From NCBI GenBank assembly GCA_903871545.1, contig CAIQHG010000034.1:1-64000 (forward strand): a stretch of DNA of 64,000 nt, written 5' to 3'. Both the position numbers and the translations under genes were made by a program. Below are positions 1-64,000 of this stretch, in pieces (the first letter of the stretch is position 1; each line of letters opens with the position of its first letter). Source of the DNA: an uncultured Burkholderiales bacterium. GTDB taxonomy: Bacteria > Pseudomonadota > Gammaproteobacteria > Burkholderiales > Burkholderiaceae_C. The notes beneath the pieces were generated by a model. The model saw only the letters and a program-made list of their open reading frames with translations, had not been told where the DNA came from and ran no database searches.

Positions 1-90
1 ATCACCATTTCTCTTTTATTTGACCGCATACTTTCTTTCTACAATGCAATGTCCTGATTTCTTCTCCTTTCATTTAAACCTATCCCCTTT

Positions 91-1335
91 ATGAACTCTC
101 TTGACGGTATTCGTGTTTTAGACTTGTCCCGTGTTCTAGCAGGTCCTTGGTGCACCCAAACCCTAGCCGATTTAGGTGCTGACGTAATTAAAGTTGAAAG
201 GCCCGAGTGTGGTGATGATACTCGCGGTTGGGGCCCCCCCTTTTTGAAAGACGCCACAGGTAAGCTCACTCAAGAGGCGGCGTATTACCTTGGAACCAAC
301 AGAAACAAAAGATCTATCACCTGTGACATTGCCAACCCAGAGGGTCAAGCCCTTTTAAAAAAATTAGTGCTTGAATGTGATGTTTTTATTGAGAACTTTA
401 AAGTTGGAGATATGAAGCGTTACGGGCTTGATTATGACTCTTTAAAAATAATCCATCCTAAACTGGTCTACTGTAGCGTTACTGGATTTGGCCAAACGGG
501 CCCCTACAAAGACAGGGCCGGCTATGACTATGCAGTCCAAGGAATAGGTGGGCTGATGAGCATAACGGGGGAGCGGGATGATTTAGGAGGAGGGCCACAA
601 AAGGTGGGGGTTGCAGTTGCTGATTTGTTTACAGGGATGTATGCATCTGTAGCTATACTAGCCGCCCTGCGCCATGTGAGTGTCACTGGGCACGGTCAAT
701 ACGTCGATATGGCCCTTCTTGATACCCAAGTGGCTATGCTCGCTAATTTGGGTGCTAACTACTTGGTAGATGGTCAGTTTAGCGGCAAGATGCCCGCACG
801 AATGGGAAATGCACACCAAAATATAGTTCCCTATCAAGTTTTTGAGGTCGCACCGAACCCGTCTGGCGAGAAGGACTACATTATTCTCGCAGTTGGCAAT
901 GACCGACAATTTGCAAAGTTTTGCGAAGTTGCCGATCGCGATTGGCATAAAGACAGCCGCTTTATCTTGAATCAAGACAGAGTGAAAAATCGAGATATAT
1001 TGGTCCCAGAGTTGGAGAGTTGCTTGAAGACTCGGTCCAAACAAAGCTGGCTCTCGGATTTAGAAACATCAAAGGTCCCATGCGGGGCGATCAACAATTT
1101 TGCAGAGGTTTTTTCAGACCCGCATATTCGCCACAGAGGCATGGTTCAAAAATGGGATCACCCCTTAAGCCCGGATATTGAACTTGTGGCCAGCCCTATT
1201 AAATTATCTTTAACCCCGGTACAGCAAAAAAATCCACCGCCAACACTTGGACAACACACAGATCAAGTTTTAAAAGAGTTGCTGCACTTAAGCGATCAAC
1301 AAATCGAATCTTTAAAGTCTTCCAAAGTTTTGTAG
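91..1335 (+). CDS. CaiB/BaiF family CoA-transferase
   Basis: 414-aa ORF; N-term LDGIRVLDLSRVLAGPWCTQTLADLGADVIKVERPECGDDTR is typical of family III CoA-transferases. Confidence 0.93.
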   Translation: MNSLDGIRVLDLSRVLAGPWCTQTLADLGADVIKVERPECGDDTRGWGPPFLKDATGKLTQEAAYYLGTNRNKRSITCDIANPEGQALLKKLVLECDVFIENFKVGDMKRYGLDYDSLKIIHPKLVYCSVTGFGQTGPYKDRAGYDYAVQGIGGLMSITGERDDLGGGPQKVGVAVADLFTGMYASVAILAALRHVSVTGHGQYVDMALLDTQVAMLANLGANYLVDGQFSGKMPARMGNAHQNIVPYQVFEVAPNPSGEKDYIILAVGNDRQFAKFCEVADRDWHKDSRFILNQDRVKNRDILVPELESCLKTRSKQSWLSDLETSKVPCGAINNFAEVFSDPHIRHRGMVQKWDHPLSPDIELVASPIKLSLTPVQQKNPPPTLGQHTDQVLKELLHLSDQQIESLKSSKVL

Positions 1336-1347
1336 CCCGAACTATGA

Positions 1348-1391
1348 AAGATCCGAACCGAAGAACCACAACAGGGCTCGGATCCTTTTTT
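1348..1391 (+). terminator. Rho-independent terminator candidate after the CoA-transferase gene
   Basis: GATCCGA (1350-1356) pairs with TCGGATC (1378-1384), followed by a T-run. Confidence 0.6.
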
Positions 1392-1438
1392 CTGAAACCT
1401 TGATTAAAAATGACTAAGTCATCAATCCCTTAACTTCA

Positions 1439-1903
1439 TTACTTAGATTTAAAGTTTTCGTGACAGTTTTTGCATGCACCACCAGTTGCGCTTACTGCTA
1501 CCTTCAAGTCTTCTAATTTACCTGTTTTAGCAGCAATGGCGAGCTTTGCTGTTTCCGTCATTAACTTGCCCTGGGCATCTTTAAATTTCGCAGCATCTGT
1601 CCAAATCTCAGGTCTGGCTTTAGTTTCACCCTTGTCTGTTCCTTCTGCAAAACCAGCCCAGGGAAGTTTAGAGAGCGCCTCCACCGCTGCAGCCCCCTCA
1701 GACGCGACTTTCGCATCGTAAGGTAGATTGCCTTTTGCCATGGACGCAAGTTGGTCAAATTGAGCGTTCATGACAGTAAACGCACCTTTCCTATATTTGA
1801 TGGCATCTTCAGATTTATTGAATTGCTGTGCATTGACACTGAAAGATGCGCTCACCACCAGAACCAAAGTTCCAGTTATTTTTTGAATTGATCCCATGTT
1901 CAT
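1439..1903 (-). CDS. Cytochrome c' (class II c-type cytochrome)
   Basis: Signal peptide and C-terminal CKNCHENFKSK haem-binding CxxCH. Confidence 0.9.
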   Translation of the reverse strand: MNMGSIQKITGTLVLVVSASFSVNAQQFNKSEDAIKYRKGAFTVMNAQFDQLASMAKGNLPYDAKVASEGAAAVEALSKLPWAGFAEGTDKGETKARPEIWTDAAKFKDAQGKLMTETAKLAIAAKTGKLEDLKVAVSATGGACKNCHENFKSK

Positions 1904-2022
1904 CCTTTATAAAAAATTGATTTCTCAAAAACACTAACTCACCTCTTATTGCACAATAATACTACGCTAAATGATCTACTAGTTTTAAAACTCACTCACT
2001 CTCAAATCTTAGGATTTATTTT

Positions 2023-2709
2023 ATGTCTACTTTAAATGCCTTAAAAACCATATTGGTTTGGGATATTCCCACTCGACTTTTCCACTGGTCACTTGCGCTC
2101 TTGTTTGGTCTTCAGTTTGTAACGGGGTCTTTAGGAGACGATTGGTTGGTCATTCACTCTTACTTGGGATATACAACGCTTGTCTTGATTGTTTTCAGAA
2201 TATTTTGGGGAATATGGGGCGGACACTGGTCTAGATTCAGCTCTTTTTTCCCCGCCAAACGAGCCTCGCCGCCCAGCATAACTGATGGCCACCCTGTTAC
2301 TCAAACCACACTCTCGCCTGGGCATACATGGCTTGGATCTCTCTCAATAACAGTCATTCTTTTAAGTCTTCTTGCTCAAATCATCTCAGGTCTGATGACC
2401 AATGACGATGTCTCTTTTGCCGGACCATTCGTTAAGCGAGTCAGCAACGATGTTGTTGATTGGATGGGCTGGTATCACACTGAGGTTGGTTATTATTTAT
2501 TACTTTTTTTAGCAACGCTGCACATTTGTGCGATTGCTTATTACCAAATAATCGGTATCAATCTCATTAAGCCTATGCTCGATGGCTACAAGACAGTTGA
2601 GACCCCGGGTGAGGTCTCAACGGTTGACACTATAAAGAAGCGACTTTTTGCTTTAACGCTATTAGCTCTTAGCGCTTTACTGGTATTTCTACTCTTACTA
2701 TTAGCATAA
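2023..2709 (+). CDS. Cytochrome b561-type di-haem membrane protein
   Basis: VWDIPTRLFHWSLALLF and multiple TM helices with conserved His. Confidence 0.9.
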   Translation: MSTLNALKTILVWDIPTRLFHWSLALLFGLQFVTGSLGDDWLVIHSYLGYTTLVLIVFRIFWGIWGGHWSRFSSFFPAKRASPPSITDGHPVTQTTLSPGHTWLGSLSITVILLSLLAQIISGLMTNDDVSFAGPFVKRVSNDVVDWMGWYHTEVGYYLLLFLATLHICAIAYYQIIGINLIKPMLDGYKTVETPGEVSTVDTIKKRLFALTLLALSALLVFLLLLLA

Positions 2710-2732
2710 ATCCTACGCGCCAACTAATTTTA

Positions 2733-3239
2733 TCAATGCTTGAGTTGTGAAAGCATGGTGGACGCATCACTGACCTCAAACTTGCCACCCTCTTCAACGT
2801 TAAGCGTTATGACCTTACCGTCTTTTACAAGCATTGAATATCTGTTACTTCTAATGCCCATACCGCGGGCCAACAAATCTAGTGTCAAACCGACAGCTTT
2901 AGCGAATTCAGCACTTCCGTCCGCAAGCATTCTGATTTTGCCTGCGGTTTTTTGATCCCTTGCCCAAGCACCCATTACAAATGTATCGTTCACACTCAGA
3001 CACCAAATTTCGTCTACCCCGCAGGCTTTAAGCTCTGCATATTTCTCCAAGTAACCTGGTACGTGTTTAGCAGAGCAAGTCGGCGTAAAGGCGCCAGGAA
3101 CAGCGAAGATGGCGATTGTCTTGCCAGCCACCGCTTTTGCTACTTCTACTGGATTTGGTCCAATGCTACAACCGCCTTCTTCCACTTCAGAAAACTCCAT
3201 CAACGTAGTGTGAGGGATCGTATCTCCTACTTTAATCAT
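2733..3239 (-). CDS. Peroxiredoxin (Prx5/AhpE-like, redoxin family)
   Basis: FAVPGAFTPTCSAKHVPGY active site; start set at MIKVGDTIP inside the ORF. Confidence 0.93.
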   Translation of the reverse strand: MIKVGDTIPHTTLMEFSEVEEGGCSIGPNPVEVAKAVAGKTIAIFAVPGAFTPTCSAKHVPGYLEKYAELKACGVDEIWCLSVNDTFVMGAWARDQKTAGKIRMLADGSAEFAKAVGLTLDLLARGMGIRSNRYSMLVKDGKVITLNVEEGGKFEVSDASTMLSQLKH

Positions 3240-3346
3240 TTTTTTCCTTTGTGCATTTAAATTTGATCGTTTACAGCTCAATTGACGACTTCAATTGGCA
3301 TGGGGAATAGTCTAACTGACAATGGCGAATAAGAACATCCAAAGCA

Positions 3347-3380
3347 AACGGCCCATAACACGTGAGCATTATGAGCCGTT
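3347..3380 (-). terminator. Hairpin after rpsQ, candidate end of the S10 transcript
   Basis: AACGGC-c-CATAA / TTATG-a-GCCGTT stem around CACGTGAGCA; weak U-tract. Confidence 0.5.
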
Positions 3381-3415
3381 AATTTAATGTTTACGCACAA
3401 AATAGCGTAAAAGCC

Positions 3416-3691
3416 TCAAAGCATTGCAGCTTTTTCAACTAAACGTGTGGCAACCCAATTTTTTGTTTTAGAAATCGGACGACTTTCAGTGATCTCTATT
3501 ACATCACCTATATTAAACTCATCTTTTTCATCATGAGCGTGGTATTTACTTGATTTAGCTACGATTTTCCCGTAAAGCGCATGTTTTACGCGACGCTCCA
3601 CAAGCACTGTCACAGTTTTTTCTCTTTTGTCGCTCACAACCTTGCCAATCAAGGTGCGATTGAGGGATTTTTTGGCTTCCGTCATGGTCAC
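3416..3691 (-). CDS. rpsQ: 30S ribosomal protein S17
   Basis: [25 protein letters not shown]10 operon context. Confidence 0.97.
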
Positions 3692-3888
3692 TCCTTAGTT
3701 GTTGCAAGCTTTTCAGCAAGTATGGTTTTAGCACGTGCGATGCTACGGCGTGTAACACTTAACTGCGACGTATTATTCAGTTGTTGTGTTGCTTTCTGCA
3801 TTCTCAGATTAAAGTGGGCCTTTTGTAAGGACTTGACTTCTTCTGTTAACGCAGTCTTGTCTTTGCCTCTTAATTCAGATGATTTCAT
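3688..3888 (-). CDS. rpmC: 50S ribosomal protein L29
   Basis: [31 protein letters not shown]; operon position. Confidence 0.97.
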
Positions 3889-3905
3889 GTTTATTTACTC
3901 CTGAA

Positions 3906-4322
3906 TTATTGGCCGAGCATGCGAGCCACAAAAGTGGTGCGCAATGGTAGTTTAGCCGCAGCCAATCGGAATGCTTGACGTGCCAACTCTTCTGGGACAC
4001 CAACGATTTCATACAAAATTTTACCTGGCTGAATTTCAGCCACGTAGTACTCTGGATTTCCCTTGCCGTTACCCATACGAACTTCGGCAGGTTTTTGCGA
4101 GATAGGTTTATCTGGAAAAATACGAATCCAAATTCGGCCACCACGTTTGATGTGTCTTGAAATAGCGCGACGTGCAGATTCAATTTGTCGAGCCGTTAAG
4201 CGGCCACGATCAGTTGATTTGAGACCGAAGTCCCCAAATGCTACTGAATTACCACGAGTTGCAACACCTGTGTTGCGACCCTTTTGTTCTTTTCTATATT
4301 TACGCCGTGCCGGTTGCAGCAT
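3906..4322 (-). CDS. rplP: 50S ribosomal protein L16
   Basis: [24 protein letters not shown]. Confidence 0.98.
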
Positions 4323-4324
4323 GG

Positions 4325-5215
4325 TTATTCTCCTTGACCGTCCGCAGCCGTGCCAGTGGATGCGGGCGCGCTTATTTTTCTGACGCGCTTGACGGTAGTT
4401 TTAGGGGCATCTGTTGCTTCGAGTGGTTTATCACTTCCATCTTCAGGTGCGGCATTGGTTCCCGCGGGACGACGTCCGCCTGTGCGGGCAGGACGATCGC
4501 TTGTTGGGCGACTATCAGGACGACGATTACCTCGTGGGCGACGCTCATCGTCGTTGCGGGGCTCTGGAACTGCAGGTGCATCATTGCGTCCTAAAGTGTC
4601 ACCTTTATAAACCCAAACTTTGACTCCGATCACACCATAAGTAGTCTTTGCTTCAGAGAATCCGTAATCAATATCTGCCCTGAGTGTGTGAAGAGGAACC
4701 CTTCCTTCACGATACCACTCGGTCCTGGCAATCTCGATACCATTCAATCTACCAGAGGACATAATTTTGATTCCCTGCGCTCCTAAGCGCATTGCATTTT
4801 GCATCGCTCGCTTCATAGCGCGACGGAACATAATCCTTTTTTCCAATTGCTGAGTAATACTGTCCGCGATCAACTGAGCGTCAATCTCAGGCTTTCGAAC
4901 TTCCTCAATATTGACTGCTACCGGTACGCCTAAACGCAAAGCGAGTTCTTTTTTGAGCAACTCAATGTCTTCGCCTTTTTTACCAATTACAACCCCTGGA
5001 CGAGCGGAGAATATAGTAATCCTTGCATTCTTCGCAGGTCTCTCAATTAAGATCCTAGATACAGCAGCATTTTTAAGCTTAGCTTTCAAATACTCACGTA
5101 CCTTAATATCTTCTTGAAGCATGCCCGCGAAATCGCTGTTATTTGCATACCAACGACTAGACCAATTGCGGCTTACTGATAGTCTAAACCCGGTTGGGTG
5201 AATTTTTTGTCCCAT
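4325..5215 (-). CDS. rpsC: 30S ribosomal protein S3 with extended C-terminal tail
   Basis: [24 protein letters not shown] start; KH/S3 core; about 70-aa low-complexity tail. Confidence 0.97.
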
Positions 5216-5228
5216 TCTTGTGTACCTT

Positions 5229-5564
5229 TCAGTTGCCAACCGTCACGTACACATGGCACGTGGGCTTAACGATTTGATTGCCACGGCCTTTGGCACGTGC
5301 GGTAAAGCGCTTGAGCGAAGGACCTTGCTCAACATAAATGGTTTTAACCATTAATTCGTCAATGTCTGCGCCATCGTTATGTTCTGCATTCGCAATAGCT
5401 GACTCAAGCACTTTTTTCACAATGCCAGCTGCCTTCTTTTGCGTGAAGTTCAATATGTTCAATGCCTGATCTACTTTTTTGCCTCTGATCAGATCTGCCA
5501 CCAACCGGCCTTTGTCAACCGATAAGCGGACACCTTTGAGGACTGCGCGTGTTTGCATAACCAC
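5229..5564 (-). CDS. rplV: 50S ribosomal protein L22
   Basis: [25 protein letters not shown]; operon position. Confidence 0.97.
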
Positions 5565-5567
5565 TCC

Positions 5568-5846
5568 TTACTTTTTCTGGACTTTTTTGTCCGCAGGGTG
5601 ACCTTTGAAGGTGCGCGTCAAAGCGAATTCGCCAAGTTTGTGCCCCACCATTTGATCGGTTATATAAACAGGTACGTGTTGCTTGCCGTTATGGACCGCA
5701 ATCGTTAACCCAATAAATTCAGGCAGGATCATCGAACGACGTGACCATGTCTTGATTGGTTTTTTATCTTTGATTGCAATGGCCTTGTCAACCTTGCTCA
5801 TCAAATGATGATCCACAAATGGACCTTTTTTAAGCGAACGTGTCAT
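5568..5846 (-). CDS. rpsS: 30S ribosomal protein S19
   Basis: [19 protein letters not shown]. Confidence 0.98.
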
Positions 5847-5857
5847 TTGCTATTCCC

Positions 5858-6682
5858 TTATTTCTTACGACGCGAAACAATCATGACTTGCGTCCGTTTG
5901 TTATTACGAGTTCTGTAACCTTTGGTCAAATTACCCCAAGGATCTACTGGTGCGCGTCCTTCACCTGTCTTGCCCTCACCACCACCGTGTGGATGGTCAA
6001 CAGGGTTCATGGCAACGCCACGTACAGTGGGTCGAATACCCATCCAACGCTTAACGCCTGCCTTACCTAATTGGCGAAGACTGTGCTCTTCATTTGCAAC
6101 TTCACCGATGGTGGCTCTGCATTCAATGTGTATTTTTCTTACCTCGCCAGAACGCATACGCACCTGTGCGTATGTTCCCTCTCGGGCAAGTAAAGTAGCC
6201 GATGTACCAGCGGACCTTGCAATTTGTGCGCCTTTTCCAGGCTTGATCTCGATACAGTGTATGGTTGATCCAACAGGTATATTGCGGATCGGCAGTGTGT
6301 TACCCGCGCGAATAGGGGCTTCGGAACCACTCATAATAGTAGCTCCAACTTCGAGCCCACGTGGAGCGATAATGTAGCGACGCTCACCGTCAGCATAACA
6401 AACCAAAGCGATATGAGCGGTACGATTTGGATCGTACTCTACACGTTCAACTTTTGCAGGTATGCCGTCTTTGCCGCGAACAAAATCGACGACACGGTAG
6501 TGGTGCTTGTGACCACCACCCTTGTGACGAGTCGTTATGTGTCCGTTGTTATTGCGACCAGCTTTTTGAAACTGGGGCTCAAGCAAAGGAGCGAAACCAG
6601 GCCCTTTGTACAAATGGTCCCTGGTTACTTTCACCACGGCGCGTTGCCCGGGTGATGTTGGTTTCATCTTAATGACAGCCAT
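5858..6682 (-). CDS. rplB: 50S ribosomal protein L2
   Basis: [19 protein letters not shown]...[22 protein letters not shown]. Confidence 0.98.
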
Positions 6683-6684
6683 GA

Positions 6685-7017
6685 TTAAGCAGACTCCCCA
6701 GAAAGGTTGAGCTCTTGGCCAGGTTTAAGGGTTACATACGCCTTACGTATGTTGTCACGACGACCCATTGAGCGACCAAAACGCTTTGACTTACCTTTAA
6801 TAGATACAACAGAGACCCCTTTGACCTCAACTTTGAACATCAGCTCAACAGCGGCCTTGATTTCTGGTTTAGTTGCATCTTGTAAAACTTTGAAAGTGAC
6901 CGTATTATTCTTTTCAGCAACCATAGTGGCCTTCTCAGAAATAATCGGAGCTACGAGAACTTGCATTAAACGACCTTCGTCGTAAACGGTTCCGCTTGAA
7001 TTGTGACCACGATTCAT
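6685..7017 (-). CDS. rplW: 50S ribosomal protein L23
   Basis: [24 protein letters not shown]; 4-nt overlap with rplD. Confidence 0.96.
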
Positions 7018-7637
7018 GCGAACATCTCCTTAAGTTTGTCCATCGCACCCTTGGTCACTAAAATTTTCTTGTAGTGAACCAATGACAATGGGTCGGCATA
7101 ACGAGCCTCAACAACCAAAACATTAGCAAGATTTCTAGAAGCTAGATAAAGGTTATCGTCAACTTCATCAGAAATAACCATTACCGAATCAACAAGGTTC
7201 ATAGCCTTGAATTTAGCAGCTAATAATTTGGTTTTAGGAGAATCAACTTTCAACGCATCCACTACTGCAAGCCTACCTTCTCTAGCCAACTGTGAGAGGA
7301 TCGAAGCCATACCTGCACGGTACATCTTTTTATTAATTTTTTGAGTGAAATTTTCCTCTGGCATATTTGGAAATATGCGGCCACCGCCTCTCCAAAGTGG
7401 CGAAGAAGTCATACCAGCACGAGCACGTCCAGTTCCCTTTTGCGCAAATGGTTTTTTGGTTGAATGCTTAACTTGTTGACGATCCTTTTGAGCCCTTGTA
7501 CCTTGACGAGCATTAGCCTGAAAGGCCACCACAATTTGGTGGATCAAATCTTCGTTGTAATCGCGGCCGAATACAGTCTCAGGCGCATCATATTTGGCCG
7601 AAGCCTGGCCCTGGTCATTTAGGAGTTCTAATTGCAT
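7014..7637 (-). CDS. rplD: 50S ribosomal protein L4
   Basis: [25 protein letters not shown]. Confidence 0.97.
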
Positions 7638-8320
7638 TAGTTTGCTCCCTTGACATTGGTTTTTGAGACTGATTTGATGGCATGACGAATCGTTACATAT
7701 CCACCAGACGCCCCTGGCACAGCACCTCTAATCATCAACAACTGACGAGCTTCGTCTATACGAATAACGTCCAAGTTTTGAGTGGTTACGGTTACATCCC
7801 CCAAGTGCCCCGACATTTTCTTGCCCGGGAAAACGCGACCTGGATCCTGTGCCATAGAAATGGAACCAGGAACATTGTGCGATCTACTGTTACCGTGGGA
7901 GGCGCGTTGCGACTTAAAATTGTGGCGCTTAATAGTGCCAGTAAAGCCCTTACCAATTGAGGTGCCCTGAACATCTACTTTTTGACCTACTTCAAACACC
8001 GATGTCACAGGAACAGTCGTACCAGCCTGGTACTTGTCTGCAGTATCAGTTGTAACTCTAAATTCTTGTGTGATTTGACCGGCCTCTGTACCTGCTTTAG
8101 CAAGATGACCGGCCTGGGGCTTAGTGACGCGGGAAGCGCGACGCTGACCAAACGTAACCTGCAAGGCTACGTAACCATCGTTCTCTTGGGTTTTAATCTG
8201 GGTAACACGGTTGTTTGAAACATCTACTACAGTGACAGGAACAGTGTCCCCTTCATCTGTAAATAGGCGCATCATGCCCACCTTGCGGCCCAGCAACCCC
8301 AAACGGTTGCTTTGACTCAT
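7637..8320 (-). CDS. rplC: 50S ribosomal protein L3
   Basis: [24 protein letters not shown]. Confidence 0.97.
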
Positions 8321-8423
8321 TTTTTTCTCCAGTTCCTCGCACCACGACCACTACAATTGGCGATCGTGTTTTTTGTGTGTAAGGCGGTTAATCGATCTCT
8401 GCAATTTTTTCACAGAGCCCTAA

Positions 8424-8452
8424 ATTATAACATTAAAAAACAAGGAGTGCAA
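8424..8452 (-). promoter_or_regulatory. Putative sigma70 promoter for rplC
   Basis: Minus strand TTGCAC - 17 nt - TATAAT (consensus -10). Confidence 0.55.
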
Positions 8453-8464
8453 CGTGTACTCCTT
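8435..8464 (-). terminator. Intrinsic terminator/attenuator between rpsJ and rplC
   Basis: Minus strand AAGGAGT-acacgttgc-ACTCCTT followed by GTTTTTT. Confidence 0.7.
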
Positions 8465-8483
8465 TTTGTAGGCACTAGTTGTC

Positions 8484-8798
8484 TTATTGCAACTTAATTT
8501 CTACGTCTACTCCCGCAGGCAAGTCAAGTTTCATCAACGCGTCCACAGTTTTATCAGTAGGGTCAACAATATCCATTAAACGTTGATGTGTTCTTATCTC
8601 GAACTGATCGCGACTTGATTTGTTTACGTGAGGTGAACGCAAAACATCGAAACGTTTCATTCGTGTGGGAAGAGGAACTGGCCCTTTAACGATTGCGCCG
8701 GTCCTTTTTGCAGTATCTACGATTTCAGCAGCCGATTGGTCGATCAATTTATAGTCAAAGGCTTTCAGCCTGATACGAATTTTTTGTTTTGTAGACAT
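8484..8798 (-). CDS. rpsJ: 30S ribosomal protein S10
   Basis: [27 protein letters not shown]. Confidence 0.98.
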
Positions 8799-8809
8799 TT
8801 TTTTGTTCC

Positions 8810-10000
8810 TTATGCCAATATTTTCGCAACGACCCCGGCACCCACCGTTTTGCCACCCTCACGGATCGCAAATCTGAGTCCCTCTTCCATCGCAATCGGG
8901 TTGATCAACTTGACAGTTATCGTCACGTTATCCCCTGGCATCACCATCTCTTTTCCTTCTGGCAACTCAATCGCACCTGTCACATCCGTCGTACGGAAGT
9001 AAAACTGTGGCCTGTAGTTGTTAAAGAACGGCGTGTGCCGCCCTCCCTCGTCCTTTGACAACACGTACACCTCAGCCGTGAAATGTGTGTGCGGCTTGAT
9101 CGATCCAGGCTTACACAGCACTTGTCCGCGCTCTACATCTTCGCGCTTTGTACCGCGCAATAAAATTCCAACGTTGTCCCCCGCTTGGCCTTGGTCCAAC
9201 AACTTTCTAAACATCTCAACGCCTGTACAGGTCGTCTTTTGTGTGTCCTTGATACCCACAATCTCGATCTCTTCACCCACCTTCACTATCCCGCGCTCAA
9301 TACGACCCGTCACAACCGTGCCGCGTCCAGAAATAGAGAATACATCTTCTACAGGCATCAAAAACGCACCGTCAATAGCGCGCTCAGGAGTTGGGATGTA
9401 GCTGTCTAAAGCGTCCGCTAACTTTAAAATCGCTAATTCACCAAGCTCGCCCTTGTCGCCTTCCATGGCCAATTTTGCAGAGCCCTTCACAATCGGTGTG
9501 TCGTCGCCCGGGAAGTCGTACTTGGACAACAACTCACGCACCTCCATCTCCACCAACTCGAGCAACTCAGCATCGTCCACCATGTCGCATTTGTTCAAAA
9601 ACACGATGATGTAAGGCACACCCACTTGGCGTGCTAATAAAATGTGCTCGCGTGTTTGGGGCATCGGGCCGTCAGCAGCTGAACACACCAAAATCGCCCC
9701 GTCCATCTGCGCTGCACCCGTAATCATGTTCTTCACATAATCGGCGTGCCCAGGACAGTCCACGTGCGCGTAGTGGCGTGCAGACGTCTCGTACTCCACG
9801 TGTGCTGTGTTGATCGTAATTCCACGCGCCTTTTCCTCGGGCGCCGCATCAATTTGGTCATAAGCCTTCGCCTCGCCACCAAACTTAGCAGATAAAACCG
9901 TTGTGATCGCCGCTGTCAGCGTCGTCTTACCATGGTCGACGTGACCAATCGTGCCCACGTTAACGTGTGGCTTGGTACGCTCAAACTTGCCTTTTGCCAT
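8810..10000 (-). CDS. tuf: Elongation factor Tu
   Basis: [33 protein letters not shown]; start set at the MAKGKFERT Met inside the ORF. Confidence 0.98.
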
Positions 10001-10155
10001 TTTTCTCTCCAAAGAACAAAGCCCGTGATACGGTTTAACGTTTGCACAAAGTTGCTGGATATTTTTGCACGGGGAACAAAAAGGCACCTTGTCGCAGACG
10101 TGCGCCCCAAGGCATTGGGACGCGGTGAAAAATTAACTAATCTTGAATGCCTAGA

Positions 10156-12258
10156 TTATTTGGCGCGGGAGGCAACAATTGCCTCAGCAACGTTACGTGG
10201 CGCTTCTGTGTAATGCTTGAACTCCATGGTGTAAGTGGCGCGCCCTTGTGACATTGAACGAAGGGTCGTTGAGTAACCGAACATTTCAGACAAAGGTACC
10301 TCGGCCTTGATAGCCTTACCGCCACCGACCATATCTTCCATGCCCTGTACCATTCCTCGCCTAGAAGACAAATCGCCCATCACATTACCCGCGTAATCCT
10401 CAGGAGTCTCTACCTCGACAGACATCATTGGCTCCAGGATGACAGGGGAGGCTTTCCTACAACCTTCTTTAAAGCCAAAGATACCGGCCATCTTAAACGC
10501 CATCTCTGATGAGTCAACATCGTGGTAAGAGCCGAAATGCAGAGTTACTTTGACGTCCACTACAGGATAGCCGGCCAATACGCCAGAGGTTAGTGCTTCG
10601 ATAACGCCCTTTTCAACTGCAGGAATGTATTCTCTAGGGACGACACCGCCTTTAATTGCGTCTACAAATTCGAAGCCTTTACCCGCTTCGTTCGGCTCAA
10701 TCTTGAAGACTACGTGTCCATACTGACCCTTACCACCAGACTGACGAACGAATTTGCCTTCAGCGTCTTCAATAGTCTTGCGAATTGTCTCGCGGTAGGC
10801 AACCTGTGGCTTGCCCACGTTGGCTTCGACACCAAATTCACGCTTCATACGGTCCACGATAATTTCAAGGTGCAACTCACCCATACCTGCGATGATGGTT
10901 TGTCCAGATTCCTCATCGGTTTTTACGCGGAATGAGGGATCCTCAGCAGCCAAGCGTTGAAGGGCTATACCCATTTTCTCTTGGTCTACTTTTGTTTTAG
11001 GCTCAACCGCCTGAGCGATCACGGGCTCTGGAAACACCATCCGCTCAAGAGTGATAATCGCGTCAGGTGTACACAATGTTTCACCCGTAGTCACATCCTT
11101 CAATCCCACACAAGCCGCAATGTCGCCGGCGCAAATGGCATCAATTTCTTGGCGGTTGTTAGCGTGCATTTGAACAATACGACCAATACGCTCTTTTTTG
11201 CCCTTTATTGGGTTGTAGACAGTGTCTCCTTTGGAAAGAATGCCTGAATACACTCGGACAAAAGTCAGCTGTCCAACAAACGGATCGGTCATTAATTTGA
11301 ATGCAAGAGCAGAAAACTTTTCTCCGTCATCTGCTTTTCTATGAACTTCTTTTTCCTCATCATCCAAGCCACCAACTGGCGGGATGTCAACAGGGGAGGG
11401 CATCAACTCAATGACAGCATCTAACATTCGCTGCACACCCTTGTTCTTGAAAGCGGTGCCGCAAAGCATGGGCTGGATCTCGCCAGCAATGGTACGAGTT
11501 CTAAGTCCTAGTCGAATTTCATCCTCAGACAAATCCCCTCCTTCCAAGTACTTATTCATCAACTCTTCTGAAGCTTCAGCAGCCGCTTCGACCATTTTTT
11601 CTCGCCACTCTTTTGAGCTTGCTGCCAGATCAGCAGGAATCTCTTGATACTCAAATTTCATTCCCTGAGAAGCTTCATCCCAGATGATCGCTTTCATTTT
11701 TAAAAGATCGACGACACCCGTAAAATTCTCTTCAGCTCCAATCGGAATAACAATTGGAATTGGATTGGCTTTTAAGCGTAGACGCATTTGGTCATAAACT
11801 TTAAAGAAGTTAGCACCTGTGCGGTCCATCTTATTCACGAAGGCCAAACGAGGAACACGGTACTTGTTGGCTTGACGCCAAACTGTTTCGGACTGGGGCT
11901 GTACACCACCCACAGCACAATAAACCATACAGGCACCATCTAAAACACGCATAGACCTCTCTACTTCAATCGTAAAGTCAACGTGCCCAGGGGTGTCAAT
12001 AATGTTAATTCGGTGCTCAGGAAAAGATAAATCCATTCCCTTCCAAAAGCAAGTGGTCGCTGCAGAAGTAATGGTGATTCCGCGCTCTTGCTCTTGCTCC
12101 ATCCAGTCCATCGTTGCAGCGCCGTCATGAACCTCACCAATCTTATGATTTACACCGGTGTAAAACAAAATGCGTTCAGTCGTAGTAGTTTTACCAGCAT
12201 CAATGTGCGCTGAAATTCCAATATTACGATAACGCTCGATAGGAGTATTGCGAGCCAT
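10156..12258 (-). CDS. fusA: Elongation factor G
   Basis: [35 protein letters not shown]. Confidence 0.98.
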
Positions 12259-12346
12259 GAATTTACCTTTTTTAAATCAATGTTTTCGCCATGGCCTGAT
12301 CATGTCGAAAATCGAACCAGCAGGCCTAAACGAAGGTTAGGGGGAA

Positions 12347-12817
12347 TTAGAAACGGAAATGCGAGAAAGCCTTATTAGCCTCTGCCATGCGGTGAACTTC
12401 GTCACGCTTTTTCATAGCACCACCACGACCCTCTGAGGCCTCTAGCAATTCATTAGCCAAGCGCAGTGCCATTGACTTTTCGCCGCGCTTGCGTGCAGCC
12501 TCCTTAATCCACCTCATGGACAATGCCAAACGACGGACTGGGCGCACCTCAACTGGAACTTGGTAGTTTGCTCCACCAACTCGGCGAGATTTAACTTCAA
12601 CCATTGGTTTAACATTGTTAATAGCCAACCCAAAAAGCTCCAAGGGATCTTTGTTGGCTTTTTTCTCAATTTGCTGCAATGCGCCGTAAATAATACGCTC
12701 TGCAACAGCTTTTTTACCGCTCTCCATGATGACGTTCATGAATTTTGAAAGCTCTACATTTCCAAATTTTGGATCCGGCAGAATTTCACGTTTAGGGACT
12801 TCGCGACGACGTGGCAT
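12347..12817 (-). CDS. rpsG: 30S ribosomal protein S7
   Basis: [26 protein letters not shown]. Confidence 0.98.
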
Positions 12818-12847
12818 AACAATAACCTCTTATAAAAATTTCAGTTA

Positions 12848-12924
12848 GCGATTAATTTATCGCCTCGGTAGCCAAACAAGCTACCACTTACTATCCCCAG
12901 TAGTCATGGTGTCTTTTTAGACAC
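12848..12924 (-). promoter_or_regulatory. Structured rpsL-rpsG intercistronic region (three consecutive hairpins)
   Basis: GCGAT/ATCGC (12848-12863), GGTAGC/GCTACC (12867-12885), GTGTC/GACAC (12909-12924). Confidence 0.45.
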
Positions 12925-12996
12925 GCACTTTAAGGAGACTCATATTCAGACATTGCTGCCAACCGTTTAGAGTAGAACAGCAACACCTAAAATTGT

Positions 12997-13374
12997 TTAC
13001 GCCTTTTTAGGACGCTTTGCTCCGTACTTGGAACGAGATTGCTTACGGTCTTTTACGCCCTGCAAATCAAGGGATCCGCGCACAATGTGGTACCTAACAC
13101 CAGGCAAATCTTTCACGCGTCCACCACGAACCAAAACCACTGAGTGCTCTTGTAGATTGTGACCTTCGCCACCAATGTATGAAATTACTTCAAATCCATT
13201 GGTTAAACGCACTTTGGCAACTTTGCGAAGCGCAGAGTTTGGTTTCTTAGGAGTTGTGGTGTACACGCGTGTACAGACTCCGCGCCTTTGTGGTGAGTTT
13301 TGCATAGCTGGACTTTTGGACTTGATCTTCTCGACCGTTCGTCCTTGTCTCACTAGTTGACTAATGGTTGGCAT
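12997..13374 (-). CDS. rpsL: 30S ribosomal protein S12
   Basis: [57 protein letters not shown]. Confidence 0.98.
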
Positions 13375-13438
13375 TTAACGTCCCTCAACGTTGTTATCGT
13401 AAATCTTAATCTCTCGGGGAATTTCCGAAAAGCCTTCT

Positions 13439-13465
13439 AGTATAACAGTTTTAAATAAACTTCAA
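13439..13465 (-). promoter_or_regulatory. Putative promoter of the rpsL (str) operon
   Basis: Minus strand TTGAAG ... TG-T-TATACT extended -10, about 65 nt upstream of rpsL. Confidence 0.45.
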
Positions 13466-13596
13466 ACCCTAATTGCTAGATAAATCAGCCGTTTAGTGCA
13501 TTAAGGCACCAAAAAGGATCAGAAGAAATACAAACACTGGCTATTTGTACATGACACGCAGGATTCTTATCATTTACGAATCATAAAGCGACACAC

Positions 13597-14787
13597 TCAC
13601 TTAATCCACAAGCGAATGGCATCCCACGTTCTACCCATAAAACCAGCTTGTTCGACCGCTTGCAGACTTAAGAGCGGCAACTCCAACAATGTGGCCCCGT
13701 CCAATTTAACCAACAACTTGGCCACCGGTTGGCCTAGAGCAATAGGGGCCATTAATGGATCAACCCGTGAAACTTCTGTTGTAGTTTTACTGGCCTGGCC
13801 ACTTGGTACAGCAACAACAATAGGTTCGTTGCGTCCCAATTTGACCGTGGCATCTTTACCTTGCCAAACTCGAGGGGCTTGAACAACCTGCCCAGCCTCA
13901 TAAAGCTTTACGCCGTCAAACGCGGTATAGCCCCAATTTATGAGTTTTTGCGCCTCATTGGCTCTTGACACGTCGCTGGAGGCCCCCAAGATAATCGCAA
14001 GCAATCTTCGACCCGCTAAGTTAGGGAAGTCTCTCTTAGCTGTAGCGATCATGCAGTAGCCGGCCGCCTCGGTGTGCCCAGTCTTTAGTCCATCAACGGA
14101 GGGGTCTCTGAACAGCAAAAGATTTCGGTTATTTTCGTTTGAAACTGGGGTGCCCGGATATCTGTACTTTTTAATTGCGTAATAGCCTACATACTGTGGG
14201 AAATCTTGCATCAGACGGGTTGCCAAAACCGATAGATCTTTGGCTGTTGTTATATGGCCTTGCTCGGGTAAGCCTTCAGGGTTTTTAAAGGTAGTGTTTT
14301 TCATACCAAGCAGTTTTGCCTGTTCGTTCATCATTTGAACAAAATGCTCCTCATTGCCTCCTACTCCCTCTGCCAAAGCAATAGTGGCGTCGTTGCCAGA
14401 CTGGACAATCATGCCTTTGATTAAATCTTCCACGGGGACTTGCATTTTGGGATCAATAAACATTCTTGATCCCTCTACCTTCCAAGCATGAACACTAACA
14501 GGGAAAGTTTGATTAAGAGCGATTTTTTTCAATCTCAGCGCATCGAATACCAAATAGGCAGACATCAACTTTGTTAATGACGCAGGCTCAACTGGTTCAT
14601 CGGCCCCTTTCTCTGCCAATATCTGGTGGGCATTTACGTCCAACAACAAGTACGCTTTTGCAGCTATTTCTGGGGCCTGGAAAAGCTCAGCCCAAGCAAA
14701 ATTTACAAAAAAAATAAGCAAAAAAAATGCGCAAACTGCATCTCTTGCATGTCTTCTAAAACTAAAAAGTCGTAAGTGTTTCATCAA
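13597..14787 (-). CDS. D-alanyl-D-alanine carboxypeptidase (PBP5/6 family)
   Basis: EPASLTKLMSAYLVF (SxxK), SGNDATIALAE, DGLKTGHTEAAGYC. Confidence 0.95.
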   Translation of the reverse strand: MMKHLRLFSFRRHARDAVCAFFLLIFFVNFAWAELFQAPEIAAKAYLLLDVNAHQILAEKGADEPVEPASLTKLMSAYLVFDALRLKKIALNQTFPVSVHAWKVEGSRMFIDPKMQVPVEDLIKGMIVQSGNDATIALAEGVGGNEEHFVQMMNEQAKLLGMKNTTFKNPEGLPEQGHITTAKDLSVLATRLMQDFPQYVGYYAIKKYRYPGTPVSNENNRNLLLFRDPSVDGLKTGHTEAAGYCMIATAKRDFPNLAGRRLLAIILGASSDVSRANEAQKLINWGYTAFDGVKLYEAGQVVQAPRVWQGKDATVKLGRNEPIVVAVPSGQASKTTTEVSRVDPLMAPIALGQPVAKLLVKLDGATLLELPLLSLQAVEQAGFMGRTWDAIRLWIK

Positions 14788-14804
14788 AATAATCTTTTAT
14801 TAGT

Positions 14805-15482
14805 CTAATTTTGTATTTGGGCGGTCAAGTGTCTGATCACCAAAGACTTTAATAGAGGGAGCTGACCGTGAAAAAAATGGCCTACAGCCGGAATTACTGT
14901 AACGGGCAATACCTGCGGCTCAGCCCATTGCATAACTGAGCTCAAAGGAACAGTATCATCTTGTTCGCCGTGGATCACAAGCGTATGATTTTGCAACTCG
15001 GCAGGAATAGGGCGCACATCAAACCGCGTAGTCGCAGTTCCAACCAAAATAATTTTTCTCAATTCCCCCAACTCCTCGCCAGCTTTTGAGCGACCTTGGG
15101 CGTGCAGCTTCTCTACAGCGTGAGAGGCCACAAAGGCCCCAAATGAAAAACCTGCTATTGAAATGGGTCCTTTAGGAGCTATTTGATTGATGATTGACAA
15201 GAGATCTGCTGCCTCACCAACACCGCCGTCATGCACGCCCTCACTACCGCCTACACCGCGAAAATTAAAACGCAATACCCTCCATCCACAACCCACATAA
15301 GCTCGGGCCAAGGTTTGTACAACCTTGTTGTCCATCGTCCCACCAAATAAAGGGTGCGGATGGCATATGAAAGCCCAACCAGAATGTTGCTGGCTTAATA
15401 GCTGTGGATCTGGATAGTCCACTAAGCAGGCTAAAGCTCCAGCTTGGCCCTGTAGGATCATCGACTCACTTAATTTATTCAC
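14805..15482 (-). CDS. Alpha/beta hydrolase
   Basis: FICHPHPLFGGTMDNKVVQTLAR and GFSFGAFVA nucleophile elbow. Confidence 0.88.
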   Translation of the reverse strand: MNKLSESMILQGQAGALACLVDYPDPQLLSQQHSGWAFICHPHPLFGGTMDNKVVQTLARAYVGCGWRVLRFNFRGVGGSEGVHDGGVGEAADLLSIINQIAPKGPISIAGFSFGAFVASHAVEKLHAQGRSKAGEELGELRKIILVGTATTRFDVRPIPAELQNHTLVIHGEQDDTVPLSSVMQWAEPQVLPVTVIPAVGHFFHGQLPLLKSLVIRHLTAQIQN

Positions 15483-15485
15483 AGC

Positions 15486-15833
15486 TCAGCGTCCTACGTC
15501 AGGCGCGATCAACAATCGTTCAACAACTTTATTGTTTATTAAATGAGACTCAACTATTTCGTCAATGTCTGCGTTGTCTACGAAGGTGTACCAAATTCCC
15601 TCTGGGTACACAACTAGCACCGGACCGCCCGCGCACCGATCCAAGCACCCGGCTTTATTGATTCGAACGGATCCTGGGCCGTTTAAATTTAGATTTTTAA
15701 CGGTTTTCTTGCAGTAATCAAAAGCTTCTTGAGCCTTGTGCTGCGCGCAGCATGCCTCATTACCTGGGCGTTCATTCAAACAAAAAAATACGTGATGTTT
15801 GTAGTACGTTGAAGTAGTGGTTGTATTAGTCAT
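15486..15833 (-). CDS. (2Fe-2S) ferredoxin-like protein
   Basis: KHHVFFCLNERPGNEACC...INKAGCLDRCAGGPVLVVYPEGIWY. Confidence 0.9.
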   Translation of the reverse strand: MTNTTTTSTYYKHHVFFCLNERPGNEACCAQHKAQEAFDYCKKTVKNLNLNGPGSVRINKAGCLDRCAGGPVLVVYPEGIWYTFVDNADIDEIVESHLINNKVVERLLIAPDVGR

Positions 15834-15842
15834 CTATTTATT

Positions 15843-17021
15843 TTAAATCTGTTTACGTTTCAAGCCGTGGATGACCTTATAAAATATTAACGACAATACT
15901 GCAAAGGGCCACACCCACCCCAGCCACTGAGCCAATCCATTAAAACGTATGAATTTACCTTGCTCCCAGTTTTTAAGGGTCTGCGCCAAATAAACATCCA
16001 GCCCGCGTTGATTGATTAAAAACAATTGCACGGTTATGATAATGATTAAAAAAACGTCGTAACTGCTAGTATCAAGCCTCAAACTTACAAGGGACAAAAA
16101 CACGCCTAAAATTAACCCCGCATACACCAATGGGGTGAGCCAAGACCAGGCGTGAGTAGGTCCAAAGCTTAAAGCGGTGGACAAGCCTGTTAACAAAATT
16201 GCAGTTATAAAAACTAACCCCAAGAAAACCAACCTTTGCCAGGCTTTTTGAATCACCGCAGCGCCTAGTAAAAAAGGCGTCAACAGGCCAAGAGCTACAC
16301 AAACCAATTCCACGCTTGGCGCTAATGGCTGGGTCTGATAATTAAAAGCTGGTAGCCAATCTAAAAAGGGGGTTTTGTCTAAGAGTTCTTTTAACGCAAA
16401 ATAAACTCTTGCATGAATTTGCCCTAACCCCAGGGGCACCTCACTTGGGAACAAAAGTGAAAAGGGCCAAAGCGCAATTAGCACTAAACTGGCGTTCACT
16501 CCTTTAGTGGACGCACTTAGCCAGCGGCTTCTAAACAGACTCCACCTTTCCAAAAACCCAGCGCGCTCTAGAGCGAAAGACAAAGTAGAACCCATCATTG
16601 CACCAATACTATTAAACAATAGGTCAGCCAATGAGGGCACACGAGCAGGCAAGTAGCTTTGAATGCTCTCCATAAAAAGTGAAAGCAAAGTGGCAATTCC
16701 AACGCCATTTATCCAAGCAACGCTGCGTCTATCTGTTCTTACAAAACCAAGCGTTAAAAAAAATCCTAAGGGCGCGTACCCCAAAATATTAGAAACAACA
16801 TCAAATCCAGTCCAGTAATGGGGCCAGCCTGCCAAAAAAAAATCCCATGGATTCAAGTCTTGGTTGCGCCAATCTTGGAAGGGGTACAAACTTGCATAAA
16901 TTATTAATAAAACATAGACGATACTAAGGGACCAAGCCGAAGTGGGCTCGTCAATCTTTCTCAAATGACTGACTCGCTTTATAGTCATGCCGTCACGCTT
17001 TTGTCTAAAAGGGTTTAACAA
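15843..17021 (-). CDS. VanZ-like family membrane protein
   Basis: DVVSNILGYAPLGFFLTLG and SYLPARVPSLADLLFNSIGAMMG VanZ-like motifs; multi-TM. Confidence 0.8.
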   Translation of the reverse strand: MLNPFRQKRDGMTIKRVSHLRKIDEPTSAWSLSIVYVLLIIYASLYPFQDWRNQDLNPWDFFLAGWPHYWTGFDVVSNILGYAPLGFFLTLGFVRTDRRSVAWINGVGIATLLSLFMESIQSYLPARVPSLADLLFNSIGAMMGSTLSFALERAGFLERWSLFRSRWLSASTKGVNASLVLIALWPFSLLFPSEVPLGLGQIHARVYFALKELLDKTPFLDWLPAFNYQTQPLAPSVELVCVALGLLTPFLLGAAVIQKAWQRLVFLGLVFITAILLTGLSTALSFGPTHAWSWLTPLVYAGLILGVFLSLVSLRLDTSSYDVFLIIIITVQLFLINQRGLDVYLAQTLKNWEQGKFIRFNGLAQWLGWVWPFAVLSLIFYKVIHGLKRKQI

Positions 17022-17451
17022 CGACTAAGATAACTGTGGCAGTGAGAAAAACCACTGGTATCTCATTGAACCATCTGTACCAAATATGGGAGCGTTCATC
17101 AGTTCTTGTCTGAAATTGGCCTAGGTGTCTGGCGCACCAAAAATGATACAACACGGTGCAAAAAACTACAGTTAGTTTGGCATGCAGCCAACCGATATGA
17201 ACATTTGCGCTTTGAGGCGAAAAGAGATCTTCTTGCCAAACCAAAAGGAAACCTAGACTTAATGCGGGGACCATTAAGATCGTAGTAAATCTATAAAGCT
17301 TTCTGGCCATCAACAGCAATCGCTCATGCTCAGCAACTGATTCTTTTGGAACCATGGCTAAATTAACAAAAATCCGCGGCAGATAAAAAAGCCCAGCAAA
17401 CCAACTAGTAACAAAAATAATGTGTAATGATTTAATCCAAAGGATTTGCAT
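17005..17451 (-). CDS. hemJ: HemJ/CopD-like membrane protein (putative protoporphyrinogen oxidase)
   Basis: LWIKSLHIIFVTSWFAGLFYLPRIFV. Confidence 0.8.
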   Translation of the reverse strand: MQILWIKSLHIIFVTSWFAGLFYLPRIFVNLAMVPKESVAEHERLLLMARKLYRFTTILMVPALSLGFLLVWQEDLFSPQSANVHIGWLHAKLTVVFCTVLYHFWCARHLGQFQTRTDERSHIWYRWFNEIPVVFLTATVILVVVKPF

Positions 17452-17522
17452 AATGTGATCTTAGTGACAGCTCTTGCCAAACATTGCTCTTGACTAACCA
17501 TACTCTTGTCAATTTACTTCAA

Positions 17523-17555
17523 CTCTTTAAACCACGAGTTATTTGGTTTAAAGAG
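17523..17555. repeat. 11-bp perfect inverted repeat
   Basis: CTCTTTAAACC-acgagttattt-GGTTTAAAGAG. Confidence 0.8.
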
Positions 17556-17578
17556 GACCACGCAAGGTCTTAAAAAAT

Positions 17579-18268
17579 TTAAGAAAAACTATGTATCAAG
17601 AATGCTAACGTTCGCTCCAAAGCTTCATCTGCTGCTTTCGCATTATGTGAACCCCTTTGATCGCAATTAAATCCATGGTCAGCCGCGTAAACGTGAACTT
17701 TCACTTCGGGTTGCTTTTTCTCGAAAGCCCTTACCGACTCCATAGAAATGTGTTGATCTTGTTCGCCAAAATGCGCCATGACCGGACATCTAGGCCGGCG
17801 AGATGACTCCTCCTCTGAGGTCATGCCTCCGCCGTAATAAGGAATAGCAGCGCTTAACCCCCTCACCAAGTCAGCGCTTCTCCAAGTCAAAAGCCCCCCC
17901 CAGCAATAACCCACCATTGCAACCTTACCTTTTGAGTTTAGACCGGCGTAGTCCACAGCAGCCTGTAGGTCTGTAATCACACCAGGGGCGGGGAGTGCCT
18001 CTACTCTGGCCTTAAGCTCGATACCCTTTTTCATGTCATCGCCCGTGTATCCAAGCTCGACCCCCTTTTCAACCCTATCAAACGTGGCAGGCGCTATGGC
18101 TAAAAAGCCTGCGAGCGCGTAGCTCTCTGCTACGGCTCGGATATGAGAGTTCACCCCAAAAATTTCTTGAACCACTACAACTGCCCCTCGAACCGAAACC
18201 TTAGGTAGCGCCAAATAAGCTGAAGACATGAATCCATCAGCAGCTTTTAATTGAATAGACTGTCCCAT
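17579..18268 (-). CDS. Dienelactone hydrolase family protein
   Basis: VVVVQEIFGVNSHIRAVAESYA and VGYCWGG, YYGGG, FGEQD. Confidence 0.93.
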   Translation of the reverse strand: MGQSIQLKAADGFMSSAYLALPKVSVRGAVVVVQEIFGVNSHIRAVAESYALAGFLAIAPATFDRVEKGVELGYTGDDMKKGIELKARVEALPAPGVITDLQAAVDYAGLNSKGKVAMVGYCWGGLLTWRSADLVRGLSAAIPYYGGGMTSEEESSRRPRCPVMAHFGEQDQHISMESVRAFEKKQPEVKVHVYAADHGFNCDQRGSHNAKAADEALERTLAFLIHSFS

Positions 18269-18270
18269 GA

Positions 18271-18906
18271 TTAAATTGTCCCTTTATCAATTTTGTTTAA
18301 TATCCCGTCCGCCAAGCTCATATCCAAGAAATCGAGCCTATCTTGACCCCAAAAAATCTCGCCTCTCAACACATAACTAGGAGATCCGAATACACCCAGC
18401 TCGATAGCTTCATTGGTATTTTGATCGTACTCCTCTTGAACCCATTCATGACAGGTAAGTTCTTTAATATTATCATGCACTCCTAGCTTTAGCAAAAGGG
18501 TCCCAAGTTGTTGGGGATCGGCAATATTTTGTTCCTCCGCCCACACACTAGTGAGTATTGTCTCGAGCAGTTGCATTGCTACATTTGGCCCCTCTTTGGC
18601 TTGAATAGCAATAATTAATTTAGCCGCCAGGTCTGCGTCAACGGGAAAAAACTTTGGCTTTATGTTCAACGGTATTTTTAGATGTTGGCTGAACCGTTTC
18701 AACTCCAAAAGACGGTAGGCCTGCCTTTGCGCCGATCTTTGTCCAACGGGTAAACCCCCGGTCGCTGGGAAGATTTTTCCACCCAAGTCCACAGGAACCA
18801 AGCGAACTTGTGCGCCCCTATCATTTAGAATCCGAGAAAAGCGCCTGTGTCCTAAATAAGTCCAGGGGCTTGCCGGGGCAAGGTAATAGTCGATAGTTAC
18901 AGACAT
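18271..18906 (-). CDS. 2-hydroxychromene-2-carboxylate isomerase/DsbA-family protein
   Basis: IDYYLAPASPWTYLGHRRF and GVFGSPSYVLRGEIFWGQDRLDFLD. Confidence 0.9.
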   Translation of the reverse strand: MSVTIDYYLAPASPWTYLGHRRFSRILNDRGAQVRLVPVDLGGKIFPATGGLPVGQRSAQRQAYRLLELKRFSQHLKIPLNIKPKFFPVDADLAAKLIIAIQAKEGPNVAMQLLETILTSVWAEEQNIADPQQLGTLLLKLGVHDNIKELTCHEWVQEEYDQNTNEAIELGVFGSPSYVLRGEIFWGQDRLDFLDMSLADGILNKIDKGTI

Positions 18907-19094
18907 GTTTTTTTATGTATTCACCAGGTTTTTAAAGTTGCTTTTCAAAAATTAACTTAGTTAAAAAAGTGATTCCACTTAATCTTATATGAATACGGGG
19001 CTAAACTCAAATTGAAAGTTAACAACAAATTCTCCCACCCTCCTTTTTTTGACGCCCATCTCATTTAACACCCCTATTGCTCACTGTATAACCT

Positions 19095-19859
19095 ATGAAT
19101 CCAAAGAAAAACTTTAAAAAAGTCGTATTAATAACAGGTGCAAGCCGTGGAATAGGAGCCGCAACAGCTAAGCTTTGCGCAAAAGCGGGTTGGGATATTG
19201 TTGTCAATTACACCCAAAACCAAGAAGCTGCTAACAGTTTATGTGCAGAACTCAAAGATTTGGGAGCCGCGACTCTTTGCGTGCAAGCCGATGTCGGAGA
19301 TGAGTCCCAAATTCTCAAAATGTTTTCGCAAATCGATTCACACTTTGGAGCATTACACGGCTTGGTTAATAACGCTGGCATCGTTGACATGACCAGCCAC
19401 GTAGTTGACATGAGTTGGAGTCGCTTAGAGCGAATGATGCGCATTAACATTTTAGGGTCCATTGTTTGCGCAAGGGAGGCCATCAAACGAATGAGCACCG
19501 ATCACAAAGGCTCGGGGGGGAGTATCGTAAACCTCTCAAGCGTTGCAGCACGAGTCGGCGCACCCAGCCAATACGTTGATTACGCCGCCAGTAAAGGCGC
19601 CATTGACTCCTTTACTTTCGGTCTTGCAAAAGAGCTTGCAACTCAAGGTATCAGAGTCAACGCGGTGAGGCCAGGCATTATTGATACAGATATTCATGCA
19701 AGCGGTGGACTCCCTAATAGAGCTAAAGACTTGGCTCCAATGGTCCCTATGCAGCGCGCAGGAACAGCCCAGGAAGTCGGTGAGGCCATTTTATGGTTGC
19801 TCAGTGATGAGTCCTCTTACACCACCGCTAGTGTGCTTGATGTGACCGGCGGTCGGTGA
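19095..19859 (+). CDS. SDR family oxidoreductase
   Basis: [42 protein letters not shown]. Confidence 0.93.
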
Positions 19860-19890
19860 ATCTTTAATAAACTATCTTAAATCTTTAACA

Positions 19891-21399
19891 ATGTCTAACC
19901 TTATCTCCCACCATATCAACGCCCTGCCATTTGTTGGCAAAGGCCCTAGAGAACAAGATATTTTTAATCCCGCAACTGGCAAAGTAGCTGCCAAAGTAAA
20001 ACTAGCAAGCAGGGAAGATGTTGCCGTCGCGGTTGAGGCGGCGCAAGCTGCTTTTCCAAAATGGGCTGATTTGCCGCCACTTAGGCGTGCAAGGATCATG
20101 TTTAAGTTTTTAGAGCTTTTGAATAGTCGTCGTGATGAATTAGCTCACTTAATTACGGCCGAACACGGCAAAGTTTTTACGGACGCGCAAGGGGAAGTAA
20201 CAAGGGGCATTGAGATTGTGGAGTTTGCCTGCGGCATACCGCAGCTTTTAAAAACAGACTTTACCGATCAAGTTTCAACTGGCATAGACAACTGGGTTCT
20301 TCGCCAACCACTCGGTGTAGTTGCCGGCATCACGCCCTTTAACTTTCCTGTCATGGTGCCAATGTGGATGTTTCCCGTTGCCCTTGCATGTGGTAACACG
20401 TTCATCTTAAAGCCGAGTCCAACCGATCCGTCCCCCTCTATTTTCATGGCTGAGTTGCTTTATCAAGCCGGCTTACCTAAGGGGGTTTTCAACGTCCTCC
20501 AAGGTGACAAAGAGTGCGTGGATGCTTTAATTGATCATCCAGACGTCAAGGCGGTTAGTTTTGTGGGCTCTACTCCGATTGCCAATTATATTTACGAGTC
20601 AGGGGCCAGAAATGGCAAACGGGTGCAGGCCCTAGGAGGCGCCAAAAATCATATGGTCATCATGCCTGATGCTGACTTAGAGCAAGCTGTTGATGCGTTA
20701 ATAGGCGCAGCCTACGGCTCAGCAGGCGAGCGTTGCATGGCCATTAGTGTGGCTGTCTTGGTGGGTGATGTAGCCGAGAAAATTATGCCCAAACTAGTTG
20801 AACGCGCAAAAACGCTAAAGATAGTTAACGGTATTAATTTAGAAGCAGAAATGGGTCCAATTGTGACCCGAACCGCTAAGGAAAAAATTGTAGGCTACAT
20901 CAACAAAGGTGTATCCGAAGGAGCTCAGCTCTTGGTTGACGGTAGAAACTTTAATGCCGCCTCAACTGGTCAGGGGTGTGAGAACGGGTTTTGGTTAGGC
21001 GGCACTTTGTTTGACCACGTTACCCCGAGTATGACAATTTACAAGGAAGAGATATTTGGTCCCGTGTTGTCTTGCGTTCGGGTTAATGATTTCGCCGCCG
21101 CTGTAGATCTCATCAATGCGCACGAATTTGGTAACGGCGTTTCGTGCTTCACTAGAGACGGACACGTTGCTCGAGAATTTGGAAGACGCATCCAAGTCGG
21201 AATGGTGGGCATCAATGTGCCAATTCCAGTACCCATGGCCTGGCATGGATTTGGAGGTTGGAAGCGCAGTCTTTTCGGAGACATGCACGCCTACGGCGAG
21301 GAAGGTGTGCGGTTTTATACAAAACAAAAAAGCATCATGCAACGTTGGCCCGAAAGCACGCCAAAGGGTGCTGAGTTTGCAATGCCAACAAGCAAATGA
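19891..21399 (+). CDS. mmsA: CoA-acylating methylmalonate-semialdehyde dehydrogenase
   Basis: [57 protein letters not shown]. Confidence 0.94.
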
Positions 21400-21417
21400 A
21401 GGGGGATCGATTCCCTT

Positions 21418-21437
21418 TAAATATTTGTAAATATTTA
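21418..21437. repeat. 20-bp AT palindrome (9-2-9)
   Basis: TAAATATTT-gt-AAATATTTA. Confidence 0.8.
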
Positions 21438-21451
21438 GAATCTTTATTATT

Positions 21452-23182
21452 TTGAACTCTCCTGTATTCGATTTCATCATCGTTGGGGCTGGTACTGCTG
21501 GGTGCTTGCTTGCCAACAGGTTAAGCGCTGACCCAAGTGTTAGCGTGTTGTTGCTGGAAGCAGGCCCTAAAGATAACTACCACTGGATTCACATTCCTGT
21601 GGGCTATCTATACTGCATCGGAAACCCTAGGACAGATTGGATGTACTCCACTCAGCCCTGCGCCGGACTTAACGACCGAACGCTTAAGTACCCCAGGGGC
21701 AGAGTCATGGGGGGTTGCTCAAGTATCAATGGCATGATTTACATGCGTGGACAGTCTAGGGACTATGACCAATGGGCTAGGCAAGTAAATGATGAGGGTT
21801 GGAACTGGAACAATAGCGTTCCCTTCTTTAAATTTCACGAACAACACCACCTCAACAGCACACCCCTACACTCCGGCGTTGATCAACAATTAAGTAAAAG
21901 AATTGACCCCTTAAATGCATCATCTTTTTACAAGCAAAGGCTAATGGATACTCACGCTGGAGGCGAGTGGCACGTACAGCAGCAGCGCTTGAGGTGGGAT
22001 ATCCTAGACGCATTTGCACTGGCAGCCCAGCAAACAAATATACCTCACTCGGAAGACTTTAATAAAGGCAACAATGAAGGTGTCGGCTACTTTGAGGTAA
22101 ACCAAAATAAGGGCTGGCGCTTAAATACCTCAAAAGCCTTTTTATCTCCCGAAGTTTTAAAAAGACCAAACCTAACAATTTGGACTAACGCGCAGGTCTC
22201 TCGCGTCTTGCTGAGCGAACAATCTACTACTTTTGGGCACCAATCATCGGGGGTAGAGGCAATCATTAAAGGAGAAAAAATTCAACTCACAGCCACCAAA
22301 GAAACAGTCCTTTGCTGCGGTAGTGTTGGAACTCCTCAAATTTTAGAGTTATCCGGTATTGGCAATCCAGCCCACCTGAAAAATGCTGGGATCCAGCCTA
22401 TAGTCCATTTGAAAGGGGTTGGTGAGAATTTACAAGACCATTTACAAATCAGAGCTATTTTCAAAGTAGAAAATGCAAAAACTCTCAACACACTTGCCAA
22501 TAGTTGGTGGGGAAAGATAAAGATAGGTGTTGAATACGCTTTGACCCGAAGCGGCCCTATGAGCATGGCCCCTTCTCAACTAGGGGTATTTGCTAAAAGT
22601 AACCCTGGGCTAGAGTGGCCCAATTTGCAATACCATGTGCAGCCATTAAGCCTTGATGCATTTGGCGAGCCGCTGCACGATTTCCCAGCTATTACTGCAA
22701 GTGTTTGCAATTTAAATCCGACAAGTCGTGGCTCAATACACATACAAAGTCCGGACTTCTCAGTCTCACCCAACATTCAACCTAATTATTTAAGCACCAA
22801 AGAAGATTTGGAGATCGCAGCTGATTCGCTAAGGTTAACTCGTCAGATTGTTTCACAGCCCGCAATGGCTGGTTATAAACCAAGCGAATACAAGCCTGGC
22901 AGTCAATTCCAATCTGATTCGGATCTTGCTCGTTTGGCTGGTGATATAGGGACCACTATTTTTCATCCTGTTGGCACTACAAAAATGGGGCTTACAAACG
23001 ATCCCATGGCTGTGGTCGATTCAAGACACCGTGTGCTTGACTCACGCGGCTCTTTTATTAATAAGTTGCGAATAGTTGATGCAGGTGTGATGCCGACCAT
23101 CACAAGCGGCAACACCAACAGTCCCACGCTTATGATTGCTGAGCGTGCGGCGTATTGGATCGCACAAGATCATAACGGGTAA
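21452..23182 (+). CDS. GMC family oxidoreductase (choline/alcohol dehydrogenase-like), TTG start
   Basis: FDFIIVGAGTAGCLLANRLS; GGCSSINGMIYMRGQ; C-term GNTNSPTLMIAERAA. Confidence 0.93.
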   Translation: MNSPVFDFIIVGAGTAGCLLANRLSADPSVSVLLLEAGPKDNYHWIHIPVGYLYCIGNPRTDWMYSTQPCAGLNDRTLKYPRGRVMGGCSSINGMIYMRGQSRDYDQWARQVNDEGWNWNNSVPFFKFHEQHHLNSTPLHSGVDQQLSKRIDPLNASSFYKQRLMDTHAGGEWHVQQQRLRWDILDAFALAAQQTNIPHSEDFNKGNNEGVGYFEVNQNKGWRLNTSKAFLSPEVLKRPNLTIWTNAQVSRVLLSEQSTTFGHQSSGVEAIIKGEKIQLTATKETVLCCGSVGTPQILELSGIGNPAHLKNAGIQPIVHLKGVGENLQDHLQIRAIFKVENAKTLNTLANSWWGKIKIGVEYALTRSGPMSMAPSQLGVFAKSNPGLEWPNLQYHVQPLSLDAFGEPLHDFPAITASVCNLNPTSRGSIHIQSPDFSVSPNIQPNYLSTKEDLEIAADSLRLTRQIVSQPAMAGYKPSEYKPGSQFQSDSDLARLAGDIGTTIFHPVGTTKMGLTNDPMAVVDSRHRVLDSRGSFINKLRIVDAGVMPTITSGNTNSPTLMIAERAAYWIAQDHNG

Positions 23183-23335
23183 GCACCTACACCTTTTATA
23201 TCTACTGCCCTTTAAAGTCCTTAGATGCGCGGTCTTTATGAAGACTCACTTTTTTGTAAGCGCTTCTCGTTTTTCGGGGGAGGAGACAAATAAAAAAATA
23301 ACCCAGAAAATACAGTTGATTACAATACAGCCACG

Positions 23336-23374
23336 ACACCACCTAAACTTTATATGGTTTGGGTGGTGTTTTTT
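23336..23374 (+). terminator. Strong Rho-independent terminator after GMC gene, 32 nt upstream of the TSUP gene
   Basis: ACACCACCTAAAC-tttatatg-GTTTGGGTGGTGT + T-run. Confidence 0.85.
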
Positions 23375-23405
23375 ATGATGTATTTATTTTTACAGCTTTT
23401 CCCTC

Positions 23406-24194
23406 TTGGACTTTGCTAACTTTATTTTAATTGCCATTGCCGCAGGCCTCGCAGGTTTTGTGGACGCCGTTGTTGGCGGAGGGGGACTTATCTTGGTTCC
23501 AAGTTTTTTTGCAATCTACCCAGACTCTGCGCCTGCGAGTTTGCTTGGAAACAATAAGGCGACATCTGTGTGGGGAACTGCTTTTGCATCTTGGGCGTAC
23601 TCAAAAAAAATTCGACTGCCCATTAAAAGCCTAATCGCTGGGGCCACATTTGCCTTAGCGGGTTCTTTTACTGGAGCATGGTGTGTCACGAGAATTCCAG
23701 CTTCCATTTTTAAAGCCGCGTTACCTATCGTATTAGTGGCACTTTTAATTTACACACTTGTTAAAAAAGACTTTGGACAAGTGCACGCTCCTAAATTTGA
23801 AGCACGCGAGGAACTCTTTAGGATGGCCTTAATTGGTGGCTTTGTTGGGTTCTATGACGGTTTTTTCGGTCCCGGAGCCGGCAGCTTCTTTGTCTTTATT
23901 CTTGTCCGTTGGTTGGGTTTTGATTTTCTTCATGCCTCAGCGGGAGCTAAGATTTTAAATACAGCTAGCAATTCCGCTGCACTTTTATTATTCTCTATGG
24001 ACGGCTACATTTGGTGGCATATCGCCATTCCTTTGGCCATTGCTAATGTAGCAGGGAGTTTCTTAGGTACTAGACTGGCACTAAAAAAGGGTGCAGGATT
24101 CATTCGCTATTTCTTCATACTCGTCGTTTTCGTTTTAATTATAAAAACAAGCTACGAATTTATCTGGGGGCCTGCATTAGCTTTAATCAAGTAA
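23406..24194 (+). CDS. TSUP (TauE/SafE) family transporter, TTG start
   Basis: AAGLAGFVDAVVGGGGLILVPSFF; GFVGFYDGFFGPGAGSFF. Confidence 0.92.
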   Translation: MDFANFILIAIAAGLAGFVDAVVGGGGLILVPSFFAIYPDSAPASLLGNNKATSVWGTAFASWAYSKKIRLPIKSLIAGATFALAGSFTGAWCVTRIPASIFKAALPIVLVALLIYTLVKKDFGQVHAPKFEAREELFRMALIGGFVGFYDGFFGPGAGSFFVFILVRWLGFDFLHASAGAKILNTASNSAALLLFSMDGYIWWHIAIPLAIANVAGSFLGTRLALKKGAGFIRYFFILVVFVLIIKTSYEFIWGPALALIK

Positions 24195-24220
24195 ATCTTA
24201 TTTGCCTTGGTGTCGGCTTT

Positions 24221-24240
24221 TTTAAATTACCTAATTTAAA
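24221..24240. repeat. 20-bp AT palindrome (9-2-9) between convergent genes
   Basis: TTTAAATTA-cc-TAATTTAAA. Confidence 0.8.
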
Positions 24241-24263
24241 TCCTTTAAAGTCATCGTCTTAAA

Positions 24264-26252
24264 TTATTGCTGAGCTGTCGTATCTTGTGAAACATCTGAC
24301 TTATGGTCTTCTTTGGGGGGCCAAGCTATTTTAGAGAGATCCCTTGCCTTTCCTATCGGCCTTGTCGCTTGTCCCTTTTGCACAGCTTCTATGTCCTCTG
24401 AGGAGGGGTATTGGCCTAGCAGTACATAATCAAAGATTCGCCTTGCGATAGGGGCCGCATTTTGCGCCCCAAATCCAGAGTTTTCAACAACCAAAGCAAT
24501 CGTCACTTTTGGATCTTCGGCAGGTGCATAGGCCATAAAAAGGGCATGATCGCGCATCCTCTCGTCTATCTTGTTGCTGTTGTATTTTTCATTTTCTCTG
24601 ACCGAATATACCTGTGCCGTGCCTGTCTTACCCGCACTCGTGTAGGCCGCTCCAATAAAGCTAGTTGCAGAAGTACCCTCTAAATTTACGCCGACCAATG
24701 CTCTTTTAATGGTATCAATATTTTCTTGTACCAAGGGCACTCGATCAATAGGTTGTTGCGCAACTGCGGTTCGCGCCTTTGTTTCAACATCTACCACTTC
24801 CCTTACTAAATGGGGGCGCATTTTCACGCCGTCATTTGCAACGATAGACAAAGCTTGGACGATCTGCAGTATCGTAAAGTTGTTGTAACCCTGCCCTATG
24901 CCTAAGGAGATCGTCTCGCCTGAGTACCATCTTTGTTGTTCAGGTTTGCGGTATGTCGCTTTCTTCCACTCCGTTGACGGAAGCACCCCCCTTGCTTCCC
25001 CCAAGATATCAATCCCAGTCAGCTGTCCAAAACCAAGGGGCTGCATTTGATCATGAATTACATTCACACCCAAATCTCTTGCCAGTGTAAAGTAATAAGT
25101 GTCACATGATTCAACAATGGATTTATACATATCCACTGTACCGTGTCCACCCTCTTTATCATCATGAAACCGGTGATTTCCAAACATAAAAAATCCAGGA
25201 TCAAATATTTGCTGAGAAGGAGTTCTCTTTCCCGTTTGGAGTGCGGCTAAAGCCATAAACGGTTTATAAGTTGACCCAGGCGGATAGGTACCCCTTAACG
25301 CCCGATTAAGCAAAGGCTTGTCTAATGACTCATTTAATGCCTGCCAATTCTCAACATCGATACCCTCGACAAACAAATTAGGATCAAACGTAGGTTTACT
25401 CACAAAGGCTAATATCTCTCCCGTTTTAGGGTCCATTGCAACCAATGCTCCACGTCGAGTCCCAAATAAATCCTCAACTAGTTTTTGCAGCTTAATATCA
25501 ATAGACAACACGACCGTATTTCCAGGGGTTGCTGGGCTGCTTCTAAGCCTTCTAACGGCTCGTCCACCTGCTGAGGTTTCCATCTCATGGACGCCAGTAA
25601 CCCCGTGCAACTGGGCCTCATAACTTTGTTCAACGCCTAGTTTGCCTATGTAATCCGTGCCCCTGTAATTGGCTTCATCCGAGTCATCTAACTTATCTTT
25701 TTCAGCTTGGTTGATGCGCCCAATATAGCCAATCACATGACTTGCAAGACTATTGAATGGGTAGGAGCGAAATAGTCTTGCTCGAATCTCTACGCCGCGG
25801 AATCGAAAACGTTGAGCTGCAAACCTTGCAACCTCTTGCTCTGATAATCGGGTGCGAATGGGTACAGAGTCAAAACTTTTGGACTCCTCCCTCATCTTTT
25901 TAAACCGCCTTCTGTCCCTGCCCTGTATATCAACAACTTCTGATAACCGGTCTATCAATTCGTCCATTGGGACTTTGACTTTTGAGGGTGTAATCTCAAG
26001 TGTGTACGCGGAATAATTGGTGGCTAACACAATCCCGTTGCGATCCATTATGACGCCTCGGTTGGGCACAATCGGTACGATGGCGGTCCTGTTGCTTTCG
26101 GCCTGTTCGTTTAAATCTTCATACCGCCAAAGTTGAAGATAAACAAGCCTTAGCGTCAAAAATAGAAAAGCGCCCAAAACAATAAAACTAACAATATAAA
26201 TGCGCTCTGTAAAGCGACGCACGTCCATCTCTACATTACGAATCAAACTCAT
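24264..26252 (-). CDS. mrdA: Penicillin-binding protein 2
   Basis: RGVIMDRNGIVLATNYSAYTLEI; GTYPPGSTYKPF; SAGKTGTAQV; downstream of mreD. Confidence 0.96.
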   Translation of the reverse strand: MSLIRNVEMDVRRFTERIYIVSFIVLGAFLFLTLRLVYLQLWRYEDLNEQAESNRTAIVPIVPNRGVIMDRNGIVLATNYSAYTLEITPSKVKVPMDELIDRLSEVVDIQGRDRRRFKKMREESKSFDSVPIRTRLSEQEVARFAAQRFRFRGVEIRARLFRSYPFNSLASHVIGYIGRINQAEKDKLDDSDEANYRGTDYIGKLGVEQSYEAQLHGVTGVHEMETSAGGRAVRRLRSSPATPGNTVVLSIDIKLQKLVEDLFGTRRGALVAMDPKTGEILAFVSKPTFDPNLFVEGIDVENWQALNESLDKPLLNRALRGTYPPGSTYKPFMALAALQTGKRTPSQQIFDPGFFMFGNHRFHDDKEGGHGTVDMYKSIVESCDTYYFTLARDLGVNVIHDQMQPLGFGQLTGIDILGEARGVLPSTEWKKATYRKPEQQRWYSGETISLGIGQGYNNFTILQIVQALSIVANDGVKMRPHLVREVVDVETKARTAVAQQPIDRVPLVQENIDTIKRALVGVNLEGTSATSFIGAAYTSAGKTGTAQVYSVRENEKYNSNKIDERMRDHALFMAYAPAEDPKVTIALVVENSGFGAQNAAPIARRIFDYVLLGQYPSSEDIEAVQKGQATRPIGKARDLSKIAWPPKEDHKSDVSQDTTAQQ

Positions 26253-26779
26253 AATGGTCTGGTATTGTCTGGATTAGGGGATCGTTTTTGCGGCGCCAAA
26301 AGCAGCTCAGATACAACGGGCCACAAAATGGCCTGAATCACTGGTGACAAAAGTAACCCCCAGCCAGGGAATGGGCTGCCTGAGATCATCCGAATAACCA
26401 ACTCGATCATGTGCCCAACCAAGAAAATAGGAAACACTTGCAAAGACTGAGAGGACAATTTAAACCACAGAATACGGCGATGTATTAACAAGGCCAAAAA
26501 TCCTTGCGCCGTAAAAGAAAGCGCATGCTGACCTAGCATAGAAGACTGGTGTACATCGGTTAACAAGCCTAGAATAAATGCTGTCCCAATACTGACTCTT
26601 AAGGGTTGATGAATTCCCCAAAATAAAAGCACCAAAGCAATTAACTCTGGCGCCCAATTTGCGTTTCCAAATAGAGCAATGTTTTGCACCATATCTAGCA
26701 AAAGTGCTAAAAACAAAGTGGTGTAAATAAACAAAGGATTGGCAGGCAACAATAATTGTTGCCCTCTTGGCATAATCAT
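26249..26779 (-). CDS. mreD: Rod shape-determining protein MreD
   Basis: Small multi-TM protein between mreC and mrdA with 4-nt overlaps at both ends. Confidence 0.92.
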   Translation of the reverse strand: MIMPRGQQLLLPANPLFIYTTLFLALLLDMVQNIALFGNANWAPELIALVLLFWGIHQPLRVSIGTAFILGLLTDVHQSSMLGQHALSFTAQGFLALLIHRRILWFKLSSQSLQVFPIFLVGHMIELVIRMISGSPFPGWGLLLSPVIQAILWPVVSELLLAPQKRSPNPDNTRPL

Positions 26780-27693
26780 CTTTTGCCTGCCATCGAGTTA
26801 GAAGCGGGCGTCTTTTCAGGGGCAGGTTTTGCTGGTAATTGATTTAGTAGCGGATCTAAAATCATCACCATTCGAGCTCCTTGGACTTTGCCTTGGGGCG
26901 CGCATAGGATTCTTGCAAACACAGATTGCGCCTTACGCTCAACTTGCGTAACTTTTGCCACAGGGATGCCTGGTGGGTAAACTCCGTCTATTCCGCTCGT
27001 AGTTAAATCATCTCCAACTTCAATATCCGCATTTGTTGCCATGTATCTAAGCTCCAACAAAGGGGCCCCTCCTGCCTCTCCAAATGCGACACCTCTTGCG
27101 CCAGTGCGAGTATTTAAAACGGGTATAGAGTTCTCCGCATCGATTACCAGTGTAACTTCACTTACCAAAGGGTGAACAGCTGTGATTTGACCCAATATCC
27201 CAAATTCGTCCATAACAGGAGAGCTTAAACTAACGCCTTGAAGCGCTCCTTTATCTACAATCAACTTGCGCGTGTAGGGGTCAGCCGCATCGTACAAAAC
27301 CTCGGCTGCTGTGCCGTGAGTTTGTAGCCGCTCCCGTAAGCCTAAAATATTTCTTAACTGCAGATTCTCCAAAGCAAGCTGATCAACTTGTAAAGCGCGA
27401 AGAGATTGTTTTAATAATTTTTGATGTGTTTCAATCTCCTTATTCTGCGCTTCCTGTCTATCCTGGGTCATCTGTAAAAACTCACTCGACCACACAGTCG
27501 GGCGCATTGCTATCCACTGGATGGGATAAATAATAAACGAGAGCCCGGTGCGCAGAGGATATGACAAATTGAACCGGGAGTCTCCCATCATTAAGAATAA
27601 TGACAACGCACTATAAAAGACGAGCTTTGTGATAGCCGAATAGCCTTGCTTAAAAAACGGCTGTGGGGATGAATCTAGCGTACCAAAGGACAC
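26776..27693 (-). CDS. mreC: Rod shape-determining protein MreC
   Basis: TM plus coiled coil, ENLQLRNILGLRER, VIDAENSIPVLNTRTGARG. Confidence 0.95.
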   Translation of the reverse strand: MSFGTLDSSPQPFFKQGYSAITKLVFYSALSLFLMMGDSRFNLSYPLRTGLSFIIYPIQWIAMRPTVWSSEFLQMTQDRQEAQNKEIETHQKLLKQSLRALQVDQLALENLQLRNILGLRERLQTHGTAAEVLYDAADPYTRKLIVDKGALQGVSLSSPVMDEFGILGQITAVHPLVSEVTLVIDAENSIPVLNTRTGARGVAFGEAGGAPLLELRYMATNADIEVGDDLTTSGIDGVYPPGIPVAKVTQVERKAQSVFARILCAPQGKVQGARMVMILDPLLNQLPAKPAPEKTPASNSMAGKR

Positions 27694-27755
27694 AGTAGAA
27701 GCTCGCTTTAAATGCTGCTTAACGCATTAAGTAATGGATAGCAAAATGATCTTAA

Positions 27756-28850
<1,095 letters not shown>

Positions 28851-28955
28851 TTAGTTTCGGGACAAAATAGCCAGAATTGGTTAACTTGATATGGATTTTT
28901 AGCTATCCAACTCAATGAAACCTTAAAGGCGAGATAATACCCGATGCACGCAGTT

Positions 28956-28976
28956 AAATGTAAATCTTTTACATTT
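28956..28976. repeat. 9-3-9 inverted repeat upstream of gatC
   Basis: AAATGTAAA-tct-TTTACATTT. Confidence 0.75.
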
Positions 28977-29020
28977 TCCCTCCAAGATTATCCCCCTTTA
29001 TACAGCCTTTAAACAAAATT

Positions 29021-29320
29021 ATGGCATTGAAACCTGAAGACATAACAAGAATTGAGCGTTTGGCCAGAATTGAACTTACCCCCCAAGAAGGGGAGAGAAT
29101 GTTGACGCAGATCAACTCTTTTTTCGAGCTTGTTGAGCAAATCAACGCTGTAGATACAAATGACGTAGAGCCCTTGGCTCACCCGGTTGAGCTTTTGACC
29201 CACATTCAGCTGCGACTAAGACAGGATGTGGTCTCAGAAATCGATGCCCGTACAGCAAATCAACAAAGCGCTCCCGCCGTGGAAAAAGGCTTATTTTTAG
29301 TCCCAAGGGTAGTCGAATGA
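29021..29320 (+). CDS. gatC: Asp-tRNA(Asn)/Glu-tRNA(Gln) amidotransferase subunit C
   Basis: [39 protein letters not shown]. Confidence 0.96.
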
Positions 29321-30795
29321 GTTCAATTCACGATCTTAGTGTTTTCGAGTTGACGAAGGCCTTAAAAACCAAAACCCTCGGCGCTGTAGAAGTGGCTGAA
29401 CATTTTTTAGAGCGCATAGAACAGGAAAAACTTGGCTCCTTTTTAAGCCACAACAGAGAAACAACGATTAAATCTGCAAACGCGAGTCAGCTCAAGCTAA
29501 ATTCCAACAACGCTGGGCTTTTAGAAGGCGTCCCTGTTGGGCATAAAGATGTATTTGTGACGAAGGACTTTCCAAGCACCGCAGGATCAAAAATGCTGGA
29601 GGGTTACATGTCCTCATTTGACGCCACCGTTGTGGCAAGACTAACAAACGCTGGATGCGTAACAGTTGGCAAATTAAACTGCGATGAGTTTGCAATGGGC
29701 TCCTCTAACGAAAACTCTGCCTACGGGCCGGTTTTGAACCCCTGGGACCACACGAAAGTACCTGGAGGGTCCTCTGGGGGTAGCGCAGCCGCTGTCAGCG
29801 CTCGCCTCGTTCCTGCTGCTACAGGCACCGACACAGGTGGGTCAATCAGGCAACCGGCAAGTTTTTGTGGAATTACTGGTATAAAACCAACTTATGGTCG
29901 AATTTCTAGGTACGGGATGATCGCCTATGCCTCTAGCCTGGACCAAGCGGGGCCAATGACAAAAGACGCACAAGACTGCGCTTTGCTACTAAGCGCTATG
30001 TGCTCTGGGGACGCGGACAGAGACTCAACCTCCCTAGACTTACCCCCAAAAGACTATACAACCAACCTAAATGACTCCCTAAAAGGAGTCAAAATTGGCT
30101 TACCGGTTGAGTTTTTTGGAGAAGGTTTGGACCTAGGTGTACGCAAAGCCATTGAATTAGCGATAGAGGTATTTAAAGATTTGGGAGCTCAATTCGTATC
30201 TGTCTCGCTTCCAAAAACCCAGCTCTCAATCCCGGTTTACTACATCATTGCGCCAGCCGAGGCTAGCTCCAATTTAAGTCGCTTTGACGGCGTGCGCTAC
30301 GGCTACAGGGCTAAAGAATACACAGATTTAATCGATATGTACAGGAAGTCAAGATCCCAGGGGTTGGGCGAAGAGGTTAAAAAACGCATCATGACTGGAG
30401 CCTACGTCTTATCCCACGGTTACTATGATGCTTATTACTTAAAGGCACAAAAAATTAGACGCTTGATCGCAGAAGACTTTAGTGCCGCTTTCAAGCAGTG
30501 CGACTTAATCTTGGGACCCGTGGCTCCTTCTGTGGCCTGGGGATTAAATGAAAAAATAGCCGACCCGATCAGTAGTTACTTAGCCGACATCTTTACGCTT
30601 CCCGCCTCCTTGGCTGGATTGCCTGCCATGAGCGTTCCTTGTGGAATGAGTGAGGAGGTTAAACCCTTGCCAATTGGCTTGCAATTGATTGGCAACTACT
30701 TACAAGAGTCAAAGCTTTTAAATATTGCCCATATGTTTCAAACTCTTACACATTGGCACACCTTAAGCCCAGTCCAAGCTAAAACTAGTTCCTAG
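29317..30795 (+). CDS. gatA: Asp-tRNA(Asn)/Glu-tRNA(Gln) amidotransferase subunit A
   Basis: [17 protein letters not shown] amidase signature. Confidence 0.97.
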
Positions 30796-30797
30796 TT

Positions 30798-32282
30798 ATG
30801 AACAACAGCAAATCCAAAGAACATAAAACAACCTGCGAAGTTACTTCACTTATACAAGGATACGAGGTCGTAATCGGCTTTGAAACCCATGCACAACTTT
30901 TAACTAAAAGTAAAATTTTCTCCAGAGCCTCGACTCAGTTCGGAGCAGCACCTAACACCCAAGCCTGTGCGGTGGATTTGGCTCTTCCTGGAGCGCTGCC
31001 CGTAATGAACATCAAAGCCGTCGAGTGCGCCATTCGCCTAGGCCTGGCCTTGGGTTCTTACATCTCTGCAAAAAGCATATTTGCAAGAAAGAATTATTTT
31101 TATCCCGATTTACCAAAGGGTTACCAAATCAGTCAATTCGAAATACCCGTGGTGCAAGGTGGTGAGGTGCAGTTCTTCTTGGGAGAGCAGCCCAAAAAAG
31201 TTCGCTTAGTTCGCGCTCATTTAGAGGAAGACGCTGGAAAGTCTTTGCATGAAGATTTTGTTGGACTAAGCGGCATTGATTTAAACCGCGCTGGAACGCC
31301 ACTTTTGGAAATAGTAACCGAGCCTGATATGAGGTCAAGTCAAGAGGCGGTTGCTTACGCAAAGGAGCTGCACAAAATAGTGACCTGGATTCAGGTCTGC
31401 GACGGAAACATGCAAGAGGGCTCATTTCGGTGTGACGCAAATGTCTCCGTTAGAAAGCCTGGGCAGCCTTTAGGTACTCGGCGTGAAATAAAAAACCTCA
31501 ACAGTTTTAAATTCATGCAACAAGCCATTGACTACGAGGTTCTTTGGCAAATTGAGCAACTTGAGGACAATAAAGAAATTCAGCAAGCAACTGTTTTGTT
31601 TGACCCTGAAACCGGCGAAACAAGAAGCATGCGAACCAAAGAAGACGCAGCCGATTACCGCTACTTCCCCGACCCCGATCTCCCCCCCCTTGAGATATCA
31701 GCAGACTGGATCGAACAGATTCGGGCCTCCATGCCCGAACTTCCCCGCTCCATGGCCGAGCGTTTCATCAAAGAATACGCCTTACCCATTTACGACGCTT
31801 CAACACTAACGCAAAGCCCTCAAATGGCAGCTTTTTTTGAGGAGACCGTCCGCCACTGTGGCCAACCCAAACTTACAAGTAATTGGGTTATGGGGGAGCT
31901 TTCGAGGAAGTTAAACGAGGAGAGCGTTCAGATAGAAGCCTGCCCAGTAAGCGCTTTGCAGCTAGGCGCTCTTATTTCTAGGGTTGCTAATGCAGATATC
32001 TCCAACAGCTCTGCCAAGACCCTCTTGGATGCCCTTTGGTCTGACCCCAGTGCGGATATAGATGCTTTAATCCAGTCTAAAGGACTTAAACAGGTTAACG
32101 ATATAGGCGCGCTTGAAAAACTCATCGACTCTATCATCGCCGCAAACCCTGATAACGTCACTCAGTTCAAGGCAGGAAAAGAAAAAGCCTTCAATTCTCT
32201 TATCGGACAAGCGATGAAGGCCAGTAAAGGACAAGCCAATCCACAGCAACTAACTGAGCTTTTAAAAAAGAAGCTTCAGTAA
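30798..32282 (+). CDS. gatB: Asp-tRNA(Asn)/Glu-tRNA(Gln) amidotransferase subunit B
   Basis: [40 protein letters not shown]-like motif. Confidence 0.97.
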
Positions 32283-32288
32283 AGATCC

Positions 32289-32987
32289 CTACGACCTTGG
32301 ACCGTACTGATCACGGTAGATCTGAACATTTTTCAAATGCTGCGATAGTTTAGGATCTTTGCTGGTTCTTAAAAAGGCCAAAAGGTCCTCGAGCAACGAA
32401 ATTGTTGATACTTTAAGCCCTAGCTCTAAGCGAACATAATCTACCGCGCTGTGCGCGGAATCCACTACTTTTCCCTCTTCAACAAAAGTGGCTCGCTCTT
32501 GGCGGTCAAGCGCGATCGCGATTGCGTAGGGCTGGGCACCTGCAGCGTTAATTAAATTGATTGACTCCCTAACCGCTGTACCTGCGCTTATGACGTCGTC
32601 TATGATAAGAACGCGACCCTCTAACTCCGCGCCCACAATTTGACCTCCTTCACCGTGGTCTTTTATTTCTTTGCGATTGTATGCAAAGGGGACAATTTTT
32701 CCTAACCGGGCAAGCTCTACGCTAACTGCAGCTCCAAGGGGAATTCCTTTATAAGCAGGACCAAAAATCATATCAAACTCTAGTCCGCTTGTTAGAATAC
32801 GCTCAGCGTAAAACTGCGCTAGTTTGCCAAGTTTTTGCCCGTCATTGAATAGGCCTGCATTGAAGAAATACGGGGATATACGGCCTGCCTTAGTTTTAAA
32901 TTCACCAAACTTTAAAACACCACAATCTAGCGAGAACTGAACAAAATTCTGGGCTAAATCATCCCCTTGCGAATTTATACTTTTCAT
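32289..32987 (-). CDS. pyrE: Orotate phosphoribosyltransferase
   Basis: VLKFGEFKTKAGRISPYFFNAGLF; VLIIDDVISAGTA. Confidence 0.96.
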   Translation of the reverse strand: MKSINSQGDDLAQNFVQFSLDCGVLKFGEFKTKAGRISPYFFNAGLFNDGQKLGKLAQFYAERILTSGLEFDMIFGPAYKGIPLGAAVSVELARLGKIVPFAYNRKEIKDHGEGGQIVGAELEGRVLIIDDVISAGTAVRESINLINAAGAQPYAIAIALDRQERATFVEEGKVVDSAHSAVDYVRLELGLKVSTISLLEDLLAFLRTSKDPKLSQHLKNVQIYRDQYGPRS

Positions 32988-32988
32988 T

Positions 32989-33000
32989 AAAGGAACCTTT
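32989..33000. promoter_or_regulatory. Near-palindrome providing Shine-Dalgarno motifs to pyrE (-) and xth (+)
   Basis: AAAGGAACCTTT; AAAGG on each strand lies 8 nt before the respective start codon. Confidence 0.6.
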
Positions 33001-33001
33001 T

Positions 33002-33793
33002 TTGTACAAACTTATTTCACTAAACCTCAACGGAATTCGCTCTGCCTACAAAAAGGGGGTCGAAAACTGGTTGAATCAAATAAAAGCCGATTGTATTTGC
33101 GTTCAAGAGCTCAAAGCTCAAAATGATGATGTACAAGATTCTCTCCTGCACTTAGCAGGCCTAAAGGGATACTTTCACTTTGCTCAAAAAAAGGGCTATT
33201 CCGGTGTTGGCATTTATTCCCGCCATGAACCCTCTGACGTTAAGATTGGTTTTGGATCTAATGAGTTTGATGCTGAAGGTCGCTACTTAGAGCTTTGCTT
33301 TGACACCCCCTCCCGCAAACTCTCCATCATAAGCGGCTACTTTCCAAGTGGCTCATCGGGGGAGGAACGGCAAGAGGCGAAATACCGTTTTTTAGACCAA
33401 ATGGAGCCTCATATTAAAGGGCTTAAAGGCTCGCGTGAGTTTATTTTATGCGGCGATGTAAATATAGCGCATCAAGAAAAAGATCTAAAAAACTGGAAAA
33501 GCAATCAAAAAAATAGCGGCTTTTTACCTCGCGAAAGACTGTGGATGACAAAACTCATTAACGAAATTGGGGTTAAAGATGTGTACCGACTCCTACACCC
33601 GGACACTACAGATGAGTGCTACACCTGGTGGAGCAATAGGGGACAGGCGTGGGCCAATAATGTGGGTTGGCGTTTAGATTATCAACTAGCGACGGAGAAA
33701 ATTGGGGCTCTTGCAAAGACATGTCAAATACACAAGGCAGAGCGTTTTTCCGATCACGAGCCACTTATTATTGATTACGATTTTTCTCTTTGA
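33002..33793 (+). CDS. xth: Exodeoxyribonuclease III, TTG start
   Basis: KLISLNLNGIRSAYKKGVENWL; ICVQELKAQ; FSDHEPLIIDYDF. Confidence 0.95.
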   Translation: MYKLISLNLNGIRSAYKKGVENWLNQIKADCICVQELKAQNDDVQDSLLHLAGLKGYFHFAQKKGYSGVGIYSRHEPSDVKIGFGSNEFDAEGRYLELCFDTPSRKLSIISGYFPSGSSGEERQEAKYRFLDQMEPHIKGLKGSREFILCGDVNIAHQEKDLKNWKSNQKNSGFLPRERLWMTKLINEIGVKDVYRLLHPDTTDECYTWWSNRGQAWANNVGWRLDYQLATEKIGALAKTCQIHKAERFSDHEPLIIDYDFSL

Positions 33794-33865
33794 AATTGGC
33801 AATCAAGTCCAAAATTTAACTATTTCATTTTTCTTTGAAAGGGCACAATTTCTTTTCGTTTTACC

Positions 33866-33890
33866 AGTGAATGCCACATAGGCACTTTTT
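33866..33890 (+). terminator. Weak terminator-like hairpin after xth
   Basis: TGCC-acata-GGCA followed by CTTTTT. Confidence 0.35.
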
Positions 33891-33994
33891 AGGCGCCAGC
33901 ACTCTCTGTAGGAAATAAAGTTTTTCAATCAAACTACAAGTAAAATGCAATTAATAAAATCTAATGGATTGTTTTTTCAACTCTTTCAGCCAAG

Positions 33995-34960
33995 ATGCTC
34001 GCACAATTAGATCCTAGCTTTGAGCCAAGCAAGCCGTTATTTTTAACGGCAGCTTTTTATAAGTTTGTTTCCCTGCCAGATTACGAACACAAAAGAGATT
34101 CAATTTTGTCTTTTTGTGAATCTCAACAGATTAAAGGGATCATATTATTGGCGAAAGAGGGAATTAACAGCACCATTTGCGGGGAAGAGAAAAATGTACG
34201 CGCCGTTTTAGATTTCTTAAAGTCTGATCCCCCATTTTCTGATTTACAGCACAAAGAGTCCTGGACGCAGATTAAACCTTTTCGCAGAATGAAGGTGCGG
34301 TTAAAAAAAGAAATCGTTACTTTTGGCGTGCCTGGAATTGATCCTAACGTCACAACGGGTACCTATATTAAGCCTGAGGATTGGAACGCCCTTATCAATG
34401 ACCCTGAGGTCGTTGTGATTGATACTCGCAACGACTACGAGGTTGAATTGGGCACGTTTGCAGGGGCTATCAATCCCAACATTAAAAAGTTTACCGATCT
34501 CGCCGATTGGGTAAAAAATTCTTCAGCGCTTCAACAAAATAACTCCAAAAAAACCAAAGTTGCGATGTTTTGTACTGGCGGCATTAGGTGCGAGAAATCT
34601 ACCGCTTACTTAAAAAATCTGGGATACGACGAAGTTTTCCATTTGCAAGGAGGAATTCTCAAATACTTAGAAACTATTCCCAAAAAAGAAAGTCTTTGGC
34701 AAGGGGAGTGCTTTGTTTTTGACGAGAGGGTGAGTGTAGATCACAGCCTGAGACCTGGGCAATATTATTTATGCCGTGTTTGCAGACAACCCATCACAAA
34801 AGAAGATGAAAAATCTGCCAAATTTGAACTTGGAGTCAGTTGTGATAACTGCTTTGATCAAACAAATGCAGAACAAAAAATAAAAGCCCGGGAGCGTCAA
34901 AAACAGTGCCTTTTAGCCCACCTTAAGAATACCTCTCACATTGGCGATCAACCTGGATAG
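33995..34960 (+). CDS. trhO: Rhodanese-domain sulfurtransferase, TrhO/YceA-like
   Basis: KGIILLAKEGINSTICG; VVIDTRNDYEVELGTFAGAINP; FCTGGIRCEKSTAYL. Confidence 0.93.
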   Translation: MLAQLDPSFEPSKPLFLTAAFYKFVSLPDYEHKRDSILSFCESQQIKGIILLAKEGINSTICGEEKNVRAVLDFLKSDPPFSDLQHKESWTQIKPFRRMKVRLKKEIVTFGVPGIDPNVTTGTYIKPEDWNALINDPEVVVIDTRNDYEVELGTFAGAINPNIKKFTDLADWVKNSSALQQNNSKKTKVAMFCTGGIRCEKSTAYLKNLGYDEVFHLQGGILKYLETIPKKESLWQGECFVFDERVSVDHSLRPGQYYLCRVCRQPITKEDEKSAKFELGVSCDNCFDQTNAEQKIKARERQKQCLLAHLKNTSHIGDQPG

Positions 34961-35820
34961 GGATTATTTTTTTTCGCCTGAATGTAAAACGGCATCTCTT
35001 TCGTTAAGTTACGCTCCAATTCTTGGATCCTTGTGTGTGCTGCTGGGTGGGTGCTCAACCACTGAGGGGGGCTATTTGCACTCATCTGAGACATCTTTTG
35101 CCATAAACTTATTGCTGCTCTTGGGTCATATCCAGCGCGAGCAGCGATGTCCATTCCAATTAAATCTGCCTCAGTTTCATTTTGTCGGCTGAATTTCAAA
35201 AGAAGTAGCTCCGAGCCTTCGCGTGCAATCAGATCGGTTAATCTTGGATCTATACCGAACACCCCAGCAGCAACCAATCCCCCAACCCTTGCCGCCCCTT
35301 GGGTGACCGTGCCCTTACCTATTTGCTCCCTAGAATGCTCCCTTATTGCATGGGTCATTTCATGGCCCAAGACCATGGCAACTTCGTCATCGCTCAACTT
35401 AAGTTGTTGAATTAAGCCAGAATAAACAGCGATTTTCCCACCGGGCATGCAAAAAGCATTGATCGTGTTGGAGCCGATGATATTGACTTCCCACGTCCAG
35501 TTTTGTGCCCTAGGGTTCCAAGTTTTTGCGAAGGGAATTAATCGTTGACTAATATTATTCACCCGTACAGACAAAGGATGTGACGCAGTGGCAAGTGCTC
35601 GGTGGGCTTTTGCATCGTTGAGCAACTGGTAATATTGCTGTTTTGCCATTTGCTCAACATGCTCAGCAGAAACAAGACGCGTGAACGCTGACTCTGGAGG
35701 CCTACTGCTTCCAATGCCTGTATTTGCTGCATTTGCTGCATTTGATGAGTTAGCAGAACTGCCTGAGTTCGCCGCAAACATCGCCCACAATAATAGAAAA
35801 TAAACGATATTCTTTTTAAT
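34948..35820 (-). CDS. M48 family metallopeptidase; start proposed at AUU (35820), ORF-caller start is TTG at 35790
   Basis: VLGHEMTHAIREHSREQ (HExxH), ETEADLIGMDIAARAGYDPRA; upstream extension encodes signal peptide KKNIVYFLLLWAMFAANS. Confidence 0.85.
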   Translation of the reverse strand: MKKNIVYFLLLWAMFAANSGSSANSSNAANAANTGIGSSRPPESAFTRLVSAEHVEQMAKQQYYQLLNDAKAHRALATASHPLSVRVNNISQRLIPFAKTWNPRAQNWTWEVNIIGSNTINAFCMPGGKIAVYSGLIQQLKLSDDEVAMVLGHEMTHAIREHSREQIGKGTVTQGAARVGGLVAAGVFGIDPRLTDLIAREGSELLLLKFSRQNETEADLIGMDIAARAGYDPRAAISLWQKMSQMSANSPPQWLSTHPAAHTRIQELERNLTKEMPFYIQAKKNNPYPG

Positions 35821-35928
35821 AAAATTTAGCCTTCCAAAGGCTCCTCTTGTTATTGACGAATAACCTGCATTTCAAACTAATTTTCTAATTAAACTACTTA
35901 TTAAACCAAGATCCTAGACAATTACACA

Positions 35929-37275
35929 ATGAAAAAAATATTTAATCAATGGGTTAGTCAATGGATACCACCTTTGGTGCTTGTTTACCTAACTCCTTCA
36001 AGCCTTCGGATGTTAACGTTGGGCTTTGCTGCAGGTCTTCCTCTGCTCCTCGTATTGGGCACCCTAAGTTTTCGACTCCGTGAAGCCGGAGTAGATCTGT
36101 CCACGATAGGGTTTCTTAGTTGGATTGGCTTGACTTACGGGGTCAAATGGCTATGGGCTCCCTTGGTGGACCAACTAGATCTTCCTTTGCTCACCCGTTT
36201 TTTGGGCCGCAGAAGGGCTTGGCTGCTGTTGGCGCAGGGGATCGTCATTTGCGGTTTAGTTGGTATGGGAATGGTTGACCCACAGGCCCAGCTGAGCTTG
36301 TTGATTGGATACGCCGTGATGGTCGCATTTGGGTCAGCAACTCAGGATATTGCATTGGACGCCTTTAGGATAGAGTCCGCTCATTATGAGCTCCAAGGAG
36401 CTTTGGCTGCCTGTTATCAGACAGGCTACCGTCTTGCCATGATATGGGCAGGGGCTGGCTCTTTGTGGCTGGCCTCTTTAGCGACACAAGACTCTGTAGG
36501 CCTTGAGCCCTACAACCAAGCAGGCTGGCAAACAGCTTATTTTTGGATGGCCGCCTCGATGCTTGTAGGATCTGTGACCATTATGTTTTCAAAAGAGCCA
36601 AGCTATACCCCAAAGCCTCGCTCACCTGATTTAAAAACATGGCTTTTTACAACCCTAGTTGCGCCCTTTAAAGACTTTTATGTGCGCTTCCAATGGCGTG
36701 CAATCACCATTCTCGCTTTAATTGCCACTTACAGAATCAGTGACATCGTGATGGGCATAATGGCCAATCCCTTTTATGTAGACATGGGCTACTCAAAAAC
36801 AGAAATTGCAACTGTTAGTAAGGTCTATGGTGTTGTTATGACTTTACTTGGCGCTTTTATTGGCGGATCCTTGACGATTAGATACGGCATCGTTCGCATT
36901 CTCCTGTGGGGAGCGATTCTCAGCGCTTTTAGCAATTTACTATTTTCGTGGCTCAGCTTTCAAGGCCACGATGTAAGCTCATTAATTGGTGTAATCTCCA
37001 CAGATAATTTAAGCGCGGGAATAGCATCAGCAGCTTTTATTGCTTATCTTTCCTCGCTAGTTAACGTGCAGTACTCGGCCACACAATATGCGGTTCTAAG
37101 CTCTGTGATGCTCTTACTACCCAAGTTCTTAGCTGGATTCTCAGGTGTGTTCGTTCAACATTTTGGTTATCATTATTTTTTCATAGCAACAGCACTTATG
37201 GGTTTGCCAGTCATTTTATTGATTTTGGTCTTAGACAAGCAAAAATCAGTTGCCCCTTTTGCGAACGCCAAATAA
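35929..37275 (+). CDS. AmpG-like MFS permease
   Basis: TLGFAAGLPLLLVLGTLSFRLREAGVDLSTIGFLSWIGLTYGVKWLWAPLVD. Confidence 0.92.
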   Translation: MKKIFNQWVSQWIPPLVLVYLTPSSLRMLTLGFAAGLPLLLVLGTLSFRLREAGVDLSTIGFLSWIGLTYGVKWLWAPLVDQLDLPLLTRFLGRRRAWLLLAQGIVICGLVGMGMVDPQAQLSLLIGYAVMVAFGSATQDIALDAFRIESAHYELQGALAACYQTGYRLAMIWAGAGSLWLASLATQDSVGLEPYNQAGWQTAYFWMAASMLVGSVTIMFSKEPSYTPKPRSPDLKTWLFTTLVAPFKDFYVRFQWRAITILALIATYRISDIVMGIMANPFYVDMGYSKTEIATVSKVYGVVMTLLGAFIGGSLTIRYGIVRILLWGAILSAFSNLLFSWLSFQGHDVSSLIGVISTDNLSAGIASAAFIAYLSSLVNVQYSATQYAVLSSVMLLLPKFLAGFSGVFVQHFGYHYFFIATALMGLPVILLILVLDKQKSVAPFANAK

Positions 37276-37291
37276 ACGAATTTTTAAAGGA

Positions 37292-38338
37292 TCAAGCATT
37301 TATGACCTCGTAAAAGCTTTCCTCAACCTGTGCAACACTAATATTTTTTAAACAATTCAGATGCCCCAAAGGACAGGTTCTCTTAAAGCAAGGAGAGCAA
37401 GGCAAAGACAGCCAAAGCACTTTAGCTAATTCATTAAGAGGTGGTGTGTGTAGTGGACTTGATGAGCCAAAAATTGCCACCTGCGGCCTCTTCAAACCCG
37501 CAGCAATGTGCATTAATCCCGAGTCGTTTGAGATAACCCCTCTCGCCTGTGCAACCAACGCAATCGCTTGGGCTAAATCAGTTTTGCCGGCAAGGTTTAA
37601 TACATTTAAGCCTTTAGCCTCGCACGCCTGTTCAATTTGATCAGCAGTGCCTTTGTCTGCGAGTGAGCCCAACACAACAACTTGTAATTGCGCTAGGCAC
37701 AGATCGATTGCGGTCTGTACAAAATACTCTGTTGGCCATCTTTTCGCTGGCCCGTACTCAGCACCCGGGGCAAGGACGCAATAGCCCAGTGGGCTTAGCT
37801 TAAATTGCAAAAGCGCCGCATCCACAATGATTGGATCTGCAGATAAATTGGGCGAATCAGCAACGCTTGCAACTGAAGTCGCATTTTGGCTCGACTCTGC
37901 AAATCCTTCTTTTGCTAATTTTTTGTAAAATTCGACCATTGAGCCGCGTTCATGTTTGTCTGGATTTGCAACCGCCTTGCTCAGCAATGAGGATCTAAAC
38001 TCTCCCACATATCCAATTCTTTGGGGTATGTCAGCAAAGAAGGGGATAAGCGCATTTTTAAATGAATTAGGACAAATAATGACTCGGTCAAATCTCCCGC
38101 GAATTAGCTTAGCCGTTCGCAAGCGCTTGATGAGCTGGAGTTGGCCGCGTTTAAAGGGCCATATTAATATTTCACGGATCCCGCTCATCGCTCCATAAAC
38201 TGGAGCTATATTAGGCAAAACGGCAACTGTCACCTCAACACCAAGGTTGATTAGATACCGAACCATGGGCTCCGTCATAACGGCATCCCCTATCCACTGA
38301 GGGGCAATAATAAGCGTTTTATTAAGCGTGCTTGCCAA
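37292..38338 (-). CDS. waaF: Lipopolysaccharide heptosyltransferase II
   Basis: LIIAPQWIGDAVMTEPMVRYL; GAEYGPAKRWP; ISNDSGLMHIAAGL; FGSSSPLHTPP. Confidence 0.95.
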   Translation of the reverse strand: MASTLNKTLIIAPQWIGDAVMTEPMVRYLINLGVEVTVAVLPNIAPVYGAMSGIREILIWPFKRGQLQLIKRLRTAKLIRGRFDRVIICPNSFKNALIPFFADIPQRIGYVGEFRSSLLSKAVANPDKHERGSMVEFYKKLAKEGFAESSQNATSVASVADSPNLSADPIIVDAALLQFKLSPLGYCVLAPGAEYGPAKRWPTEYFVQTAIDLCLAQLQVVVLGSLADKGTADQIEQACEAKGLNVLNLAGKTDLAQAIALVAQARGVISNDSGLMHIAAGLKRPQVAIFGSSSPLHTPPLNELAKVLWLSLPCSPCFKRTCPLGHLNCLKNISVAQVEESFYEVINA

Positions 38339-38531
38339 TGTGTTCGGTCTCGCTGAGCTTCAGCGTGAACAAAGTACCACAGTAGGGGCACTTTGCAGAC
38401 CCCGTTTTAGCCACATCCAAGTAGACTTTAGGGTGCGAATTCCAAAGTTTCATATGCGCCTTGGAATTGGGACAAAATACACCGCCGTGTCCATTTAAAT
38501 CACTTAATAAAACTTCGACATCGTTGCTCAT
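38322..38531 (-). CDS. Zinc-finger domain-containing protein
   Basis: VFCPNSKAHMKLWNSHPKVYLDVAKTGSAKCPYCGTLF; start at MSNDVEVLL. Confidence 0.9.
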   Translation of the reverse strand: MSNDVEVLLSDLNGHGGVFCPNSKAHMKLWNSHPKVYLDVAKTGSAKCPYCGTLFTLKLSETEHIGKHA

Positions 38532-38539
38532 ATTACGCC

Positions 38540-39478
38540 TTAGACTAAGGTCAGCCAATGTGCGTATTTATCATTGCGTCCATTCACAATATCAAAAAAC
38601 GCGGCTTGGAGTTTTTGAGTAATTGGACCACGTTTTCCCTCACCAAGCGTAATTCTGTCTAATTCCCTGATCGGCGTCACCTCTGCCGCAGTCCCAGTAA
38701 AAAATGCCTCATCCGCCAAATAAACCTCATCCCGGGTTAACCGTTTTTGGACAACATCGAGTCCGAAATCTTTGGCTATCTCGAAAATAGTGCTTCTTGT
38801 GATGCCACTTAATGCACCTGCCGACAAATCGGGGGTGTAAATGACGCCTGATTTGATGATAAATATATTTTCCCCCGCGCCCTCAGACACAAAGCCTGCC
38901 GTGTCCAACAACAATGCCTCATCGTAGCCATCATCAGTCACCTCCATATTGGCTAAGATCGAATTGGTGTAATTGCTGACTGCTTTTGCCTGAGTCATCG
39001 TCACATTTACGTGGTGGCGGGTATAGCTTGATGTCTTTACCCTTATACCCAACTCTAGGCCTTCCTCTCCTAAATACGCGCCCCAAGCCCAAGCAGCAAT
39101 CATCAAATGGATCGTGTTTCCCTTGGGAGAAACGCCTAGTCTTTGGGAGCCAATCCAAGTAAGGGGTCTAATATAACAACTCTCTAATTTATTTTCGCGA
39201 ACCACTTGCTTGTTGGCCTGAATAACTGCGTCTTTGCTAAAGGGAATATTCATCCGTAAGATTTTGGCGCTATTAAAAAGCCTTTCTGTGTGGTCCTCTA
39301 ATCTAAAAATTGCCGTGCCCTTTGGAGTCATATAAGCCCGTATTCCCTCAAAGGCACCACAACCATAATGAAGGGTGTGCGTAAGGACGTGAATCTTCGC
39401 ATCTCTCCATTCAACCAATTGACCGTCCATCCAAATTTTTCCATCCCGGTCAGCCATTGATGGGGGCATTGAGCTCAT
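38540..39478 (-). CDS. ilvE: Branched-chain amino acid aminotransferase
   Basis: DGKIWMDGQLVEWRDAKIHVLTHTLHYGCGAFEGIRAY. Confidence 0.97.
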   Translation of the reverse strand: MSSMPPSMADRDGKIWMDGQLVEWRDAKIHVLTHTLHYGCGAFEGIRAYMTPKGTAIFRLEDHTERLFNSAKILRMNIPFSKDAVIQANKQVVRENKLESCYIRPLTWIGSQRLGVSPKGNTIHLMIAAWAWGAYLGEEGLELGIRVKTSSYTRHHVNVTMTQAKAVSNYTNSILANMEVTDDGYDEALLLDTAGFVSEGAGENIFIIKSGVIYTPDLSAGALSGITRSTIFEIAKDFGLDVVQKRLTRDEVYLADEAFFTGTAAEVTPIRELDRITLGEGKRGPITQKLQAAFFDIVNGRNDKYAHWLTLV

Positions 39479-39570
39479 TGATATTTTCCTTTCAGGCGCT
39501 TTGCGCAGGCATTGAAACTTACTAATTGATACATCATTTTACAGTTTTAAATACCGTCACGTTCACTCCC

Positions 39571-40002
39571 TCAAGAATCTTGCGCGGGTCTGACTAATTC
39601 GTAATGTTTTAGCTTTCCGTCTACAAATTCACACCTTAGATACGACTCAGAAGCGTCTTGCCAGTAATACACCTCTTTTTCGGTAGGTAAAACGTCAGTC
39701 GAGTGCTCATCAGCCCTTTTTTCTCCTAAGCTTTTAGTTAGAGCAATGACGTGCAATAAAGTCAATCCTTTTTTAAGTTTCGCGTTAAGCATAACTGCAC
39801 TATCGACATAACCAATAGGTCGATTAGCCGCTTTTTTGAAAACTTGCAGCACTCTGGAGAAATGCAATAAGGCCCACATAATCCCGCCAGAAATCACAAA
39901 GACGACTCCTAACCACTCGTATGATTGATAAGCAAATATCACTAATCCAATTGCTAGAGATGGATATAAGTACTTTTCACTTTTACTGAGAATTGAATTC
40001 AA
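39571..40002 (-). CDS. Hypothetical protein with N-terminal TM helices
   Basis: 143-aa ORF with hydrophobic N-terminal half; fits the gap between ilvE and radA. Confidence 0.7.
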   Translation of the reverse strand: MNSILSKSEKYLYPSLAIGLVIFAYQSYEWLGVVFVISGGIMWALLHFSRVLQVFKKAANRPIGYVDSAVMLNAKLKKGLTLLHVIALTKSLGEKRADEHSTDVLPTEKEVYYWQDASESYLRCEFVDGKLKHYELVRPAQDS

Positions 40003-40082
40003 AATTGAACCTTATTGAGCAAGGGATTACACTAACGACAGAGTGCTTCTTACGGAAATATTGTATTTTTAATTTGCTTTTA

Positions 40083-41468
40083 CTAAAAAAGAGCCTCACG
40101 CACCAAATTCATTGCCTCATCCACTCTTTCCACAGCGTGCACGGTAAGCCCCTCAATTTTCTTTTTGGGTGCGTTGGCTTTGGGTATAACTGCAATTGAA
40201 AACCCCAGCTTGGCGGCCTCCTTAAGCCTTTCTTGACCCCTTGGCGCAGGCCTTACCTCACCCGCTAAACCAATCTCCCCAAACGCTATAAACCCCTTAG
40301 GCAAAGCCTTTCCTCTGAGGCTACTTTGGATGGATAGTAAAACCGCCAAGTCAGCCGCTGGCTCCGAAATCCTCACCCCGCCCACCGCGTTTACAAAAAC
40401 ATCTTGATCCATGCACGCCACGCCAGCGTGCCTGTGCAACACGGCCAACAACATCGCTAAGCGGTCTTTGTCGAGCCCCACGCTCAACCGTCTAGGACTG
40501 GGCCCTGATTGATCAACAAGTGCTTGTATTTCCACCAATAAAGGTCTGGATCCCTCGAGCGTGACCATCACACAACTGCCAGGAACAGGCTCAGAGTGCT
40601 GGCTTAGGAAAATAGCGCTGGGGTTACTAACCCCCTTTAAACCTTTTTCAGTCATCGCAAAAACACCAATTTCATTGACTGCGCCAAACCTATTTTTAAT
40701 CGCTCTGACTAATCTAAAGCTGGAGTGCGTTTCCCCTTCAAAATATAGCACCGTATCCACCATATGCTCCAGTACTCTGGGTCCCGCTAAAGCACCTTCC
40801 TTTGTCACGTGGCCGACCAAGATGATTGAGATGCCGCTAGTTTTTGCAAGCCTGGTGAGATGAGCTGCGCATTCCCTCACCTGTGACACCGAGCCTGGTG
40901 CGCTACTTAACTGTTCTGAATAAACCGTTTGAATAGAGTCAATAACTGCAATGCTAGGTGTCTGTGTTTCAAGAGTAGCTATTATTTTCTCTAACTGAGT
41001 TTCTGCTAAAACACTCACACCACTTTGCTCTAGCCCTAAGCGTCTGGCCCTCATTGCAACTTGTGCTCCCGACTCCTCTCCAGTTACGTACAAGGTGTGA
41101 CCACCCCTCCTTTGAACAGCGTCCAATGCCTGGAGTAAAAGGGTTGACTTACCAATCCCAGGGTCTCCACCAATAAGCACCACTCCAGCAGGCACGATGC
41201 CTCCCCCTAAAACTCGGTCCAACTCTTCGATACCCGTGGGGGTTCGATCCACGTCTTGGGCCTCAATTTGTGACAACACACTAACCTCACTTGCTGGAGC
41301 AAGGCTTTTTGCGCTGCTATATCTATTCTTGCCAGAAGATCCCCCTTCTTCGATGCCTTCGATGAGTGTGTTCCACTCCTCACAATGAGGACATTTACCA
41401 AGCCATTTTGCATTCGTGCCACCACAACTCGTGCAGGTATAAATTGTTTTATCTTTTGCCATGATCAA
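40083..41468 (-). CDS. radA: DNA repair protein RadA
   Basis: YTCTSCGGTNAKWLGKCPHCEEWNTL; GGDPGIGKSTLLLQ; KNRFGAVNEIGVFAM. Confidence 0.97.
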   Translation of the reverse strand: MIMAKDKTIYTCTSCGGTNAKWLGKCPHCEEWNTLIEGIEEGGSSGKNRYSSAKSLAPASEVSVLSQIEAQDVDRTPTGIEELDRVLGGGIVPAGVVLIGGDPGIGKSTLLLQALDAVQRRGGHTLYVTGEESGAQVAMRARRLGLEQSGVSVLAETQLEKIIATLETQTPSIAVIDSIQTVYSEQLSSAPGSVSQVRECAAHLTRLAKTSGISIILVGHVTKEGALAGPRVLEHMVDTVLYFEGETHSSFRLVRAIKNRFGAVNEIGVFAMTEKGLKGVSNPSAIFLSQHSEPVPGSCVMVTLEGSRPLLVEIQALVDQSGPSPRRLSVGLDKDRLAMLLAVLHRHAGVACMDQDVFVNAVGGVRISEPAADLAVLLSIQSSLRGKALPKGFIAFGEIGLAGEVRPAPRGQERLKEAAKLGFSIAVIPKANAPKKKIEGLTVHAVERVDEAMNLVREALF

Positions 41469-41644
41469 TCATAAAGCCCAATGCGCGCCAATTTAAACTC
41501 TTGCCTTAAATCTCTACCATTTACCCTCTTTATTTCAATATCTACGCCATAGCCTGGAGACTTGGCCTGTACAAAAATTATTCTAAGCAGTGTAAGATAA
41601 AGTTCTTTAGTCTTCTCGCACAGTAGATTTAATAGAAAGTTTTT

Positions 41645-43108
41645 GTGAATTTAGACCGCTCTACGAATCAATTCAAGCTGATAACCCAGAAAAGGTTTGG
41701 GCCTTTCTTTGCCACCCAGTTTTTGGGTGCCTGCAATGATAATTTATTTAAATTTGCCGTCACACTCTTGATCACTTATCAGTGGCATGTGGACTGGCTA
41801 CCCCCCGCATTAGCGGGTCTTGTTATTGGGGCCCTTTTCATATTGCCATTTCTGCTATTTTCAGCTTTTAGTGGACTGCTTGCTGACCATTTCAATAAAA
41901 CTCGCATATTGCAAACCGTAAAAGCTTTAGAGATAGCCATCATGGGGGTTGCTTACTACGGGTTTATTTACCACTTCGCCGCCTTGCTGCTTTTCTGTAT
42001 TTTTCTGATGGGCTTGCACTCAACTTTATTTGGTCCTGCTAAATATGCTTATTTACCAGAACACATCAAGCGCGATGAGCTAATGGGGGCAAACGCAGTA
42101 GTTGAAGCTGGAACCTTTCTCGCCATATTAATGGGTAACCTTACTGGTGGAATTCTAGTTTCCAATCAACTGTTAATTTCGTCTTTTACGAATTTTTCCC
42201 CTCCAGAGCAATTTGTCGCATTCCTTTGTTTAGGTTTGTCCGGGTTAGGTTTAATCATCAGTTTATTTATTACCAACTCCCCAGCGGCTCGTCTAGTAGA
42301 TGAAGCGGCCCATCAAAGTGATGCAAAAGACTATCTCCTTCAGGGCCTAAACCCTTGGAGACAAACAATCCAAAACCTTCGTGAATCCGAACAAACCCCT
42401 GGCATGAGTGCCGCTTTATACGGCATTAGTTGGATGTGGTTTTATGGCGCTGTTTTCCTCAGTCTTTTCCCAAGTTTTACAAAAGAGCTCCTGCACGGTA
42501 ATGCAAACGTTGCTTCGCTGCTTTTAGTCGTTTTCTCAATTGGCATTGGAGTTGGCTCGTTGCTGTGTAATTCTTTGAAGGATCCACAGTATGAGCTGTC
42601 TCTTGTTTTCCTAGGGCTATTTGGAATGACCATTTTCACCCTTGATTTGGCGTTCACTGTAAATTCACAAGCGTATGGTGGCTCGTTGTTTGATGTAAAA
42701 GCACCCGCTTTTTTGACCCATATCGCCGCTCTTCCTTTGGTATCGATTCAGGAATTTTTATTCAAATCTGGTAGCTCGCACGTTCTTATTGATATTGGCT
42801 TTTTATCCGCATTTATCGGTATTTTTAGCGTCCCTTTGTACACTTTCATTCAAACTCATAGTCCATCTAACAGATGCGCTCAAACGGTTGCGGCTAATAA
42901 TATTTTAAATGCGGCATTTATGATTTGTAGCGCTCTATTGGTGGGCATTATTTTGTCGCTAGGACTGACTATCGCGCAAGTTTTCCTCCTTTTAGGGCTC
43001 TCCAATGTTGCCTTTTTGGTACTTTTAGCTTTTAAATTGCCCGACTTGAAAACGCATTTTTTCAATTGGACTAAGAAAATTATCATTAACTTTAAAAATC
43101 CTTTTTAA
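41645..43108 (+). CDS. MFS transporter, lysophospholipid transporter LplT-like, GTG start
   Basis: RFGPFFATQFLGACNDNLFKFAVTLLITY; multi-TM. Confidence 0.88.
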   Translation: MNLDRSTNQFKLITQKRFGPFFATQFLGACNDNLFKFAVTLLITYQWHVDWLPPALAGLVIGALFILPFLLFSAFSGLLADHFNKTRILQTVKALEIAIMGVAYYGFIYHFAALLLFCIFLMGLHSTLFGPAKYAYLPEHIKRDELMGANAVVEAGTFLAILMGNLTGGILVSNQLLISSFTNFSPPEQFVAFLCLGLSGLGLIISLFITNSPAARLVDEAAHQSDAKDYLLQGLNPWRQTIQNLRESEQTPGMSAALYGISWMWFYGAVFLSLFPSFTKELLHGNANVASLLLVVFSIGIGVGSLLCNSLKDPQYELSLVFLGLFGMTIFTLDLAFTVNSQAYGGSLFDVKAPAFLTHIAALPLVSIQEFLFKSGSSHVLIDIGFLSAFIGIFSVPLYTFIQTHSPSNRCAQTVAANNILNAAFMICSALLVGIILSLGLTIAQVFLLLGLSNVAFLVLLAFKLPDLKTHFFNWTKKIIINFKNPF

Positions 43109-43235
43109 AGTTAATTTATGTTCACTTTTTCATCACAATTCGAAATTATTACAAAGTTTCTTGATCTACCTTCGTCTTAATTGGGGTTTTCTCAAGCCAT
43201 AATCTAGTCTTATCTACTGTATTTTTAAGGCGTAT

Positions 43236-43709
43236 ATGGCATCTGTAAATAAAGTTATCTTGGTCGGCAACTGTGGCCGCGATCCCGAAATAAGGTACCT
43301 GCCTTCTGGACAAGCGGTAGCAAACATAAGCATAGCAACCTCTTCTAAACGAAAAGATAAGACCAGCGGTGAATACATAGAAGATACGCAGTGGCACAGA
43401 GTCACCTTCTATGATCGCCTTGCAGAAATTGCGGGGGAATACGTCAAGAAGGGCCGTCCCGTTTATGTTGAAGGCCGACTCAAATACGGAAAATATACAG
43501 ACAAAGACGGCGCAGAAAAAAACACCGTAGATATTATCGCCACAGAGCTTCAACTCCTTGGAGGAAGAGAGGGGGGATCTGGTACTTCCTCTGAAGAGGG
43601 TGCTCAACCCCGCGCAGCTGGGCATGCGAGTGCTCCCAAGCCTGAAGCAACTTCAAAATCTGCTCCGAAAACTGGCTTTGATGACATGGATGATGACATC
43701 CCCTTTTAA
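43236..43709 (+). CDS. ssb: Single-stranded DNA-binding protein
   Basis: MASVNKVILVGNCGRDPEIRYLPSGQAVANISIATS; acidic tip DDMDDDIPF. Confidence 0.98.
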   Translation: MASVNKVILVGNCGRDPEIRYLPSGQAVANISIATSSKRKDKTSGEYIEDTQWHRVTFYDRLAEIAGEYVKKGRPVYVEGRLKYGKYTDKDGAEKNTVDIIATELQLLGGREGGSGTSSEEGAQPRAAGHASAPKPEATSKSAPKTGFDDMDDDIPF

Positions 43710-43739
43710 AAAACTGGCTATTTTCTATCCGGTTTTTTT
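43708..43739 (+). terminator. Rho-independent terminator of ssb
   Basis: AAAACTGG-ctattttctat-CCGGTTTT + T-run. Confidence 0.7.
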
Positions 43740-43835
43740 GTGCAATGAGGATGTAAGGACTGTTAAGGATAAGTGACTGTGATTTTTTATAATTTCAAAC
43801 AGTACTTATATTTGTAGAAAGTCACTTTTACGAGC

Positions 43836-44717
43836 TTATCTTATTTGTTGCTCCTCTACGCTTATTGTCATTTGAGCTGTGAAGCTTTCCTCGGGTAAAA
43901 GAACTTTGATACCCAATTCCTCAGGATTTACGCCAATTTGACTGCCCATGTTAATTGCATTGTTGACGTGACTTACTGGCTCAATTGCAACCGAGTCCAT
44001 TTTAGGGTTTGTATAAACCACCAACCTGTTTAAATTAGACCTTACTGTAACGCTTAACTCTTTATCTGCGAGCCTCGCACAACCTGACCAATTCTCAAAG
44101 CAATGGTCCACGGTAAGGTCCGTACAACTTTGGTCTAGCCCCTTACTACTGCCCAGTTTAGTGGGCAAACGGTCCTCTCCCATTAGCCAAATTCCATTTG
44201 CCTTAAAGCTAACAGAGGTATCTTCTCTCTTTACAAAATAAGGGTGCCAACCAAGCCCTACCGGTGCCGCCTGTCTGCTTTTATTTGTAATGGATAGTGT
44301 GTGGTGCAGTTCATTTTCCGAAATACTCAACGCTTGAGAGGCTATGAAATCAAAAGGCCAACATTCATTTGCCAGGTGCTCATAGGATAAAAGTAAAAAT
44401 TCTTCTCCCCACTCCTGGACGCTCCAAGGCTGTTGCCAACCCACCCCGTGTATGCTGTGAGGCTCATTGGCATTATTTATCGTCAATCGATGGCTCGTTC
44501 CCAACCACCTGAGGGTTGCATTTGCTATTCTGTTGGAATATGGAATCAGTGCAAAATTTGCGGCCTGTCTAGAGCTATCAATTAAATGAGCATCTACTGG
44601 TCTAAGAACAGGTTTACCGCGGAAGATTAATTTAAGGACCGCACCGCCTAAGTGCGGTCGGACAGTGCAAGTTAGGCTTTTATTTCCTATTTCAATATCA
44701 AGAGCGTTCAAAATCAA
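43836..44717 (-). CDS. Aldose 1-epimerase family protein
   Basis: LIPYSNRIANATLRW; HSIHGVGWQQPW; VGLGWHPYF. Confidence 0.9.
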   Translation of the reverse strand: MILNALDIEIGNKSLTCTVRPHLGGAVLKLIFRGKPVLRPVDAHLIDSSRQAANFALIPYSNRIANATLRWLGTSHRLTINNANEPHSIHGVGWQQPWSVQEWGEEFLLLSYEHLANECWPFDFIASQALSISENELHHTLSITNKSRQAAPVGLGWHPYFVKREDTSVSFKANGIWLMGEDRLPTKLGSSKGLDQSCTDLTVDHCFENWSGCARLADKELSVTVRSNLNRLVVYTNPKMDSVAIEPVSHVNNAINMGSQIGVNPEELGIKVLLPEESFTAQMTISVEEQQIR

Positions 44718-44815
44718 AGAGCCTAGATATTATTAAACACCACAGTTGACCTTTTGATCTTCCTGCGCTTAAGCGATGCACGCCGAACGCTGCACGCTGT
44801 AAGTAAAACTCTAAA

Positions 44816-45166
<351 letters not shown>

Positions 45167-45193
45167 TTAAATAAATTTAATGTTTGTAGCGTG

Positions 45194-46033
45194 TTAGAAA
45201 TTCTTTTTAACGCCTAAAACAATCGTGCTTCCTGCAATATTTGTAGTTCCTGATCCTGCCAACATGTCTGGTACGTGAAGATAGCCTCGCTTAGCCCAGT
45301 CCGTGGTGCTGAGAGTTGCACTCACTACCAAGCCATCAAAGTCTTTATTCAAAGACATAGAGATATCGTTGATGTCAGTCACGCCCAAAGTCACGTAATG
45401 GGCGTTGGACATTTTCATGGACTGATTGCCGTAATGTGCAACACTGGTCAGCCCATCCCCAAAGTCAAAGCTATAACTCAGGTCGACATAAATGCTATTT
45501 TTGGTGCCAACGTAGCCAAATAAGTTTGTCAGTGAGTTCGATATTTTCATCGTTAAAGAACCAACGCTTATAGAGCCGTAAATCTCGGTGGTGCTAGCAT
45601 CAGAAAAATTAGCATTCGGGCCGTTCGTGACTCCATTCAAATTGTTGGTTGGATAATAGGATTCGAACAGTCCCACATCGTAGCCAATAAGCTCGGAATA
45701 AGAGCCTTTATACCCCCCGTAAAAATCAACCTCTACTGGCGCCCTAGCTGATTGTGGTGGTGTCAGGCTACCATTCGCTGTATCTTTAATCCAAGTAATC
45801 GTGGAATCCCAATTTCCCACGTAAAAACCGCTTTTGTCAACATAATCCACACCCCCCTGCAAAGCTGGCTTGCGACCTGTTTGAGAGATACCGCGGTATC
45901 TGTAGTCGCTCACAAATCCTACGTTGTAGGTGAGAGTGGACTCGGGTTCAGCCGTTGTAGTTTGCGCAAAAATAGGCAAACTAAGCAACGTGGATGAAAC
46001 CATTAAAGTGGCGGCTATTTTTTTAAATTTCAC
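45194..46033 (-). CDS. TorF family putative porin, GTG start
   Basis: Signal peptide KFKKIAATLMVSSTLLSLPIFAQ; LTYNVGFVSDYRYRGISQTGRKPALQGGVDY; GGGAG SD before GTG at 46033. Confidence 0.87.
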   Translation of the reverse strand: MKFKKIAATLMVSSTLLSLPIFAQTTTAEPESTLTYNVGFVSDYRYRGISQTGRKPALQGGVDYVDKSGFYVGNWDSTITWIKDTANGSLTPPQSARAPVEVDFYGGYKGSYSELIGYDVGLFESYYPTNNLNGVTNGPNANFSDASTTEIYGSISVGSLTMKISNSLTNLFGYVGTKNSIYVDLSYSFDFGDGLTSVAHYGNQSMKMSNAHYVTLGVTDINDISMSLNKDFDGLVVSATLSTTDWAKRGYLHVPDMLAGSGTTNIAGSTIVLGVKKNF

Positions 46034-46219
46034 AATGTCTCCCGTGCTTTTTATGGCAATTTTGTAATTATTAAGGTCAATTAACCTGTCATTTGCACAT
46101 TTTCTCACGTTTTGTCACCAACTTGACGCCCTAATTTTTTCTAGTATCGTAACTCTTATCTTAAGGGAGCAAAAAACAACGTATGAATCTGATTTCAGAA
46201 ATTCGAGCTAATACTAAAG

Positions 46220-48937
46220 TTATATGTTAGGAGCTAACAACCTTCTCAGCGCGTGTTCTTCAGTTCCTTGCCTTTTAGCTAAATCACTAACTTGGTCCGC
46301 CCCAATTCTTCCTACGTTGAAGTATTTAGCACTTGGGTGAGCGATATAAAAGCCGCACACACTAGCCGCGGGAGACATAGCAAGGCTTTCAGTCAAAGAC
46401 ATCCCAATGTCGGTGCATTGCAAAACATTAAACATTTCCTTTTTAACACTGTGATCTGGACACGCGGGATACCCTGGAGCCGGGCGAATTCCAACGTACT
46501 TTTCTGCAATTAAGTCTTGAACACTCAAGTCCTCCTCATCGCTGTAACCCCAAAGGTCCATTCTCACCCTAGCATGAAAGCACTCTGCCATGGCCTCAGC
46601 TAAACGGTCTGCTAATGCTTTAAACATAATTGCACTGTAGTCGTCGTGATCGTCCATGAAAAATTTTTCCCTCAACTCCACCCCTATGCCGGACGTCACT
46701 GCAAACATGCCGACATAGTCAGCGACTCCGCTTTGCCCAACAAAATCGGACAAACACCTATTGGGGCGACCATCGGGCTTTGTTGTTTGCTGGCGCAGTC
46801 CTGACCAAGTCAACAACCTGTCTCTTCTCGTTTCATCGCTCCACAAAACAATATCGTCCCCGATCGCGTTTGCAGGATACAAACCCACTATCGCTTGAGC
46901 CGTTAACCATCGACCGTCAATCAAGCGAGTAAGCATTCTTCTTGCATCACTCATGAGACGCACCGCTTCCGCGCCCACAACATCGTCTTTAAGAATAGCT
47001 GGATAAGGGCCCGCCAGATCCCATGTTTGGAAAAAAGGTCCCCAATCTATAAACTTTTCAAGATCCGATAAGTTAAAGTTTTTAAATACCCTTCGTCCAA
47101 TAAATTTGGGGACAGTTGGCTTGTAATTGATCCAATCTACTTTTGCTTTATTTTCTCTGGCTTTTGTAAGCGTTAAAAGCGGAGTTTGTTTTTTATTGGC
47201 ATGCTGGTGTCTTACGCGGTCATAGTCCGCATTTAGCTCTTCAATAAAAGCACTTGCCTTGTTAGATAAAAGTCCCTGCGCTACTCCCACGCTCCTTGAT
47301 GCATCCGGGACATAAACCACTGGGCCCTCATAATGAGGTGCAATTTTCACCGCCGTGTGAACGCGACTGGTTGTTGCACCACCTATTAACAAGGGTATCT
47401 TGCGGATCCTAAAGTAATCATCCTTTTGCATCTCACTTGCAACATACTGCATTTCCTCCAAACTTGGCGTAATCAAACCCGATAGCCCAATAATGTCTGC
47501 ACCTTGAATTTTTGCATTCGCAAGTATTTCGTGGCAGGGCACCATCACGCCCATATTGACTACATCAAAATTATTGCATTGCAGTACAACTGTGACAATA
47601 TTTTTACCGATATCATGAACGTCACCTTTGACTGTTGCGATGACTATTTTCCCTTTGGTTTTTACCTCTTCGCCTGCCTCTTTTTGTCTTATTTTTTCTG
47701 CCTCTATGTAGGGAATCAAATGCGCCACAGCTTGCTTCATGACCCGAGCAGATTTGACAACTTGTGGTAAAAACATCTTGCCTTGGCCAAATAAATCACC
47801 AACAATGTTCATGCCCTCCATCAGCGGGCCCTCAATCACCTCTAAGGGTCGGCCCCCGCGTAATAAGATCTCCTGATAGGCCTCTTCTGTGTCTAAGGTA
47901 ATGAACTCTGTGATGCCGTGTACCAATGCATGAGACAACCGCTGGGTGACATTAACTGGACTGTCTAAGCTCCCTCGCCAACTATTTTTTTCGCTCACAT
48001 CTTTTGCAGACCCTTTGGCCTGCTCTGCAACCTCAATCAATCTCTCTGCCGCATCCTCTCTGCGGTTTAAAACCACGTCCTCAACTCGCTCCTTCAATAC
48101 TGGCTCTAAATCGTCGTAAACTCCGATCATTCCCGCATTTACGATGCCCATGTCCATTCCTGCTTTAATGGCATGGTAGAGAAAAACGGTGTGAATTGCC
48201 TCCCTTACTGGGTCATTGCCCCGAAAAGAAAAACTGACATTGGAGACCCCCCCAGAGACCTTTGCACCAGGCAGGTTTTGTTTTATCCAACGCGTTGCAT
48301 TTATAAAGTCAACGGCGTAATTGTTGTGCTCCTCAATTCCCGTAGCTACCGCAAATATATTCGGATCAAAGATGATGTCCTCGGGCGCAAAATCCAATCT
48401 CTCGACTAGTAGTTTATAAGCGCGCGCGCAAATCTCAATTTTGCGCTCATATGTATCAGCTTGACCTTTTTCGTCAAACGCCATCACCACGGTTGCGGCT
48501 CCGTAGCGTTTGATGAGTTTGGCTTGACGCAAAAACTCCTCCTCTCCCTCTTTCATGCTGATGGAGTTAACGATCCCTTTGCCCTGTAAACAGCGTAGTC
48601 CAGCCTCTATAACTGACCACTTGGAGCTGTCCACCATTATTGGGACTCTTGCTATGTCGGGTTCAGAGGCAAGCAAGTTAAGAAACTTAACCATCGCAGC
48701 TTGGCTATCAAGCATGGCCTCATCCATGTTGATATCTATAATTTGCGCTCCATTTTCGACCTGTTGTCGAGCAACTTGAAGAGCCTGTTCGTACTCTTCG
48801 TTTAGGATCATACGAGCAAAGGCTTTTGAACCAGTTACATTAGTGCGCTCACCAATGTTGACAAACAATGTGCTTTGGTCAATCAACACTGGTTCTAATC
48901 CAGCAAGCCGAAGTGGGGATATATTATCTAAATTCAT
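46220..48937 (-). CDS. metH: Methionine synthase, pterin/cobalamin/activation modules (metH2)
   Basis: [15 protein letters not shown]-like start; [12 protein letters not shown] cobalamin-binding DxHxxG; C-term activation domain. Confidence 0.96.
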
Positions 48938-48942
48938 TCACA

Positions 48943-48969
48943 CTCACCTGAAGATATTGAACAGGTGAG
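48943..48969 (-). promoter_or_regulatory. Anti-Shine-Dalgarno hairpin (expression platform) of metH2
   Basis: CTCACCTG-ttcaatatctt-CAGGTGAG; right arm contains SD AGGTGAG 5 nt before ATG; left arm shares CTC with the riboswitch pseudoknot. Confidence 0.8.
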
Positions 48970-49033
48970 CGTGGTTAGATTTTTTGAATTGTCCCAAGCC
49001 TGTCAAATAAATTTGATGCAACGCTCCTTGGTC
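48964..49033 (-). ncRNA. S-adenosylhomocysteine (SAH) riboswitch aptamer candidate
   Basis: CCAAGGAGCGTTGCATCAAATTTATTTGACAGGCTTGGGAC...CCACGCTCACC: P1 CCAAG/CTTGG, P2 TCAAA/TTTGA, pseudoknot GAGCGT/ACGCTC. Confidence 0.88.
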
Positions 49034-49053
49034 ATTAAATTTTACTACTTTTT

Positions 49054-50100
49054 TTATTCTGCGTAAAAAACGCCTCTGGTAATTTTTCTCGTCTGCAAGC
49101 TATCCACGCTTTTTGCAATGGCCGCGATATGCTCGGGCGTTGTCCCACAACACCCGCCTAAAATATTAACAAGTCCGCTGCTTGCAAAATCATGCAACAA
49201 ACGGCTAGTTACCTCTGGGGTCTCATCAAAGCCCGTGTCACTCATTGGATTTGGAAGGCCTGCGTTAGGATAGCAACTTATAAAGGTGTCTACAGCGATC
49301 TTCGACAACTCTTGCATATAAGGTCGCATTAGTGCCGCCCCTAGGGCACAATTTAATCCAACGGCCAAAGGCTTTGCATGTCTAATGCTGTGCCAAAAAG
49401 CCGTAACCGTTTGCCCACTTAATATACGCCCCGAAGCGTCCGTAACCGTACCGCTTATGATCAATGGCAATCTTTCCTTGGATTGATCAAAATACTCTTC
49501 AATCGCAAATAGGGCTGCCTTAGCGTTTAAGGTATCAAATATAGTCTCAACCATCAACACATCAGCCCCATTTTCCACCAAAGCTTGTACTTGCTGAAAA
49601 TAAGCCGCTCTGAGCTCCTCAAATGTCACATTCCTAGCTCCTGGGTCATTGACATCAGGGGATAAACTGGCAGTTTTAGGGGTAGGTCCAAGGGCCCCTA
49701 CAACGAAGCGGGGTTTGTCCGCCGTTGAAAACTCATCGCACGCGCGACGTGCCAGCTTTGTGGAAGCCGCATTCATCTCTACTGCGTACTCTTGCATGTC
49801 GTAATCTGCTTGAGCAATCGTTGTGGCACCAAAAGTATTGGTCTCTATTAAATCAGCACCTGAAGCTAAGTACCCGCGGTGAATATCCAAAATCACATCG
49901 GGTCGAGTTAAGCTCAATAATTCGTTGTTACCTTTAACGTCTTTGTGAAAATCTTTAAACCGTTCTGATCTAAAGTTTTCCTCCGTCAATTTAAAACGCT
50001 GAATCATGGTCCCCATTGCCCCGTCTAATATGGCAATTCTCTTTCTCAATATTCCAGGCAATTCCTTAGCTCTGGTGTATGTGTTATCTGGCGTTTTCAT
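49054..50100 (-). CDS. metH: Methionine synthase, homocysteine S-methyltransferase module (metH1)
   Basis: KRIAILDGAMGTMIQRFKLTEENFR; VGLNCALGAALMRPYM; GGCCGTTPEHI. Confidence 0.96.
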   Translation of the reverse strand: MKTPDNTYTRAKELPGILRKRIAILDGAMGTMIQRFKLTEENFRSERFKDFHKDVKGNNELLSLTRPDVILDIHRGYLASGADLIETNTFGATTIAQADYDMQEYAVEMNAASTKLARRACDEFSTADKPRFVVGALGPTPKTASLSPDVNDPGARNVTFEELRAAYFQQVQALVENGADVLMVETIFDTLNAKAALFAIEEYFDQSKERLPLIISGTVTDASGRILSGQTVTAFWHSIRHAKPLAVGLNCALGAALMRPYMQELSKIAVDTFISCYPNAGLPNPMSDTGFDETPEVTSRLLHDFASSGLVNILGGCCGTTPEHIAAIAKSVDSLQTRKITRGVFYAE

Positions 50101-50124
50101 CTCTTTATTGTAAGTTGTTCCTTC

Positions 50125-50164
50125 GCTAGGCGGCTTTTACAAGTTTTTAAAAGACCCTAGCCGC
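50125..50164 (-). promoter_or_regulatory. metH1 leader with mutually exclusive pairings
   Basis: GCTAGG/CCTAGC versus GCGGCT/AGCCGC sharing nucleotides, with inner CTTTTA/TAAAAG. Confidence 0.4.
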
Positions 50165-50197
50165 TGAACTAGACTTGGAAAATTGTTCTCAGCGTTC

Positions 50198-50226
50198 TTG
50201 AATTAATTCTCTTAAGGCCTTAAAAT
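50198..50226 (+). promoter_or_regulatory. Putative sigma70 promoter of the 48-aa ORF, with palindromic spacer
   Basis: TTGAAT - 17 nt - TAAAAT; TTAAGGCCTTAA palindrome at 50212-50223. Confidence 0.5.
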
Positions 50227-50259
50227 ACTCTGTATTTAGTTTTCTTTAAGGTTAGTTTT

Positions 50260-50406
50260 ATGTCCGCACCAGACCATTCTAAGTTACCCCTTGATCATGA
50301 GGAAGATGTGATTGAGTCTTTAGTTCCATTGATGCCCATCGTCTTACCTGTTGCTGGTGGAATACTGATTTTCTTATTGGCCTTTATTGCCGTCTACATG
50401 GCTTAG
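50260..50406 (+). CDS. 48-aa single-TM microprotein
   Basis: MSAPDHSKLPLDHEEDVIESLVPLMPIVLPVAGGILIFLLAFIAVYMA*; AAGG upstream; absent from the ORF track because it is short. Confidence 0.65.
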   Translation: MSAPDHSKLPLDHEEDVIESLVPLMPIVLPVAGGILIFLLAFIAVYMA

Positions 50407-50416
50407 CGCGAACTAG

Positions 50417-50441
50417 ACAAGTATCTTTTCGATTTACTTGT
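50417..50441 (+). terminator. Hairpin after the 48-aa ORF
   Basis: ACAAGTA-tcttttcgatt-TACTTGT; no clear U-tract. Confidence 0.35.
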
Positions 50442-50473
50442 GAATCCATACTTTTAATAACAAAGTATTCATG

Positions 50474-50507
50474 TATATGGTTTCCCTGATAGATTAAAAA
50501 CCATATA
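50474..50507 (+). promoter_or_regulatory. 10-bp inverted repeat upstream of pckG
   Basis: TATATGGTTT-ccctgatagattaa-AAACCATATA. Confidence 0.6.
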
Positions 50508-50637
50508 GGTCTAAAATTTTCTTCTGCCCTAAAGCAAAGTTCTTTATGGTGAGCCGTAGTCCTCAGTAAACTTGCATTCAATCATCATGGATTGCAGGGG
50601 GCTTTCCTTAAATAACTTAAATTTGGAGTTCCTAACT

Positions 50638-52488
50638 ATGAACACGTCTACTCAATCTGGCGTTGATATCCAAGCACCGTCTTTCGTTCAGCATCCTCGG
50701 ATCATTTCTTGGGTTTCTGATATGGTAAAACTTTGTAAACCTAGTGCCGTGCATTGGTGCGATGGCAGCGAGCAAGAATACCAATTCCTATGTGAACTAC
50801 TTGTAAAGGCGGGGACTTTTAAAAAACTCAATCCTTTACTGAGACCTAATTCATTTTTAGCTTGCTCAGACCCCAGTGATGTTGCACGCGTAGAAGACAG
50901 AACATTTATTTGTTCAAAAGACAAAAATGAGGCAGGCCCAACCAACAACTGGATGGATCCTGATCAAATGCGTCAAACACTACAACCCTTATTTGAAGGC
51001 TGTATGAAAGGAAGAACACTTTATGTGGTGCCTTTCTCTATGGGTCCATTAAACAGTCCAATCTCCCACATAGGTATTGAGCTCTCAGATAGTCCCTATG
51101 TAGCAGTAAATATGAGAATGATGACTCGAATGGGCAAAGCCGTTTACGACGTACTTGGCAAGGAAGGTGAATTCGTGCCTTGCATTCATACTGTTGGGGC
51201 TCCACTCGAAACTGGAGAGAAGGACTCCAACTGGCCCTGTAATAAAACCAAATACATCGTTCACTATCCTGAATCGCGCGAGATTTGGTCTTTCGGCTCG
51301 GGATATGGTGGCAATGCATTGCTTGGCAAAAAATGCTTTGCCCTTAGAATCGCCTCCATCATGGGGCACGATGAGGGGTGGCTTGCTGAACACATGCTTA
51401 TATTGGGCGTCACTTCCCCTGAGGGTAAGAAATACCACGTCGCCGCAGCCTTTCCCAGTGCATGCGGTAAAACAAATTTCGCCATGCTCATTCCCCCCAA
51501 AGGGTTTGAAGGCTGGCGCGTGACAACAATTGGGGATGACATTGCTTGGATCAAACCTGGCAAGGACGGCCGACTTTATGCCATCAACCCAGAAGCTGGT
51601 TATTTTGGTGTAGCTCCAGGTACCAATGAAAAAACCAACCCCAACTGTATGAAAAGTCTTACGCATGACGTAATTTTTACCAATGTCGCGTTAACGGACA
51701 ACGGTGACGTGTGGTGGGAAGGCATGGGGTCGGACCCCGAACACTGCATAGACTGGCAGGGTAAGGACTGGACTCCCGAGATCGCAAAGGCCACGGGTGC
51801 TAAAGCCGCTCACCCTAACGCTAGGTTTACCATTTCGGCCACCAACAACCCTGCCATTGACATGGCATGGGACGACCCACAAGGTGTTGCCATTGATGCC
51901 TTTATCTTTGGCGGAAGGCGCTCAAATACAGTCCCCCTCGTCACCGAAGCCCGCGATTGGGTTGAGGGTGTCTATATGGCAGCAACAATGGGGTCTGAAA
52001 CTACCGCCGCGGCAACTGGCGCGCAAGGCGTAGTGCGACGCGACCCCTTTGCAATGATTCCGTTTGCTGGCTACAACATGAGTGACTATTTTCAACATTG
52101 GCTTGATATTGGGGACAAACTAGCTGCGACGGGCGCAACTTTACCAAAAATCTTTACAACCAATTGGTTCACAAAAGATGCTGATGGAAAATTTGTTTGG
52201 CCTGGCTACAGTGAAAATATGCGTGTCTTAAAATGGATGATTGATAGATTAGAGGGCAGGGCAGACGGAGTTGAAAACGTCTTTGGAATAAGCCCGTCTT
52301 ACTCTGAAATTAATTGGAATGGGCTAAATTTCACAGCTAAGTTGTTTGATCAAGTTACTCAGTTTGATAAGGATTTAATTGTCAAAGAACTTAAGCTGCA
52401 TGAAGAGCTTTTCGAACAACTCGCATACCACCTTCCCAAAGAGCTAACAAGGACCAAAGTAAAACTAGAGGAGCGTTTAAACGCTTAA
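50638..52488 (+). CDS. pckG: Phosphoenolpyruvate carboxykinase (GTP)
   Basis: [43 protein letters not shown]; start set at MNTSTQSG. Confidence 0.97.
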
Positions 52489-52523
52489 CCCTGGAATACT
52501 TTTTAGGTTTTATTGTTATCGAT

Positions 52524-52554
52524 GAGTGTCAAAGGTTTTACAAACCTTTGACTC
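52524..52554. terminator. Strong hairpin between convergent pckG and rsmA
   Basis: TCAAAGGTTT-tac-AAACCTTTGA plus GAG/CTC. Confidence 0.6.
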
Positions 52555-52556
52555 TT

Positions 52557-53369
52557 CTAAGCAACAAACTTTTGGGCTAGGGCCAAGTACTCATCTACGC
52601 TAACTTCCTCTGCGCGTCTTTTCAAATCAAATACTCCCTCGAACTGCCTATCCTCCAGCCAATGACCTAGGGTGTGCCTTAAAAGTTTTCTTCTCTGACT
52701 AAATGCGATTTGCACTAAGTTTTGGAAAACTTCAAATTTTACGTTCTCAAAAATTTCCTTTGGCCTCATCCTTACTACTGCACTTTTAACCCTCGGGGGG
52801 GGATCAAATGATTCGGGGGGCACGTCCACAAGTTGTTGCATCTCATACCTCCATTGGAGCATCACGCTTAGTCGTCCATAATCAGAGGTGCAGGGCTTGG
52901 CCACCATTCTGTCGACCACTTCTTTTTGAAGCATGAAGTGCTGATCTTTGATGTGATCTACATACTTTAATAAATGAAAGAGTATCGGCGTTGAGATGTT
53001 GTAGGGAAGATTGCCTACAATTCTCATCAAATTTTTCTGCCTCGCTTGGTCAATGTGTTGGATTTGAGAAAATAAATCGTTGCAAAGTAATTTATCTTCT
53101 AAAAGAGAAAAGTTTACATTTAAAACGTCTCCTTCAATGACCACTAGCGCAGCATTTGTTTTTAACTGCTTGACCAAGTCTTTGTCAAGTTCAATGACAC
53201 AAAGTTGCCCAATCCTGTCAACAAGTGGTTTTGTCATTGCCCCCATACCGGGCCCAATCTCTATCATTAAGTCATGCCCATGGGGAGCAATCGCGTTAAC
53301 AATTTCTTCTATGACGCCTTGATCAACTAAGAAATGTTGTCCAAAGCGTTTACGGGCAATATGTTTCAA
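52557..53369 (-). CDS. rsmA: 16S rRNA (adenine1518/1519-N6)-dimethyltransferase
   Basis: [36 protein letters not shown]. Confidence 0.97.
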
Positions 53370-53413
53370 AAATTTATCCTTTGATATAAAGTGAAAAACT
53401 TTTGCTTGTCATA

Positions 53414-54937
53414 CTACATTGGAGGATCTCTATATTCAACAAACGCGTGCCCTCGTAGCTCCCTCTCCCAGACCGCATAACTTTCCTCAAATTTCTTTTC
53501 TTGCATTTGTTTTTTTGCATTTTCGCGTTTTTCTTTCTCAGAGATAGGCGCTTGTTTGCGCTCTATCACTTGTATTAAATGAACACCAAATCTTGAAACT
53601 AAAGGATCAGCAATTTGTCCTGCTGATAGCTTACTCATGGCCGCCTCAAATTCGGGCACAAATTGTCCGGGCACAGCCCATCCCAAATCGCCCCCAGAAT
53701 TAGCGCTCGCATCCTGCGAGTTCTCCTTTGCCAATTTCGCAAAGTCAGCCTCACCACGCTCTATGCGTCTTTTAAAATCGGCCAACTGCGCGCGCGCCGC
53801 ATTTTGACTAAGTTGGCCGCCAGGGCGCAATAAAATATGCCTGGCATGTGTTTGGGTCACCATTACGGACTCAGAATCGACTTGTTGGCGCTCAATTAAC
53901 TTTAATATGTGAAATCCAGCTCCAGACCTTACCGGTCCCGTTACTTGGCCTGGTTTAACACCCTTTAAGGCGTTTAAGAAAAGCGCTGGATAGCGACTCT
54001 CTGCGCGAAGACCCATTGAGCCTCCGTTCTTACTGTCCGCCGATTCGGAGGTGCTTCTCGCCAGCTCTGCAAAATCCTCGCCCGCTTTAGCTTTACGCAA
54101 AATCTCATTCGCCTTCGCTTTAAAGGGCTCGAGTTGAGCCTCAGCTACTCCATCAGGTATAGAGACAAGGATTTGGGAAACATTAAGAAGCTGGACCGTA
54201 GAAGCACCTTTTTTTTGTTGATCCAGTAAGTATTTGTCTGCTTCTAAGTCAGAGATTTTTACCCTGGAAATTACATCTCTTTCCCTCAGCTTTTGCAGAA
54301 TCATCTGCTGCCTTAGTCGAACTTTATAAAGATCGACATTTTGGCCCTGCGTTTTTATTTGCGAAATTAACTGATCAAGCGTCAATGAATTTCTCTCAGC
54401 AATTACATTCAGCGATTGAAGCAGCTCCTCATCTGAGACGGTTATCCCAGTTTCCAAAGCCAATTGGAGAGCCGCTTTCTCAATTATTAATTCTTCAAGT
54501 ATTTTACTTAGAACGCTCTCTTTTGAGGGGGGCATCACCCCCTGTGACCTCATCTGTTCTAAACGCTCCGAAGCCCTTAAGTTAACTTCTCTATTCGTAA
54601 TTGGCTCACTGTCTACAATCGCCACTATATAGTCAGAGTATTCCTTGTCGTTTTCACTCGCAGTAAGTAATAGATTTGGAGCCCCCACTTCAGTTTGAGC
54701 ATCCGCGCCTGACAAACTCTTTGTCCCTTGGGCAGGCGCCGTGCGCAGCCCCGCTTTACTGGAACTCGGTGTAATTGAGGGCGGGGCGCTAGGAGAGTTG
54801 AGGGCACCACTAGACGATCCAAGTCCAGGGATTTTTAAGCCCTGAGCGAAGACAACTTGGGCGCACACTGCGGCGGCAATAGATAGCTTTAGTGCCAAGA
54901 GCTTCATGTTAAGTTGGTTGATATACATTTTTTTCAT
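53414..54937 (-). CDS. surA: Periplasmic peptidyl-prolyl isomerase SurA
   Basis: Two parvulin domains (QVTGPVRSGAGFHILKL; ADPLVSRFGVHLIQV), signal peptide, between lptD and rsmA. Confidence 0.95.
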   Translation of the reverse strand: MKKMYINQLNMKLLALKLSIAAAVCAQVVFAQGLKIPGLGSSSGALNSPSAPPSITPSSSKAGLRTAPAQGTKSLSGADAQTEVGAPNLLLTASENDKEYSDYIVAIVDSEPITNREVNLRASERLEQMRSQGVMPPSKESVLSKILEELIIEKAALQLALETGITVSDEELLQSLNVIAERNSLTLDQLISQIKTQGQNVDLYKVRLRQQMILQKLRERDVISRVKISDLEADKYLLDQQKKGASTVQLLNVSQILVSIPDGVAEAQLEPFKAKANEILRKAKAGEDFAELARSTSESADSKNGGSMGLRAESRYPALFLNALKGVKPGQVTGPVRSGAGFHILKLIERQQVDSESVMVTQTHARHILLRPGGQLSQNAARAQLADFKRRIERGEADFAKLAKENSQDASANSGGDLGWAVPGQFVPEFEAAMSKLSAGQIADPLVSRFGVHLIQVIERKQAPISEKEKRENAKKQMQEKKFEESYAVWERELRGHAFVEYRDPPM

Positions 54938-57405
54938 TGATAATTAGCGTACCGACTCGCGTCCGAAAAGGGGTCTCTCAAATTTTGATACCTAGGAATA
55001 TTTTGCTTGAGTGCAGATAGAGGATTCGACCCCACTCTTGAAATACCATCAAACTCAACTTGGAACATAATTCTTTGATTTGTCGTTGTTGAATTAATTT
55101 GTATTCTCTCTAGTACAACCCTTCCTAGCCAACACCCTGCATCATATTCAAATCCAGCAACGGCGTCTCCAATTTGACCCGTATCTTTGTTGTAGTTTAT
55201 CCTTCCTACTGCATACCAGCGATTCTCACCTAAACCCCTTCCCGGCCCTGAGTCTCGTCCTTTATCCCCCCACAGATCGTTGATCGGCCACTGCCAGCCT
55301 GTATCTATCATATAAGCGCCTAGGCGTCGATCATATCTGTATCCCGCCGTCAAAAGTCTGTAATTAGTCGGGTTATACCGCACATTTCCAGCTGAGAGAT
55401 CAGATTGTTCAGTTTGAGGGTTGTACTCGTAGGTAGAGTCTATCTTCCAGCGCTCATTCAAGTTGACTTGACCTCCCACTAAAAAATCACTTAACCTACC
55501 TGTGATGGGTTTAGGATCGGTCGGCAAATAAATATCTTGGTTCCTAAGCAGGATCCTTTGTGCTACCCCAAGCCTTGCAGCTTCAAATCCCGTTTCAGAG
55601 TCGATTAGCCTAGAGTTTCCTCCAAGAGTGACCATTTTGCTATCCGAAATTCGGTCATTTCCAGAGAATGCATTTTCATTAAAAATCGAAGCAAAACTGA
55701 AATCGTATGTACTTGAGTCATAAACAGGTAAATCATTTTGACTTCTAAAGGGTGTGTAAACAAAGAACACTCTTGGCTCAAGTGTTTGGGTCCACGCATG
55801 ATTAAAGAGATCGGTTGATCTCTCAAAGTTAAGCACCCCGTCCAGACTGAATGTGGGCACAGTTACGTTTGCAGCAAGTAAGCCACTTGTGGTTGGAGAC
55901 TCAAACGCATAGGAGCGCGAATGCAGCATTAATTTGGGCGTCAAGTAACCGTACTCATTTAGTACTGGATAACTCAACTGAGATAAACCGTATATTCTTT
56001 GTGCGTTGGGCTGACAATCTACAGTTGCTTGAAGGCAAGAATAAGTCCTATCCGATTTAAATTCGGTGTAATCGCCCTCCACTGAGAAGTTTAATCCTCT
56101 CATATCGTAAGCTGCGAACCTTGAGTTTACCTCTGGTAAACGGTCATAGGGGGGCGTTATTCTGGTTCGGGCGTCTTGTAAGGTTTGCCATTTTAAAGAT
56201 CTCACAAAGGTTGTAACGTTTTGAGTTGTCCAACTCAGGCTTAAATCGGTGGGTAAAAGTTGCTGCGATAACAGACCCGGGGCCCTTGGAAAGTCTTGCC
56301 AATATAGATCATCACTTACCCGATTTAGATTTAAGTAGTAATTGACTTTACCTATTTCTTTGTCATCAAAATTAGCGCTCCCTGCATGTTGCTGACTGTA
56401 CCCCCAGCGGTCTCGGTCTCTTAGAGGGTCTTTGGACATGTAATCGTAATAAATTTGACCTCTTTCCTCAGCGTGCTCCCCCTCTAAATACCTAAACTCT
56501 GTCCCTATATCTGTACCTCTTCTGCTCCAATAGGTTGGTGTAATAGTTGCATCCCTATTTGGAGCAATGTTCCAGTAATAGGGTTGACTTATTTGGATAC
56601 CGCTTATGTTATCAACTCCAATTGTTGGCGCTAGCAAACCAGATTTTCGCTCATTCGTTAAAGGGAACGAAAGACTTGGCAAAGGTACATTTGGAAAGTC
56701 TTTCATCACAAGCGTTGCCCCTTTTGCGCTCCCCTCGTTTGTCAATGTATTTAAACTCAACGTATCCGCTTTTAATATCCATGCAGGCGCCCATCCGGGG
56801 GCGGATTGGGCACGGCAGGTTGTGTAAGTGGCACGCTGAATAATTGCCCGTTTATCATCTAAAAAGTCTATTTTTTCTGCGCTTCCGTAAGCGTTATTTT
56901 TAACTAAAGAGAAGTCTGTAGCGATAAAGTAACCCTCAAAACTGTCAATTTGTATATCTAAGAACGATCCCCTAAATAAGTTGCCAGCCCTATTCAGTGA
57001 AACCGTGCCTCTAGCTTGTAATTTTTCACTCAAACTTGAGTATTGAATATGATCGGCCTTGACTTGGGTATTTCCTCGTCTGAAAGTGACATTTCCATCT
57101 AAGTTTGTTTGCTCCGCTGATATCCCCTCAAGTGAATCACTTTGAATATAGATAGGTAACAAACTTGTCGCGTTCGATGCTGCTTTTTCTTGCAAAAGAG
57201 AGCTTGCCCTTAACACCAGTGGCGCGCTTTTACTTGCCTGGTTTACAAGCTTTTGGGGTTCCCTATTCTCTACATTTTTAGACAACTCATCCGATTCATG
57301 CAACTTAATAGAGTCTGCAAATGATGTTTGCAAATAAACGAGAGAGCTCAAAAGTAAAATAAATCTGCAGAAAAATGACATGAATTGATTATGATTGCTT
57401 CGCAA
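54934..57405 (-). CDS. lptD: LPS-assembly protein LptD
   Basis: OstA domain (ADHIQYSSLSEKLQARGTVSLNRAG) plus barrel; neighbour of surA. Confidence 0.96.
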   Translation of the reverse strand: MRSNHNQFMSFFCRFILLLSSLVYLQTSFADSIKLHESDELSKNVENREPQKLVNQASKSAPLVLRASSLLQEKAASNATSLLPIYIQSDSLEGISAEQTNLDGNVTFRRGNTQVKADHIQYSSLSEKLQARGTVSLNRAGNLFRGSFLDIQIDSFEGYFIATDFSLVKNNAYGSAEKIDFLDDKRAIIQRATYTTCRAQSAPGWAPAWILKADTLSLNTLTNEGSAKGATLVMKDFPNVPLPSLSFPLTNERKSGLLAPTIGVDNISGIQISQPYYWNIAPNRDATITPTYWSRRGTDIGTEFRYLEGEHAEERGQIYYDYMSKDPLRDRDRWGYSQQHAGSANFDDKEIGKVNYYLNLNRVSDDLYWQDFPRAPGLLSQQLLPTDLSLSWTTQNVTTFVRSLKWQTLQDARTRITPPYDRLPEVNSRFAAYDMRGLNFSVEGDYTEFKSDRTYSCLQATVDCQPNAQRIYGLSQLSYPVLNEYGYLTPKLMLHSRSYAFESPTTSGLLAANVTVPTFSLDGVLNFERSTDLFNHAWTQTLEPRVFFVYTPFRSQNDLPVYDSSTYDFSFASIFNENAFSGNDRISDSKMVTLGGNSRLIDSETGFEAARLGVAQRILLRNQDIYLPTDPKPITGRLSDFLVGGQVNLNERWKIDSTYEYNPQTEQSDLSAGNVRYNPTNYRLLTAGYRYDRRLGAYMIDTGWQWPINDLWGDKGRDSGPGRGLGENRWYAVGRINYNKDTGQIGDAVAGFEYDAGCWLGRVVLERIQINSTTTNQRIMFQVEFDGISRVGSNPLSALKQNIPRYQNLRDPFSDASRYANYQ

Positions 57406-57491
57406 AACCTTTTATTGCTTTAAAGTAATGGGTCATTTGTAAAATTAAGATTATCTCTGAGCTTTTAAGCTTTAAACACACCTTTTTACGC

Positions 57492-58607
57492 ATGCAAGTT
57501 AATATACCCACAAAGCCACCCATCGTTTGGAGTAATCCAGAGCGTGAAAAAGCCTTTTTCAGCTGGTTAGATCGAGTTGCAATAGAGTTTTCTTTAAATA
57601 AAGAAAGCTTGTCTTTGGCTTCAGCAGATGCAAGTTTTAGGCGTTATTTTCGACTAACCAGTCAGTACGAGCTAGCCAAATCGTTTGTCATTATGGATGC
57701 TCCCCCCGATAAAGAGAACTGCTCCTCATTTGTAGCCATCGCCTCTTTAATGGCTCGTGCGGGGTTGCTGGTGCCGCAAATCCTCAATTGGAGTGAGCCT
57801 TTGGGATTCATGCTCATCTCAGACTTGGGCAATCAAACTTTGCTAGAACAGTTGCAAACTACCCTTGACCTGACAGCCCCTGAAGCAACACCACCTCTGG
57901 CCCCGTTTAACAAAGCACTTGACGCTCTTCTGCTTTGGCAAAAGGCGAGTAAACCCAATACGCTTGATCTTTATGATGAGTCCGTTTTGATGAGGGAGCT
58001 CTACTTATTTCCTGAATGGTATATCTCCCAACACAAAAAAATTGCTCTCACTGTAGATCAACAAAACGTATTACAAAGCGTTTTCAGTCTTATTGTTAAA
58101 TCCAATTTAAGCGCCCCCCGTGTCTTTGTACACCGAGACTTTATGACTCGTAATCTGATGGTCTCGCAAGACAAAAATGAGCACCGCCTTGGTGTGCTAG
58201 ATTTTCAAGACGCTTTAATGGGGCCAATCACTTACGACATAGCAAGTTTAATGCGCGATGCTTTTTGCAGCTGGTCAGAAGAGTTTGTACTGGACATTAC
58301 CATTCGCTATTGGGAACGCATTCGCTCAAGTGGGATGATTGATCAAAACGGTTGGTCTGAGGATTTTGGAGAATTTTGGCGAGCTGTCGAGTGGATGGGG
58401 CTTCAAAGACACTTGAAAGTAAGCGGCATATTTGCAAGATTAACTCTAAGAGACAATAAGCCTAAATATTTATCCGATACTCCTCGGTTTATTAAATACA
58501 TTAGAAGCACCGGAGCAAGGTATAGGGAACTATTTCCTTTGATTCGACTATTAGACTCGTTTGATAGCCAAAATGATAAACAAGTTTTCTCATTTGGACG
58601 CTTGTAA
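57492..58607 (+). CDS. amgK: Phosphotransferase (AmgK-like sugar kinase)
   Basis: LASADASFRRYFRL; FVHRDFMTRNLMV; LGVLDFQDALMGPITYDIASLMRDAFC; divergent from lptD. Confidence 0.88.
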   Translation: MQVNIPTKPPIVWSNPEREKAFFSWLDRVAIEFSLNKESLSLASADASFRRYFRLTSQYELAKSFVIMDAPPDKENCSSFVAIASLMARAGLLVPQILNWSEPLGFMLISDLGNQTLLEQLQTTLDLTAPEATPPLAPFNKALDALLLWQKASKPNTLDLYDESVLMRELYLFPEWYISQHKKIALTVDQQNVLQSVFSLIVKSNLSAPRVFVHRDFMTRNLMVSQDKNEHRLGVLDFQDALMGPITYDIASLMRDAFCSWSEEFVLDITIRYWERIRSSGMIDQNGWSEDFGEFWRAVEWMGLQRHLKVSGIFARLTLRDNKPKYLSDTPRFIKYIRSTGARYRELFPLIRLLDSFDSQNDKQVFSFGRL

Positions 58608-58621
58608 CCTAGACGTTTAAA

Positions 58622-59383
58622 ATGCCCAGAATTTTCTGCGATTCCCCTATTCAACTTATAAATAGTTGGTCTTTGCCTGCAGATACGGCCCGCCATATTC
58701 AAGTCTTAAGGCTTCAGCCTGGTGACAAATTTACTTTATTTAACGGCCGAGGAGGGGAGTTTACGTCGCAAATTTTAGAGATGGGCAGAAAAGAAGTTGT
58801 AGCCTCTGTTTTAAGTTTTAATCCTGTAGAACGCGAATTAAATGCTCAAATCCACCTACTAATGGGTATGCCCGCCAACGATAAAATGGATTGGATTATT
58901 GAAAAAGCAACTGAGCTTGGAGTTCGTCAAGTTACCCCCCTAATGACGCAGCACAATGTTGTTCGCTTAAGTGGTACCCGGGCTGACAAAAAGACCCTTC
59001 ACTGGAGTTCCATCGCCACAGCCGCGTGCACTCAGTGTGGCAGAAATACGGCCCCCGTTATTGAAAGCCCTATTGAGCTTTCAAATTGGCTTGCAACTGA
59101 GCTCGGCTCTGTATCAAACCCGTCTTTTAAATGGTTTTTTTCTCTTAATTCTTTGGCCCGCTCGATTGGTCCTCAAATCCAAGAACTCTTAAAACTTCCC
59201 CTTAATAACAATCCCCATATCTTGATTGCATTTGGCCCAGAAGGTGGATGGTCTTCGCAGGAGGAGACGACACTTATAAATTACGGCTTTACGGCCCTTA
59301 GCCTTGGCAATAGAACGCTTCGCGCAGAAACTGCCGCAATAGCAACACTAGCCACGTTAAATTTAATGCTAGAACAAAGTTAG
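58622..59383 (+). CDS. rsmE: 16S rRNA (uracil1498-N3)-methyltransferase
   Basis: HIQVLRLQPGDKFTLFNGRGGEF; IAFGPEGGWSSQEE; LGNRTLRAETA. Confidence 0.96.
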   Translation: MPRIFCDSPIQLINSWSLPADTARHIQVLRLQPGDKFTLFNGRGGEFTSQILEMGRKEVVASVLSFNPVERELNAQIHLLMGMPANDKMDWIIEKATELGVRQVTPLMTQHNVVRLSGTRADKKTLHWSSIATAACTQCGRNTAPVIESPIELSNWLATELGSVSNPSFKWFFSLNSLARSIGPQIQELLKLPLNNNPHILIAFGPEGGWSSQEETTLINYGFTALSLGNRTLRAETAAIATLATLNLMLEQS

Positions 59384-59961
59384 TGCTCAATTTTAAATAC
59401 CGCGGTCGGTGCTAGCAAATTTGGAAATAAGCGGATAATACTTGAGTCTTTGACTCCAAAAGAATCCAAGATTTTTATTTTATTTTTTTTAGCTAGCAAC
59501 TCAAAATCGTAAAAAGTTCCCACACGAATATTAGGCGTGTCATACCACTGATAAGGGAGCCTTTTTGTCACTGGCATCGCCCCGCGCAAAATACTAATCC
59601 TATTTGGCCAGTGTGCGAAGTTTGGAAAAGCAACTATGCCGATTTTCCCCACCCTTACTGTCTCCATAACCATAGTTTCTGCGTTTCTCAAATTTTGTAA
59701 GGTATCAATCTGCAGTACAACGTCGAAAGAAAAATCCTCAAAAATTGTTAAACCTTCATCCAAATTTAACTGCAACACCTGAACACCACGACGAACACAC
59801 TGCAAAACATTTTGGTCATCTATTTCAACGCCGTAACCGTCGCATCCTCTGTGGAGCTGTAAATAATTTAATAAGTCACCATCCCCACAACCTAAATCAA
59901 GCACCCTGCTCCCCACAGGCACTAGCTCGGCGATACTTGAGATGAAGGCTTGCTTATTCAT
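59380..59961 (-). CDS. metW: Methionine biosynthesis protein MetW
   Basis: VPVGSRVLDLGCGDGDLLNYL; adjacent to metX. Confidence 0.95.
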   Translation of the reverse strand: MNKQAFISSIAELVPVGSRVLDLGCGDGDLLNYLQLHRGCDGYGVEIDDQNVLQCVRRGVQVLQLNLDEGLTIFEDFSFDVVLQIDTLQNLRNAETMVMETVRVGKIGIVAFPNFAHWPNRISILRGAMPVTKRLPYQWYDTPNIRVGTFYDFELLAKKNKIKILDSFGVKDSSIIRLFPNLLAPTAVFKIEH

Positions 59962-59971
59962 CTAATTTGTC

Positions 59972-61102
59972 CTAATTTTTTAAATTCTTAAATATTTCCG
60001 CAAAATAGGATTCCACAACGCTCAAGTACCGATGGTCATCAAGTAAAAAAGCATCGTGCCCATGTGGTGCGTCAATCTCTGAATACGTTACGGCTATTTT
60101 GTTATCAATTAGAGCTTTTACGATTTCCCTGCTCCTTGCCGGCGAAAACCTCCAATCTGTTTTGAAACTAATCACTAAGAATTTACTTTTTATTTTTTTG
60201 AATGCCAGACTTAAACTATTCTGATGCTCTTTCGCTGGATCAAAATAATCAAGAGCTCTTGTAATCAATAAGTAAGTGTTGGCGTCAAAATATTCACTGA
60301 ATTTTTCCCCCTGATGCCTTAAATAACTCTCTATTTGAAACTCTACATCTTGAGTGGAATACTTTAAGGTGTCATTTCTCAACGTTCTTCCAAATTTAGT
60401 GTTCATCACATCATCGCTTAAATACGTAATATGGCCCACCATTCTCGCGATTTTTAAACCCCGGCGAGGGATAACATTGTGCTCGTAAAAGTAGCCCTCA
60501 TGAAAGTCCGGATCATTTACGATTGCGCGTCTCGCGACTTCATTAAATGCAATATTTTCGGCATTTAAATTGGGCGCGCTTGCGATCACAACTGAGTTCA
60601 ATACTTTATCCGGGTACTGCAGCGTCCAACTTAAAGCTTGCATTCCCCCTAAACTGCCACCCATAACTGCACATAGCCGTTCGATACCAAGAGCATAGAC
60701 TAATCTTTGCTGAGCGTTAACCCAATCTTCTACAGTTACAACAGGAAAGGCGCCACCCCAAATTTTTTGATTCTTTGGGTTTACGTGTGTGGGCCCAGTA
60801 GAACCAAAGCATGATCCCAAATTGTTAATTCCAATTACAAAAAATTGATCCGTATCCACAGATTTCCCCGGACCAATCATCTTATCCCACCATCCCGCTG
60901 ATTTAAAACCCTCTCCCTCATACTCACCCGCAACATGGTGAGAGGCGTTTAGCGCGTGACAAATTAAAACCGCATTCGATTTCGATTCATTTAGCTGGCC
61001 ATAAGTTTCGTACGCAAGTTGATAACTGTCTAATACCCCACCAGAGCGCAGTTTGAGTGGCTCACTGAAGTTCATGATTTGCGCTCGGGCGATAAAGCTC
61101 AT
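59972..61102 (-). CDS. metX: Homoserine O-acyltransferase
   Basis: [36 protein letters not shown]. Confidence 0.96.
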
Positions 61103-61462
61103 ACTTTTAATTTAGTCAACTTGCTCTTAACATTCCACATTTTTCTTGGTCTTTTTTTATTAGTTGACCTTATCAAGCATCACAATTGTTGAATAATTCA
61201 ATTTTATTAACACCAAGCAATTTTTGGGCTCTTTTATCTTAGCTTTCTGCTTCAGTTTTCAATCCCGCTGAGGGTTTTTAAACAAAAAACATGAATTTAT
61301 TCTGCTTTTTAGCTATTTTTCTTCCTAATAGTAGTAAATCCTAAGCACTAAATGTCATTTGTGCCTCATAATGTCAGAACACGTATTTAATGTAACAGTT
61401 TATGCGTGGTTTCTGGTGATCGGTTAGTTTCGCGCTTCGCTTTTCTTTATTGTGGTGCATTC

Positions 61463-61500
61463 GGGACTCCATCGCTTTTCATTGTGTTTCAAGGAGTCCC
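61463..61500 (+). promoter_or_regulatory. Hairpin sequestering the Shine-Dalgarno of the RRM gene
   Basis: GGGACTCC (61463-61470) / GGAGTCCC (61493-61500); SD AGGAG inside right arm; ATG at 61505. Confidence 0.7.
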
Positions 61501-61504
61501 TTTC

Positions 61505-61915
61505 ATGGGCAATAAATTATACGTAGGCAATCTGCCTTATTCTGTTCGCGACAATGATTTGGAGCAAGCATTTGGGCAATATGGTGGCGTCACAAGCGCT
61601 AAAGTAATGATGGAGAGAGACACTGGCAGATCCAAAGGATTTGGCTTTGTTGAAATGGGCAACGACGCGGAAGCTCAAGCCGCAATCGCTGGCATGAACG
61701 GCCAATCTCTTGGTGGCCGTAGCCTCGTTGTAAACGAAGCTCGCCCAATGGAGGCTCGCCCACCCCGCACTGGCGGTGGCGGCGGATATGGTGGCGGCGG
61801 TTATGGCGGTGGCGGTGGTGGTGGTGGTCGACGTGAAGGCGGCGGCGGATATGGCGGCGGCGGCGGTGGCGGTGGCGGTGGCCGACGCGAAGGCGGCGGC
61901 GGCGATTACCGTTAA
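61505..61915 (+). CDS. Glycine-rich RRM RNA-binding protein
   Basis: NKLYVGNLPYSVRDNDLEQAFGQYG and KGFGFVEM RNP motifs; Gly/Arg-rich tail; start set at MGNKLY. Confidence 0.95.
   Translation: MGNKLYVGNLPYSVRDNDLEQAFGQYGGVTSAKVMMERDTGRSKGFGFVEMGNDAEAQAAIAGMNGQSLGGRSLVVNEARPMEARPPRTGGGGGYGGGGYGGGGGGGGRREGGGGYGGGGGGGGGGRREGGGGDYR
61762..61911 (+). repeat. Low-complexity GGC/GGT repeat encoding Gly-rich tail with two GRREGGGG units
   Basis: GGGGGYGGGGYGGGGGGGGRREGGGGYGGGGGGGGGGRREGGGGDY. Confidence 0.9.
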
Positions 61916-61974
61916 TCTAAGACGTGGCAGCTAACCACTGCGTTATTGATAGATTAATGTAGATCTGACCTAAG

Positions 61975-62001
61975 GGATACTGTTCACAGTATCCTTTTTT
62001 T
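61975..62001 (+). terminator. Rho-independent terminator of the RRM gene
   Basis: GGATACTG-ttca-CAGTATCC + T7. Confidence 0.88.
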
Positions 62002-62623
62002 ATTTTTTAGCGAACGTTACTTTTACATTTCCGACTAACTGCATCCTTCTATCAATATTGTTGTACTGCATTGAATCAGCCGTTATCTTTTCCAATCCCC
62101 TATCAATTTGAACGGGCAAATTAGTATAAATTTTTTCAATTTCTGAATTGATTTTTAAATATTGGCTTTTAATACTCAAAAAAGTTGGTGCTACTTTAGT
62201 CCCACTCCAGTCTTGCTTTATGAGCTCAACATCTCCCCTCAATTCAATGAGAGAGGCGTCGGCATTAGTTGTTGCTGTCTTAGCAGTCCCTTGCGTTCTT
62301 TGCACACCGCTAAAATTTGAATGTGATTGAGAATAAACTCGCGGACCTTCTATTTCTGTAGTGTCCGTATCGGCAAAATGTCGGGCATATCTTCCCAGTA
62401 TATGAGACTTAACTTCACCATTTGGCTCATAAGTCGTAACAGAAAACCCTCGCATAAAGTAATCTTCGACATGAGCCAAAGGCAAGACACTCTCTTTTTT
62501 GATTGCTTTTGGCGTAACTTGAAGCAACCAATAAGTAAACATCGCAAATATTAACATCAAAATGACTGGCAAGTAGCCACTTAAATTGTCCCAACTGCGT
62601 TTGAATATTTGTATACCTTTCAT
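62000..62623 (-). CDS. lptC: LPS export ABC transporter periplasmic protein LptC
   Basis: N-terminal TM, ADSMQYNNIDRRMQLVGNVKVTF; downstream of kdsC. Confidence 0.9.
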   Translation of the reverse strand: MKGIQIFKRSWDNLSGYLPVILMLIFAMFTYWLLQVTPKAIKKESVLPLAHVEDYFMRGFSVTTYEPNGEVKSHILGRYARHFADTDTTEIEGPRVYSQSHSNFSGVQRTQGTAKTATTNADASLIELRGDVELIKQDWSGTKVAPTFLSIKSQYLKINSEIEKIYTNLPVQIDRGLEKITADSMQYNNIDRRMQLVGNVKVTFAKK

Positions 62624-62650
62624 GGTGTATTTTTTTACTTTTCAAAGAGA

Positions 62651-63187
62651 TTAACTCTCATTTAAAGCCTCATTTAATAGGTCAAGATACTTACCCTTTG
62701 CCGTCAACAATAGATCACAAAACTCGCGCAACGCACCTTCACCACCTTTTTTGAGAGTCACATAATCTACCCGGCTTAAAACTTCACGATGCCCGTTTTG
62801 AGGAGCACATGAAAAAGCAGCTTTTACAATCATTTGCAAATCAGGCCAGTCATCACCCATGCAAGCCGCTTGAGTCCAGTTTAATTGTAATTCTTGTAAT
62901 ATTTTTTCTGCAACTGATACCTTTCTTTCTGCCCCCAAGTAGATATGTTTCACGCCTAAATCTACCAACCTATTTTTTACATGCTCTCCGACTCTGCCAG
63001 AGATGATGACTGGAACAATACCAATTTTTTGTATTAATTTGATACCCTGTCCATCCAAAACATTGAATTGTTTTAATGATTCATTTTTTTCTGAATAGAG
63101 CAATCGTCCATCTGTGAAAACACCGTCAACATCTAAAAATATGACTCTTATATTTTGAGCTAATAGCAAATTTTCTGGACTGTACAT
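62651..63187 (-). CDS. kdsC: 3-deoxy-D-manno-octulosonate 8-phosphate phosphatase
   Basis: IRVIFLDVDGVFTDGRLLYSEKNESLKQFNVLDGQGIKL; GDDWPDLQM. Confidence 0.95.
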   Translation of the reverse strand: MYSPENLLLAQNIRVIFLDVDGVFTDGRLLYSEKNESLKQFNVLDGQGIKLIQKIGIVPVIISGRVGEHVKNRLVDLGVKHIYLGAERKVSVAEKILQELQLNWTQAACMGDDWPDLQMIVKAAFSCAPQNGHREVLSRVDYVTLKKGGEGALREFCDLLLTAKGKYLDLLNEALNES

Positions 63188-63195
63188 AAAATAAT

Positions 63196-64000
63196 TTAAA
63201 TGACTTTTGCACGCATTAAATCATTTGTATTTAATGCACCTATCAACACCTGTGTTTCATCAACAACTAGCAAGGTATTAATTCTTAACTTTTCCATCTT
63301 ACCGACAACGTCGACAGCTAGAGATGTTTGAGATATTGTCTGCGGGTTTTTCTGCATTATGTCTTTGGCCAATAACTCCTTAAGCGACCCCCCCTTTTCT
63401 ATTAGTCGCCGCAAATCACCATCCGTGAAAATCCCGCAAGGTCTTCCTAAATCATCGACAACAGCCGTAACACCAAGCCCTTTTTTGCTCATCTCGCTTA
63501 AAAGCTCATTCATGGTTGCAGTTAATCCTACACGGGGGATCTGCTCTTTTTTCCTCATGATATCTGAAACATGAGTCAATAACTTGCGCCCTAGTGCACC
63601 TGCTGGATGGGACTTTGCAAAGTCTTCTGATTTGAACCCCCTCGCATCTAACAACACCACGGCGAGAGCGTCCCCAATAGCTAATTGGGCAGTTGTGCTG
63701 GCTGTGGGGGCAAGGTTTAGGGGACACGCCTCTTTTTTTACGCTGCAGTCAATTGCAATCGTTGACTCTTTTCCGAGGGTTGAGTCTAAATTGCCTGTAA
63801 TCGCAATCAATGGCACGCCCAAGCGTTTAATCAACGGGATTAGCTTGGTTATCTCCTCCGTTTCCCCGCTGTTTGATAAAGCAATCACAACATCATTAGA
63901 AGTTATCATCCCGAAATCTCCATGGCTGGCCTCAGCTGGGTGGACGAACATAGCAGGGCTTCCTGTCGAGGCAAGAGTTGCTGCGATTTTTGAAGCAATG
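63196..64000 (-). CDS. kdsD: Arabinose-5-phosphate isomerase, N-terminus beyond window edge
   Basis: STGSPAMFVHPAEASHGDFGMI reads through 64000; SIS domain plus two CBS domains. Confidence 0.95.
   Translation of the reverse strand, partial: IASKIAATLASTGSPAMFVHPAEASHGDFGMITSNDVVIALSNSGETEEITKLIPLIKRLGVPLIAITGNLDSTLGKESTIAIDCSVKKEACPLNLAPTASTTAQLAIGDALAVVLLDARGFKSEDFAKSHPAGALGRKLLTHVSDIMRKKEQIPRVGLTATMNELLSEMSKKGLGVTAVVDDLGRPCGIFTDGDLRRLIEKGGSLKELLAKDIMQKNPQTISQTSLAVDVVGKMEKLRINTLLVVDETQVLIGALNTNDLMRAKVI

Follow-up and report, generated by a model that had tools for sequence, protein, structure and literature searches.

An SAH riboswitch ahead of one half of a split methionine synthase in a Burkholderiales bacterium, with a probable private promoter and a predicted translational ON switch

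The SAH riboswitch is tied to SAM-cycle genes and occurs in beta- and gamma-proteobacteria (PMC4239095). For Comamonadaceae, Leyn et al. (2014) list MetH among the taxon-specific members of the SAH riboswitch regulon (PMC4239095), and SAH riboswitch control of metH in this family is thus already published. Genes for MetH divided into parts are also on record, as a split metH (metHa/metHb) in Burkholderia (PMC4364669) and as a three-part MetH in Phaeobacter (PMC5764234). The locus analyzed here shares the riboswitch, the target gene family and the bacterial family with the Comamonadaceae regulon; split halves, a private promoter and a platform that hides the SD are not described in main-text passages of that report (PMC4239095). 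With Burkholderia and Phaeobacter it shares a MetH encoded in separate genes, whereas the Burkholderia-type split genes have no SAH riboswitch match in the loci fetched, and the MetH of Phaeobacter is split differently. As a riboswitch, the element belongs to a regulon already described and is no surprise there; new here are the probable private promoter, the platform anatomy, which is of two kinds, and the response of only one enzyme half to SAH, which we infer.

The analyzed stretch of 64,000 nucleotides (the window) comes from an uncultured Burkholderiales bacterium. Two of its genes align to successive parts of MetH and together make up one MetH, according to domain search and alignment:

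46220..48937, minus strand: metH2, 905 aa, with folate-binding, B12-binding and activation domains (PF00809, PF02607, PF02310, PF02965)
49054..50100, minus strand: metH1, 348 aa, with the homocysteine S-methyltransferase domain (PF02574 only)

The first-pass annotation, made from the sequence without database searches, had called these genes the halves of one enzyme, and the domains bear this out: PF02574 is in metH1 and the other MetH domains (pterin-binding, two B12-binding, activation) are in metH2. The source genome has one PF02574 match, and every domain of a cobalamin-dependent MetH is present, spread over two genes, without a fused copy.

The same annotation had placed an SAH riboswitch between metH1, the homocysteine-binding half, and metH2, the folate, B12 and activation half. 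All sequences that it named were found on the minus strand where it had put them, and the parts of the aptamer are as follows:

48960..49035, minus strand: SAH riboswitch RF01057, aptamer and start of the platform (Rfam cmscan, 40.7 bits)
49028..49031, minus strand: P1 5' strand CCAA, pairing with TTGG at 48997-48994; compensatory changes at two of the four pairs
48994..48997, minus strand: P1 3' strand TTGG, pairing with CCAA at 49031-49028
49003..49016, minus strand: P2 hairpin TCAAA/TTTGA (49016-49012 / 49007-49003); four of the five pairs changed on both sides
49021..49026, minus strand: pseudoknot 5' strand GAGCGT, pairing with ACGCTC at 48972-48967
48967..48972, minus strand: pseudoknot 3' strand ACGCTC, which also lies inside the 12-bp anti-SD stem

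The Rfam scan that the annotation had suggested as a check gave a score above the gathering cut-off of 37, with an E-value of 4e-4 for the whole window against all families and of 5.5e-6 in a single-family search of the source genome. It was the sole RNA-family match within the 64-kb window, with none ahead of metH1. RF01057 is located before SAM-cycle genes (ahcY, metH, metF), and the two copies in the source genome precede metH2 and ahcY. In a 16-sequence alignment of metH2 leaders, 98.3% of the cells of P1, P2 and the pseudoknot are standard-paired, compared with 31-42% when the partners are slid; seven pairs have two-sided changes, and the covariation score exceeds those of all 500 shuffles. 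P1 is paired in 100% and P2 in 94.9% of the cells, six pairs of these two helices being changed on both sides; the pseudoknot GAGCGy/rCGCUC is paired in 100% of the cells, and the core positions are invariant throughout the 16 sequences. Across 110 homologous loci, the closing pair of the pseudoknot is U-A, C-G or U-G in 109, under a parse that does not reward pairing. Of 200 dinucleotide shuffles, 199 fold less well than 48926-49035 (z -2.6).

Score, covariation and position confirm that the element is a genuine SAH riboswitch, and P1, P2 and the pseudoknot, whose conservation at homologous loci had been made a condition of the proposal, covary in relatives. Membership in the family suggests SAH as the ligand. 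The pairings had been proposed as complete; P2 and the pseudoknot are present as described, and P1 is present with only four good pairs in the window, where the outermost three pairs in Rfam's model are non-standard. The element thus resembles the RF01057 family in its sequence core, P1, P2, pseudoknot and association with a SAM-cycle gene, and differs from it in the four-pair P1 and in a 12-bp SD-hiding stem that takes up the whole pseudoknot 3' strand.

The riboswitch before metH2 is a standard feature of the window's bacterial family. Of 80 genomes sampled from this family, a search model built from the 16-sequence alignment found it before metH2 in 76, before metH1 in one (L125) and before neither in three, the sample being mostly one genome per genus, taken from those with good metH2 matches and not at random. 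As for the named loci, 36 carry it before metH2 and one carries it before metH1 (L006). Mapped onto the metH2 tree, the labels require four changes, compared with a mean of 34.4 after shuffling. No riboswitch match was found at 18 loci with a fused metH (Oxalobacteraceae, Methylophilaceae, Polynucleobacter), nor at the split-metH loci fetched from Burkholderia, Paraburkholderia, Caballeronia and Cupriavidus. Three loci (L138, L140, L181) have metH2 without an SAH riboswitch match in the upstream stretch fetched; these are likely losses and useful natural controls. Where the riboswitch precedes metH1 (L006:3005-3080 and L125:3808-3892), it comes with a separate TAAAAT box and a matching stem that hides the SD, and in L125 the metH halves are about 33 nt apart. 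A weak match to the SAH model (22.3 bits) was seen in L029 (4631-4550, minus strand), on the opposite strand and away from the metH2 leader.

From the intercistronic position, the first-pass annotation had concluded that the element could tune the two MetH subunits differently. Two features upstream of P1 bear on this:

49039..49044, minus strand: -10 box TAAAAT, likely belonging to a private promoter of metH2; TAnAAT is conserved in relatives
49067-49062, minus strand: weak -35 box TTTACG, with a 17-nt spacer to TAAAAT

A TAnAAT box ends 7-16 nt (mostly 9-10 nt) before P1 in 105 of the 110 homologous leaders, compared with one of 1318 background windows farther upstream. A box of the same type precedes the ahcY riboswitch. 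No alignment column stands out as a conserved -35 box, and a promoter match inside the aptamer (TTGACA-16-AAAAAT, 49006-48979) was rejected, as it overlaps P2 and the number of matches in the region is at shuffle level. metH1 lies within 150 nt upstream of P1 in only ten of the 110 loci and 0.6-4.5 kb away in 52, while 38 have no metH1 within nearly 5 kb on that strand. The -10 box directly before P1, together with the fact that most relatives have metH1 and metH2 far apart, makes the riboswitch the probable 5' leader of a separate metH2 transcript, which would start near P1. Its position between the halves is best regarded as a local, minority arrangement, and the comparison does not support this position as the point of the element.

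Alternatively, the element could be an intercistronic part of a metH1-metH2 operon, tuning the second cistron without a separate transcript. In the window, the metH1 stop codon lies 22 nt before P1 and no terminator-like site was found between the two genes on the minus strand, so read-through is plausible; nevertheless, we consider an operon without a separate transcript unlikely, since the -10 box is kept even with the end of metH1 only some tens of nucleotides away (TAAAAT in the window, L005 and L010; TAGAAT in L028) and such adjacency is itself rare. Moreover, in a sister genome of the same genus (G081), a gene-like ORF lies on the opposite strand between metH1 and metH2 (L186, 4187-4711, minus strand); there, metH2 needs its own promoter and a shared transcript is probably impossible.

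In the leader transcript of metH2, the strand that follows the aptamer pairs with the SD:

48969-48962, minus strand: anti-SD (8 nt) CTCACCTG, pairing with the SD arm CAGGTGAG
48950-48943, minus strand: SD arm CAGGTGAG, 5 nt before the ATG at 48937
48962..48973, minus strand: complete anti-SD strand CACGCTCACCTG, forming a 12-bp hairpin with 48950-48939 (-19.5 kcal/mol)
48939..48950, minus strand: complete SD strand CAGGTGAGTGTG, holding the SD AGGTGAG (48949-48943); an equivalent stem is found in 75 loci

The hairpin that had been proposed to bury the metH2 SD is real, and its 12 bp in the source genome make it longer than previously stated. At this length, the anti-SD hairpin takes up the pseudoknot 3' strand completely, with each of its six nucleotides. 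The pseudoknot and the hairpin compete through overlapping strands, as had been claimed, and the overlap, then given as CTC, comprises the whole pseudoknot 3' strand. Because the hairpin contains this entire strand, the predicted translational ON switch for metH2 is well supported, and the anatomy of hairpin and pseudoknot agrees with the sign predicted earlier, ON with SAH. We infer both this direction and a translational rather than transcriptional level of control.

The earlier statement that SAH binding frees the SD was too strong. Formation of the pseudoknot would withdraw its 3' strand from the hairpin, but a 5-bp remnant (ACCTG/CAGGT), which is compatible with the pseudoknot, can still pair and cover part of the SD; the calculated energies are about -4.2 kcal/mol for this remnant, -11.3 kcal/mol for the full 8-bp stem and -7.9 kcal/mol for the pseudoknot duplex. 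In secondary-structure ensembles, which neglect tertiary structure and ligand energy, enforcing the pseudoknot raised the unpaired fraction of the SD from 0.00 to 0.17 in the window and from 0.04 to 0.28 as a class mean. As the SD is only partly opened in these ensembles, the predicted ON effect is partial, a lowered barrier rather than full exposure.

In 75 of the 110 loci (class A), the strand after the pseudoknot forms 6-8 uninterrupted pairs with the SD, which lies 2-10 nt upstream of the start codon. With the sequence between the arms shuffled, 11.5 such loci are expected, in a test that held the SD and CTC fixed and for a class that is itself selected by having the stem. None of the class A leaders examined extends the anti-SD stem as far as the window's. 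Part of the stem's conservation follows from other constraints, as the pseudoknot fixes CTC and ribosome binding fixes GGTGAG. Compensatory departures are seen in L142 (CTCACCA/TGGTGAG) and L173 (CTCACTC/GAGTGAG), and at metH1 in L006 (CTCACT/AGTGAG).

Twenty five of the 110 loci (class B), including Sphaerotilaceae (such as Roseateles, Mitsuaria, Albitalea, Aquincola), keep CTCACC/GGTGAG with the GGTGAG arm 16-56 nt before the start codon, which indicates that direct hiding of the SD does not apply throughout. The stem is likewise kept in ahcY leaders. With GGTGAG so distant from the start codon, the stem may serve a different function, and the element might act on transcription, through Rho access or as an attenuator, instead of or besides SD access. 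For the window we regard this as quite improbable: no T-run follows the stem, no terminator-like match was found there, and the stem lies precisely over the SD, 5 nt from the ATG.

The second RF01057 match of the source genome (55.2 bits; L001, G000:C72:23610-23695) lies before ahcY, as expected of an SAH regulon. It resembles the metH2 copy in the aptamer, the type of -10 box before P1 and the CTCACC/GGTGAG stem; in contrast to that copy, its GGTGAG is not the SD of ahcY, since about 95 nt separate the pseudoknot from the ahcY start codon. GGTGA was found within 60 nt in 24 of 25 ahcY leaders, most of which have their start codon 58-136 nt further downstream. A role of the P1 3' strand as anti-SD is suggestive only in ahcY leaders (11 of 25, compared with 2.7 expected) and not convincing in class B (6 of 25, compared with 3.5 expected). 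An open frame after AGGTGAG in L001 was rejected as a leader peptide, the segment being a non-coding GTGGTT element in other ahcY leaders. In class B examples (L025, L037, L157, L172, L187, all upstream of metH2), GGTGAG is often inside a GGCCGC/GCGGCC inverted repeat. A translational relay in which this hairpin would release a distal SD was also rejected, as pairing of the start region was 0.43 both with and without the enforced pseudoknot.

Taken as a whole, the explanation that an SAH riboswitch forms the 5' leader of metH2, is transcribed from a private promoter and raises metH2 translation in response to SAH is highly probable in our judgment. Transcription would probably start at the promoter with the box TAAAAT (49044-49039), a few nucleotides from P1, and read-through from metH1 may add further metH2 transcript. 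Without SAH, the pseudoknot 3' strand would be drawn into the hairpin with the metH2 SD and translation would be low. SAH binding would stabilize P1, P2 and the pseudoknot and so withdraw the pseudoknot 3' strand, leaving at most the weak 5-bp hairpin over the SD, and translation of metH2 would rise. As metH1 is without the element, the amount of MetH2 per MetH1 should increase with SAH. The suggestion that the two subunits are tuned unequally thus keeps its force, although by way of separate promoters rather than by intercistronic tuning.

Compared with relatives, the metH2 copy of the window has a short P1 and a low score for the family (40.7 bits, compared with 55.2 bits for the ahcY copy of the same genome), as would a decaying, inactive copy whose sequence is kept by recent descent; this is very improbable given the invariant core, the intact pseudoknot, P2 and anti-SD stem, and the length of that stem, which exceeds that of any other class A leader examined. 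Also very improbable is an SAH-like fold with a changed ligand preference, such as SAM or another adenosyl compound, as the core agrees with that of the family and the gene under control is one suited to SAH recycling.

In this family, SAH may control only the catalytic-core half, MetH2, through private promoter and riboswitch, with MetH1 made independently and the subunit ratio itself set by SAH; the platform would come in two designs, one that hides the SD directly and another that occurs in Sphaerotilaceae, and a few genomes would have the switch on metH1 instead. We hold this broader reading with about even confidence. The locus offers a clean example of a split enzyme with one half apparently under riboswitch control and the other half free of it, and makes it testable whether a metabolite sets the stoichiometry of enzyme subunits and whether MetH2 is then limiting. 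The 110 leaders also form a compact set for dissecting an ON-type pseudoknot riboswitch that trades a structural strand with an anti-SD stem.

No full-length MetE above the cut-off was found in the source genome, and a search for MesX (PF08908), run without a positive control, gave no match there. Another contig encodes a PRK09121-type short methionine synthase (346 aa; L193, G000:C59:84853-85863), a possible second methionine synthase, so that MetH is not necessarily the sole enzyme of this kind in the source genome.
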